Below are positions 1 to 40,436 of a stretch of DNA of 40,436 nt, in pieces (the first letter of the stretch is position 1; each line of letters opens with the position of its first letter). The notes below the pieces were generated by a model, which saw only the letters and a program-made list of their open reading frames with translations, ran no database searches and was not told the origin of the DNA. Location of the stretch: NCBI GenBank assembly GCA_949289145.1, contig CASEML010000046.1:1-40436 (forward strand). Direction: 5' to 3'. The position numbers were made by a program, and so were the translations under genes. The stretch comes from an uncultured Eubacteriales bacterium (GTDB taxonomy: Bacteria > Bacillota > Clostridia > Lachnospirales > Lachnospiraceae).

Positions 1-16
1 TCTGTGTTAAATTCAT
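1..16 (-). CDS. Start of a gene leaving the left edge, possibly an IS110-type transposase
   Basis: On the minus strand a GGAGG ribosome binding site is followed eight bases later by ATG at position 16, and the reading frame opens as MNLTQ before the window ends. From memory, many IS110-family transposases of Clostridia begin with a similar MN(F/L)TQ, and the untranslated stretch upstream is structured, as in IS110 elements. Five residues prove nothing about the family. What is solid is only the good start site facing off the edge. Confidence 0.3.
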
Positions 17-20
17 TATT

Positions 21-93
21 GAAAACCTCCAGTATTGTTAAAGTGTTTTTTCATCCGCCAAGATGAACACCTTAATTGTACTTCGAGGTTTTC
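21..93. repeat. Inverted repeat GAAAACCTC / GAGGTTTTC with nested hairpin
   Basis: Nine-base arms at 21-29 and 85-93 are perfect inverted repeats. Between them, on the minus strand, a smaller stem forms from GTGTT and CATC against GATG and AACAC with a four-base bulge. The structure lies directly upstream of the edge ORF start at 16 and downstream of pncA. It could be the structured end of a mobile element, or a terminator-like leader; no T-run follows it in either direction. Confidence 0.45.
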
Positions 94-135
94 TTTTATT
101 CAATTGGCATTATTTCTGAATTACAGGAATGCTCC

Positions 136-660
136 TTATTTAACAATAATCTGACACATTTTCATTGCTTCTAAAGCATTGTTATGACTTTTCGGTGTTA
201 CACCTGCACAACACTGTGAATCTACGGCAATTTCTACTTCCGGCATATATGCCTTGACAAGCATGGCATTGGAAATAACACAAATATCTGTACACACTCC
301 AATAAAGGTAACCCGTTCTATTCCCTCTTTTTCGTTCATCTGCTTTAAATACCGGGCAAGTTCCACAGAACCAAAGGTATTTTTATCAAATATTCTTGCC
401 TTTTCCGGCTTTACCGCTGCCACACTTTCCTGCAACTGCCATCCGCTGCTTCCTTTTTTGCAATGTGGAACCGGCAGGTATTTTCCCTCCTGGGTATTCA
501 TATAATTATCATCATGAGTATCTCTTGTAAAAACCACTTCCCCATCAAAAGCAGTAATCTTTTCAACTACATTATCCAGAATTTTCACTGCTTCCTCTGT
601 TCCAAGAACTCCATCAACAAAGTCCTTTTGCATGTCTACCACAACCAAAACCTTTTTCAT
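136..660 (-). CDS. pncA: Nicotinamidase-type cysteine hydrolase (isochorismatase fold)
   Basis: A 174-residue cytosolic hydrolase of the isochorismatase superfamily. The N-terminal strand VVDMQKDF carries the catalytic Asp9, a DTHDDNY segment near residue 46 supplies acidic/His ligands, a Lys lies in the KNTFGS segment near 93, and the nucleophilic Cys sits in GVCTDICV near residue 124, giving the Asp-Lys-Cys triad of the family. Members deamidate nicotinamide to nicotinate for NAD salvage. The ATG overlaps the end of the upstream NrtR-type Nudix regulator by four bases (ATGA), so the two are co-transcribed and probably translationally coupled; that pairing is the main reason to prefer nicotinamidase over a generic isochorismatase-like hydrolase. 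Substrate is inferred. Confidence 0.78.
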   Translation of the reverse strand: MKKVLVVVDMQKDFVDGVLGTEEAVKILDNVVEKITAFDGEVVFTRDTHDDNYMNTQEGKYLPVPHCKKGSSGWQLQESVAAVKPEKARIFDKNTFGSVELARYLKQMNEKEGIERVTFIGVCTDICVISNAMLVKAYMPEVEIAVDSQCCAGVTPKSHNNALEAMKMCQIIVK

Positions 661-1352
661 AGCACAATCTCCTCTCTTTCTATCATCTGCTTTTTCAAGC
701 TACTCTTTCTCACATAAACCTTACTTGGCCTATGGGCTCCTTCTTTCCTAAGCTTGCCGGTATCTGCCACCATATCCTGTATACTTTTTCTAAAATTTGC
801 TTTATATAATTCCTTTCCCAATAAAATTTCATATACTTTCTGTAGCTGAGGCAAGGTAAATTCCTCTGGCAGAATATGAAATGCGATATCCGTATACGCT
901 GTTTTATTGCGAATACGTTCTCGCCCATATGCAATGATTTCCTTATGGTCAAAAGATAACTGACTTTCCGGCGCAAGCAGTTGATCCACTTCCGCAAAAA
1001 ACACCTCTGTAACTCGCTTTCCTGATTTCTCTGTGAGCTTTTCTCTTGGAATCAAAGCCATATAGGAAACGGAAATAACCCGCCCTCTGGGATCTCGTCT
1101 GCAATCGTCCCCCCATGTGTACAGCTGCTCTAAATATATAGGCTCTGTGATTCCTGTTTCTTCCTCAAGACACCTTCTGGCTGCATGTGCCAAAGTTTCC
1201 TCCTGCGCCACTGCCACTCCCGGCAATGCCAGCAGACCTTGAAAAGGTTCCTGCTCTCTTCGCACCATCAAAATCTTTAACCTGTCATCTTCTATGGTAA
1301 ATAAAAGAAAATCCACTGCAACCGCTATCTTATCGTGACCTGACTTATCCAT
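657..1352 (-). CDS. nrtR: NrtR-type Nudix-domain transcriptional regulator
   Basis: This 231-residue protein has an N-terminal Nudix fold (about residues 8-135) and a C-terminal winged-helix-like part (about 150-225, with TLPQLQKVYEILLGKEL and FRKSIQDM). The Nudix box is degenerate: at the position of the usual R-E pair the sequence reads R-C (AARRCLEEETG), so hydrolysis is likely lost, as is known for NrtR regulators that sense ADP-ribose or related NAD intermediates. It is followed with a 4-bp overlap by the nicotinamidase gene. An inverted-repeat element covers its own promoter, consistent with autorepression of an nrtR-pncA operon. An active Nudix hydrolase is the alternative. Confidence 0.78.
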   Translation of the reverse strand: MDKSGHDKIAVAVDFLLFTIEDDRLKILMVRREQEPFQGLLALPGVAVAQEETLAHAARRCLEEETGITEPIYLEQLYTWGDDCRRDPRGRVISVSYMALIPREKLTEKSGKRVTEVFFAEVDQLLAPESQLSFDHKEIIAYGRERIRNKTAYTDIAFHILPEEFTLPQLQKVYEILLGKELYKANFRKSIQDMVADTGKLRKEGAHRPSKVYVRKSSLKKQMIEREEIVL

Positions 1353-1373
1353 TTATATCTCCTTTCTTTCTAG

Positions 1374-1423
1374 TTAGTAGTATCTTCATACTTAATATTA
1401 GTATATTTTTGCTACTAAGTCAA
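1374..1423 (-). promoter_or_regulatory. nrtR-pncA promoter with nested operator-like inverted repeats
   Basis: On the minus strand there is a -35 TTGACT (1418-1423), a 17-bp spacer and a -10 TAATAT (1395-1400). Two nested inverted repeats cover it: outer arms TTAGTAG (1374-1380) and CTACTAA (1412-1418), and inner arms ATACT (1388-1392) and AGTAT (1400-1404). An operator overlapping both promoter hexamers fits repression by the NrtR-type protein encoded just downstream. The regulator-site pairing is inferred. Confidence 0.6.
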
Positions 1424-1534
1424 GCATTTTTTTCTGCTACATATATTGTAATTTCCACTTTTTTTCTTCGAAATAATGTCGTATAATGTGTTGGAATCAA
1501 AAAAGACAAGGATAATAAAAAGGACTGTAAACCT

Positions 1535-2368
1535 ATGACAAATGAAATGCAGAAAAAAGGATACTTAGAAAGTGAATTCAAATTGTTTCATTTAGTAGAT
1601 GACAAATTACGTATTTTTGAATATCATTATCATGATTTTTATAAACTGCTGATTCCCTTAAGGGGAAATGTAAGTTATTTTATTGAGGGCAAGGAATATG
1701 TTTTGAAACCTTATGACACACTTTTGCTCAGCCCCGGAGAACTGCACAAACCTATCATCTTAGATAACTCTCCTTACGAGAGAATAATTTTCTATATATC
1801 TGCAGAATATTTTTCCGGAACAATGGATGGTGTTTACAATTTAAACCAGTGTTTTGTGCAGGCACAAGAGAAACAGTCAAACCTGATACGCCAAAAATCT
1901 CCTTCACCAAAACTTCAATCCATTGTACAAGAATTGCTGCTTTCCTTAAGTGAAGAAGATTTTTCACAAACTTTGTTTCAGAAAATAAAAATTACGGAAT
2001 ACCTGATCTGGCTGAACCGTATTTTGTTAAAAGATACCAAGACCTTCACCTCTGCCGCCACTGCAAATCCTACCGTTTTAAAGATAATTTCTTTTATTAA
2101 TGAGCATATTGCAGAGGATTTGTCCATAGAAATAATTGCTGCCGCACTTTTCCTGCATCCTTCCTATATCATGCATTTATTTAAAGCCGAAACTAATTAT
2201 ACCATTGGAAAATACATTACGGAAAAACGCTTGTATTTATGCAATCACTATATCAGAGAAGGTTTGTCCGTTACAGAAGCATGCTTCCGAAGCGGTTTTA
2301 ACAGTTATGGTGCTTTTTACCATGCTTACAGGAAACGCTATGGGAAATCTCCAAAGAAGGTGGTGTAA
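1535..2368 (+). CDS. AraC-family transcriptional regulator with cupin sensor domain
   Basis: A 277-residue regulator. The N-terminal part (to about residue 90) is an AraC-type cupin with HYHDFYKLLIPLRG and the LLSPGELHKP turn; the C-terminal 100 residues hold two helix-turn-helix units typical of AraC/XylS proteins, the first at AEDLSIEIIAAALFLHPSYI and the second ending in GFNSYGAFYHAYRKRYGKSP. It binds DNA in the cytosol and normally responds to a small ligand, often a sugar. It is one of few plus-strand genes and is divergent from nrtR. An AAAGGA site lies about ten bases before the ATG. Neighbours on its 3' side are pseudogenes, so its target is unclear. Confidence 0.85.
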   Translation: MTNEMQKKGYLESEFKLFHLVDDKLRIFEYHYHDFYKLLIPLRGNVSYFIEGKEYVLKPYDTLLLSPGELHKPIILDNSPYERIIFYISAEYFSGTMDGVYNLNQCFVQAQEKQSNLIRQKSPSPKLQSIVQELLLSLSEEDFSQTLFQKIKITEYLIWLNRILLKDTKTFTSAATANPTVLKIISFINEHIAEDLSIEIIAAALFLHPSYIMHLFKAETNYTIGKYITEKRLYLCNHYIREGLSVTEACFRSGFNSYGAFYHAYRKRYGKSPKKVV

Positions 2369-2397
2369 TCAATATTATAGAAAAAAAATTACACCAC
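2360..2397. repeat. Inverted repeat across the araC stop codon
   Basis: Ten-base perfect arms GTGGTGTAAT (2360-2369) and ATTACACCAC (2388-2397) are separated by 18 AT-rich bases. The stop codon of the AraC gene lies inside the left arm. No T-run follows on either strand, so it may be a 3'-end stabilising hairpin or a weak bidirectional terminator between convergent genes. Confidence 0.5.
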
Positions 2398-2483
2398 ACG
2401 CTCCTTCCTTGCCATAATAAAATATGTTGATATAAAATTGCTTTACCACAGTTTATGATAAATGCCTATCATATCTGCTTTTG

Positions 2484-3464
2484 TTACTTCTTTTCTAGTA
2501 TTTCCCGGGCTGCCGCTTCATCTGAAGTTTCGCTTCCCGCCACACCAATTTCTCTTGCAATATCAGCAAACCTGTCATAGCAGCCGTCTACAGCAAAACT
2601 CAAACATTCTTTTATCAGCATTGCATTGGATATTCCATGGGCCACATGAAATAATGCACCAATAGGACGGCTCATTCCATGTACAATGGTAACGGAGGAA
2701 TTATTAATGCAAACACCTGCTTCAAAGGCTGCCATAGACATTTCTTCTCTTGCTTTCCTATTTTCTCCGTCTTTATATGCCTTCGGAAGATATTTGAAAA
2801 TCCTTTTTATAGCAGAAATTGCATACATATCTGTCAATGAATTTGCTTTTTTAGAGGTATAAGCTTCCACTGCATGAGTTAAAGCATCCCTACCTGTAGC
2901 TGCAGTCACACTTTGAGGTGCAGAAATAGTAAATTCATAATCAATGACTGCAAGTTTTGGAAAAAGCTGCTCTCCCTTTAACAGCATTTTTATATCATTT
3001 TTTGTATCTGTAATTATTGTAACTTTTGTAGTCTCTGAACCGGTCCCTGCTGTTGTTGGTATTAATACCAACGGCGGAAATTCTCCTGCGATTTCTTCTC
3101 CGCTATAGTCTGCAATATTTCCCTCCAACACAGTCATTGCCATAATTGCTTTTGCAGAGTCTAAAGGACTTCCGCCGCCAATACCGATACAAAAGTCACA
3201 CGCTGCTTTTCGGTAGCTTTGCACACCTTGCTCTATCATTTCATCTGTGGGTTCTCCTAAAATATCATGAAACACTTCATATGCTATATTCCATGCTTCT
3301 AATTTGTCCGTCAGCTTTTTTTAAATTCCCGATTTTGTTATAACCTTACCAGTAACAATAAATGCTTTTTTTCCAAATCCTTTTATTACTGCTTCGCATT
3401 GGTCTAATGCATTGCTGCCAAATACACATCTTTCCGGTACTGTAAAATGATATGCCATTTTCAT
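2484..3464 (-). pseudogene. Iron-containing alcohol dehydrogenase, broken by an in-frame stop and 3' truncation
   Basis: The start at 3464 follows a GAAGGG site and opens MKMAYHFTVPERCVFGSNAL, the usual start of iron (Fe-ADH type III) alcohol dehydrogenases. After SGI the frame meets TAA at 3321-3323 and then continues in the same frame as KKLTDKLEAW and on through GIGGGSPLDSAKAI (the NAD-binding glycine motif) and the metal-ligand region HAVEAYTS and HGMSRPIGALFHVAHGI. A single T-to-A change of a TTA Leu codon would create this stop. The 3' end is also short: the frame ends at EILEKK about 60 residues before the normal C-terminus, with nothing homologous behind. The inner ATG at 3275 could only give a fragment lacking the first strand. 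It is probably dead. Confidence 0.82.
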
Positions 3465-3492
3465 CTTCCCTTCTATATTTACGGATTTATAG

Positions 3493-3707
3493 GAACTCGT
3501 TATCCACAACAGCAAGAACTCTTAGGAAATGTAAAAGCAAGTCTTTTTGTAACAGTAGAACCGATTTTTAGTGCATTGATGGCATTTTTCTTTTTAGACG
3601 TTACTTTTACCAAGCTCGATATTGTTGGTTTTATATGTATCATTAGTGCCATCTGGCTTGCTGCCTTTAAGACACTAAGAAAAGAAACCACCGAAAAATA
3701 TCAATAA
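3493..3707 (+). pseudogene. C-terminal fragment of an EamA/DMT-family permease
   Basis: The plus-strand frame LGNVKASLFVTVEPIFSALMAFFFL through GFICIISAIWLAAF matches the last two transmembrane helices of EamA (drug/metabolite transporter) proteins, which are normally ten-helix proteins of about 300 residues. There is no upstream part: the DNA 5' of it is the start of the iron alcohol dehydrogenase gene on the other strand. It looks like a leftover from a deletion whose other end lies in the dehydrogenase promoter region. The frame ends with a normal stop at 3707. Confidence 0.7.
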
Positions 3708-3753
3708 GAAATGAGACTTTTTTACTGCCTTTTGAGCCGAAAGGTACTCAGCT

Positions 3754-4102
3754 TTACGGCTCCGGGCAGCAACTATACAGCTGCCAATTTTTCAAAATAG
3801 AATACATTTTCATATCTAAAACCTTTTCGTTCTTTACTGCATTGCATCGAAGCGTACCTTCATATTGAAATCCCGCTTTTTCAAGTACACGGCAAGAGCC
3901 AATGTTGTAAGCAAAAGGCTCTGCATATATGCGGATAATATCGGTGTCATTTTCCTCAGCAGAAAGCAATGGCAGAAATATATTCCTTCCCATCCTGCTC
4001 GGTGTAAGGGTACGGCAAACCGTCCCTCAAATTGTCTTGAACTTTTTTATTTGATGTGGCAAACATTAAATCTTTTGCATCATCTATTCTCCACTTTCTG
4101 AT
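3754..4102 (-). pseudogene. GNAT acetyltransferase remnant with frameshift and internal deletion
   Basis: Two minus-strand frames together read as a RimJ/RimL-like N-acetyltransferase. The first (from about 4102) gives IRKWRIDDAKDLMFATSN and then GLPYPYTEQDGKEYISA, the common start of the family; one extra T near 3968 shifts the frame into LSAEENDT. That is joined directly to DIIRIYAEPFAYNIGSCR and VLEKAGFQYEGTLR, the acetyl-CoA binding and C-terminal part. About 55 residues of the core between them are missing, so even without the frameshift the protein could not fold normally. The original start region is also not clear. Confidence 0.75.
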
Positions 4103-4146
4103 TTAACATATCATAATCTTTTCCTGCACCGAAGCTGACTTATTAT

Positions 4147-4857
4147 TTACTCAACCCTTTTCATTGATTTCTTTATTTTCAAGCTCTTCAAGTATGCCTT
4201 TTGTTCTGCGGAGATCCGGTAACTCTCCACTGCCTTCTGAATCGCCTTGTTATGCGTCCATATATCCAAACGATTCTGTTCTATGTATGGCAGCGCAGCC
4301 GCAGGCTGTTTTGCCAATGCGGTTGCAAAATACCATGCAATCATCATATTTACATAGTATTCCTCTGACCGGATTGCTGCCACCCACTCTATATACTCTT
4401 TCTGAAAATCCTCATCCAGATAATGTGTCATTAACATCTCAATCCCATAACGTATCGTATAAGTTTGTTCTGATGCAAGCCAGATTTTTATCTCTTCCAA
4501 CAACTCTGTACGGTGCTTTTTAAATACTTTCGGTGACATTAAATCACAAGTGGCCCAATTATCTACATAAGGCAGAAATTTATTGACGGCTTCTATACAT
4601 TCTGTATAATCTTTTATTGTTTCTATTAAACATCCATGAAGATTATTTTCATCATAATAAAAATGGGGCAGCATGTAAATGTATTTCATGTATTCCGACT
4701 CTTTTGCCAGTTCTTTCGCGAGCTTTCGCAATACTGGTGTTCGCACTCCGATGATGGTATCTGGATTTACGGTAGGCATCAACCTGCTGTGAAATTCTTT
4801 GTATTCTTTATCCTGCAATGCAAATAATCTATTTTTAATATCCTTTTCTATGTCCAT
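4147..4857 (-). CDS. AlkD-like DNA alkylation repair protein (HEAT-repeat glycosylase)
   Basis: A 236-residue all-helical protein of the AlkC/AlkD family, which excises N3- and N7-alkylated purines without flipping the base. The sequence shows repeated helix pairs and the conserved segment VDNWATCDLMSPKVF with the Asp that corresponds to the catalytic Asp of AlkD, plus RYGIEMLMTHYL and MMIAWYFATALAKQ typical of the family. I start it at 4857, where ATG follows a GTGAGG site; the frame is open for 20 more residues upstream but without a binding site. It lies just past the terminator of the Spx/ArsC gene and probably has its own promoter. A cytosolic role in base-excision repair is expected. 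Confidence 0.82.
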   Translation of the reverse strand: MDIEKDIKNRLFALQDKEYKEFHSRLMPTVNPDTIIGVRTPVLRKLAKELAKESEYMKYIYMLPHFYYDENNLHGCLIETIKDYTECIEAVNKFLPYVDNWATCDLMSPKVFKKHRTELLEEIKIWLASEQTYTIRYGIEMLMTHYLDEDFQKEYIEWVAAIRSEEYYVNMMIAWYFATALAKQPAAALPYIEQNRLDIWTHNKAIQKAVESYRISAEQKAYLKSLKIKKSMKRVE

Positions 4858-4931
4858 TATGTTTTCCTCACTTGTCAATCTTTTTCTTTTAAAGATTATA
4901 TCATACTTTTTTGACACTATAAGATAGAAAT

Positions 4932-4955
4932 AGAAGTTAGCCTTTGCTAACTTCT
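4932..4955 (-). terminator. Rho-independent terminator after the Spx/ArsC gene
   Basis: A perfect ten-base stem AGAAGTTAGC (4932-4941) / GCTAACTTCT (4946-4955) with a four-base loop overlaps the stop codon of the Spx/ArsC gene. On the minus strand it is followed by TATTTCTATCTTAT. It should end that transcript before the AlkD-like gene. Confidence 0.75.
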
Positions 4956-5310
4956 ATCCTAAATATTCCTCCCACTCTTTTTCCTTCATACCTATTAACA
5001 CGGTATTCTCTGTCACTAAAATTGGACGCTTTACCAGCATACCATCATAAGCTAAAAGCTTCAGTTGCTCTTCTTCTGACATATCTGGTAATTTATTTTT
5101 CAAATCCATCTCCCGATACAGCATGCCGCTGGTATTAAAAAAGCGTTTTAAAGGAAGACCGCTCATCTTCTGCCATTTCTTCAATTCTTCTGCCGTTGGA
5201 TTCTGCTCCTTGATATCACGGTCAATATAAGTAATATTATGTTCTTCTAACCACTTCTTACCACGCTTGCAGGTTGTACATTTTGGGTATTCTACTAAGG
5301 TTATATTCAT
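4954..5310 (-). CDS. Spx/ArsC/MgsR-family thioredoxin-fold protein
   Basis: This 118-residue protein has the ArsC/Spx fold. The redox motif is CTTC at residues 11-14 (YPKCTTCKRGKKWLEEH), followed by the IKEQNPTAEELKKW segment and the conserved KRPILVT strand and loop. Family members are either thiol-dependent arsenate reductases or, in Firmicutes, Spx-like proteins that bind the RNA polymerase alpha subunit under disulfide stress. The CxxC is intact. No arsenic resistance genes are nearby, so an oxidative-stress or generic reductase role is more likely than arsenate detoxification. It has a terminator across its stop codon and starts 30 bp after the foldase gene ends, so it may be the second gene of that unit. 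Confidence 0.82.
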   Translation of the reverse strand: MNITLVEYPKCTTCKRGKKWLEEHNITYIDRDIKEQNPTAEELKKWQKMSGLPLKRFFNTSGMLYREMDLKNKLPDMSEEEQLKLLAYDGMLVKRPILVTENTVLIGMKEKEWEEYLG

Positions 5311-5340
5311 GGTTTTTCCTCCTGTTTTATATTAGACCGC

Positions 5341-6378
5341 CTACTCTTGCTGCAGCCCAAACACTTCATTATACACTTCAAAAAACGTCATATTAGTAAT
5401 ATTTTTATCATCGGTAAATGTAATCTGTTCCCATAATTTATCATTGAATTGAGAAGCCTGTCGATTAACAAATTCGTTATACACATCGTCAAAAGCTTTT
5501 GTTTTTCTCTGTTCCACAATAGCTGCTTTATTGGCATCCGTTTCTGCCCGGTCAAAGTTGCTGATGCATTTTATGATTACATACCCATATGAGGTTTCTA
5601 TAATGTCACTGATCTGATCTGTTTCCAAATTAAAGGCTGCCTCCTCCAAAGGCTTTTCCTTTTCCCCTTTTCCAAAGGTAAATTCAATCACTTCGTCCTC
5701 ACTGTTTTTTTCTGCAATATCCCTAAAATCTGCTCCCTTTGCCTGTACCTGTTTCAAAACCTCCTGTGCCTTTTTATACTGCTCACTCTTTTTACCCTCT
5801 GCAGACTCCCCGCCAAAAGCAAACAAAATCTGCTGTACTGTAATCTTTCTTGCTTCATCATCACTAACTTCGGTATCCACATCCTTGGTAATTTCTTGAT
5901 ACACCTTATTTGCCAGCGCATATTCCCTGTATAAGGTTGCTACTGCGTCCTCTGTAATTCCCATATAAGAAATTTCACTGCCATTTAAGGAAGAAAAATA
6001 TTTTTTTGCAGCCTCTGCAACCTTTTTTTCCTCCTGCTCATCCAGTGTAATTTTATATTCCTCTGCCAACAATGTCATAGTCTTAATTTGTGCGATCTGT
6101 CCAAGAATCGTTTCTTTTAAGTAAGATTCCAAAGTAACACCTCCGAAATCCCGCTCCCACATGTCCACTCCAAGAATATTTTCATACTGCTTTTGTGCAG
6201 TAGTCAGATACACCTTCAATTCCGGCAACGTACAGACATTATCGCCAATGCGAAAGACTTCTGTATCAGACAGTCTTCCCATAAAAATTGTAGAATTTGT
6301 GCCATTACATGATGTCAGATATGTAAGGCTAAGACCAACACAAAGTAATAATGCTGCTGCTTTTTTAATTTTCTTCAT
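5341..6378 (-). CDS. PrsA/SurA-like peptidyl-prolyl isomerase lipoprotein
   Basis: A 345-residue exported foldase. The N-terminus is a lipoprotein signal (MKKIKK, hydrophobic stretch, LTSC lipobox with Cys near 24). Residues about 80-160 form the helical SurA-N-like chaperone part, and about 175-285 are a parvulin (PPIC) domain: VQQILFAF, then KAQEVLKQVQAKGADFRDIA, FGKGE and TSYGYVIIKC. It would sit on the outer face of the membrane and assist folding of secreted proteins. It has its own promoter and precedes the Spx/ArsC gene by 30 bp. Its other neighbour, a secreted beta-lactamase, is a possible client, but that is only inference. Confidence 0.88.
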   Translation of the reverse strand: MKKIKKAAALLLCVGLSLTYLTSCNGTNSTIFMGRLSDTEVFRIGDNVCTLPELKVYLTTAQKQYENILGVDMWERDFGGVTLESYLKETILGQIAQIKTMTLLAEEYKITLDEQEEKKVAEAAKKYFSSLNGSEISYMGITEDAVATLYREYALANKVYQEITKDVDTEVSDDEARKITVQQILFAFGGESAEGKKSEQYKKAQEVLKQVQAKGADFRDIAEKNSEDEVIEFTFGKGEKEKPLEEAAFNLETDQISDIIETSYGYVIIKCISNFDRAETDANKAAIVEQRKTKAFDDVYNEFVNRQASQFNDKLWEQITFTDDKNITNMTFFEVYNEVFGLQQE

Positions 6379-6500
6379 CTATCTATATACTCCCATTTTT
6401 CTCTTTAACTATTATCCTATTCACTCCATCACCGGCACGAATATGCTTTGCACATTTTCTATTGCCGCAAACTATATGGAAGAATTTTACAATCGTATAA

Positions 6501-6529
6501 ATTATAGCAAAAATAGTATATAATAGCAA
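6501..6529 (-). promoter_or_regulatory. Promoter of the foldase gene
   Basis: On the minus strand there is -35 TTGCTA (6524-6529), a 17-bp spacer and a perfect -10 TATAAT (6501-6506). It lies 123 bp upstream of the foldase start. The 227-bp gap between this gene and the beta-lactamase holds nothing else that I recognise. Confidence 0.6.
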
Positions 6530-6605
6530 TTAGAATTTGCATTAACATCTTTGTATCACCTGATCATTCAATGTAATTTTGTCTCCGCACCGTGTATTAG
6601 CAACC

Positions 6606-7580
6606 TCAACTCAAATAAGCGAAAACAATATTTGCAGCAATTTCCCTCGCTTTTGTGCTGGACACATCTTTATCATCTGTTTCACCCAAATATACACAAA
6701 AATAAACCCTTTTTTCAGGAGTATCTGCAAAACCTGTAAACCATGCATCAACGACAACACCATAACTCATACCCATTCCTGTTTTTCCATAAATCAAAAT
6801 ATTTGACTCACCTAACTCGGATAGCAACATAACCTCTTCTAATTGGCTTCGTGTTGCTTCTAAGTAATTAGTATTATCGCCGAAAATGCGTTCCATAACT
6901 TCTACCTGTTCTTTTGGCGAGATCAACAATGATGATTCAATCCAGAAACCAGTTAAAGCCGGATTGCTATTATTTGTATTTAATTCTCCATTCCAATCAG
7001 AAATATCGCAATTACCATATTGAAGTTTATTTAACTCATCCTGCATCATATCTTTTCCAATTTCATCAATAACCTGGCGAAAATACCAGACGCAAGAGGT
7101 GCGAAATGCATCAGAAAAATCAATATTCCTATTCCAATTCTCGTTCCAGAATATTTCTCTGCTCCAGATGCGCGTAGAATTATCAGGTTCAATTATTCCA
7201 TTTTCCAAAGCAATCAAAGAAGAAATTATTTTAAAGGTAGAGCATGGTGAACGCCGAGTAAGAGCTAATTCCTGATTATATAATTGATAGCAGTTTTCAG
7301 CAGGATCATAGACAACAGCAGCACCATTAATTTCTCCAAAATAATTTGACCAATCCACTTCTGTAATAACTTCTTCCTGAATTTCGTCTGTTGCTGTCCC
7401 AGTTTGCTCTATTCCTTCTATAGATGTTTCTTTTGTTGGGATTATCTCTTCCGGTGCCTGCACTTCCACCGGCTGATTATCAGTCAGGGTATCGCTGTCT
7501 CTTGTACAACCCGTCAAAGTTAAAACTGAAAGTAATAAAACATAATAACAAATTTTTATAGATATATCTATTTTTCTCAT
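6606..7580 (-). CDS. Class D (OXA/CDD-like) beta-lactamase lipoprotein
   Basis: The 324-residue protein carries every class D signature: the active-site STFK at 114-117 (Ser nucleophile, carboxylatable Lys), SCV at 162-164, YGN at 188-190, FWIESSL at 212-218 (with the omega-loop Trp) and KTG at 266-268. The N-terminus is a lipoprotein signal with the lipobox LTGC (Cys25), then about 50 acidic linker residues before the catalytic domain. It should be tethered to the outer face of the membrane. I start at 7580, where ATG follows GGGGAAG; a GTG four codons upstream overlaps that site. The full motif set favours an active enzyme over a BlaR1-type sensor, which would have four helices and a protease. 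Clostridial relatives such as CDD enzymes are known. Confidence 0.87.
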   Translation of the reverse strand: MRKIDISIKICYYVLLLSVLTLTGCTRDSDTLTDNQPVEVQAPEEIIPTKETSIEGIEQTGTATDEIQEEVITEVDWSNYFGEINGAAVVYDPAENCYQLYNQELALTRRSPCSTFKIISSLIALENGIIEPDNSTRIWSREIFWNENWNRNIDFSDAFRTSCVWYFRQVIDEIGKDMMQDELNKLQYGNCDISDWNGELNTNNSNPALTGFWIESSLLISPKEQVEVMERIFGDNTNYLEATRSQLEEVMLLSELGESNILIYGKTGMGMSYGVVVDAWFTGFADTPEKRVYFCVYLGETDDKDVSSTKAREIAANIVFAYLS

Positions 7581-7592
7581 ACTCTTCCCCAC

Positions 7593-7622
7593 TACAATTT
7601 CCGATTTGTAACTCTGATTATA
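7593..7622 (-). promoter_or_regulatory. Beta-lactamase -10 box with adjacent inverted repeat
   Basis: A perfect TATAAT on the minus strand (7617-7622) lies just upstream of an inverted repeat, TACAA (7593-7597) and TTGTA (7606-7610) with eight bases between. The repeat would be at or just after the transcription start, where BlaI/MecI-type repressors (sites built on TACA...TGTA) often bind. I see no good -35 and no blaI/blaR1 in the window, so this is weak. Confidence 0.35.
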
Positions 7623-7734
7623 TCATAAAATCCATCGCTTTCCTATACTGATTCCACTTTTGCTTTCTTGCACTACAAGGTAAAGCGCTCTGTCAAAACA
7701 CACCAAAGTGTTGCCAAAACGCTTGATCAGTACA

Positions 7735-10320
7735 TTATCCAATAATCCGGCTTCCCGTATTTGTTTTTTCCACCACCAGCTGGTGGTCTATTTTTTCTTT
7801 CAACTCATTTACATGGGAAATGATTCCGATGGTATATTGTTGTTTTGCCAGCTTTGTCAGCACTTCTACTGCCTGCTCTATGGATTCCTCATCTAAGGAG
7901 CCGAAACCTTCGTCCACAAACATGGTCTCCACCACAATACCACCGGAAAATGCCTGTATCATATCTGACATACCAAGGGCAAGAGCAAGAGATGCTTTAA
8001 ATGATTCGCCTCCGGATAACGTCTGGACACTTCTGTTTTTTCCAGTGTAGGCATCAAACACTTCCATTAACAGGCTGTCCCTGCTTCTGGCATCCTCTGC
8101 CCTGTCCACACGTTTCAACAGATACCTTCCACCGCTCATATGGCTTAGCCTCTGGTTGGCTGCATTGAGGATCTCATCAAAATAATTTGACAATACGTAT
8201 TGTTCAAACACAAGGTTTCTGCTGTTTCGTCCTCTGGTAATCTGCTCCATTCGGCTGACCTTTCCGTATTCTGTCCTGATTGCTTCCATCTCCTGCTGCT
8301 TTTCCCTGAAATCCTTCCAAAATCGTTTATTGTTGTCGTACTGCTGCTGCAAGTCTCCCAGTTTTTTCCTAAGTCCTTTTTCTTCTGCTTCCGCCGCCTG
8401 TAATTTTTCCTGAATTTCCTGATAATCCAGTGTTTTTTTACCCTTCAGTTCTTTCTCACAGTTTTCTCTCCGCTCCTGATATAACAGTTTTTCTTCATCA
8501 TACTGCTTTATCTGCATTCTGTACTGCTCCTTTTTGTCACAGAATTTTTTAACACTTTGGAATTCTTCTTCGCTGGCAAAGCCACTGTCTTTTAAGTTCT
8601 TACAGTATTCCTGATAACAGTTTTCTTTCTTTTCTTTTTGCTCCTGCAGTTCTTTTTCCTGCACCCCTTTTATACTAATCACATGATTGTACTTGGTCTG
8701 AGCATTCTGGAAGTTCTCTTCTGTATCTGCCACTTTCTTTATTAAATTTTCTTTCTCACTGCTCTTTTGCTGAAATACCTGACCTAATTGGTCGTTAGCT
8801 ATATCTAACTGAATTTCTTCCAGCTTTTCTTGTATCATGTCCCTTTTGGATTTTGCGGCTGCTGCCCGTCCATGAGCTTGGTTTTCTTCTTTTGCCCGCT
8901 GTTCGTAAGATGTCTTTAGCTTGTCGATATAAGATTTCTCTGGAATCTCACTGCTTAGAGTAGCTTTCTTTGGATGATGTGTAGAACCACATACCGGACA
9001 TGCAACTCCTTCTGTTAAATCTTTTGCCAACAGCCCCGCCGTGGCCAGCTTATAAGCTTCCTCTGCTTTTTCATACGCTTCCTTTGCCTGCTGCATCTTT
9101 TTCTGTTTTTCTAGAAAATTCTGCTGTTCCTTTTTTAGTTCTCTGTCTACCGATTCAAATTTTTTCACCCATTCCTGCTTTTCTTTCAGCCGCAGCAGCA
9201 ATTCCTCCAGTTGCTCTATGATTTCTTTCTGTGCCTGTGCCTGCTCAAACAATGTCTTCCAGTGCTGTAACTGCTCTTTTGACTGAATCTCATCTTCCAA
9301 AAGTTTCTTCCACTCATCCTCCCGACGTCTATACTCTTTTTCACTTGTCAAATACTCTGCTTCTTTTAGGAAAACGCTTTCAGCCCGTTCTGCGGTCTTC
9401 AAATCATCTTTCCACAGTTCATATGCTCTCTGTTTTTCCCCTAATTTTTCCAGTTTTTCTTTTGCCTGCTCTAACCGTTGTCTCAAATCTTCCAGCCGCT
9501 TTCCTTCTTCCTTTTCCCCGTACAGCTTTTTTGCCTTCCGTGATGCCTTTTCCCATTGTTTTTTCGCTTCTTCCCTGTCTGCCTTTATTTCCTGCAAATG
9601 CTGTTGTAAATACTTGTCAATGGCCTCCATATTAGGATTTTCCTGCTTCACTAATTCAATCCATTCTTCTTCCCGACACAAAATATGTGCCAGAATTTCC
9701 TCTGTTCTCGCCTGATTATCTTTCACCTTGCCATATAATGATCTACTTCGCTCTGAAAGTACATTTTGCAGATTTTCACAGATTTCTGTATGAAACAGAT
9801 TGCGGAAAATTTTTGTCCGTTCACTTCCACTGGAAGTTAAAAGCTTTTGGAATTCTCCCTGAGCTAACATACTGATCTGGGTAAACTGCTTATAATTTAA
9901 TGCTAATATCTTCTCTATCTTTCCGGTAACCTCTTTGCTTCCCTCTGCCAAAACTTCATCACAGCTCCTTAAAACCGCCTTTTCCTTTACCGCCACAAAT
10001 CCGCTTCCCCGTTTCTTGGGACGATTATATTTTGGATTACGCTCTATCTCATATTGCTTTCCCCGGTGAGTAAAGGAAAAATTTACATAAGTTTCCACTT
10101 CTTCTCTGGCAAAATCACTTCTTACACTGTCCTTTTCCCGAATACTTCCACTGACTTCACCAAACATTGCAAAGGTCATTGCGTCAAAAATAGTAGTTTT
10201 TCCTGCCCCGGTAGGTCCACAAATCAGGAACACTCCCCGTTCTGTTAACCTTCTAAAATCAATAGTTTCTTTCTCTTTGTAAGGTCCCCAAGCACTGATG
10301 GTCAAACTTACCGGTTTCAT
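7735..10320 (-). CDS. sbcC: Exonuclease subunit SbcC (SMC-like ATPase)
   Basis: This 861-residue protein has the split ABC ATPase of SbcC/Rad50. Walker A is GPTGAGKTT near residue 35, the Q-loop region is FTQISMLAQGEF near 145, long heptad-rich coiled coils fill about 180-700, the zinc hook is CPVC near 440, the signature is LSGGESFKASLALALG near 768, and Walker B is TMFVDEGFGSLDEES near 800. With SbcD it forms the nuclease that trims hairpins and protein-blocked ends. It is shorter than the roughly 1050-residue E. coli protein because the coiled coils are shorter. The start lies 20 bp after the sbcD stop, so they form an operon. Confidence 0.95.
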   Translation of the reverse strand: MKPVSLTISAWGPYKEKETIDFRRLTERGVFLICGPTGAGKTTIFDAMTFAMFGEVSGSIREKDSVRSDFAREEVETYVNFSFTHRGKQYEIERNPKYNRPKKRGSGFVAVKEKAVLRSCDEVLAEGSKEVTGKIEKILALNYKQFTQISMLAQGEFQKLLTSSGSERTKIFRNLFHTEICENLQNVLSERSRSLYGKVKDNQARTEEILAHILCREEEWIELVKQENPNMEAIDKYLQQHLQEIKADREEAKKQWEKASRKAKKLYGEKEEGKRLEDLRQRLEQAKEKLEKLGEKQRAYELWKDDLKTAERAESVFLKEAEYLTSEKEYRRREDEWKKLLEDEIQSKEQLQHWKTLFEQAQAQKEIIEQLEELLLRLKEKQEWVKKFESVDRELKKEQQNFLEKQKKMQQAKEAYEKAEEAYKLATAGLLAKDLTEGVACPVCGSTHHPKKATLSSEIPEKSYIDKLKTSYEQRAKEENQAHGRAAAAKSKRDMIQEKLEEIQLDIANDQLGQVFQQKSSEKENLIKKVADTEENFQNAQTKYNHVISIKGVQEKELQEQKEKKENCYQEYCKNLKDSGFASEEEFQSVKKFCDKKEQYRMQIKQYDEEKLLYQERRENCEKELKGKKTLDYQEIQEKLQAAEAEEKGLRKKLGDLQQQYDNNKRFWKDFREKQQEMEAIRTEYGKVSRMEQITRGRNSRNLVFEQYVLSNYFDEILNAANQRLSHMSGGRYLLKRVDRAEDARSRDSLLMEVFDAYTGKNRSVQTLSGGESFKASLALALGMSDMIQAFSGGIVVETMFVDEGFGSLDEESIEQAVEVLTKLAKQQYTIGIISHVNELKEKIDHQLVVEKTNTGSRIIG

Positions 10321-10340
10321 ATCTTTCCTCCCTTCCTTTA

Positions 10341-11468
10341 TTATATCTTTTCTATCATCTCTTGCATCAGCTCCAAATATTCCCCTTGCAAAGGTTCTTC
10401 CTCCACCAGTTCATAAAAATCCTGATAATTTTCCAACAGACTCTTTTCCCGTTTGGCTGCCACCTGTTCTTTTTCTTCCAAAGTCTGTTTCTGATAACGC
10501 TCCATAACAATCTGCATCGCATTAGGATAGACACTGCGCAGTAAGTCCATAGGCTGGACTAAGGCATCTTTATCCGTCAAAACGGCACAAATATAATCAT
10601 CAAAAGGCGCTAAACCTACTACTTCATTTTTTATCAGCTCTTTTAACTCTCCCTTGATGATTCGCATGTCGTGCAAGGGCTTTAATAAAAATTTTTCTAT
10701 GGTAATATTTCCTTTTTCTTTCAATTCCACAATTTTTACACTTTTTTTCTGATTTACCTCTGAAAAAGAATACTTTAAAGGAGAACCGGAATAAGTTACT
10801 TGCCGTCGCCCCATATAACTCTCACCATGAATATGTCCCAATGCTACATAATCGTAATCATCAAACAACGAACTTTCTATGGCATCCAACCCTCCTACAC
10901 CTTCTTCCTGTTCCTCTGCCCTTTCTCCTCCATGAAGCACAAAATAATGAGCAAGCATGACGTTTCTTTTTTCCTTATTCAAAGTTTCTCTCTCTCTTTT
11001 TAAAATCTGCTCTGCCATATCCTGTACTGAATTTACCCGTTGTTCTAAAAACTGTCCTGCCATTGCGGTCTTAAAAAAGGGAAAAAAATGAAATATCACT
11101 TCTCCAAACGTATCCGTAAGCACAACCTTTTTTAATCTTCCCTGATAAGATCCACTGATAAAAAGTCCCTGCTTGTCTAAAATATGTTCCGCAAAACTTA
11201 ACCGCTCCGGCGAGTCATGATTTCCCGAAATCATCATTACTTGTATATTTTCTTCTAACAGCTGGTTCAAAAACTGATCCAGTACTTCCACTGCTTCCAC
11301 AGAGGGAATCGCCCGGTCATAGATATCTCCTGCCAAAAGCACCACATCCACAGCCTGTTCTTTGGCAATTTCTACAATCTGTCCTAATACATATTTCTGA
11401 TCTTCCAGCATAGAAAATTCATTTACAATTTTTCCAATATGCAAATCTGCCGTATGTAATAATTTCAC
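10341..11468 (-). CDS. sbcD: Exonuclease subunit SbcD (metallophosphoesterase)
   Basis: This 375-residue protein is the Mre11-like nuclease partner of SbcC. The phosphoesterase motifs are all present: ADLHIGK near residue 8, GDIYDR near 48, GNHDSPERL near 82, and GHIHGE near 213, which hold the two metal ions. The C-terminal cap (after about 270) is where the ATPase subunit docks. The start is GTG at 11468, nine bases after an AAGGAG site; an ATG nearer the site is in another frame. It opens the sbcDC operon and is divergent from a small membrane-protein gene. Confidence 0.95.
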   Translation of the reverse strand: MKLLHTADLHIGKIVNEFSMLEDQKYVLGQIVEIAKEQAVDVVLLAGDIYDRAIPSVEAVEVLDQFLNQLLEENIQVMMISGNHDSPERLSFAEHILDKQGLFISGSYQGRLKKVVLTDTFGEVIFHFFPFFKTAMAGQFLEQRVNSVQDMAEQILKRERETLNKEKRNVMLAHYFVLHGGERAEEQEEGVGGLDAIESSLFDDYDYVALGHIHGESYMGRRQVTYSGSPLKYSFSEVNQKKSVKIVELKEKGNITIEKFLLKPLHDMRIIKGELKELIKNEVVGLAPFDDYICAVLTDKDALVQPMDLLRSVYPNAMQIVMERYQKQTLEEKEQVAAKREKSLLENYQDFYELVEEEPLQGEYLELMQEMIEKI

Positions 11469-11584
11469 TGCACATTACTCCTTATTTTTATGAAATATTT
11501 ATAAACTCCCATAATTTACTTCCCTTTTGTCAAAAATAATATTAAAATATTCACATAAACTAAATCAATGGAAGGGGAATGATT

Positions 11585-11794
11585 ATGTCAAAAAAATTTA
11601 AAAAATTCATGCTTTTTACTGCTGCTGCCGCAGCCGTTGGTTCTGCCTTAATCTATATGGATAAAAAAAGAAAAGCAGAAGAAGAACCTTTATTTGAAGA
11701 TGAGGATACTTGCAGCTCCGCTCCCGATGTTGAATCTGCTTCTGCTCCATCAACCACAACTAAGACTTCCAGAACCTACATCAATCTTGTTTAA
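11585..11794 (+). CDS. Small membrane-anchored protein of unknown function
   Basis: A 69-residue plus-strand gene. The N-terminus MSKKFKKFMLFTAAAAAVG is a basic stretch followed by one hydrophobic helix ending at LIYMD; the rest is a polar tail, first basic (KKRKAEEE), then acidic (FEDED), then Ser/Thr-rich. It is likely a single-pass membrane protein with a cytosolic or surface tail. The start is set by the ribosome binding site: AAGGGG lies eight bases before the ATG at 11585, whereas an ATG two codons upstream almost touches it. It is followed by a strong terminator. I recognise no family. Confidence 0.6.
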   Translation: MSKKFKKFMLFTAAAAAVGSALIYMDKKRKAEEEPLFEDEDTCSSAPDVESASAPSTTTKTSRTYINLV

Positions 11795-11803
11795 CAATTA
11801 ATA

Positions 11804-11847
11804 AAAAGGAGTGTTTCTTTTCAATCTTGCAAAGAAACACTCCTTTT
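11804..11847. terminator. Bidirectional intrinsic terminator
   Basis: A perfect 17-base stem (arms 11804-11820 and 11831-11847, core GGAGTGTTTC) with a ten-base loop and an A-rich left and T-rich right flank lies between two convergent genes. It can terminate both the small membrane-protein gene and the DUF6465 gene. Confidence 0.88.
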
Positions 11848-11863
11848 ATGTATGATATATCCT

Positions 11864-12325
11864 TTATAAAAACACTCTTACAGTGTCAATATTATTCACA
11901 ACAAAATATGCACAATATTCTTCTGGTTTTACATAAGCAGAAAGTTCTTTGATTTCGCTTTCTTTTCTGCCCATTTCAGCCCAGATTCCTTTGAAACGTT
12001 CCAACAATTCTGTTTCTTCCACTTCAATGTGCTGATACTGTAAAATAAATTTTGCAGCAACTTCTTTTGCTTTTGCAGCTGCTGTTTTCTTTGCTGTTGT
12101 AGTAGTCTTCTTTGCAGCTGTTGTTTTCCTGGCTGTTGTTGTCTTCCTAGTTGTCGTCTTCTTTTCTGCTGCTGCCTTTGGTGCTTCTTCTTTTTCTTCC
12201 GCTTTTACAGGGTCTGCAGCTACTTCTTCCTTTTTTGCAGGTTCTGCCTTGGCAGTCTCAACTTTAGTTGCTGTAACTTTCACTTCTTCTGTTTCTGCTT
12301 TTACTGTTTTTGTTGCCATTTTCAT
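11864..12325 (-). CDS. DUF6465-family protein with a histone-like Lys/Ala/Thr-rich tail
   Basis: The 153-residue protein has two parts. Residues 1-90 are low complexity: first Glu/Val/Lys-rich, then repeated KKTTT, ARKTTAAKK and KKTAAAKAK blocks resembling eukaryotic H1 tails and bacterial histone-like proteins. Residues about 92-153 form a compact domain, AAKFILQYQHIEVEETEL through YFVVNNIDTVRVFL, which I recall as DUF6465 of Lachnospiraceae. The basic tail suggests nucleic-acid binding, but no function is established. AGGAGG lies three bases before the first ATG and nine before a second ATG at 12319; either could be used. It ends at the shared terminator. Confidence 0.72.
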   Translation of the reverse strand: MKMATKTVKAETEEVKVTATKVETAKAEPAKKEEVAADPVKAEEKEEAPKAAAEKKTTTRKTTTARKTTAAKKTTTTAKKTAAAKAKEVAAKFILQYQHIEVEETELLERFKGIWAEMGRKESEIKELSAYVKPEEYCAYFVVNNIDTVRVFL

Positions 12326-12358
12326 ACTCCTCCTAATTCTTTCTTGCTGTACTATATA

Positions 12359-12396
12359 TACTTAGTATTATATTTGTGTGTATCCACCACTAAGTA
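12359..12396 (-). promoter_or_regulatory. DUF6465 promoter region with inverted repeat
   Basis: Eight-base perfect arms TACTTAGT (12359-12366) and ACTAAGTA (12389-12396) flank a -10 TATAAT on the minus strand (12367-12372). The arrangement looks like an operator, and the arm sequence resembles the TTAGTAG/CTACTAA arms upstream of nrtR. No clear -35 is visible. Confidence 0.4.
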
Positions 12397-12460
12397 AAAT
12401 AATACCTTAAAAAGCGCCTTTTTGCAACCCTTTTTTCGATTCTCATACAAATGTACTAGT

Positions 12461-13855
12461 TTAAACCCACGATTCGGATAATTTTTTACATGCCATTCTA
12501 ATCTGGTCTTCTTTCAGATTCGCATATCCCAAAATCAATTTTGTATCTTTGATATCTTCTTTCGATATATAGTAATCCGACAAACCATAAACACGAATTC
12601 CTTGTTCTTTTGCCAGCGCAATCAGTTCTTCTTCACTTCTGCCGTCTGTAATATTTAACAACATATGCACACCGGCATTTTCCCCTTCAATCTTACACAT
12701 ATCTTTCAAAACCTTTAATTCGTGGATTAAAATATCATGCTTCCCCTTGTATATTGCACGCATTTTATTTAAATGTCTCTCATAATACCCATCTTTGATA
12801 AAATCCCGTACAATCATCTGATCCACCCGGGATACGGTAGATGAATAAAATCCGCAGTTTTCATCATAGACAGGAAGCAGTGATTCCGGAAGCACCATAT
12901 AACTAATACGAATCGCCGGTGCAATAGACTTAGAAAAGGTGCCAAGATAAATTACTTTATCCTTAGTGTCATAGCCCTGCAATGCGGGTATCGGCTTACC
13001 CTTGTATCGGAATTCACTGTCATAGTCATCTTCAATAATGTAGCGCTCCTTAGTTTCTGCCGCCCATGCAAGCAGTTCCATACGCCGTTTTAACGGCATT
13101 ACAATCCCTAAGGGAAACTGATGGGACGGCATCACATACACAACATCTGAATCACTTTCTTTTAAACATTCCGTCCTAAGTCCTGCTTCATCCATCGGTA
13201 CCATATTAATTGTATGCTCCATATTACGCAAAATATGATATGCCTGCTTATAAGTAGGGCTTTCCATCGCAATTTTTCGTTTGCCCAACATACGACTGAC
13301 TAAAATCAGAAGGTACTCACTTCCTGCACCCACAATAATCTGGGCTGGGTTGCAGTTAACCCCTCTGGACTGATGAAGATAATTTGCAATGGTACATCTT
13401 AGTTCCCATTCTCCTTTGGAGTCTCCCAGTTGAAACAGTTCCTTTTCACCTGCCAACAAAACATTTTTAGACAGCTTCCGCCATGTATTATAGGGGAATC
13501 TGTCTAAATCAATTCCAGTAGGTCTAAAATCCACCAGATACTGTTCCTGCTGATTTTTATGTTCCATATTCATGTCTGACTGATCCTGAGCAAAATAATG
13601 GAGTCCCTCTATCTTATTAACGAAGTATCCTTTCCATGGAACCGCTTCGATATAACCTTCCGAAACAAGCTGATCGTAAGCTAAATCTACCGTACTTCTG
13701 CTAACCTGCAAATGGGCCGAAAGCGCTCTTGTAGAGGGAAGCTTTTCTTCCGGTGGAATATGCCCTCTTTGAATTTCAATTTTAATATACTCATATATCT
13801 GCTCATACAAAGGTTGTTTAGAGCCTGCATTTAAATTAATGGTTAGTTCATTCAT
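12461..13855 (-). CDS. MocR-like regulator (GntR helix-turn-helix fused to aminotransferase)
   Basis: This 464-residue protein is a MocR/PdxR-type regulator. Residues 1-80 are a GntR winged helix (LYEQIYEYIKIEIQRG, LPSTRALSAHLQVSRSTVDLAYDQL); residues about 110-464 are a class I aminotransferase fold with the PLP-lysine in LGTFSKSIAPAIR and the cofactor-aspartate region near YIIEDDYDSEFRYKG. Known members sense PLP or amines and control vitamin B6 or GABA genes. None of those is adjacent: it starts five bases after the DUF2225 gene, downstream of glnS. Its ribosome binding site is poor, so it may be coupled to DUF2225. The target is unknown. Confidence 0.9.
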   Translation of the reverse strand: MNELTINLNAGSKQPLYEQIYEYIKIEIQRGHIPPEEKLPSTRALSAHLQVSRSTVDLAYDQLVSEGYIEAVPWKGYFVNKIEGLHYFAQDQSDMNMEHKNQQEQYLVDFRPTGIDLDRFPYNTWRKLSKNVLLAGEKELFQLGDSKGEWELRCTIANYLHQSRGVNCNPAQIIVGAGSEYLLILVSRMLGKRKIAMESPTYKQAYHILRNMEHTINMVPMDEAGLRTECLKESDSDVVYVMPSHQFPLGIVMPLKRRMELLAWAAETKERYIIEDDYDSEFRYKGKPIPALQGYDTKDKVIYLGTFSKSIAPAIRISYMVLPESLLPVYDENCGFYSSTVSRVDQMIVRDFIKDGYYERHLNKMRAIYKGKHDILIHELKVLKDMCKIEGENAGVHMLLNITDGRSEEELIALAKEQGIRVYGLSDYYISKEDIKDTKLILGYANLKEDQIRMACKKLSESWV

Positions 13856-13860
13856 AACTT

Positions 13861-14712
13861 TTATGCTTCGTGAGCCTTCTTTTCCTTTATTATAGTTTCT
13901 TTTAAATCCTGTGCTCTTTCCTTCAGACGCTTATTTACTGTTCTGGCAGCAATAACGCCGGACAACATACGCATTGCCACATCATACTTTTCGTTTTTCA
14001 TAGCAAGTACTGCGATCAGATAGTCGATGGTATATTCATCCATACCGCACATTGGATAGGATTCTGTACTCCTTGCATTTGCAAAGCCATCATACGCATT
14101 TTTTGTAAATTCTTTTTCCTTTTCCTGAAGCTTTTTGATTTCTTCTGCATCTTTTTCTGGATCTAAGCTTTCAATTTTACCGCGAATTACCCAGGAACTT
14201 TTTAGACAGATATATGCCTTTTCACTTGCCTTTCCTTTTTTCACCAGTGCATTGATCAATGCCATCTGATATCTTTCCAGTGCTTCTTCATATGTATAAA
14301 TGGCCCCCTTATATTCTTTCGGGTGAAATTTTAAAGAAATGTTCTCTCTTATCAGCTTTAGCTGTGGCGGTGTACAACTGTTAAAAAATCTTGGAAGTGC
14401 GGCATATCCACAATGAGGGCACATGATAACATCATACTTCGTGCAGTCAATGTTTTCGAATTTCGTCCTCAGATCAATATCCTGTCCGATAGGCTTTGCC
14501 TTGCCGGAACGTACCACCTTGGAAGTAAATTCTCGATCGCACTGTGGACATTTATATTTTTTATCCAAAAGCATTTCTGCTTCCAGTTGTTCCGGTGTTT
14601 TTACTGCTGCCACAGCTTTTGCACCTTCCTCATTCTTCTTTTCTTCTTCAAACAGATTCGCTTCCTGCAAATCTCCTAACCCAAACTTTCCCAATCCATC
14701 AAAAATACTCAT
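13861..14712 (-). CDS. DUF2225 zinc-ribbon protein
   Basis: A 283-residue cytosolic protein recognised as DUF2225. Two CxxC pairs, CPQCDREF near residue 55 and CPHCGYA near 98, should hold a zinc ion, and the rest is helical with TPR-like pairs. The function of the family is not established. It begins 13 bp after glnS with a strong AGGAGG site and is followed after five bases by the MocR gene, so the three appear co-transcribed. Low-complexity Glu/Lys/Ala sequence fills residues 20-45. Confidence 0.8.
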   Translation of the reverse strand: MSIFDGLGKFGLGDLQEANLFEEEKKNEEGAKAVAAVKTPEQLEAEMLLDKKYKCPQCDREFTSKVVRSGKAKPIGQDIDLRTKFENIDCTKYDVIMCPHCGYAALPRFFNSCTPPQLKLIRENISLKFHPKEYKGAIYTYEEALERYQMALINALVKKGKASEKAYICLKSSWVIRGKIESLDPEKDAEEIKKLQEKEKEFTKNAYDGFANARSTESYPMCGMDEYTIDYLIAVLAMKNEKYDVAMRMLSGVIAARTVNKRLKERAQDLKETIIKEKKAHEA

Positions 14713-14725
14713 CCCAAAATACCTC

Positions 14726-16399
14726 CTATTTTTTCTCTATTTTAAAGGAACTTTTTAGTGATACAATACGGTTGAACACCAAATGTTCCAGCGTAGAATC
14801 TTTTGCATCGATACAAAAATACCCCTGCCTTACAAACTGGAAGCTGTCGTATGCCTTAGCCCCCTCAAAGCTTGGTTCCACATAACATTCCTTTAAAACG
14901 GTAAGCGAGTTTGGATTTACATTAATGCTTCCATCCTCGTTGTAAACACCCTTTTCTTCATCTACAATATTTTCATAAAGTCTTACCTCTGCCTTGAGAG
15001 CATATGGCGCCGGTACCCAGTGAATGGTTCCCTTTACCTTGCGGCCTGCAAATCCGGTTCCAGATTTTGTTTCAGGATCATAGGTACAGTGTACTTCAAT
15101 GACTTTTCCGCTTTGGTCCTTTACAAAGCTTTCACATTTCACAAAGTAAGCATGCATCAGTCTTACTTCATTTCCAGGAAACAAACGGAAATACTTTTTC
15201 GGCGGCTCTTCCATAAAGTCTTCTCTGTCTATATATAATTCACGACAGAAAGGAACCTTACGGAAACCTAATTCTTCGTTCTCTAAGTTATTGGCTACCT
15301 CCAGATATTCTATCTGACCTTCCGGATAATTATCAATTACCAGTTTAATCGGATCTAGGGCTGCCATCATTCTGGGCTTCTTTAATTTTAAATCTTCTCT
15401 GATACAGTACTCTAACATTGCATAATCTACAGAACTCTGTGCCTTCGACACACCGCAAAGCTCGATAAAGTTTTGAAGAGCTTCCGGCGTAAAGCCTCTT
15501 CTTCTAAGGGCTGCAATAGATACTAGACGCGGATCATCCCAACCATCTACAATACCATCCTCTACCAGCTTCTTAATATATCTCTTACCTGTAACCACAT
15601 TCGTAAGATATAATTTTGCAAATTCAATCTGCTTTGGCGGATTCTCATATTCTAACTCATTGACTACCCACTCATATAATGGTCTGTGATCTTCAAATTC
15701 CAAAGTGCAGATAGAATGTGTAACTCCTTCAATGGCATCTTCTATCGGATGTGCAAAATCATACATGGGATAAATACACCATTTATCTCCTGTATTATGA
15801 TGAGTCATATGGGCCACACGGTAGATAACCGGATCACGCATATTAATATTTGGTGATGACATATCAATTTTAGCCCGGAGTACCTTTTCACCGTCCTGAT
15901 ATTTACCTTCCTTCATTTCTTCGAAAAGTTTTAAATTTTCTTCCACACTTCTGTTTCTGTACGGACTTTCCTTTCCCGGCTCTTTTAAGGTTCCACGGTA
16001 TTCCCTGATTTCATCTGGTGTCAGATCACACACAAACGCTTTCCCTTTTTTGATCAGCTTCACAGCTGCTTCATACATCTGTTCAAAATAATCTGATGCA
16101 AAGAACAGTCGATCACCCCAGTCAGCACCAAGCCACTGTATATCATTTTTAATAGATTCCACAAACTCCTGCTTTTCTTTTGTGGGATTGGTATCATCAA
16201 AACGCATATTAAATTTTCCATGATATTTCTGTGCCAGTCCATAGTTTAAAAGTATAGACTTTGCATGTCCTATATGAAGATAACCGTTTGGTTCCGGCGG
16301 AAAACGCGTACAGACAGTTTCATACGTTCCTTCCTCTAAATCTTTTTCAATAATCTGCTCGATAAAATTCTTGGATACAATTTCTTTTCCTGCTTCCAC
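14726..16399 (-). CDS. glnS: Glutamine--tRNA ligase
   Basis: The 557-residue enzyme charges tRNA-Gln with glutamine. The class I HIGH motif is in [15 protein letters not shown] near residue 35-45, followed by the acceptor-binding [10 protein letters not shown] segment and the conserved DDPRL region near 290. The second catalytic loop reads [12 protein letters not shown] where E. coli GlnRS has a MSKR-type sequence. The C-terminal half has the beta-barrel anticodon domains (from about 335; [20 protein letters not shown]). It heads a glnS-DUF2225-mocR cluster. In Firmicutes most species make Gln-tRNA by the amidotransferase route, so a GlnRS here marks the Clostridia lineages that acquired it. 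No T-box is visible upstream. Confidence 0.95.
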
Positions 16400-16488
16400 T
16401 ATCGTTCCTCCTCAAGTCATTCATGCCCTAATATACATAGATAATACCACAAAATTCCCTTTAAGAAAAGTATTGTTTAAAAATTTAC

Positions 16489-18252
16489 CTATATCCCTGC
16501 AATTAGTACACCGTCTTTTTTCAGAATACCGTTTGCATATCCATGTTCGAACAATATTTCTCCTGACACCGATACCTTTATATCTTCTTTCGTACAGTTT
16601 AACAACACCTGCATTTTATCATTTCCATAGTTATCGATTTTCATAAATTCCACCAGACGATCTTCTTTATACTCTTCTGTAAAATGGAAATTACGGCTTC
16701 GAAACAACGGATTTTCTTTTCTTAACTTAATCAACTGTTTCATAATCTGAATCTTGTCATCGTATCTCCCCTCTTCAATTTCTTTCCAAGGCATACACCT
16801 TCTACAGTCTGGATCAAAGCCTCCCTCTAAAGCAAGCTCTGTTCCGTAATAAATACAAGTACTTCCTGGCATGGCAAATAACACTGCCATCTGCTGATAA
16901 AATTTATCCAGATTTCCTATTTTTGTAATCAGACGAATCGTATCATGAGAATCTAATAAATTAAATAAAGCATCATTGATCTGCTGTGTATACATGGTAT
17001 AGCAGCGGTTAATGGCATACTCAAACTCATGTTTTCCCTTTCCTTCATCAATCCAGAACTCCGAAATACTTCCTGCCAACGGATAATTCATGACTGCATC
17101 AAATTCATCCCCTCGCAGCCATTCGATGGAATCATGCCAGATTTCACCTAAAATATAAAAATCTGGTTTTAAACTTCTCATACGTTCTCTTAAAAGCTTG
17201 CAGAATTTATGAGAAATTTCATTGGCCACATCCAGCCGCAGTCCGTCAATGTCATATTCCTTTACCCACATTTCACACACATCCAGTAAATAATCAATCA
17301 CCTTCTGGTTGTTGGTATTTAGTTTCGGCATAAAATCTGCAAACGCAAAGGAGTAGTATCTTCCCTTCTTCGTATTGTGTTCTTTCATGTTAAAGGGCCA
17401 TTCCTTCACCATAAACCAGTCAAAATATTCCGATTCCGGTCCCTTTTCCACCACATCCTGCCATGGTTTAAAGTTCCATCCACAATGGTTGAACACGCCG
17501 TCTAACATAACACGCATACCCTTTGCATGAGCGTTTTTTACTAGCTCCTGCATTACCTGTTTATCTCCAAAATGAGGATCTATTCTTTTGTAATCTGTGG
17601 TATCGTATTTGTGGGTTGTGGATGCTTCATTAATAGGTGTCAAATAAAGTCCGGTAATTCCTAAATCCTGCAGATAATCCAACTTGCTTTCAATGCCTTT
17701 TAAATCACCGCCATAAAACTGTTCATTGTTCACTTTTGTATCCGGTCCTGCCCAAGCACAAGTATTTTCCGGATTAATGGAGGGATCACCGTTACAGAAT
17801 CTTTCGGGAAAAATCTGGTACCATACAGTAGAAGTTACCCAATGGGGTGTTCTTCCAATGTCTGCCGGATTCATCCACGGGAAAGTAAAGCACTGCATGG
17901 TTCCTCCATACAACTCTTTATGCTCTTCATCGTAGAAACCGTTTTCTGCATAAAACCAGACTTTGTCTTCTGTGGTGATTAATTCAAAATAATAACGACA
18001 TCTTTTAAATTCTGGCTTTACGGTAGTGGTCCACCAGATATGATTCTGCAATCTTTTTTTAAATACAATTTCTTCTCTGGTTCCATCCCATGTTTCATTA
18101 CCGCCTAAAATACCTGCCGCAAAGGGATCACCATAATGTAAAAACACTTGTTTTACGTCATAACCTGTTTTAATATTAATAATCAAGTCGTCTTCATTTA
18201 ATGGGTAACACATATTGTCTGACATTCTATGATATACTGCTGCAAAGTTCAT
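16489..18252 (-). CDS. GH13 alpha-amylase family enzyme (neopullulanase/cyclomaltodextrinase type)
   Basis: A 587-residue cytosolic glycoside hydrolase. An N-terminal beta-sandwich of about 115 residues is followed by the TIM barrel with the four GH13 regions: VMLDGVFNHCG near 238, GLRLDVANE near 320 (Asp nucleophile), ILGEIWHD near 353 (acid/base Glu) and LLDSHDT near 415. The N-domain, the lack of a signal peptide and the length match cyclomaltodextrinase/neopullulanase (GH13_20), which break internalised malto-oligosaccharides. I start at 18252, seven bases after an AGGAGAG site. It stands alone with about 90 bp to glnS; with the debranching enzyme at 27085 it points to alpha-glucan use. 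Confidence 0.88.
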   Translation of the reverse strand: MNFAAVYHRMSDNMCYPLNEDDLIINIKTGYDVKQVFLHYGDPFAAGILGGNETWDGTREEIVFKKRLQNHIWWTTTVKPEFKRCRYYFELITTEDKVWFYAENGFYDEEHKELYGGTMQCFTFPWMNPADIGRTPHWVTSTVWYQIFPERFCNGDPSINPENTCAWAGPDTKVNNEQFYGGDLKGIESKLDYLQDLGITGLYLTPINEASTTHKYDTTDYKRIDPHFGDKQVMQELVKNAHAKGMRVMLDGVFNHCGWNFKPWQDVVEKGPESEYFDWFMVKEWPFNMKEHNTKKGRYYSFAFADFMPKLNTNNQKVIDYLLDVCEMWVKEYDIDGLRLDVANEISHKFCKLLRERMRSLKPDFYILGEIWHDSIEWLRGDEFDAVMNYPLAGSISEFWIDEGKGKHEFEYAINRCYTMYTQQINDALFNLLDSHDTIRLITKIGNLDKFYQQMAVLFAMPGSTCIYYGTELALEGGFDPDCRRCMPWKEIEEGRYDDKIQIMKQLIKLRKENPLFRSRNFHFTEEYKEDRLVEFMKIDNYGNDKMQVLLNCTKEDIKVSVSGEILFEHGYANGILKKDGVLIAGI

Positions 18253-18413
18253 TTTTATACTCTCCTTTGTTATTTTTTGTCCTCTCACTGTTATCTGTTG
18301 CCGATTTCTATTATAGGAACATTATTTGCGATATTCTATAGGTGAAAATGCTCATTTCTAACACTATTCTGCTATCTGTATGTTAATCTAAGCTTTTGCC
18401 AGCAGCCCTCTGC

Positions 18414-18683
18414 TCAAAAATCCTCCTCAATAATCTGAAATTCCAATGCGTCAAAGGATATGTTATCCACAAAATTATCCGCATGAAATCGAGTTTTTGC
18501 CACACGTTTAAATTCCTCCACATTGTGATTCAGCCAAATCGGTACACTTAAATCAAATTCATAGCATACTTTCTCTAAAGCTCCGAACACCTTATGAGTT
18601 CTTGTATCCTCTGTATCATCTTCAATCACAATATCCTTAACTAATTTGTTTTCCTTCCAAATCTTTGCCCATACTCTAAACAT
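18414..18683 (-). CDS. Small conserved protein of unknown function
   Basis: An 89-residue soluble protein, MFRVWAKIWKENKLVKDIVI through ALEFQIIEEDF, with a likely alpha/beta fold: a first strand, a helical middle (HKVFGALEKVCYEFDLSVPIWL), then an acidic end. I recall similar short proteins in many Lachnospiraceae but know no name or function. The ATG at 18683 is chosen because it follows AGGAT directly after AAAGGAATCA; nine earlier residues have no binding site. It lies between sigF and the amylase with its own gaps of about 100 and 160 bp. Confidence 0.65.
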   Translation of the reverse strand: MFRVWAKIWKENKLVKDIVIEDDTEDTRTHKVFGALEKVCYEFDLSVPIWLNHNVEEFKRVAKTRFHADNFVDNISFDALEFQIIEEDF

Positions 18684-18782
18684 ATCCTGTGATTCCTTTC
18701 TCTGCTGCAATTATACGATCCAATTGCCTTGAATTATACTATTTCCCCAAGTATAACATTGAATGTTCTTTTTCTCAATGCA

Positions 18783-19502
18783 TTATCCCAATTTTCCACG
18801 CATGCGCAACAGGATTCGCTTCTCTAAGCGGCTTACCTGCACCTGACTGATTCCTAATTTTTGTGCTGTTTCCGTCTGGGTTTTATCTTGAAAATATCGA
18901 AGAATGATCAGATCTCTCTCTCTCTCCTCCAAATCATCTAGTAATGACCGTAGCACCAGTCGATTGATAGTGTCTTCATTTTCATTTCTCTTATTCGCTA
19001 ACTTGTCTGCAAGGCAGATTTCACTTTCATCCCCCGAATATACCGAACGGTAAATAGAATCCACCTCCACACATGCCTCCATTGCCATAAGTATTTCTTC
19101 TTTATTTAGTCCGGTTGCTTCCTCTACCTCCTCTATGGCAGGTTCCCTGCCTTCTTTGTTTCTTATTTTTTCCTCAGCACTTTTAATCTTGTATGCATTT
19201 TCTTTGATAGAACGGCTCATTTTGATCATACCGTCGTCTCTTAAAAAACGCTTAATTTCTCCCATGATCATGGGCACTGCATACGTGGAAAATTTTACCT
19301 CAAAGGAAATATCAAACTTATCAATGGCTTTCATCAAACCGATGGAACCAATCTGAAATAAGTCTTCCAGTTCATGTCCCCGGTTAGCAAAACGTTTTAC
19401 AATACTCCAAACCAGACCTAAATTTTCTTCTACCAGTCTATCTCTCGCCGCTTTATCTCCATGGTGTGATTTATCAATTAATTCAATTGTATGCTCCACC
19501 AT
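18783..19502 (-). CDS. sigF: RNA polymerase sporulation sigma factor SigF
   Basis: The 239-residue sigma-70 family factor is the first forespore-specific sigma. Region 2 shows AARDRLVEENLGLVWSIVKRF, DLFQIGSIGLMKAIDKFD and KFSTYAVPMIMGEIKRFLRDDG; region 4 has ERERDLIILRYFQDKTQTETAQKLGISQVQVSRLEKRIL. It is the last gene of the spoIIA operon, starting nine bases after spoIIAB with a GAGGGG site, and would be held inactive by SpoIIAB before septation. SigG is the close alternative; the operon context decides for SigF. Confidence 0.94.
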   Translation of the reverse strand: MVEHTIELIDKSHHGDKAARDRLVEENLGLVWSIVKRFANRGHELEDLFQIGSIGLMKAIDKFDISFEVKFSTYAVPMIMGEIKRFLRDDGMIKMSRSIKENAYKIKSAEEKIRNKEGREPAIEEVEEATGLNKEEILMAMEACVEVDSIYRSVYSGDESEICLADKLANKRNENEDTINRLVLRSLLDDLEERERDLIILRYFQDKTQTETAQKLGISQVQVSRLEKRILLRMRGKLG

Positions 19503-19511
19503 TTTCCCCTC

Positions 19512-19934
19512 TTATCCCATAATTTTTTTATTCATATATATGGTTGTTCCCTTATTCACTTCACTTTCAATATGTATCTCATCCATAAAAGCTTCCATAA
19601 AAGCAAATCCCATGCCGGAACGTTCTAAATCCGGCCTGGTGGTATACATAGGTTCCATTGCCTTTTCAATATTTTCTATACCACAACCATAGTCAGTGAT
19701 TTCTAAATATATCGTATTCTCTTTAATGGCTGCCTTTAGAAGAATTTTTTCAACCCGTTCGCCATAACCATGAATGATGGAATTGGTCACCGCTTCTGAC
19801 ACTGCTGTTTTCACATCTTCAATCTCTTCTAACGTAGGATTCAGCAATGTGACAAATGCCGCCACTGCCACTCTTGCAAAACCTTCATTTTCTGAACGGC
19901 TGTCAAACTCTATCATCATATTATTTTCTCTCAT
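19512..19934 (-). CDS. spoIIAB: Anti-sigma F factor SpoIIAB
   Basis: A 140-residue GHKL-family serine kinase and anti-sigma factor. The ATP-binding boxes are seen in VKTAVSEAVTNSIIHGYG (N-box), EITDYGCGIENIEKA (G1) and LERSGMGFAFMEAFMD (G2). It binds SigF and phosphorylates SpoIIAA. The start at 19934 is fixed by an AGGAGG six bases upstream, which lies at the 3' end of spoIIAA; there is one base between the SpoIIAA stop and this ATG. The frame is open six residues further upstream but has no binding site there. Confidence 0.94.
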   Translation of the reverse strand: MRENNMMIEFDSRSENEGFARVAVAAFVTLLNPTLEEIEDVKTAVSEAVTNSIIHGYGERVEKILLKAAIKENTIYLEITDYGCGIENIEKAMEPMYTTRPDLERSGMGFAFMEAFMDEIHIESEVNKGTTIYMNKKIMG

Positions 19935-19935
19935 T

Positions 19936-20253
19936 TTATGCCTCCTGCTCATATATCATAATCATTTTACTTAATCCACTTAACAGAAATATCTTCTTGA
20001 TTCGCTGATTTACATGAATGGCAGCAACCGTTCCGCCCAAACATTTCATGTTTTTATACCTCCCCACAATCACGCCAATGCCGGAGCTGTCCATAAATTC
20101 CGTATTTTGAAAATCAAACAATATTTCTCTTACATTCTCCTGCATCATAATGCTGTCTGCCATTTCTCGGATTGAAATGCAATTGTGATGGTCTAAATCC
20201 TTAGGAACCATGATTCTTAAAGTTTCACCTTCTATTTGAAAGATCTGATTCAT
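19936..20253 (-). CDS. spoIIAA: Anti-anti-sigma F factor SpoIIAA
   Basis: The 105-residue protein is a STAS domain. The phosphorylated serine is in FMDSSGIGVIVGRYK near residue 57-58. The dephosphorylated form releases SigF from SpoIIAB in the forespore. It is the first gene of spoIIAA-spoIIAB-sigF. Only about 60 bp separate it from the terminator of the upstream TPR gene, so the operon promoter must be there; I could not pick out a convincing sigma-H promoter or Spo0A box. Confidence 0.94.
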   Translation of the reverse strand: MNQIFQIEGETLRIMVPKDLDHHNCISIREMADSIMMQENVREILFDFQNTEFMDSSGIGVIVGRYKNMKCLGGTVAAIHVNQRIKKIFLLSGLSKMIMIYEQEA

Positions 20254-20313
20254 ATAATTTTCTCCTTTTCTTTTACGCCAAAATCTTTACCGTTGTCCGT
20301 TTTAAGCAATTCA

Positions 20314-20343
20314 AAAAGCGATGGTCCATTAACCATCGCTTTT
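20314..20343 (-). terminator. Intrinsic terminator of the TPR-protein gene
   Basis: Perfect arms AAAAGCGATGG (20314-20324) and CCATCGCTTTT (20333-20343) with an eight-base loop. Read on the minus strand the stem ends in a T-run. It separates the TPR gene from the spoIIA operon. Confidence 0.85.
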
Positions 20344-20361
20344 CTTTCGTACTTTTATAAA

Positions 20362-21750
20362 TTATTCTGCTTCTGTCACTGATGCAAGATTTGCTTGTGC
20401 GTCACTGGCTGCCCTAGTTCCCGGGAATTTTTCTATTACTTCCTGAAATAGTTTAGCTGCATTTTCATTATCGCCTGATTTCTGATAGGAGCGTGCAGTA
20501 TAATACAGTGCATTTACAGAAGTATCGTCAAGAGCATAGGCCTTTTGCAAATTTTCAATGGCTTCTTCATATCTGCCGCTGGTATAAGCTGAATACCCAG
20601 TCTTATAGTATTCATCGGCCGCCTTTTCCATCACTTCACCGTTAATCTTCTCGTATACAGTCTTAAATCCTTCCTTGGCATTTTCCACAGTTTCCTCTGT
20701 AATGCCTGAAATGGCCTCTGCCGCTTCTGTTGATTTTCCTTCCATATAAAGATTCGCCGCTGTCAACAGCGCATCATAGGAATTTAAAGCTCCCCCATCA
20801 CCTTCGTATTCATCCAGTTTTTCTTGAATTTCTTTGTTCTGACTTTCCAAGGTTGTAATCTCTGCCTGCAAATCTTCCACTTCCGCTGTCTTTACTGCCA
20901 CCTGTTCACTATACTGTTTGATTTCCTTGTCTGCCTCACTTTGTGTCAAACTGATTTTTGCCGGCAATACCACAAACCAAACAAGGGCTGCGCCCAAAAC
21001 AAGCCCTATGATAATATTAATCACAGTGCTCATACCGGTATTTTCTTTGTATTCTTTTGGCTGAATAACTGTGTCATTTCCAACCTTATACATTACTTTG
21101 GTGTCTTTTTTATCTGACACCACATTTGTCTTTTTACCGCGCAAAAGTTCAAGCTCTCTTAAATACCTAAGTGTCATGGTATTATTAGAATCGATTTCCT
21201 CTGCCTTTTTTAGTTCTTTTGCTGCCAGATTGTATTCTTCATTTTTCAGGTAGATTAACGCAAGCAGCTGCCTTGCCTTAATTAACTTTGGATTTACCAA
21301 TATAACCTTTTTCAGCTGGATAACTGCCAGATCATAACTCTCCTGCTTACAGTAAATCAATGCTAGATTATATTTTTTTATACTTTGGTTAATTTCCTCT
21401 AACTTTGCAGGGCTGGACTGGACTGCTTTAATATAATCATCCACAATATTTTTCTTGCTCTTCATATTTTTGCTGATAACCCACTCGCTTAAAGCAGCCA
21501 CAATTTCGCCCATTTCATAATAGACAAGACCTAATAGATTTCTTGCCTGTATGTTCTTTTTATTATATTTTAAGCTCTGTTTTAAGCACATTACTGCCCC
21601 GGATAAATCACGGACCGATGCCTTTTCCAATCCCTCATTATAAAATTGATTTGAGAGATGCATAATTGTCTTATATGTTTTAACGTCTGCACCACATGAA
21701 GTACAAAAATCGTTTTCAGATAGTGCAGCACCACAACGATAACATTTCAT
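20362..21750 (-). CDS. Zinc-ribbon, transmembrane, TPR-repeat protein
   Basis: A 462-residue protein with a clear modular order. Residues 1-22 are a zinc ribbon (CYRCGAAL, CTSCGAD). About 25-205 are cytosolic TPR units (CLKQSLKYNKKNIQARNLLG, QLKKVILVNPKLIKARQLLA). One membrane helix lies near 243-265 (VINIIIGLVLGAALVWFVVL). About 270-318 is a coiled coil, and 325-462 is an extracytoplasmic TPR domain (AIENLQKAYALDDTSVNALY, AAKLFQEVIEKFPGT). Two TPR scaffolds on opposite sides of the membrane suggest a bridge between cytosolic and external partners. No function is established. It shares the folC transcript, after a 49-residue ORF, and has its own terminator before spoIIAA. Confidence 0.85.
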   Translation of the reverse strand: MKCYRCGAALSENDFCTSCGADVKTYKTIMHLSNQFYNEGLEKASVRDLSGAVMCLKQSLKYNKKNIQARNLLGLVYYEMGEIVAALSEWVISKNMKSKKNIVDDYIKAVQSSPAKLEEINQSIKKYNLALIYCKQESYDLAVIQLKKVILVNPKLIKARQLLALIYLKNEEYNLAAKELKKAEEIDSNNTMTLRYLRELELLRGKKTNVVSDKKDTKVMYKVGNDTVIQPKEYKENTGMSTVINIIIGLVLGAALVWFVVLPAKISLTQSEADKEIKQYSEQVAVKTAEVEDLQAEITTLESQNKEIQEKLDEYEGDGGALNSYDALLTAANLYMEGKSTEAAEAISGITEETVENAKEGFKTVYEKINGEVMEKAADEYYKTGYSAYTSGRYEEAIENLQKAYALDDTSVNALYYTARSYQKSGDNENAAKLFQEVIEKFPGTRAASDAQANLASVTEAE

Positions 21751-21764
21751 TTTTGCTCCATTCC

Positions 21765-21780
21765 GCCTGCTACCGCAGGC
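21765..21780. repeat. GC-rich hairpin just upstream of the TPR gene
   Basis: GCCTGC (21765-21770) and GCAGGC (21775-21780) form a six-base stem with a four-base loop. On the minus strand it lies in the leader about 15 bases before the TPR gene start, close to its ribosome binding site. Followed by TTTTCTT on the plus strand, it also looks like a plus-strand terminator, but no plus-strand gene ends there. Confidence 0.4.
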
Positions 21781-21797
21781 TTTTCTTACTATGTCTG

Positions 21798-21947
21798 TTA
21801 CTGGTCACTATCTTTGGATTCTTTTAACATTTCCTTCAAAATATCCATCATATCTGTCATATCATGACTGTAAATGGCTTCTTCTGCTTCTTCCACTTCT
21901 AAACTCGGGTGAAATTTTTTCAATTCTTCTTCAAAATTTATCATCAT
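21798..21947 (-). CDS. 49-residue acidic protein translationally coupled to folC
   Basis: A short minus-strand ORF below the usual length cut-off: MMINFEEELKKFHPS, then SLEVEEAEEAIYSHD and MTDMMDILKEMLKESK, ending at TAA 21798-21800. An AGGAGAG site inside the last codons of folC lies four bases before its tandem ATG codons at 21947 and 21944, and the ORF overlaps the folC stop by 17 bases. The composition (acidic, two amphipathic helices) is that of a real small protein rather than a random frame. Function unknown; a regulator or subunit partner is possible. Confidence 0.6.
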   Translation of the reverse strand: MMINFEEELKKFHPSLEVEEAEEAIYSHDMTDMMDILKEMLKESKDSDQ

Positions 21948-23238
21948 TCAACTCTCCTGTAATCGCCTTCAATTCTCCAATTAAATACAGTGATCCAACG
22001 CAAAACAAAACTCTTTCCTTGTTCTTTAATTCCAGAGCCTTTTTCCACGCTGTTTCTGTATTTTTGCAACAAATAACCTGTCTTTGTGTGTATCTTTCAA
22101 AAATATCCTTCAACTGCCCTGCCTCCATGCTGCGAGGCGTATCTAAGTTTGTCACCACCACTGCTTCTGCATTGAGGGTTAGGACAATTTCTTTTATTAT
22201 TTTTTCACATTTTTTTTCTTTCACTGCACCAAACAGCAGAACACACTCTCTGCCTTTGGTAAGTTCTTTTGCTGTTTCTAAAAATGCCCTGATTCCGTCT
22301 ATATTATGGGCGCCATCAAAATATATATCCTTTATGACCTGCTCCATGCGTCCCTGCCATAATCGTTTGTTCAATCCCTGATTTATTATTTCAGGGCTGT
22401 ATTCATCTTTATCTAATAGTTTTTCTATAATCCGAATTGCCATTACCGCATTTTCCACTTGATAAATGGCAGAATAAGGTAAGGAAACTCTAATGTAATC
22501 ATAATACTTAACATTGAGAGAAAAATCAATATGTTTGTTGTTTTTTTCACAAATTTCATAATCTCTTCTGTAAATCTTAAGAATTTTTGTCATTTTTTCC
22601 TGTGCTTTTGCTTCAATTACTTTTATAGCTTCTTCTGAGTTGATTCCCACGATTACCGGAACTTCTTCCTTTATGATTCCTGCTTTTTCTGCCGCAATCT
22701 CCGCTATGGTTTCTCCCAAATATTCGGTGTGATCTAAACTAATAGAAGTAATGGCTGTCATCACAGGAGATTTAATTACATTAGTAGAATCTAATCTTCC
22801 ACCCAATCCAGTTTCTAACACTGCATACTCCACCTGATTTTTTTGAAAATATACTAATGCCATTGCAAAAAGAATTTCAAAAAATGTGGGATGAGAGAAA
22901 CCCCGCTCCATAATTTTCTCCACTGCCTCTTTCACCTGTTGAAAGTTATCTAAAAACTCCTGTTTTGACATTTCTACACCGTCTATCTGAAATCGTTCTG
23001 TAATTCTTACTAGATGGGGAGAAGTAAATAAACCCGTTTTTTTTCCTGCTTCCGTAAGCATAGAAGCGGTAAACGCACAGACAGAACCTTTTCCGTTGGT
23101 TCCTGCCACATGAATTATTTTCATACTTTTTTCCGGATTTCCCAGTTCTTTGATCAATTCCCTGGTGTTGTCTAATCCGTTTTTCTTTGTAAATTTCGGT
23201 ACATCTAATATATATTTCTCTGCTTCTTGGTATGTCAT
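21931..23238 (-). CDS. folC: Folylpolyglutamate synthase / dihydrofolate synthase
   Basis: A 435-residue Mur-ligase family enzyme that adds glutamate to folates. It has the ATP-binding P-loop VAGTNGKGSVCAF near 45, the TSPHLVRITERFQIDG motif near 72, GLGGRLDSTNV near 146, SLDHTEYLGETIAEIAAEKAGI near 170 and YFDGAHNIDGIRAFLE near 308. An AGGAGG-like site (GGGAGG) precedes the ATG. It leads a unit with a 49-residue ORF and the TPR protein. Whether it also has dihydrofolate synthase activity cannot be told from the sequence. Confidence 0.93.
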   Translation of the reverse strand: MTYQEAEKYILDVPKFTKKNGLDNTRELIKELGNPEKSMKIIHVAGTNGKGSVCAFTASMLTEAGKKTGLFTSPHLVRITERFQIDGVEMSKQEFLDNFQQVKEAVEKIMERGFSHPTFFEILFAMALVYFQKNQVEYAVLETGLGGRLDSTNVIKSPVMTAITSISLDHTEYLGETIAEIAAEKAGIIKEEVPVIVGINSEEAIKVIEAKAQEKMTKILKIYRRDYEICEKNNKHIDFSLNVKYYDYIRVSLPYSAIYQVENAVMAIRIIEKLLDKDEYSPEIINQGLNKRLWQGRMEQVIKDIYFDGAHNIDGIRAFLETAKELTKGRECVLLFGAVKEKKCEKIIKEIVLTLNAEAVVVTNLDTPRSMEAGQLKDIFERYTQRQVICCKNTETAWKKALELKNKERVLFCVGSLYLIGELKAITGELNDDKF

Positions 23239-23269
23239 GGTGAACCTCCCGGATTTTCTCTGCTTTACT

Positions 23270-23297
23270 ATTATAATCTTCTGGGAAAATTATGCAA
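23270..23297 (-). promoter_or_regulatory. folC promoter
   Basis: On the minus strand -35 TTGCAT (23292-23297), a 16-bp spacer and -10 TATAAT (23270-23275), about 32 bp before the folC start. Confidence 0.6.
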
Positions 23298-23361
23298 GAA
23301 ATTTTTGTTGTCGAATTATTGGTTATGGGATAATTCAAATATTTTCACGTAAATCTGTGGC

Positions 23362-23478
23362 TCACATGGACTGTGCATTGGCAACACCTAAATAAATGCC
23401 TTCCTCACGTATAACATCCCTTACTTTTTCTTCGTTATATTCTGTTATACACGCATCAATCATCTTTGCCCGGTGGGC
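23362..23478 (-). pseudogene. C-terminal remnant of an Rpn-family nuclease
   Basis: Within the 370-bp gap between folC and valS the minus strand reads AHRAKMIDACITEYNEEK and then VRDVIREEG before a stop at 23362. This is the typical tail of Rpn (recombination-promoting PD-(D/E)XK nuclease, once called putative transposase) proteins, with the (I/L)TEYDE segment and the REEG start of the repeat-rich end. There is no catalytic part. The remaining DNA of the gap holds only the folC promoter and the valS terminator. Confidence 0.55.
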
Positions 23479-23517
23479 TTATAAAAAATATATACGAGCT
23501 GTATTTCAATAGTACAA

Positions 23518-23552
23518 ATACTCCCTAAAAGGCTTATCCTCTTAGGGAGTAT
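23518..23552 (-). terminator. Probable valS terminator
   Basis: Eleven-base perfect arms ATACTCCCTAA (23518-23528) and TTAGGGAGTAT (23542-23552) lie 58 bp downstream of the valS stop. The T-run on the minus strand is short, so termination may be partial. Confidence 0.55.
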
Positions 23553-23609
23553 TGTATACCGCTCATGGGCGTTCGAAGAACCCAAAATCCAAACTATTGT
23601 TATAATCAT

Positions 23610-26255
23610 TTATTTTGTCAAATTGGCTAGTCTTTCCTTGACCTGTTCCATCATCTGTGTATACTTAGTCAGTTTATCTTTTTCTTCCTGTATCTTTGCC
23701 TCCGGTGCTTTACTTACAAATTTTTCGTTATTTAACATGCCATTTACTCTGGCAAGCTCTTTGGTAAGACGTTCTTCTTCTTTTTTCAGACGTTCTATTT
23801 CCTTTTCAATATCCACCAACTCAGCAAAAGGCATATAAATTACTGCTTCCGGGATTACTGCTGATACCGCATCTTCTCCAATACCGTCTTTGTTATTCTG
23901 CGTAACTACCTCAGATGCATAAGCTAATGTTTGAAAGAATACTTTGCTGTGCTCGAAGATTCCGGTTACTTTTTCATTGGCAGAAACCACAAATACTTTT
24001 GCCTTCTTTGATGGCGGTACATTCATTTCTGTACGCACATTTCGGATTCCTCTCACTGCTTCTTTAATGGTTTCTACTGCTTCTTCCGCTTCTTTATAGT
24101 TCCATTCTTCTGTATATTCCGGCCACTTGGAGATCATTATAGATTCTTCTTCCTCCTGCAGAGTACAGAAAATTTCTTCTGTGACAAAAGGCATATATGG
24201 GTGAAGTAATTTCAAGCCATTAATTAATACGGTCTTTAAAGTCCACAGTGCGGCGTTCTGGGAAACAGTATCTTCTGTGTTGTATAATCTCGGTTTTACC
24301 ATTTCAATATACCAGTCACAGAACTCATCCCAAATAAAGTCATATACTTTCTGAACTGCAATACCCAGTTCAAAGTTATCTAAATTATAGGTCATATCCT
24401 TTGTTACCCTATTAATCTTAGATAAAATCCACTTATCCGCATCCATCAATTCGTTTTCTGCAGGCTTGCTGATAGTCTTTCCTTCCATATTCATCATGAT
24501 AAATCTTGCCGCATTCCATACCTTATTGGCAAAATTCCGGCTTGCTTCTACTCTTTCATAATAGAAACGCATATCGTTGCCCGGCGCATTTCCAGTGATT
24601 AAGGTAAGTCTTAATGCATCAGCACCATATTTGTCAATTACCTCTAAAGGATCAATACCATTTCCAAGAGATTTGCTCATCTTTCTTCCCTGAGAGTCAC
24701 GAACCAGACCATGGAATAATACCGTGTGGAACGGTGCCTTACCCATCTGCTCATAGCCTGAGAATACCATACGAATCACCCAGAAGAAAATAATATCATA
24801 TCCTGTTACCAATACATCAGTTGGATAGAAATATTCTAATTCCTCTGTCTTTTCCGGCCAACCAAGGGTAGAGAATGGCCATAGTGCTGATGAAAACCAA
24901 GTATCTAAGGTATCCGGGTCCTGAGTCATATGTTCACAACCGCATTTTGGACACTTTCCGGGATTTTCTCTTGCAACCACTACTTCACCACAATCATCAC
25001 AGTAGTACGCTGGAATTCTGTGTCCCCACCATAACTGTCTGGAAATACACCAGTCACGAATATTGTCTGTCCAGTTAAAGTAAGTTCTATCCATGCTGGA
25101 GGGAATTAATTTGATTTCGCCACTCTTGATCGCTTCTACTGCCGGCTTGATCATTTCCTCCATTCTTACAAACCACTGCTGTTTTACCATCGGTTCTACC
25201 GTTGCCTTACATCTGTCATGGGTACCAACATTATGTGCATGTGGCTCCACTTTTACTAACAATCCTAATTCCTCTAAATCTGCCACAATCTGCTTTCTGG
25301 CTTCATATCTGTCCATTCCTGCATATTTTCCGCCATTTTTATTGATGGTAGCGTCATCATTCATTACATTGATTTCTTCTAAATTATGTCTTTTACCAAC
25401 TTCAAAGTCATTAGGATCATGTGCCGGTGTAATCTTTACACAGCCAGTACCAAATTCCTGATCTACATAATCATCTGCTACCACTGGAATCTCTCTGCCT
25501 ACCAAGGGAAGCACTAAAGTCTTACCGATTAAATGCTTATATCTTTTATCTTCCGGATTTACGGCCACTGCAGTATCACCCAGAAGGGTTTCCGGTCTTG
25601 TAGTTGCGATTTCTACCATTTCATTGCTGTCTTTTACTGGGTAATTAATATGCCAGAAATGTCCTTCCTGTTCTTCATGAACCACCTCAGCATCGGAAAT
25701 GGAGGTCTTACAAACGGGACACCAGTTGACAATTCTAGAGCCTTTATAAATATAATCTTTTTCGTATAATTTGATGAATACTTCTTCTACTGCCTTAGAG
25801 CATCCCTCGTCCATGGTAAAACGCTCTCTGTCCCAGTCTGCCGAGGAACCCAACTTCTTTAACTGCTTAATGATTCGGCCGCCATATTCTTCTTTCCACT
25901 CCCAGGCTTTTTCAAGGAAACCTTCTCTGCCTAAATCTTCTTTTGCAATTCCCTGCTCTTTTAAGGAATTGATCACCTTTACTTCCGTTGCAATGCTGGC
26001 ATGGTCCGTACCTGGCTGCCACAGTGCATTATAGCCTTGCATTCTCTTATAACGGATCAAAATATCCTGCATGGTATTATCCAAAGCATGTCCCATATGC
26101 AGCTGCCCCGTAATATTTGGCGGCGGCATAATAATAGTAAATGGCTTTTTGCTCTTGTCCACTTCTGCATGGAAATACTTTTTATCCAGCCATTTACTGT
26201 ATAATCGTTCTTCTATGTCTTTCGGGTCATAAGTTTTGTTTAATTCTTTGCTCAT
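23610..26255 (-). CDS. valS: Valine--tRNA ligase
   Basis: The 881-residue class I synthetase charges tRNA-Val. HIGH is seen in [18 protein letters not shown] near 43-58 and KMSKS in [17 protein letters not shown] near 523. Between them is the CP1 editing domain ([18 protein letters not shown], then [12 protein letters not shown]) with its [12 protein letters not shown] motif, and a zinc-binding insertion CDDCG...CPKCGC near 410-430. The last 70 residues are the long ValRS coiled-coil arm ([19 protein letters not shown]). Expression is controlled by a T-box leader. The start at 26255 has an AAAGGAAAAG site. Confidence 0.97.
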
Positions 26256-26280
26256 GTTCTTTTCCTTTCTATTGTCATAA

Positions 26281-26574
26281 ATTAAAAAAGCCCTTTACAC
26301 ATATGTGTAAAGGGCGAATTGCTCGCGGTACCACCTTTATTAATGATTGCTCATTATCTCAACTGGTTAAAACCATATCCTGTAACGGGGATCAGCCGTG
26401 AATATGTACACTTCTTGTTAGCAGTATCTAACTTTAAATTTCCATATTCCGATTCCAAAGCTACCTTCCACATTTCCTTCTTAAAAATTCCTTCCAGCCT
26501 TGGGAATCTCTCTCTGCTAAGGGTAAATGTGTACTCCTCTTTTTCACTATCTTTGTCATTATATTTGTTGTACT
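26281..26574 (-). ncRNA. T-box riboswitch of valS
   Basis: The leader between the promoter and valS has the T-box sequence AAGGTGGTACCGCG (minus strand, 26324-26337) directly before a perfect terminator stem, CCCTTTACACATATGTGTAA-type arms at 26290-26315 followed by a T-run. Stem I is closed by GTACAC and GTGTAC and continues with TTAGCAG/CTGCTAA. The candidate specifier is GTT (Val) at 26430-26432, followed by A as is usual. Uncharged tRNA-Val would pair with specifier and T-box and let transcription into valS. The specifier choice is inferred from position. Confidence 0.92.
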
Positions 26575-26580
26575 AAAATT

Positions 26581-26609
26581 ATATTAGTTGGAATTTTGCG
26601 GTTTGTCAA
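26581..26609 (-). promoter_or_regulatory. valS T-box promoter
   Basis: Minus strand: -35 TTGACA (26604-26609), 17-bp spacer, -10 TAATAT (26581-26586). The transcript should start near 26574, just upstream of T-box Stem I. The promoter sits immediately after the stop of the glycosylase gene. Confidence 0.75.
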
Positions 26610-26617
26610 CTGTTTTT

Positions 26618-27097
26618 TCAACGGATCTGTCTCCATTCTTCCACCAGCCTTTCCAACCGGTAGGAGGCATTTGCAGGGCTGGTGCTTGGCAGTTTGACTG
26701 CCGTTCTATTAAACACCGGCTGGCAATATTTACAGAATAAGCGATAAGAAGTACCACCATTACAATAAATCTGCCTGATATTTGCTGCTTTTAAAATACA
26801 ACTCAGATCATTAGGAACTACATCTTTAATACTGCTGTCTGAAGAACCCTCAATAGTACAGCTGGCGATTACATCCCATACTGCCACATGATTATCCAAC
26901 AATAATTTTTTCTTTTCCTTTACAGAAACAGGTATCTCTTCTCCAAAAATTTCTGCCAGCACTTTCCAGAAACGATTCTGGGGATGTCCGTAAAAGAACT
27001 GGCTTTCTCTGGACTTTACAGAGGGAAAGGAGCCTAAAATCAGTATTTGGGAATGCTCATCATACACCGGCGGTATTTCATGTACTACACGTTCCAT
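26618..27097 (-). CDS. Hypoxanthine/deoxyinosine-DNA glycosylase (UDG superfamily family 6)
   Basis: A 159-residue uracil-DNA-glycosylase-fold enzyme. The first motif is ILILGSFPSVKSRESQFFYG with the following HPQNRFWKVLAEIF, and the last is KLPSTSPANASYRLERLVEEW; these match the HDG group that removes deaminated adenine (hypoxanthine) from DNA and differ from GQDPYH-type uracil glycosylases. No zinc or iron-sulfur Cys cluster is present. Its start overlaps the 3' end of the debranching enzyme gene by 13 bases, so the two are transcribed together even though the jobs seem unrelated. It ends just upstream of the valS promoter. Confidence 0.82.
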   Translation of the reverse strand: MERVVHEIPPVYDEHSQILILGSFPSVKSRESQFFYGHPQNRFWKVLAEIFGEEIPVSVKEKKKLLLDNHVAVWDVIASCTIEGSSDSSIKDVVPNDLSCILKAANIRQIYCNGGTSYRLFCKYCQPVFNRTAVKLPSTSPANASYRLERLVEEWRQIR

Positions 27098-29085
27098 AAT
27101 TCACCTTCCACATAGGCTCTGAGTATCTCACCCACACTCCAGGCCTGTGCATAGCATCCTCTGGAAATATTAGGCTCGTTTCCATCAAAAATCTCTGCAA
27201 TGCTTCCAATACATCCATCCATCAGATGATCTTCCAATGGTGCAATCAGCTTATGGGCAAACTCTCTGCCCTCTGTGGTATCACCATATACTTTCAAATA
27301 TGCTGTGATTAGCCCGCCCAATGGGAATGCCCAACAGGTACCCTGATGGTAAGCCGCATCTCTGTCATGAAGCTTGCCCACATAAATTCCTTTGTATTCT
27401 TCATCTTCCGGTGACAGGGAGCGCAGTCCGTAAGTTGCATACAAATGGGAAACCACCGTATCTACCACTGCTTTTGCCTGTTCTTTTGACAGCATTGTGT
27501 GGGGCAGGGAAACTGCCCAAATCTGATTTGGACGTATTTTTCCATCATTTTCTTCTTCATCCACCACATCATATAAACAATTTTTTTCCGAATTCCAGAA
27601 TTTTTCCACAAAAGAAGCCTTAACTTTTTCTGCCAGTGCGGCATAAACTTCACCATCTGAATCCTTAAAATGCTTTGCCAACTTTGTCATTACACAAAGT
27701 GCATTATACCATAGCGCACTGATCTCCACCGGTTTTCCATGGCGCGGTGTCACTACCCACTCGCCCACACGCACATCCATCCATGTGACCTGATCAAATC
27801 CTCCACCTGCGTGAATCAGGTAGTCCTTATCCATATAAATAGAAAAATCAGTTCCTTTCTGATAATAGTGGATAATCTCTTTTAATTTTGGATAAATTTC
27901 TTTTTGTATAAATTGATAATCTTCTTCTGCTCCGGTATATTCTAAATATTTTTCTACAGAATAGAAGTACCACATAGAGGCATCTACGGTGTTATATAAA
28001 GGTTCTAAGCCTTCATCCGGAAACATATTGGGTACCAGCCCCTTTTTTACATACTGGGCAAAGGTTTTTAATATTTCTCTTGTATCCTCAAAACGTTTTG
28101 TCACCAAAGTAAGCCCCTGCAGTGCCACCATGGTATCTCTGCCCCAGTCTGTAAACCATGGGAGTCCTGCTAACACAGTTTTTCCTCCAGTGGATTCCCG
28201 TTCCACAATAAACTGATCTGCCGCATGAACCAACGTGTTCGCAAAATCATCCTGTAATCCTGCTTTGGTTTCCAACTCCATACAGCGCTTTCTCTCTGCT
28301 TCTATGATAGCAAAACCATCCTTAGGAATTTCTCCTTCTTCTATGGTGCAGATAACAGATATCTTCTTGTGTTCTCCGGGATTTATGGAAACTGCAATCT
28401 CATATGGGGTATAATTATTTTCAATACAGGACATACCTGTGGAAATTTCTGTCTGCAACTCCATGTCTGCATCATAAATCTCTTCCCGTTTGGATATTTC
28501 ACCTTCACTGACATACATACGAATCGTGATATCTTTGTTCTTTTCCGGAATCAAGGTTATAATTTGATCAGAATTAGTTGTTTCAAATTTTAAGTCTGCC
28601 CGTTCACTTCTCTCATGGTGATCCCGATAATTAAATAATGGTACTAATTTAAGTATTGCTTTACAGCTGCCACCTAAAATATCATAAGTACATGAGACTG
28701 TGTTTTTTCCGTGCTGCAGGGAAATAGTCTTGGTAACAAAAATCCCTTCTGCATAATAGGTAAATTCTGGTACATAATCATAACTAAATCTTTGCAGATA
28801 TTTCTGCCCTTCTTCGTTATTTCCTCCCGGTCTTTGGTTTGTAGCAAAAGAATATTCTTTTGCTCCCACTTTCAATTCTTCATTTATTTTTGACAGCACC
28901 ATATAACGCTCTACCGGTGCATGAAGACTAGCAATCAACATTCCATTGTGTTTTCTGGTATGTGCTCCTATAATGGAACTTCCCGCATAACCGCCGATTC
29001 CGTTAGTTACTACCCATTCTCTTTGTATCCCTTCTGAAAAGGATTTCCAATAGCCTTTCCCAAACTTTCTTGCTTTCATTTTCAT
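27085..29085 (-). CDS. Glycogen debranching enzyme (amylo-alpha-1,6-glucosidase)
   Basis: The 666-residue enzyme has the bacterial GDE N-terminal beta-sandwich (from REWVVTNGIGGYAGSSIIGAHTRKHNGMLI to about 270) and a C-terminal alpha/alpha-toroid with FTDWGRDTMVALQGLTL near 315, the acidic HAGGGFDQVTWMDVRVG near 440, and GTCWAFPLGG near 590 and ISRGCYAQAWSVGEILRAY near 640. Such proteins hydrolyse the alpha-1,6 stubs of glycogen limit dextrin in the cytosol. I start at 29085, three bases after AAAGGAAGG; an ATG 12 codons upstream lies inside the upstream palindrome and has no site. It is followed by the glycosylase with a 13-bp overlap. A MITE-like element separates it from the promoter region. 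Confidence 0.9.
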   Translation of the reverse strand: MKMKARKFGKGYWKSFSEGIQREWVVTNGIGGYAGSSIIGAHTRKHNGMLIASLHAPVERYMVLSKINEELKVGAKEYSFATNQRPGGNNEEGQKYLQRFSYDYVPEFTYYAEGIFVTKTISLQHGKNTVSCTYDILGGSCKAILKLVPLFNYRDHHERSERADLKFETTNSDQIITLIPEKNKDITIRMYVSEGEISKREEIYDADMELQTEISTGMSCIENNYTPYEIAVSINPGEHKKISVICTIEEGEIPKDGFAIIEAERKRCMELETKAGLQDDFANTLVHAADQFIVERESTGGKTVLAGLPWFTDWGRDTMVALQGLTLVTKRFEDTREILKTFAQYVKKGLVPNMFPDEGLEPLYNTVDASMWYFYSVEKYLEYTGAEEDYQFIQKEIYPKLKEIIHYYQKGTDFSIYMDKDYLIHAGGGFDQVTWMDVRVGEWVVTPRHGKPVEISALWYNALCVMTKLAKHFKDSDGEVYAALAEKVKASFVEKFWNSEKNCLYDVVDEEENDGKIRPNQIWAVSLPHTMLSKEQAKAVVDTVVSHLYATYGLRSLSPEDEEYKGIYVGKLHDRDAAYHQGTCWAFPLGGLITAYLKVYGDTTEGREFAHKLIAPLEDHLMDGCIGSIAEIFDGNEPNISRGCYAQAWSVGEILRAYVEGELWNV

Positions 29086-29105
29086 ATACCTTCCTTTATA
29101 TTTTC

Positions 29106-29191
29106 GTAACAGTTGAACCATGATATGTCATACAAGTGCATTATGCTGGCACAAAATGCACTTGTATGACATATCATGGCTGAACTGTTAC
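29106..29191. mobile_element. 86-bp near-perfect palindrome with 8-bp target duplication (MITE-like)
   Basis: Arms of 37 bases at 29106-29142 and 29155-29191 match in 35 positions (mismatches only at arm positions 10 and 12), with a 12-base centre. The ends are GTAACAGTT and AACTGTTAC. Immediately outside, ATATTTTC occurs at 29098-29105 and again at 29192-29199: a perfect 8-bp direct repeat, as a transposon insertion leaves. The element carries no gene. It lies 20 bp before the start of the debranching enzyme, so the mRNA would carry a stem of over 30 base pairs next to its ribosome binding site. I do not know the parent transposon; 8-bp duplications occur in several IS families. Confidence 0.85.
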
Positions 29192-29499
29192 ATATTTTCC
29201 ACTGCTTTTTCATATCCATTATGACAAATTCTCCCATATATCCCTAATCTTTTTCTCATCTTCCCCGTATTTTTCTGCTGTCTATATGTTTTTACCTTAT
29301 CCACAAAAATTGCGTAGTCCTGCAGAGGCCTGCAGTTCATCTGCTTCATCATAGTTAGTATCATTCAGTGCATTATACAGTGCAAGCAAATTTTCTTTCT
29401 TTTCTTCCCTGCCAAAGATAAGCCGGAACAGCCTGTCTTTATGCTCCCGATTAATTTTTATTTCTGGTGCCGCATTCTTTATTTTTCATGTTCCTGCAT
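29188..29499 (-). pseudogene. Rpn-family PD-(D/E)XK nuclease pseudogene
   Basis: An AGGAGG site and ATG at 29499 open MQEHEK, then one A missing from an A-run shifts the frame; the next frame reads NAAPEIKINREHKDRLFRLI and on to LLALYNALNDTNYDEADEL, the standard N-terminus of Rpn nucleases. Near two CCTGCAG copies (29319-29325, 29329-29335) the frame shifts again to LQDYAIFVDKVKTYRQQ, which resembles the later part of the same family; about 180 residues holding the catalytic core are missing. The frame runs into the palindromic element. It is one of two Rpn remnants in the window. Confidence 0.68.
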
Positions 29500-29630
29500 A
29501 TTCCTTCCTCCTGCTCTTTTGCGAACAGGAATCTATGCATGTTTCTTCTTTCCTATCCGCCATGTTAAGTTTTATTCATATGGGGATAGTCAATCGAAAT
29601 GATCAAGATGTTTCCCAGATATGTATTTAT

Positions 29631-29659
29631 ATTGTAATGTTTTGGAGAAGGGATGTCAA
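29631..29659 (-). promoter_or_regulatory. Strong promoter upstream of the Rpn remnant and debranching enzyme
   Basis: Minus strand: -35 TTGACA (29654-29659), 17-bp spacer, -10 TACAAT (29631-29636). It reads through the dead Rpn gene and the palindrome to the debranching enzyme. It may be the old Rpn promoter now driving the glycogen gene. The rest of the 29192-29765 gap holds a weak stem AGGCC/GGCCT near 29694-29707, downstream of the SUF pair, and nothing else that I recognise. Confidence 0.6.
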
Positions 29660-29765
29660 TGATTTTTTGGCACCCCTTATGAACTGTTCCTGAAGGCCGA
29701 TAGGCCTGAATATAACTACTTAGCTTTAGAATTGCCATAACAGACTTACCTTAGCTCCCCTTGTA

Positions 29766-30683
29766 TTATTTTAAAAATCCACTGATAATCTGCGCTTCCG
29801 CTTCTTGTTCCGTAAGCCCTAATGTCATTAATTTGATAATCTGCTCTCCAGCAATTTTACCAATAGCAGCTTCATGAATCAGGCTGGCATCAATGTGATT
29901 AGCGGTAATTTCCGGAATGGCACTGACACTGGCATTATCCATAATAATCGCGTCACACTCTGTATGACCGCTGCACTTATTATTTCCGTTAATTTTAGAT
30001 AAAAATAACTGATGAGAATCGTCTTTTGCCACAGAACGTGAAATTAAATGGGCACCTGAATTTTCACCATCTAAATCCACTTCAAAGTTAGTTTCCGCAG
30101 TCTGATTTCCATGAGTCATAATTTTTTCTTTTATTACAAGAGTCGCATCATTTTTTAATTTTGCCTTGGTAACTCTCTTGGTGGAATCCACTCCTTTAAT
30201 CTGAACCGTGTCCATCTCCATGTAACCGCCATCCTCAATCTCCACAATAGTGGCAGGATTCATCACACGTTTCCCATTTCCGTCACCCTCACCATAATGC
30301 TTTTCCACATATTTCACCTTGGAGTTCTTACCCACAAAGAAACTATGGATTCCATCGTGTTCTGAATCACTGTCACCACTATTATGAATTCCGCAGCCGG
30401 CAATAATGGTTACATCACAATCCTCACCAATAATAAAGTCATTATATACCATTTCCTTTAAGCCGCTCTTACTTAACAGCACCGGAATATGAACACTTTC
30501 ATTCTTTGTGCCATCCTTGATAATAATATCAATTCCCGGCTTATCTGTCTTTGTAACAATATCAATATTGGCTGTTGTATTTCTTCCGGTAGCTTCTCCG
30601 TTTGCCCTGATGTTATAAGCCCCTTCCGGTACCTCATGCAATCCGGCAACCTGCTCTAATAAACTCATTTGTATTGCATCCAT
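29766..30683 (-). CDS. SufB/SufD-family scaffold of a minimal SUF system
   Basis: A 305-residue beta-helix protein of the SufBD family. Family features are ENSGAHLISRSVAKDDSHQLFLSKI, SGHTECDAIIMDNASVSAIPEI and the closing HEAAIGKIAGEQIIKLMTLGL. It is shorter than SufB (about 465) and close to the single SufB-like partner of the two-gene minimal SUF (SMS) arrangement found in anaerobes and archaea; there is no sufS, sufU or second sufB/D here. It should bind the SufC ATPase in the cytosol and help assemble iron-sulfur clusters. The ATG at 30683 lies two bases after the sufC stop; the AAAGGAG site is in the sufC tail. Confidence 0.88.
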   Translation of the reverse strand: MDAIQMSLLEQVAGLHEVPEGAYNIRANGEATGRNTTANIDIVTKTDKPGIDIIIKDGTKNESVHIPVLLSKSGLKEMVYNDFIIGEDCDVTIIAGCGIHNSGDSDSEHDGIHSFFVGKNSKVKYVEKHYGEGDGNGKRVMNPATIVEIEDGGYMEMDTVQIKGVDSTKRVTKAKLKNDATLVIKEKIMTHGNQTAETNFEVDLDGENSGAHLISRSVAKDDSHQLFLSKINGNNKCSGHTECDAIIMDNASVSAIPEITANHIDASLIHEAAIGKIAGEQIIKLMTLGLTEQEAEAQIISGFLK

Positions 30684-30685
30684 GA

Positions 30686-31411
30686 TTAGCACTCTCCTTT
30701 ATAGAATCTACAGCTTCCGCCGCTGTTTAGCAATTCCGGCAGAATCTCATCCTTTGTCCCTATCTTCGCCACTTCCCCGTTTGCCAGAACAATAATTTTA
30801 TCTGCTATATTTAAAATACGTTCCTGATGGGAAATAATGATAATAGAACCATTGACATCTTCATGCAATTTTTCAAATACTTGTATTAAATTATTAAAAC
30901 TCCATAAGTCAATTCCTGCTTCCGGTTCATCGAAAATAGATAACTTAGTTCCACGGGCAATGATCATTGCAATCTCAATTCGTTTCAGTTCCCCACCGGA
31001 TAAACTTGCATTTACTTCCCGTTCAATATAATCTCTTGCACAAAGTCCCACTTCCGATAAATAGGTGCAAGCCTGTGGGGTAGTTAAATTTTTGCCCGCT
31101 GCCAGACGAATCAGATCTTTCACCGTAACACCTTTAAATCTTACCGGCTGCTGAAAAGCAAAACTTATCCCTTGTTTTGCCCTGTCGGTAATACTCATAT
31201 CAGTAATATCCACACCGTCTAAGAAAATTTTCCCACTGGTTGGCTTACGGATACCGGCAATTACCTTGGCAAGAGTAGATTTTCCACCTCCGTTTGGCCC
31301 TGTGATGGCAACAAAACGATCTTCTATTTTTAAGTTAATATTTTTTAAAATCTCTTTGGTTCCTTCTTGTTCGTCAGAAACCTCCAAGCATATATTTTGT
31401 AATTCTAACAT
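30686..31411 (-). CDS. sufC: SUF ATPase SufC
   Basis: The 241-residue soluble ABC ATPase of the SUF system. Walker A is GPNGGGKST, the signature LSGGELKRIEIAMI and Walker B LSIFDEPEAGID, with the SufC-typical FAFQQPVRFKGVTVKDLIRLA segment. It powers conformational change in the SufB-like partner that follows directly. I start at 31411, after GGAGGCAGGAT; 13 upstream residues have no binding site. Two genes only make up the operon. Confidence 0.92.
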   Translation of the reverse strand: MLELQNICLEVSDEQEGTKEILKNINLKIEDRFVAITGPNGGGKSTLAKVIAGIRKPTSGKIFLDGVDITDMSITDRAKQGISFAFQQPVRFKGVTVKDLIRLAAGKNLTTPQACTYLSEVGLCARDYIEREVNASLSGGELKRIEIAMIIARGTKLSIFDEPEAGIDLWSFNNLIQVFEKLHEDVNGSIIIISHQERILNIADKIIVLANGEVAKIGTKDEILPELLNSGGSCRFYKGEC

Positions 31412-31440
31412 ATCCTGCCTCCACAATATATTTTTACTAA

Positions 31441-31469
31441 AGTATATCAACGTTTGTCGTCATTTGCAA
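31441..31469 (-). promoter_or_regulatory. sufC promoter
   Basis: Minus strand: -35 TTGCAA (31464-31469), 17-bp spacer, -10 TATACT (31441-31446), 30 bp upstream of the sufC start. Confidence 0.6.
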
Positions 31470-31505
31470 GTTCTTATCCTTTGAAAACAGAAAAATCTTG
31501 TTTTC

Positions 31506-31706
31506 CTATCTGCTTTCTTCGTTTAATTTCTTTTTTCTCTGGTTTACCATTCCGCCAATTTTCCCAGTTTCCTTAGAAGATAAACTTTTCCATCCTTCCT
31601 CTAACACTTTTGGCAATAATCCCAATTCTTCCGCCACTTCATATTTTAACTGCTCCTCTGGTGTAAGTTCACTTAATTTAATTTTTTTATTCTTCTTTTT
31701 AGACAT
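31506..31706 (-). CDS. Alpha/beta-type small acid-soluble spore protein
   Basis: A 66-residue basic protein, ELTPEEQLKYEVAEELGLLP and then KVLEEGWKSLSSKETGKIGG, recognisable as a divergent alpha/beta-type SASP. These coat DNA in the forespore and protect it from UV and hydrolysis; the KYEVAEELG segment matches the germination-protease cleavage region. The N-terminus has an extra Lys-rich stretch (KKKNKKIK). Ribosome site AAGGAAGAAAGGGG lies about 12 bases upstream. A sigma-G-like promoter precedes it, which fits forespore expression. Confidence 0.82.
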   Translation of the reverse strand: MSKKKNKKIKLSELTPEEQLKYEVAEELGLLPKVLEEGWKSLSSKETGKIGGMVNQRKKKLNEESR

Positions 31707-31734
31707 AATAAGGCCATACCCCTTTCTTCCTTAA

Positions 31735-31763
31735 GAGTATGACCTTGTTTTTCTTTTCTATTC
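31735..31763 (-). promoter_or_regulatory. Sigma-G-like promoter of the spore protein gene
   Basis: On the minus strand GAATA (31759-31763) and CATACTC (31735-31741) are 17 bp apart, close to the sigma-G pattern of GHATR and CATNNTA recalled from Bacillus. Position, about 29 bp before the ATG, is right for a short leader. Confidence 0.55.
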
Positions 31764-31782
31764 AAATTTAAAATTAATTTCT

Positions 31783-31971
31783 TTACTGTTGGTATGGGAT
31801 AATAACTGCAGCCACAATATACGCCAGCAAGCCACTGCCTCCCATGCAGCAGAAAATCACCCACAAAAGTCTTATAACTACCGGATCTACATTTAAGTAT
31901 TCCCCGATTCCTCCACAGATTCCCAACAATACTTTATTATTAGTTGATCGGTATAATCTTTTTTGTCCCAT
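31783..31971 (-). CDS. PspC-domain small membrane protein
   Basis: A 62-residue protein: MGQKRLYRSTNNKVLLGICG, then GIGEYLNVDPVVIRLLWVIF and one hydrophobic helix ending at VAAVIIPY. This is the PspC domain (Pfam PspC), associated with envelope-stress responses. It is the last gene of the padR-HAAS-DUF4097-pspC unit. The start at 31971 follows AAAGGAG by eight bases; the site itself overlaps the stop of the DUF4097 gene, so translation is coupled. Confidence 0.88.
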   Translation of the reverse strand: MGQKRLYRSTNNKVLLGICGGIGEYLNVDPVVIRLLWVIFCCMGGSGLLAYIVAAVIIPYQQ

Positions 31972-31988
31972 TTTTGTTTCTCCTTTCA

Positions 31989-32882
31989 TTATTGGTTAAA
32001 CTCTATTTCTATGGCACCCACATTACATTCTGCTGTCAGTTGTTTGTCTGCACCATGATCTGTTTCTTTGCTGAAATCCAGTCCACTGTACTGTTTTCCA
32101 TCCAACTTAATGCTTCCTACAGAACATTCCAAATCGTAATTATAGCTGTCTTTTGCCCCTTTCAGATTTAAATATGCATAGCCGGCGTCACAGTTCAAAT
32201 TAATATCAGATATTGTAGTTACGTTTCCTGCATAACACCTTCCAGCTTCACATTCTATCTCTAAACTTTCAGCCTCTAAATTGTCAATTTCAGCATTTCC
32301 GGCGCCAACAGAAAGTTCCATTGTTTTTTTCGCTTTTAGTGTGTTAAGCTGCAAATTTCCAGCACCAATTTCTATATCCATCACCTCCGCACTGAGAGAA
32401 TCACCGGTACAGGAACCTGCCCCTAAGGATAATTCAATTTCTTTTAGCTCCACCTTCTGTGGAATCACCAAAGTAATTTTGTTAGCTTTTTCTTTTCCCC
32501 AGCTCACTCCCCAGTAATCAAAATTACTTTCAATAGTAAGTACACCGTCTTCAACATAGCACTTGCTATAACCATATTTTTTATTATTTTTCACCTGCAC
32601 GCGATATTCTTCCACATCTTCGTACTTAATCTCCATCACACTGGCACCCATATCTAAATCCATACTTTTTACCTGACTGATTGGAAATGTATAATCCTGA
32701 TCTTCGTAATCATCTTCATCCCCATCGTAGGAATCCCTCACAGAAAAAGCAAACTCATTATTGTCTAGCATACTCAAAACTAACTGCATTCCTCCCTGCG
32801 CTGCCCCCACTGCCACCATGCAGAAGCCCAGCACAATACAGAGCAGGGCAATACATAAAACAACCCTATAAAACTTTTTCAT
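31989..32882 (-). CDS. DUF4097 (toastrack) beta-strand repeat protein, membrane anchored
   Basis: A 297-residue protein with an N-terminal membrane helix (FYRVVLCIALLCIVLGFCMVAVGAA) and an outer or cytosolic beta-helix of DUF4097 type. The repeats are visible as successive (L/I)xxGAG or xxDAG turns about 20 residues apart: LSLGAGSCTG, IEIGAGNLQL, LSVGAGNAEI, CEAGRCYAGN, CDAGYAYLNL, CSVGSIKL. Such proteins accompany PspC and HAAS proteins in envelope-stress operons. The start at 32882 overlaps the HAAS gene by 17 bases. Confidence 0.82.
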   Translation of the reverse strand: MKKFYRVVLCIALLCIVLGFCMVAVGAAQGGMQLVLSMLDNNEFAFSVRDSYDGDEDDYEDQDYTFPISQVKSMDLDMGASVMEIKYEDVEEYRVQVKNNKKYGYSKCYVEDGVLTIESNFDYWGVSWGKEKANKITLVIPQKVELKEIELSLGAGSCTGDSLSAEVMDIEIGAGNLQLNTLKAKKTMELSVGAGNAEIDNLEAESLEIECEAGRCYAGNVTTISDINLNCDAGYAYLNLKGAKDSYNYDLECSVGSIKLDGKQYSGLDFSKETDHGADKQLTAECNVGAIEIEFNQ

Positions 32883-33522
32883 TGACACCCCTCTCCCTTC
32901 TTCCAAAAATTCTTTGGATCAGCCACTGAATTCCTTTGAACACGGCAGGAATCAACACAGCAAAGCTCCAAATTACCAAAAGGAGTAGTAATAAGCCAAG
33001 TCCAAACAAAAGAATTCCCACTCCCATGGCTGTAACTCCCGCAATCGGTGATACCACAATCTTAAGCGCACCTGCCACTGCCACCACAACACCGACCACA
33101 AGAAAGCTAACCATAACAGCTATAACCGCAATTACAATCCCAAGCAAAGCACATATAACTCCAATCAAAACACCTAGCAAGCCTAACAGCACACCGCCCC
33201 ACAACGGTGAGGTAAAGACTGCAAGGATAATCAGCAGAATTATCTTAGAAGTGTCCATTTTACCTTTTGGCTGCACCGTCTGCACTTTATTTCCTTCTTT
33301 TTTAAAATAACCTTCCTCCCACGAAGTATCATTCTCCAGACCGGCACGTATATTTTCTGCAATGACCTCCGGTGTTTCCATATCTTCCGGTATGTTGCCA
33401 TAATCACTAATGCCCGCTTCTTCAAAATACTCTTCGTAATACTGTATGGCACTATCCCGCTCCGTCTTTGGAATATCACTTAAAAGATTATTTAATTTTT
33501 CCAAAAACTCCTGCTTAGTCAT
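32866..33522 (-). CDS. HAAS (DUF1700) membrane protein
   Basis: This 218-residue protein begins with a HAAS domain (MTKQEFLEKLNNLLSDIPKT, ERDSAIQYYEEYFEEAG) of about 65 residues, then a linker and a long hydrophobic block from about 90 to 200 that makes three or four membrane helices. HAAS proteins are nearly always encoded next to a PadR regulator. The ATG overlaps the padR stop by eight bases and its own 3' end overlaps the DUF4097 gene, so four genes are translated as a chain. Confidence 0.87.
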   Translation of the reverse strand: MTKQEFLEKLNNLLSDIPKTERDSAIQYYEEYFEEAGISDYGNIPEDMETPEVIAENIRAGLENDTSWEEGYFKKEGNKVQTVQPKGKMDTSKIILLIILAVFTSPLWGGVLLGLLGVLIGVICALLGIVIAVIAVMVSFLVVGVVVAVAGALKIVVSPIAGVTAMGVGILLFGLGLLLLLLVIWSFAVLIPAVFKGIQWLIQRIFGRRERGVNEKVL

Positions 33523-33841
33523 CTTTTAATCCTCCTTCAAACATCATGGTTATTTTCCCTGAATATCGGATCCATTCCTTTTTGTATTCTTCCAGCATTA
33601 TTCTCCCCTTCTCTGTAAGCTTATAATATCTTCTGTTTCTTCCACCATGCTGTTCATCATACACCTCTAAGCAGTCATCTTTCTGGAGTCTCCGCAGCAC
33701 AGGATATAATGTTGACTCAGATATTTCAAGAACTGATCTTACTTCCTGGGTAATGCTGTACCCATAGGCTCCTTTCCTCGTTCTTGAAACAACTGAAAGC
33801 ACAATGGCATCCAGAAGTGTGGAACCTGTATTAAATACCAT
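33515..33841 (-). CDS. PadR-family transcriptional regulator
   Basis: A 108-residue winged-helix regulator, with the recognition region YGYSITQEVRSVLEISESTL and YPVLRRLQKDDCLEVYDEQH, then the beta-wing GGRNRRYYKLTEKGR. PadR proteins repress nearby genes until an envelope or drug signal is felt. It heads the four-gene unit and probably represses its own promoter through the palindrome upstream. The start at 33841 has AAGGAT two bases before the ATG; an earlier ATG eight codons upstream lacks a site. Confidence 0.9.
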   Translation of the reverse strand: MVFNTGSTLLDAIVLSVVSRTRKGAYGYSITQEVRSVLEISESTLYPVLRRLQKDDCLEVYDEQHGGRNRRYYKLTEKGRIMLEEYKKEWIRYSGKITMMFEGGLKDD

Positions 33842-33926
33842 ATCCTTATCCTTTCTGAAATACAATCGCTTTTTGTTTCTTAATAATATTATTTTTTATA
33901 ATATTATATGTCGTATAATATATATT

Positions 33927-33963
33927 ATATGATATATAATATCATATTCCACGCAGTTGTCAA
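33927..33963 (-). promoter_or_regulatory. padR promoter with palindromic operator
   Basis: Minus strand: -35 TTGACA (33958-33963), 16-bp spacer, -10 TATTAT (33936-33941). A perfect inverted repeat ATATGATAT (33927-33935) / ATATCATAT (33939-33947) covers the -10. The 60 bp further downstream are almost pure A/T with repeated TATAATAT. Autorepression by PadR is inferred. Confidence 0.65.
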
Positions 33964-34020
33964 GCTTTTTTAGGGAAACAGTTGTATCACTGCGCCTCGC
34001 AAACTCCAAAATGTAAATTG

Positions 34021-36408
34021 TTAGTTTCTTTTTACTGCCTTGCGGCATTTCCGGTAGACTCCTCTCATGAACCATACCTCTCTATCACTCATCTCCTTTT
34101 CACCATAGGCAGAAGCCAGTGCCATATTGACCACTGTCTGTACCTGTCTATCTTCCATTTCCGGCAAAACCTTTTTTAACCATTGATAAAATTCCGGCGA
34201 AGTGGAACGTACTTCCTTTGGCATTCCTGCAACTTGAAGTATTTCATGAACCATACAGAATAAAGACAAAAGTTTTTCATTTGATGTTTCTTTCCTACCA
34301 TAACCACGTCTTTTTAATTCATATCTTACTTTCCTGTAAGCTAAAAATATAAAAATGATTGCAAACAATAAAAGAATGACTCCCCCTAGGTACCAACGGA
34401 TCCTTGCATAGGCCAGCTGTTCTTGCAAAACTTCTTCCTCCTCTTCCTCCTCATATAGCTCCTCTGTTTTCGTCTCTTGACCTTCACTTTCCCTTTCGCT
34501 TTCCTCAGCTTCCGTCTCAGCTCCATAAATATTCTGCAACACTCCAATATTACCCGGTGTAGTTTCCACAGGAATCCAACCGATGCCCTCTAGGTAAATC
34601 TCCGCCCAGGCATGGGAATTATCTGACTGCAGCAATGCCGTATAATTTCCATCTGCATCCATAGTAAAGATGCTCTCAGGTGCTGCATAACCAGTCACAT
34701 AACGGGAAGGCACACCAAACATACGAAACATCAGTACCGCCGTAGACGCAAAATGGGCACTGTAGCCCTCCTTGGATTCATACAGAAAATACTGCACGAA
34801 ATCCTTATTTTTAGGAAGCTTTGGCACTTCAATATTATATTTATAATTACTTACCAAAAAGGTAGTCACATAACGGACAATTTTTTCCACATCATCATTT
34901 CTAATATTTTCTGCCTGGCACTGTCCCTGTAATTCTTCGAAACCATCGGGCACTGTCAGATAATTCTGCCGCACATAGGCTCCATATTCTGATTCTACCC
35001 GGTCAAGAATCTCCTCTTCCTCTGGTTCACTGCGCCCATTCATGGTTTCTATATAAGTGCTGATAGGAAAATAAGAAATCTCATCTACAGCTTTGCTCTG
35101 ACTTCTAATACTACCATCTCCCTGACTGATCTGATAATAATCATTTAAGTAACTGCAATAGGGAACAAAAGTATAATTATCCCCTGCATTCACATTCTGT
35201 ACTGTCAGAATACCCATGGCAATATCCACGCCTTCTTTGGATTCCTGATAAAGCTGGCGCAAAAACGGAAGATTTTGAATATAAATTCTTGGATTATCTT
35301 CTGTATGCCAATAAATCGCTGCATTGTCAAATCTCTCTTCCGGAAGTTCCGACCACCTATCCCCTTCGTAAACACTTCCTATATATCCTTTTAGATAAAG
35401 GGTTTCCTTTGGTTCTATGGTAGAAGTCACAATCAAGTCATCCAAATTGGTCAGCGAGTAGCCCGCTGACTCACCAAGTCCTCCTTCTTCCACACCGCCG
35501 CCCACAGTCTGAACCCTCAAATTCCACTTTCCTCCGGTGATCACAGGAAGATACTCTACTGCAATCCCCACAACTTTACTTTGCAAAACGGCGCCCCATT
35601 TCTGTACTGCCGCAATTCTATCCGGCAATAAAGGCATCAGCACATACAAGCTGATGCAGGCAGAAAAAGCCACACAGAATGCTGAGATACAAGCAGACTT
35701 TTTCTGTACCGACCGCAGACACTGCTTATTCTTCTCCTCCTCTGCATCTTCTAAATGATTTCTTCCATTTTTACTTCTTAGTGCATATTCCTGTGCCATG
35801 CACCCTGCAAAATGAAGCAGTACCAAAAGAAGCGAAACTCCATTTACATACCTCCCCATCAAGACCACCACCATAAAAATTGGAAACTCAATGAAGAATA
35901 CCGCCAATAAATCCGTTTTCACTATGGAGGCAAAAGATAAAATCAATATGACAATAAGGATAAGAAGAGAAAAGAACAAAGTAAGTCTGCCTTCATCTAA
36001 TATCTGCTCTTGCACTACCACTTGACTCTGATAACGCACATTAAATGATGTTATCACTCCCCGCAATAAATCTAAAAATCCCGATTTCATAAAATTGCCG
36101 TTGGTCAATATAAATAACAATACAGTACCCACACCTGCCCCATAAGTGTATTGCTTATATTTTTCAGATATATTTACCGAAAAAAATATAGCTGCCGCCA
36201 ATGTCAGTATTGCCGTCACCAAATAAAGCACCCATACGTGGCAGGGAAAGGAAAATGCCGTAAAAAATCCTATGACAATCCCCTCAGTTCCCAAAAACAG
36301 CAGGATAAGATCTACAAGAAAACAGCGAAAAGGAAAAAGAGGCTTCCCTTCCCGCTGAATCATCTGCTGCTCTCCCGGCTGTATGCCACTATTTAATTTC
36401 TCTGCCAT
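34021..36408 (-). CDS. Multi-pass transglutaminase-like protein (TgpA-type) with altered triad
   Basis: A 795-residue protein. Residues about 30-210 hold six hydrophobic helices (DUF3488-like); about 240-500 is a large outside region; the transglutaminase core is at 530-620; one more helix lies near 675, followed by a cytosolic DUF4129-like tail. The core reads GYSAHFAS where active enzymes have a Cys before (x)H(Y/F)AS: codon AGT at 34759-34761 gives Ser550. His is kept (SHAWAEIYLEGIGW, His599), but the Asp is Glu615 (WIPVETTPG). A Glu-rich linker precedes the last helix. I start at 36408, overlapping DUF58 by 20 bases; an ATG at 36465 with a better binding site is possible and would overlap 77 bases. 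Confidence 0.85.
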   Translation of the reverse strand: MAEKLNSGIQPGEQQMIQREGKPLFPFRCFLVDLILLFLGTEGIVIGFFTAFSFPCHVWVLYLVTAILTLAAAIFFSVNISEKYKQYTYGAGVGTVLLFILTNGNFMKSGFLDLLRGVITSFNVRYQSQVVVQEQILDEGRLTLFFSLLILIVILILSFASIVKTDLLAVFFIEFPIFMVVVLMGRYVNGVSLLLVLLHFAGCMAQEYALRSKNGRNHLEDAEEEKNKQCLRSVQKKSACISAFCVAFSACISLYVLMPLLPDRIAAVQKWGAVLQSKVVGIAVEYLPVITGGKWNLRVQTVGGGVEEGGLGESAGYSLTNLDDLIVTSTIEPKETLYLKGYIGSVYEGDRWSELPEERFDNAAIYWHTEDNPRIYIQNLPFLRQLYQESKEGVDIAMGILTVQNVNAGDNYTFVPYCSYLNDYYQISQGDGSIRSQSKAVDEISYFPISTYIETMNGRSEPEEEEILDRVESEYGAYVRQNYLTVPDGFEELQGQCQAENIRNDDVEKIVRYVTTFLVSNYKYNIEVPKLPKNKDFVQYFLYESKEGYSAHFASTAVLMFRMFGVPSRYVTGYAAPESIFTMDADGNYTALLQSDNSHAWAEIYLEGIGWIPVETTPGNIGVLQNIYGAETEAEESERESEGQETKTEELYEEEEEEEVLQEQLAYARIRWYLGGVILLLFAIIFIFLAYRKVRYELKRRGYGRKETSNEKLLSLFCMVHEILQVAGMPKEVRSTSPEFYQWLKKVLPEMEDRQVQTVVNMALASAYGEKEMSDREVWFMRGVYRKCRKAVKRN

Positions 36409-37411
36409 CTTCCCAGTAGACTTTTCCCTCCAGATCCATCTGGATAGCATGAACTTTTTCTTCATTTACAACCTTCTCCTTAAAATATGCAGTATCCACC
36501 GTTCTGCCACACACCACAGTATTGATCAATATCATTTGATACTCAAGAAAATTTTCTTCCTCTTCAATAAAAAGCGTAATCTCCTGATTCTCTCTGTTCC
36601 ACACAACAAAATGGGGCACCCCCCATTTTAAAATTTCCCAGGAAAGAGAAGACGCCTTATCCAAAAATAAGTCCAATTCCTCCCTTGAAAACTTCCGTTC
36701 TCTCTCCTTTTGAAAATTCAGACTTATCATAACTCCGCTTTCCGATGTTTTAAGATATTCCCGCAACAGCAAAATATCCATTTTTGCTGTCAGCTTCCAG
36801 TGAATCCAGCGTAAATCATCTCCATCACGGAATTCTCTGACCTCATAGGTTTCGTATACATCTTCCCCATACTTTCCCTCAAAATCCCCTGCTTCCGCCA
36901 GTGCATCTGCCATTGGAACATTGGTCCATGGAAGTATATACATTTCCTTTTTTACAGATTCTATCCGGCATTTTCCATGAAAAATCCCAAAATAATCACT
37001 AACCAGCAGCTTTTCCAGATAAAAAGACACCACACCACAATGGAGGGTTTTCAAGTATGCCTCCAGACAGATTTCACCACCGTTTTCCACCATACCTGAT
37101 ACACGCATACGTCCCCCATTTCCCGAATCAGAATCCTTATAGACAATCCATGCCTCTATCTGTGTAGCCGGAAGCTTTCCCCAATTCCTTACAATAACAG
37201 GGATTCGCACAGAGTCTCCTCTGGTAATCAGATTTTCAGACAGCTGAATCCTTCCCCATAAGTGGGTTTTCAGATACAGCATCTGAAGCACCAGAAAAAT
37301 CCCCATAACCACTGAAGTTCCCAATACAAAAGTTGCATAGGCACTATCTGACATCAGATAAAACAAAATTACAATTCCTAAAAACAATACAAATACAACT
37401 TTATTTTTCAT
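36389..37411 (-). CDS. DUF58-domain protein
   Basis: A 340-residue protein with two N-terminal membrane helices (VVFVLFLGIVILFYLM and ATFVLGTSVVMGIFLVLQ) and the DUF58 hallmark EVREFRDGDDLRWIHWKLTAK near residue 195, within a von Willebrand A-like fold. DUF58 proteins are partners of MoxR ATPases and usually lie with a TgpA-type transglutaminase, as here. It overlaps MoxR by 11 bases and the next gene by 20. It likely acts at the cytosolic face of the membrane; the molecular role is not known. Confidence 0.88.
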   Translation of the reverse strand: MKNKVVFVLFLGIVILFYLMSDSAYATFVLGTSVVMGIFLVLQMLYLKTHLWGRIQLSENLITRGDSVRIPVIVRNWGKLPATQIEAWIVYKDSDSGNGGRMRVSGMVENGGEICLEAYLKTLHCGVVSFYLEKLLVSDYFGIFHGKCRIESVKKEMYILPWTNVPMADALAEAGDFEGKYGEDVYETYEVREFRDGDDLRWIHWKLTAKMDILLLREYLKTSESGVMISLNFQKERERKFSREELDLFLDKASSLSWEILKWGVPHFVVWNRENQEITLFIEEEENFLEYQMILINTVVCGRTVDTAYFKEKVVNEEKVHAIQMDLEGKVYWEDGREIK

Positions 37412-38348
37412 ATTTATCTTCCGGTCTAGGCATCCTTACCTGATTCAAAATTTCCTGGATTACCTGTTCTGTGCTTATCCGCTTCATTCTGGTCTGATGT
37501 GCCATCTTCAGCCTGTGTCGTGCCACGTCTGGAAATACCACATACACATCCTCTGGTATCACAAAACGCCTTCCTGCTACATAAGCCGCTGCCCTTGCCA
37601 TCTTAGCCACCGCAATGGAACCTCTGGTACTTAACCCCAGCTGAATCTGTTCATGATTTCTAGTGGCATCTGACAACGCAATAATATAATCCATAATCCT
37701 ATCATGCATATAAATGGTCTTCACTCTTTCCTGCATATCCATCAGTTCCTGTTCTGTTATCACCGCATGAATATCCTCTAAGATGCCCTTTCTCTCCCAA
37801 TCCTTTAAAACACTCTTCTCATCTTCTTTTTCCAAATATCCCATAACAATACATATCAAAAATCTGTCTAACTGAGATTCCGGCAGCATCTGGGTACCGG
37901 CAGCACCTACCGGATTTTCTGTAGCAATCACAAAAAAAGGCTGGGGAACCGGGTGATTCACACCATCCACCGTAACTGCATATTCTTCCATTACCTCTAA
38001 AAGCGCAGACTGTGTCTTTGCAGACGTACGGTTAATCTCATCTGCCAGCAAAACATTACACATAACCGCACCCTCATGATACAAAAAATTTTCAGTTTCC
38101 TTGTCATAAGAGGAAAATCCTGTAATATCCGATGGCAGTACATCCGGTGTAAACTGCACACGATTCTGCTGTAAACCCATTGCTTTGGCAAATGCAAGAG
38201 CAAGCGTAGTCTTTCCTACTCCGGGAATATCTTCTATCAATACATGTCCCTGAGCAAGCACCGCCATCATTACCTTTTGAATACACATATCCTTTCCCAC
38301 AATGGCCTTCTTCACTTCTTCCATAATTAAATCAATTTTTCTCTGCAT
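37401..38348 (-). CDS. MoxR-family AAA+ ATPase
   Basis: The 315-residue ATPase has Walker A GVGKTTLALAFAKAMGL near 42, Walker B VLLADEINRTSAKTQSALLE near 105, sensor 1 FFVIATENPVG near 138 and the C-terminal lid with STRGSIAVAKMARAAAYVAGR. MoxR proteins act as chaperones for metal or protein-complex assembly and pair with DUF58 proteins. Its ATG directly follows the stop of the second sortase with no gap, and its end overlaps DUF58, placing it in the middle of a five-gene chain. Confidence 0.93.
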   Translation of the reverse strand: MQRKIDLIMEEVKKAIVGKDMCIQKVMMAVLAQGHVLIEDIPGVGKTTLALAFAKAMGLQQNRVQFTPDVLPSDITGFSSYDKETENFLYHEGAVMCNVLLADEINRTSAKTQSALLEVMEEYAVTVDGVNHPVPQPFFVIATENPVGAAGTQMLPESQLDRFLICIVMGYLEKEDEKSVLKDWERKGILEDIHAVITEQELMDMQERVKTIYMHDRIMDYIIALSDATRNHEQIQLGLSTRGSIAVAKMARAAAYVAGRRFVIPEDVYVVFPDVARHRLKMAHQTRMKRISTEQVIQEILNQVRMPRPEDKYEK

Positions 38349-39323
38349 CTACCTTTCCCTCTTTCTCTTTGATTTTATGAAGCCCGCAATTCCACTGATA
38401 CAAATATACAATAAAATCGCTGCTCCCACAAGGGTTCCATATTTTTCTAATAAAATTTGTGTTTCCGAGTAATGAATTCCCGCTGCTTCCAATAATTCAT
38501 CCGCTACCGGAGTTAATTCTTCGCTTGTTTCTTCCCTGCTTTGTGCTGCCTCCTGCAAATCTTCCTCCCGGCTGGCTTCCTCTTCGAAAGAGCGTACAGC
38601 TTTTACCATGTACCGGTGGGTATTTTTCGTATAAGGATGGCAAGTAAGTAAAGTTACTAAATCTTCTTCCGGTTCAATTAAAATCTTATCAATCTCATTT
38701 GGCAGAATAATCTGAATTTCCGATACTCGGTATATCAATGTATCAAAAGGGGTAGTCACCTGAATCTTATCTCCTATCTGTAACAGCTGGATATTGCGAA
38801 ACATAGGAGTGGAACCTCCCCCCCTATGGGCCGCTATTACCGTATTGGTGTTATTGCCCCCTAAAGGCATGGAAGTCTGCCCTAAAATTGCCGCCCCTTT
38901 TTTCATATTGTCTTTGGTGGCTCCAAGATACAGCGGAAGCTCTACTTCCATTCTTGGAATCCATAATACTCCAATCACATTTTCCTGCAACCCATATTCT
39001 TTCAATTCAAAACAACTGTCTTCATAAGAAAAGGCATCTTTTAGTCCCGACTGTTTTTCCTGCCAGATTCGCTGATTGTATGACCAAAGGTCCTGATACA
39101 GTCTGTCCAAAGACTTCTTTAAGTCTGTTTCTTCCCCTTCTTCTGAATCCAACTGCTGTATTTGATCCTGCTCCCGATAAGTTTTCGTTTCCTGTTCAAA
39201 CTCCCTTATCACAGCATTCCTCTCATATATTCCATACATAAGACTAATCCTTGGATACATACATACACATGCCCCCAGAATGATAATAAGAACAGATATT
39301 CCTCGCAATAATTTCCGAATCAC
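38349..39323 (-). CDS. Class C sortase (second copy)
   Basis: A 324-residue pilus-type sortase. It has an N-terminal membrane helix (GISVLIIILGACVCMYPRISL), a coil-rich lead segment, the catalytic His in VIAAHRGGG near 168, the catalytic Cys in VTLLTCHPY near 229, Arg in NTHRYMVKAVRSF near 238, and a C-terminal helix (YGTLVGAAILLYICISGIAGF) followed by KSKRKRER. Class C enzymes polymerise pilins through LPXTG-like motifs and Lys side chains on the outer membrane face. A lid motif is not obvious. The start overlaps the first sortase by four bases (ATGA). Confidence 0.87.
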   Translation of the reverse strand: MIRKLLRGISVLIIILGACVCMYPRISLMYGIYERNAVIREFEQETKTYREQDQIQQLDSEEGEETDLKKSLDRLYQDLWSYNQRIWQEKQSGLKDAFSYEDSCFELKEYGLQENVIGVLWIPRMEVELPLYLGATKDNMKKGAAILGQTSMPLGGNNTNTVIAAHRGGGSTPMFRNIQLLQIGDKIQVTTPFDTLIYRVSEIQIILPNEIDKILIEPEEDLVTLLTCHPYTKNTHRYMVKAVRSFEEEASREEDLQEAAQSREETSEELTPVADELLEAAGIHYSETQILLEKYGTLVGAAILLYICISGIAGFIKSKRKRER

Positions 39324-40207
39324 TTCCTATGCTCTCCTTTTTCCCTTCTCCTTTTTTGCTTTTTCAGACTTTTCCTAATAAGAAGGATCATAGTCAAAAA
39401 CTCCACGCCAATCACCACAACTGCGGCCGCCAAAAGTACCGGCCACACATCAATAAAACGTTTTACTACCATACCGGTACTAAAGCCCTGATATTCATCG
39501 CTAGATGTTTCCTCTTCTCCAGTATAAGGAACTCTAACCCCTCTGAGAATCAGACGATGGGAATTGATGGCATATGGAGTACAGGTAACTAAGGAACAGT
39601 AATCCTTTCCTCCGATTACTTTTAAATCACTGGTGTCATTTGGCTCTACCACCTTAATCTGGTCTACCTGATATGCCAGCACTTCATCTAAAACATGCAG
39701 ATAAAACTTATCTCCCTTTTCTACCTTATCAAGATCGGTAAAAAGCACTGCATTTGGCATACCTCTGTGCCCTGTCAGTACACTATGTGTCCCCTCTCCC
39801 CCTAGAGGGAATGAAGATTGTTCGATATATCCTACTCCTTTTGCCAGCACTTGGGCACTGGTTCCATAGTAAATAGGAAGATTTACATCTATTTTGGGAA
39901 TAGTTATGTACCCTAGAGCACTCCCGATTCCCAGCATATCCAAATAGCTTGTTCCGCCATTCCTCCACTGCCCGTTCTCGTCTTTGGTTACTGCTACCTG
40001 TAGCTGACTGTTATAATTTTCGGCCGCTTCTTTAATGGCATCAATTTCCTCCTGCTCCATACTCATAACTTCTTCTTGGTATTCCTCAATTACTTTTGTA
40101 GCATTGCTGTTATATAAAATATTACTGAAGAAGGGATACATTGCAATTGCGAGGCCAGAGACTATCATCAAAATCGCTCCTATTTTCTTTATCTTTTTCA
40201 TAGCCAT
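39320..40207 (-). CDS. Class C sortase (first copy)
   Basis: A 295-residue sortase. An N-terminal helix (IGAILMIVSGLAIAMYPFF) is followed by the catalytic His in SVLTGHRGMPNAVLFTDLD near 146, Cys in CSLVTCTPYAINSHRLILRG near 208 with Arg at the end, and a C-terminal helix (WPVLLAAAVVVIGVEFLTMIL) with a basic tail. It is the usual SrtC architecture. GGAGGG lies three bases before the ATG at 40207 and nine before one at 40201; either may be used. Only 33 bases separate it from the IS1182 end, so its original upstream partners, possibly pilin genes, are beyond or lost. No LPXTG protein is in the window. Confidence 0.88.
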   Translation of the reverse strand: MAMKKIKKIGAILMIVSGLAIAMYPFFSNILYNSNATKVIEEYQEEVMSMEQEEIDAIKEAAENYNSQLQVAVTKDENGQWRNGGTSYLDMLGIGSALGYITIPKIDVNLPIYYGTSAQVLAKGVGYIEQSSFPLGGEGTHSVLTGHRGMPNAVLFTDLDKVEKGDKFYLHVLDEVLAYQVDQIKVVEPNDTSDLKVIGGKDYCSLVTCTPYAINSHRLILRGVRVPYTGEEETSSDEYQGFSTGMVVKRFIDVWPVLLAAAVVVIGVEFLTMILLIRKSLKKQKRRREKGEHRK

Positions 40208-40240
40208 CTCCCTCCTTTGATTGTTTATCTTTCACGAGGT

Positions 40241-40275
40241 GGGGCTGTCGCACTAAGTAATTAGTGCGCAGCTCC
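40241..40275 (+). mobile_element. End of an IS1182-type element (terminal hairpin)
   Basis: GGGGCTGTCGC at 40241 matches the terminal repeats I remember for IS1182 elements of Clostridia. The first 35 bases fold on themselves: GGGGCTG pairs with CAGCTCC (one G-T pair) and GCACTAA with TTAGTGC around a GTAA loop, followed by TTTTCT. On the plus strand this is an intrinsic-terminator shape that would stop transcription entering the element. The other end and target duplication lie outside the window. Confidence 0.72.
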
Positions 40276-40287
40276 TTTTCTGTGCAA
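40258..40287 (-). promoter_or_regulatory. Possible outward promoter from the IS end
   Basis: Minus strand: TTGCAC (40282-40287), 18-bp spacer, TAATTA (40258-40263). It points to the sortase operon, which otherwise has only 33 bp of non-IS DNA upstream. Both hexamers are one or two bases from consensus, so it is a weak prediction. Confidence 0.35.
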
Positions 40288-40340
40288 AAAAATAATTGCC
40301 AAACCTCGAAAGAATTCGGCAGTTGGTGTAAAATATAAGT

Positions 40341-40436
40341 ATGCTACTACCTATTACATTACAAAAAGATTATACCCAAAATGCAGAAGGATATCAATTA
40401 AAACTTCCGCTAGATATTGAAACAATCATCCCCGAA
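40341..40436 (+). CDS. IS1182-family transposase, N-terminal part
   Basis: The ATG at 40341 opens MLLPITLQKDYTQNAEG and continues with YQLKLPLDIETIIPE to the window end, 32 codons. The LPL(D/N)IE..IPE segment is the standard beginning of IS1182 DDE transposases, where it is followed by a conserved dimer helix. The gene continues beyond the window, so whether it is intact is unknown. It lies 100 bp inside the terminal repeat and on the opposite strand to the sortases. Confidence 0.78.
   Translation, partial: MLLPITLQKDYTQNAEGYQLKLPLDIETIIPE

Follow-up and report, generated by a model that had tools for sequence, protein, structure and literature searches.

A palindromic mini-element beside a glycogen debranching enzyme gene in a Lachnospiraceae genome: a probable MITE-type insertion with IS66-family ends

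Introduction

Next to the start of a glycogen debranching enzyme gene, the stretch of DNA analyzed here (the window, 40,436 nucleotides in length) contains a near-perfect palindrome, and this raises the questions whether the palindrome is a mobile element, from which larger unit it derives and whether it influences expression of the gene. The palindrome is very probably a non-autonomous insertion of the MITE type with IS66-family, ISBst12-like ends, representing the hairpin head of a structured element of approximately 163 bp from which the tail was lost. In support of this explanation, the characteristic ends, the 8-bp target duplication, further copies, a sister copy that is absent in two congeners, a long form of the element and, in a congener, a transposase-encoding element bearing identical ends were observed. 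The comparisons included the window's own genome (G000, 88% complete) and four congeners (G001–G004).

The Palindrome and Its Insertion Site

The original prediction described an 86-bp palindrome with two 37-base arms differing at two positions, and extent and arms were both recovered, the outer arms matching at 35/37 bases (Table 1). A repeat search identified it as the longest inverted repeat of the window, with 40-nt arms that are 93% complementary and separated by a spacer of 6 nt. The perfect 8-bp duplication proposed for both sides was confirmed, the two flanking copies of ATATTTTC being equal at 8/8 bases. The element was also said to carry no gene, and indeed no ORF of 100 or more amino acids touches it apart from an extended debranching enzyme ORF, which overlaps it by 16 bp; a further in-frame ATG lies within the element at position 29121 and the ORF finder therefore carries the debranching enzyme gene into it. 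Several features by which MITEs are recognized are found at this site, i.e., a size below 500 bp, lack of coding capacity, terminal inverted repeats and an 8-bp duplication, together with multiple copies at unrelated sites in the own genome.

Table 1. Positions of the features at the insertion site, given in coordinates of the window.
Feature	Position	Strand	Remark
Gene for glycogen debranching enzyme, candidate starts 29085 and 29079	27085..29085	-	PF06202, PF12439, TIGR01561 above cut-off
Probable Shine-Dalgarno sequence AAAGGAAGG (debranching enzyme gene)	29089..29097	-	adjoins target duplication, 8 bases from stem foot
Target duplication, left 8-bp copy ATATTTTC	29098..29105	.	
Near-perfect palindromic mini-element, 86 bp, head-only shortened form	29106..29191	+ (head-first strand)	opposite to debranching enzyme gene
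Left terminal repeat GTAACAGTTGAACC	29106..29119	+	2 mismatches vs GTAACAGTTCAGCC
Right terminal repeat GTAACAGTTCAGCC	29178..29191	-	exact
Target duplication, right 8-bp copy ATATTTTC	29192..29199	.	
Decayed remnant between sufB/D gene and debranching enzyme gene; element went into or beside it	29200..29765	-	absent here in four congeners
Promoter-like TTGACA-17-TACAAT, 11/12 matches, reading towards element and debranching enzyme gene	29631..29659	-	consensus match only

Folding of the 171-nt stretch 29070-29240 on the minus strand gave a predicted energy of -61.8 kcal/mol (z -8.1), which was reached by 0/200 shuffled sequences, and the fold is dominated by the stem of the palindrome. Sub-threshold matches of the palindrome to Rfam microRNA families were dismissed, because long near-perfect hairpins attract such matches. 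Elsewhere in the window there is an AT-rich palindrome (33897-33946; overlapping 29-nt arms, 90% complementary), and degenerate repeats at 12072-12332 lie mostly within a minus-strand ORF of 153 amino acids (11864-12325).

The remnant of approximately 0.57 kb upstream of the element contains a 57-aa open piece without Pfam hit and is related to repeated sequences in the congener G004 (contig C61, 81% over 306 bases). By its look, the decayed gene upstream of the element may be "Rpn-like", a name to which no Pfam hit corresponds. In G001–G004 the debranching enzyme gene begins no more than approximately 50 bases after the sufB/D gene ends, and the DNA surrounding the insertion in the window is absent.

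Copies, Target Duplications and a Sister Copy Missing in Two Congeners

The original prediction read the palindrome as a mobile element bearing the footprint of a transposition event and proposed to search for further copies. In the own genome, 33 DNA matches to the 86 bp correspond to 16 places. Nine of these elements measure 163 bp and five 86-87 bp, a further one measures 124 bp, and the smallest, of 66 bp, retains the left arm alone; moreover, this genome carries a 53-bp element consisting of the ends only. Among 98 genomes, the 86-bp query matched three, i.e., the own genome and the congeners G003 and G004, and relatives of the element are present in other genera. Element searches of plasmid records and viral-contig scans for the head and for two tail patterns returned nothing. 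When ORFs are called naively, the 26 copies examined lie between them, overlapping ORF ends by at most 27 bases, and one copy is located under a doubtful 100-aa ORF.

At the loci analyzed, duplications of at least 7/8 bases flank 12/17 elements of 160-168 bp (shuffled pairs 5.7%) and 24/33 elements of 130-136 bp (shuffled pairs 2.4%). For elements of 31-33 bp the count is 9/50 (shuffled 0.5%), many of these being heads within longer elements. The class of the window copy itself, 84-88 bp, shows such duplications in 3/10 cases (shuffled pairs 4.1%), and this weakness argues against the explanation favored here.

Furthermore, a sister copy located between leuB and ilvD in the own genome, the identities of both neighbor genes being confirmed, is flanked by the duplication AGAATCTA and is missing from the same site in G001 and G002; in G001 one near copy of the AGAATCTA target remains. 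The DNA preceding ilvD is different in G004, and no match for this site was obtained in G003. It might be argued that the palindrome is not mobile and represents a chance or locally made inverted repeat, e.g., one generated by template switching, which according to the excerpted source can make and keep hairpins (PMC8794818). The many copies at unrelated sites with shared ends and 8-bp duplications, as well as the sister copy missing from its site in two congeners, make this reading highly improbable. These observations bear out the proposed footprint and support the conclusion that the window palindrome is a transposable element.

Long, Short and Ends-Only Forms

The usual form of the element is 163 bp long and consists of one end, the hairpin head, a tail of approximately 80 bases and the other end, and in short forms the head is joined straight to the outer end. 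The copy in the window is one of these short forms of the element of approximately 163 bp. The right junctions vary among the short copies (GAGCAGAAC, GGGCTGAAC, GAGCTGAAC, GAGCGGAATTG and GGCTGAAC), and such differing junctions fit repeated deletions between the short imperfect repeats, inner GAGCGGAAC and outer GGGCTGAAC, by which the short forms would arise. Loss of the tail from the structured element would leave the head and the outer end, i.e., the palindrome of the window.

A second mini-element was observed in G001, which is 134 bp long (e.g., L074:4935-5068) and has the same ends with a different tail and a head of 31 bp consisting of the ends only. It occupies at least 41 places, some of them cut by contig ends, a count for which 40/235 candidates were scored. 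Inspection of its tail by eye showed a terminator-like hairpin, AAATCGGGCAA...TTGCCCGATTTTT. In the same genome, free-standing copies of 31-32 bp consist of two ends and a spacer of 3-4 bases, and four of them carry perfect 8-bp duplications (L075:11327-11357, L078:3987-4017, L133:2820-2850 and L082:11350-11381). These free-standing copies are either mobile units of very small size or 134-bp elements that were shortened in place by deletion.

A Putative Transposase Partner

The 13-base end GTAACAGTTCAGC occurs, with at most one mismatch, 69, 237, 129, 20 and 72 times in G000 to G004, respectively, compared to 0-3 occurrences of a reversed control pattern. The proposed search for a transposase element with the same ends was successful in the congener G004 and negative in the own assembly. 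The element in G004 (L066, G004:C9:1154-2968) is 1815 bp long, carries an exact GTAACAGTTCAGC at both ends and encodes a single IS66-family transposase of 505 amino acids, which matches PF03050 above the cut-off (76.8 bits) and NCBIfam NF033517 below it (157.9 bits, cut-off 180). A transposase of the IS66 type acting in trans would have moved the window element. The sequence shared by L066 and the mini-elements comprises the ends of approximately 14 bp only; nothing in common was seen beyond these, and the window element is therefore unlike a simple internal deletion of L066.

Two observations count against the explanation at this point. L066, the sole full-length transposase element seen, is without target duplication, as only 1/8 bases agree between its flanks. 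Moreover, no relatives of its transposase were found in the fragmented assemblies of G000, G001 and G002, though G001 harbors the other same-ended element in such numbers. Incomplete transposase copies at or near contig edges are present in two further genomes. G408, which belongs to another genus, carries two relatives with 82-83% amino acid identity, in which the same end is located 47 bp beyond the transposase match, and G003 carries two transposase fragments at contig edges, one of them with the same end at the same 47-bp spacing. Among 397 genomes of the family searched with the transposase, G408 alone passed the strict cut-off of E 1e-60. A plasmid search for the partner transposase returned 45 records, all below 60% identity, and a viral-contig scan for it found nothing.

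Mirrored Changes in the Arms of the Hairpin

The near identity of the two arms had been interpreted as a sign of recent insertion or of active maintenance. In an alignment of 27 heads from three genomes (24 of them distinct), from which L042, L048, L051 and L028:1164 were left out due to contig-end cuts or an incomplete head, 10/24 stem pairs are changed on both sides (35 cells), which was observed in 0/500 shuffles, and slid controls gave 0-2 pairs. In single copies, such as L084:11564 and L028:2576, changes of several bases in one arm are mirrored in the other. As the arms change together across copies, their near identity is alone no proof of a recent insertion, and of the two interpretations maintenance is the better one.

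An RNA under selection should favor G-U pairs on its own strand. This preference is not seen in the heads, where 20/648 cells are non-Watson-Crick, comprising 6 G-T, 10 A-C and 4 others when sorted by hand. Template switching during replication, a mechanism known to create and to maintain hairpins in the excerpted source (PMC8794818), selection for the folded shape, or both, would keep the arms alike. Inversion of the loop, which is a further sign of template switching, was not noticed on visual inspection of the oriented heads in the alignment, the orientation of which is independently anchored in tailed copies only.

A Structured Element Across the Family and Its Relation to Clostridiales-1

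Relatives of the 163-bp form were detected in 38/397 family genomes sampled, the 38 including G002 and the own genome, and in 34/334 genera, with at most two candidates scored per genome. Outside the genus 39 places were fetched, 7/39 of which show no recognizable end pair. The flanks were compared for 35/39 (all except L174, L178, L185 and L198); the longest run common to both flanks is exactly 8 in 11/35 loci and 2-5 in the other 24, and shuffled flanks reach at least 8 in 1.5%. Some copies have the internal structure with other terminal bases, namely L168, L189, L191, L192 and L196; of these, L168 has variant ends GTAACCAGTTC with an 8-bp repeat of its own, and the remaining four show none. 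Head-to-tail arrays of the structured element with a spacing of approximately 160-166 bp occur in L201 (G250:C56:8850-9700) and L205:99-427.

Of the loci outside the genus, 34/39 were combined with five within it in an alignment of 39 sequences from 26 genomes (A3). Omitted were L174, which lacks its left end, L176, which nearly duplicates L175, L178 and L185, which the motif search did not locate, L198 (contig start, odd left end) and G002_117 (wrong orientation in the earlier alignment A2). Besides an outer stem and the hairpin of the head, the fold includes two long-range helices as well as two short hairpins. Double changes affect 23 of the 41 consensus pairs (216 cells), compared to 0/500 shuffles and at most 14 pairs and 57 cells in slid controls. 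These counts were made on the alignment from which the structure itself was derived, and they are biased in its favor. The median identity between genomes is 0.44 for the heads, which still pair, and 0.74 for the tails. On the head-first strand, 34 G-U cells compare with 20 A-C cells overall (p 0.08), and the numbers are 14 and 13, respectively, when the head is excluded.

The long form also resembles the Rfam family RF01699 (Clostridiales-1). The matches extend over model positions 1-166/166 and are always on the head-first strand, with scores of 34.1-38.5 bits that do not reach the gathering score of 48. At E 0.001, 6/15 sources match over the full length and 9/15 show no match, and the gathering cut-off of 48 bits was reached by 0/20 loci. 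The head-only window copy did not match RF01699, with E values of up to 1 admitted. Six stool contigs labeled as bacteriophage in unverified records all contain the element according to model R1, and 4/6 match RF01699 over 1-166/166, again sub-threshold. Sub-threshold Rfam matches are mostly due to chance, and the link to RF01699 therefore rests on the full length of the matches, their strand, shared motifs and their repetition in different genera.

Covariation is usually taken as a sign of RNA function. It is conceivable, though not the likelier case, that the parent of approximately 163 nt is primarily a functional structured RNA of the Clostridiales-1 type that turned mobile, the window hairpin being a broken copy. 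The double changes described above, the diverging heads that maintain pairing, the full-length RF01699 matches on one strand and several copies retaining the structure though neither terminal GTAA/TTAC nor duplications are seen are in line with this. However, G-U is not clearly commoner than A-C in the alignment, among close copies the ratio is even 6 to 10, and the orientation with respect to co-directional neighbor genes is mixed (7 same and 12 opposite in 19 copies counted by hand, p 0.36). Covariation together with target duplications and without clear bias for wobble pairs means that a cause on the level of the DNA is possible. A further tentative proposal is that Clostridiales-1 and the element of approximately 163 nt form one superfamily of structured, IS66-mobilized elements across the Lachnospiraceae, the fold of which would be selected to serve the element itself, e.g., as folded RNA or single-stranded DNA bound by the transposase or a host factor. 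Hairpin-only copies of the window type and the 31-bp ends-only copies of a congener might then be products of decay or escape.

Likely Effect on the Debranching Enzyme Gene

The glycogen enzyme stated to lie next to the element was verified as debranching enzyme by its domain matches. A distance of 20 bp from the element to the start codon had been given, which applies to the ATG at 29085 and becomes 26 bp if the ATG at 29079 is the start. Under model R1 the window copy scores 42.3 bits on the plus and 34.1 bits on the minus strand; the head-first strand is the plus strand, and the debranching enzyme transcript would therefore carry the opposite one. In this mRNA a long stem would end 20-26 nt ahead of the start codon. 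The original prediction placed a very long RNA stem beside the ribosome binding site; blocking of this site is not predicted, the mean unpaired probability of the Shine-Dalgarno sequence being 0.90 with and 0.82 without the element, and occlusion by the stem was accordingly rejected. The reading as terminator was rejected as well, as no terminator-like site was found in 29050-29900.

A regulatory switch, in which the stem lowers or stabilizes expression of the debranching enzyme, is considered rather unlikely. The position of the very stable stem would suit such a role, as would the promoter-like site that precedes the element by 0.44 kb, which by its position could drive the gene, though with two promoter-like sites found compared to a shuffle mean of 3.3 such sites are not above chance. 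The Correia element in the mtrCDE mRNA of Neisseria gonorrhoeae, which is cut by RNase III according to the excerpted source (PMC10969869), offers a precedent. RNase III may likewise cut the leader stem of the debranching enzyme mRNA, leaving the Shine-Dalgarno sequence free. Against a switch stand the unreduced accessibility, the lack of terminator-like sites in the region searched and the spread of element copies over many different intergenic sites. The effect of the insertion on the gene, as judged from these predictions, is probably neutral or mild.

Discussion and Comparison With Known Systems

Taken alone, the window copy is an ordinary insertion, the effect of which is uncertain and probably small. 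The interesting part is the structured mobile family from which it derives and a possible kinship to an orphan Rfam family. An orphan class of "candidate structured RNA" without assigned function may be, or may be close kin of, a mobile element. Mobility, if true, could explain why such a fold is present repeatedly in some genomes and absent in others, and it makes the function of Clostridiales-1 testable. In the open-licence literature on RF01699, the end sequence, IS66 MITEs and Lachnospiraceae MITEs, no recognizable report on mobility of Clostridiales-1 was found. In the excerpt of the 2010 paper, Clostridiales-1 is described as "probably" an RNA, probably not cis-regulatory, from Clostridiales and the human gut (PMC2864571).

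The long form and RF01699 have a GCUUGC-type apical loop and the motifs UGAGCA and UGCGAAU in common, but the consensus outer stem of RF01699 is UGAUGCC...GGCAUCA, in contrast to the GTAACAGTTCAGCC ends of the element. The closest parallel for the ends is the ISBst12 group of the IS66 family, for which the excerpted source describes ISDge4 as an element with one ORF only, an 8-bp repeat and the ends GTGACTACTCAGCA and GTAACTGCTCAGCA (PMC12898284). The window element shares with this group the GTAA-type ends and the 8-bp duplication (PMC12898284), and the putative partner L066 likewise has a single DDE ORF; unlike these elements, the window element is without a gene.

The mirrored multi-base changes in the arms and the lack of a wobble bias resemble quasipalindrome mutations caused by template switching (PMC8794818). 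In the excerpted sources these are described for hairpins generally (PMC8794818; PMC8604942), whereas here they occur within a family of mobile elements, with template switching as a possible cause. Finally, bacterial MITEs such as Correia, ERIC and MITECca01, and also MITEAba12, are in the excerpted account short, non-coding and intergenic, with terminal repeats and target duplications, as is the window element, and they give rise to stem-forming transcripts, as predicted for the window element (PMC10969869). The family described here differs from them in that the 163-bp parent keeps a covarying fold of several helices across many genera, of which the form in the window has retained little beyond one hairpin.
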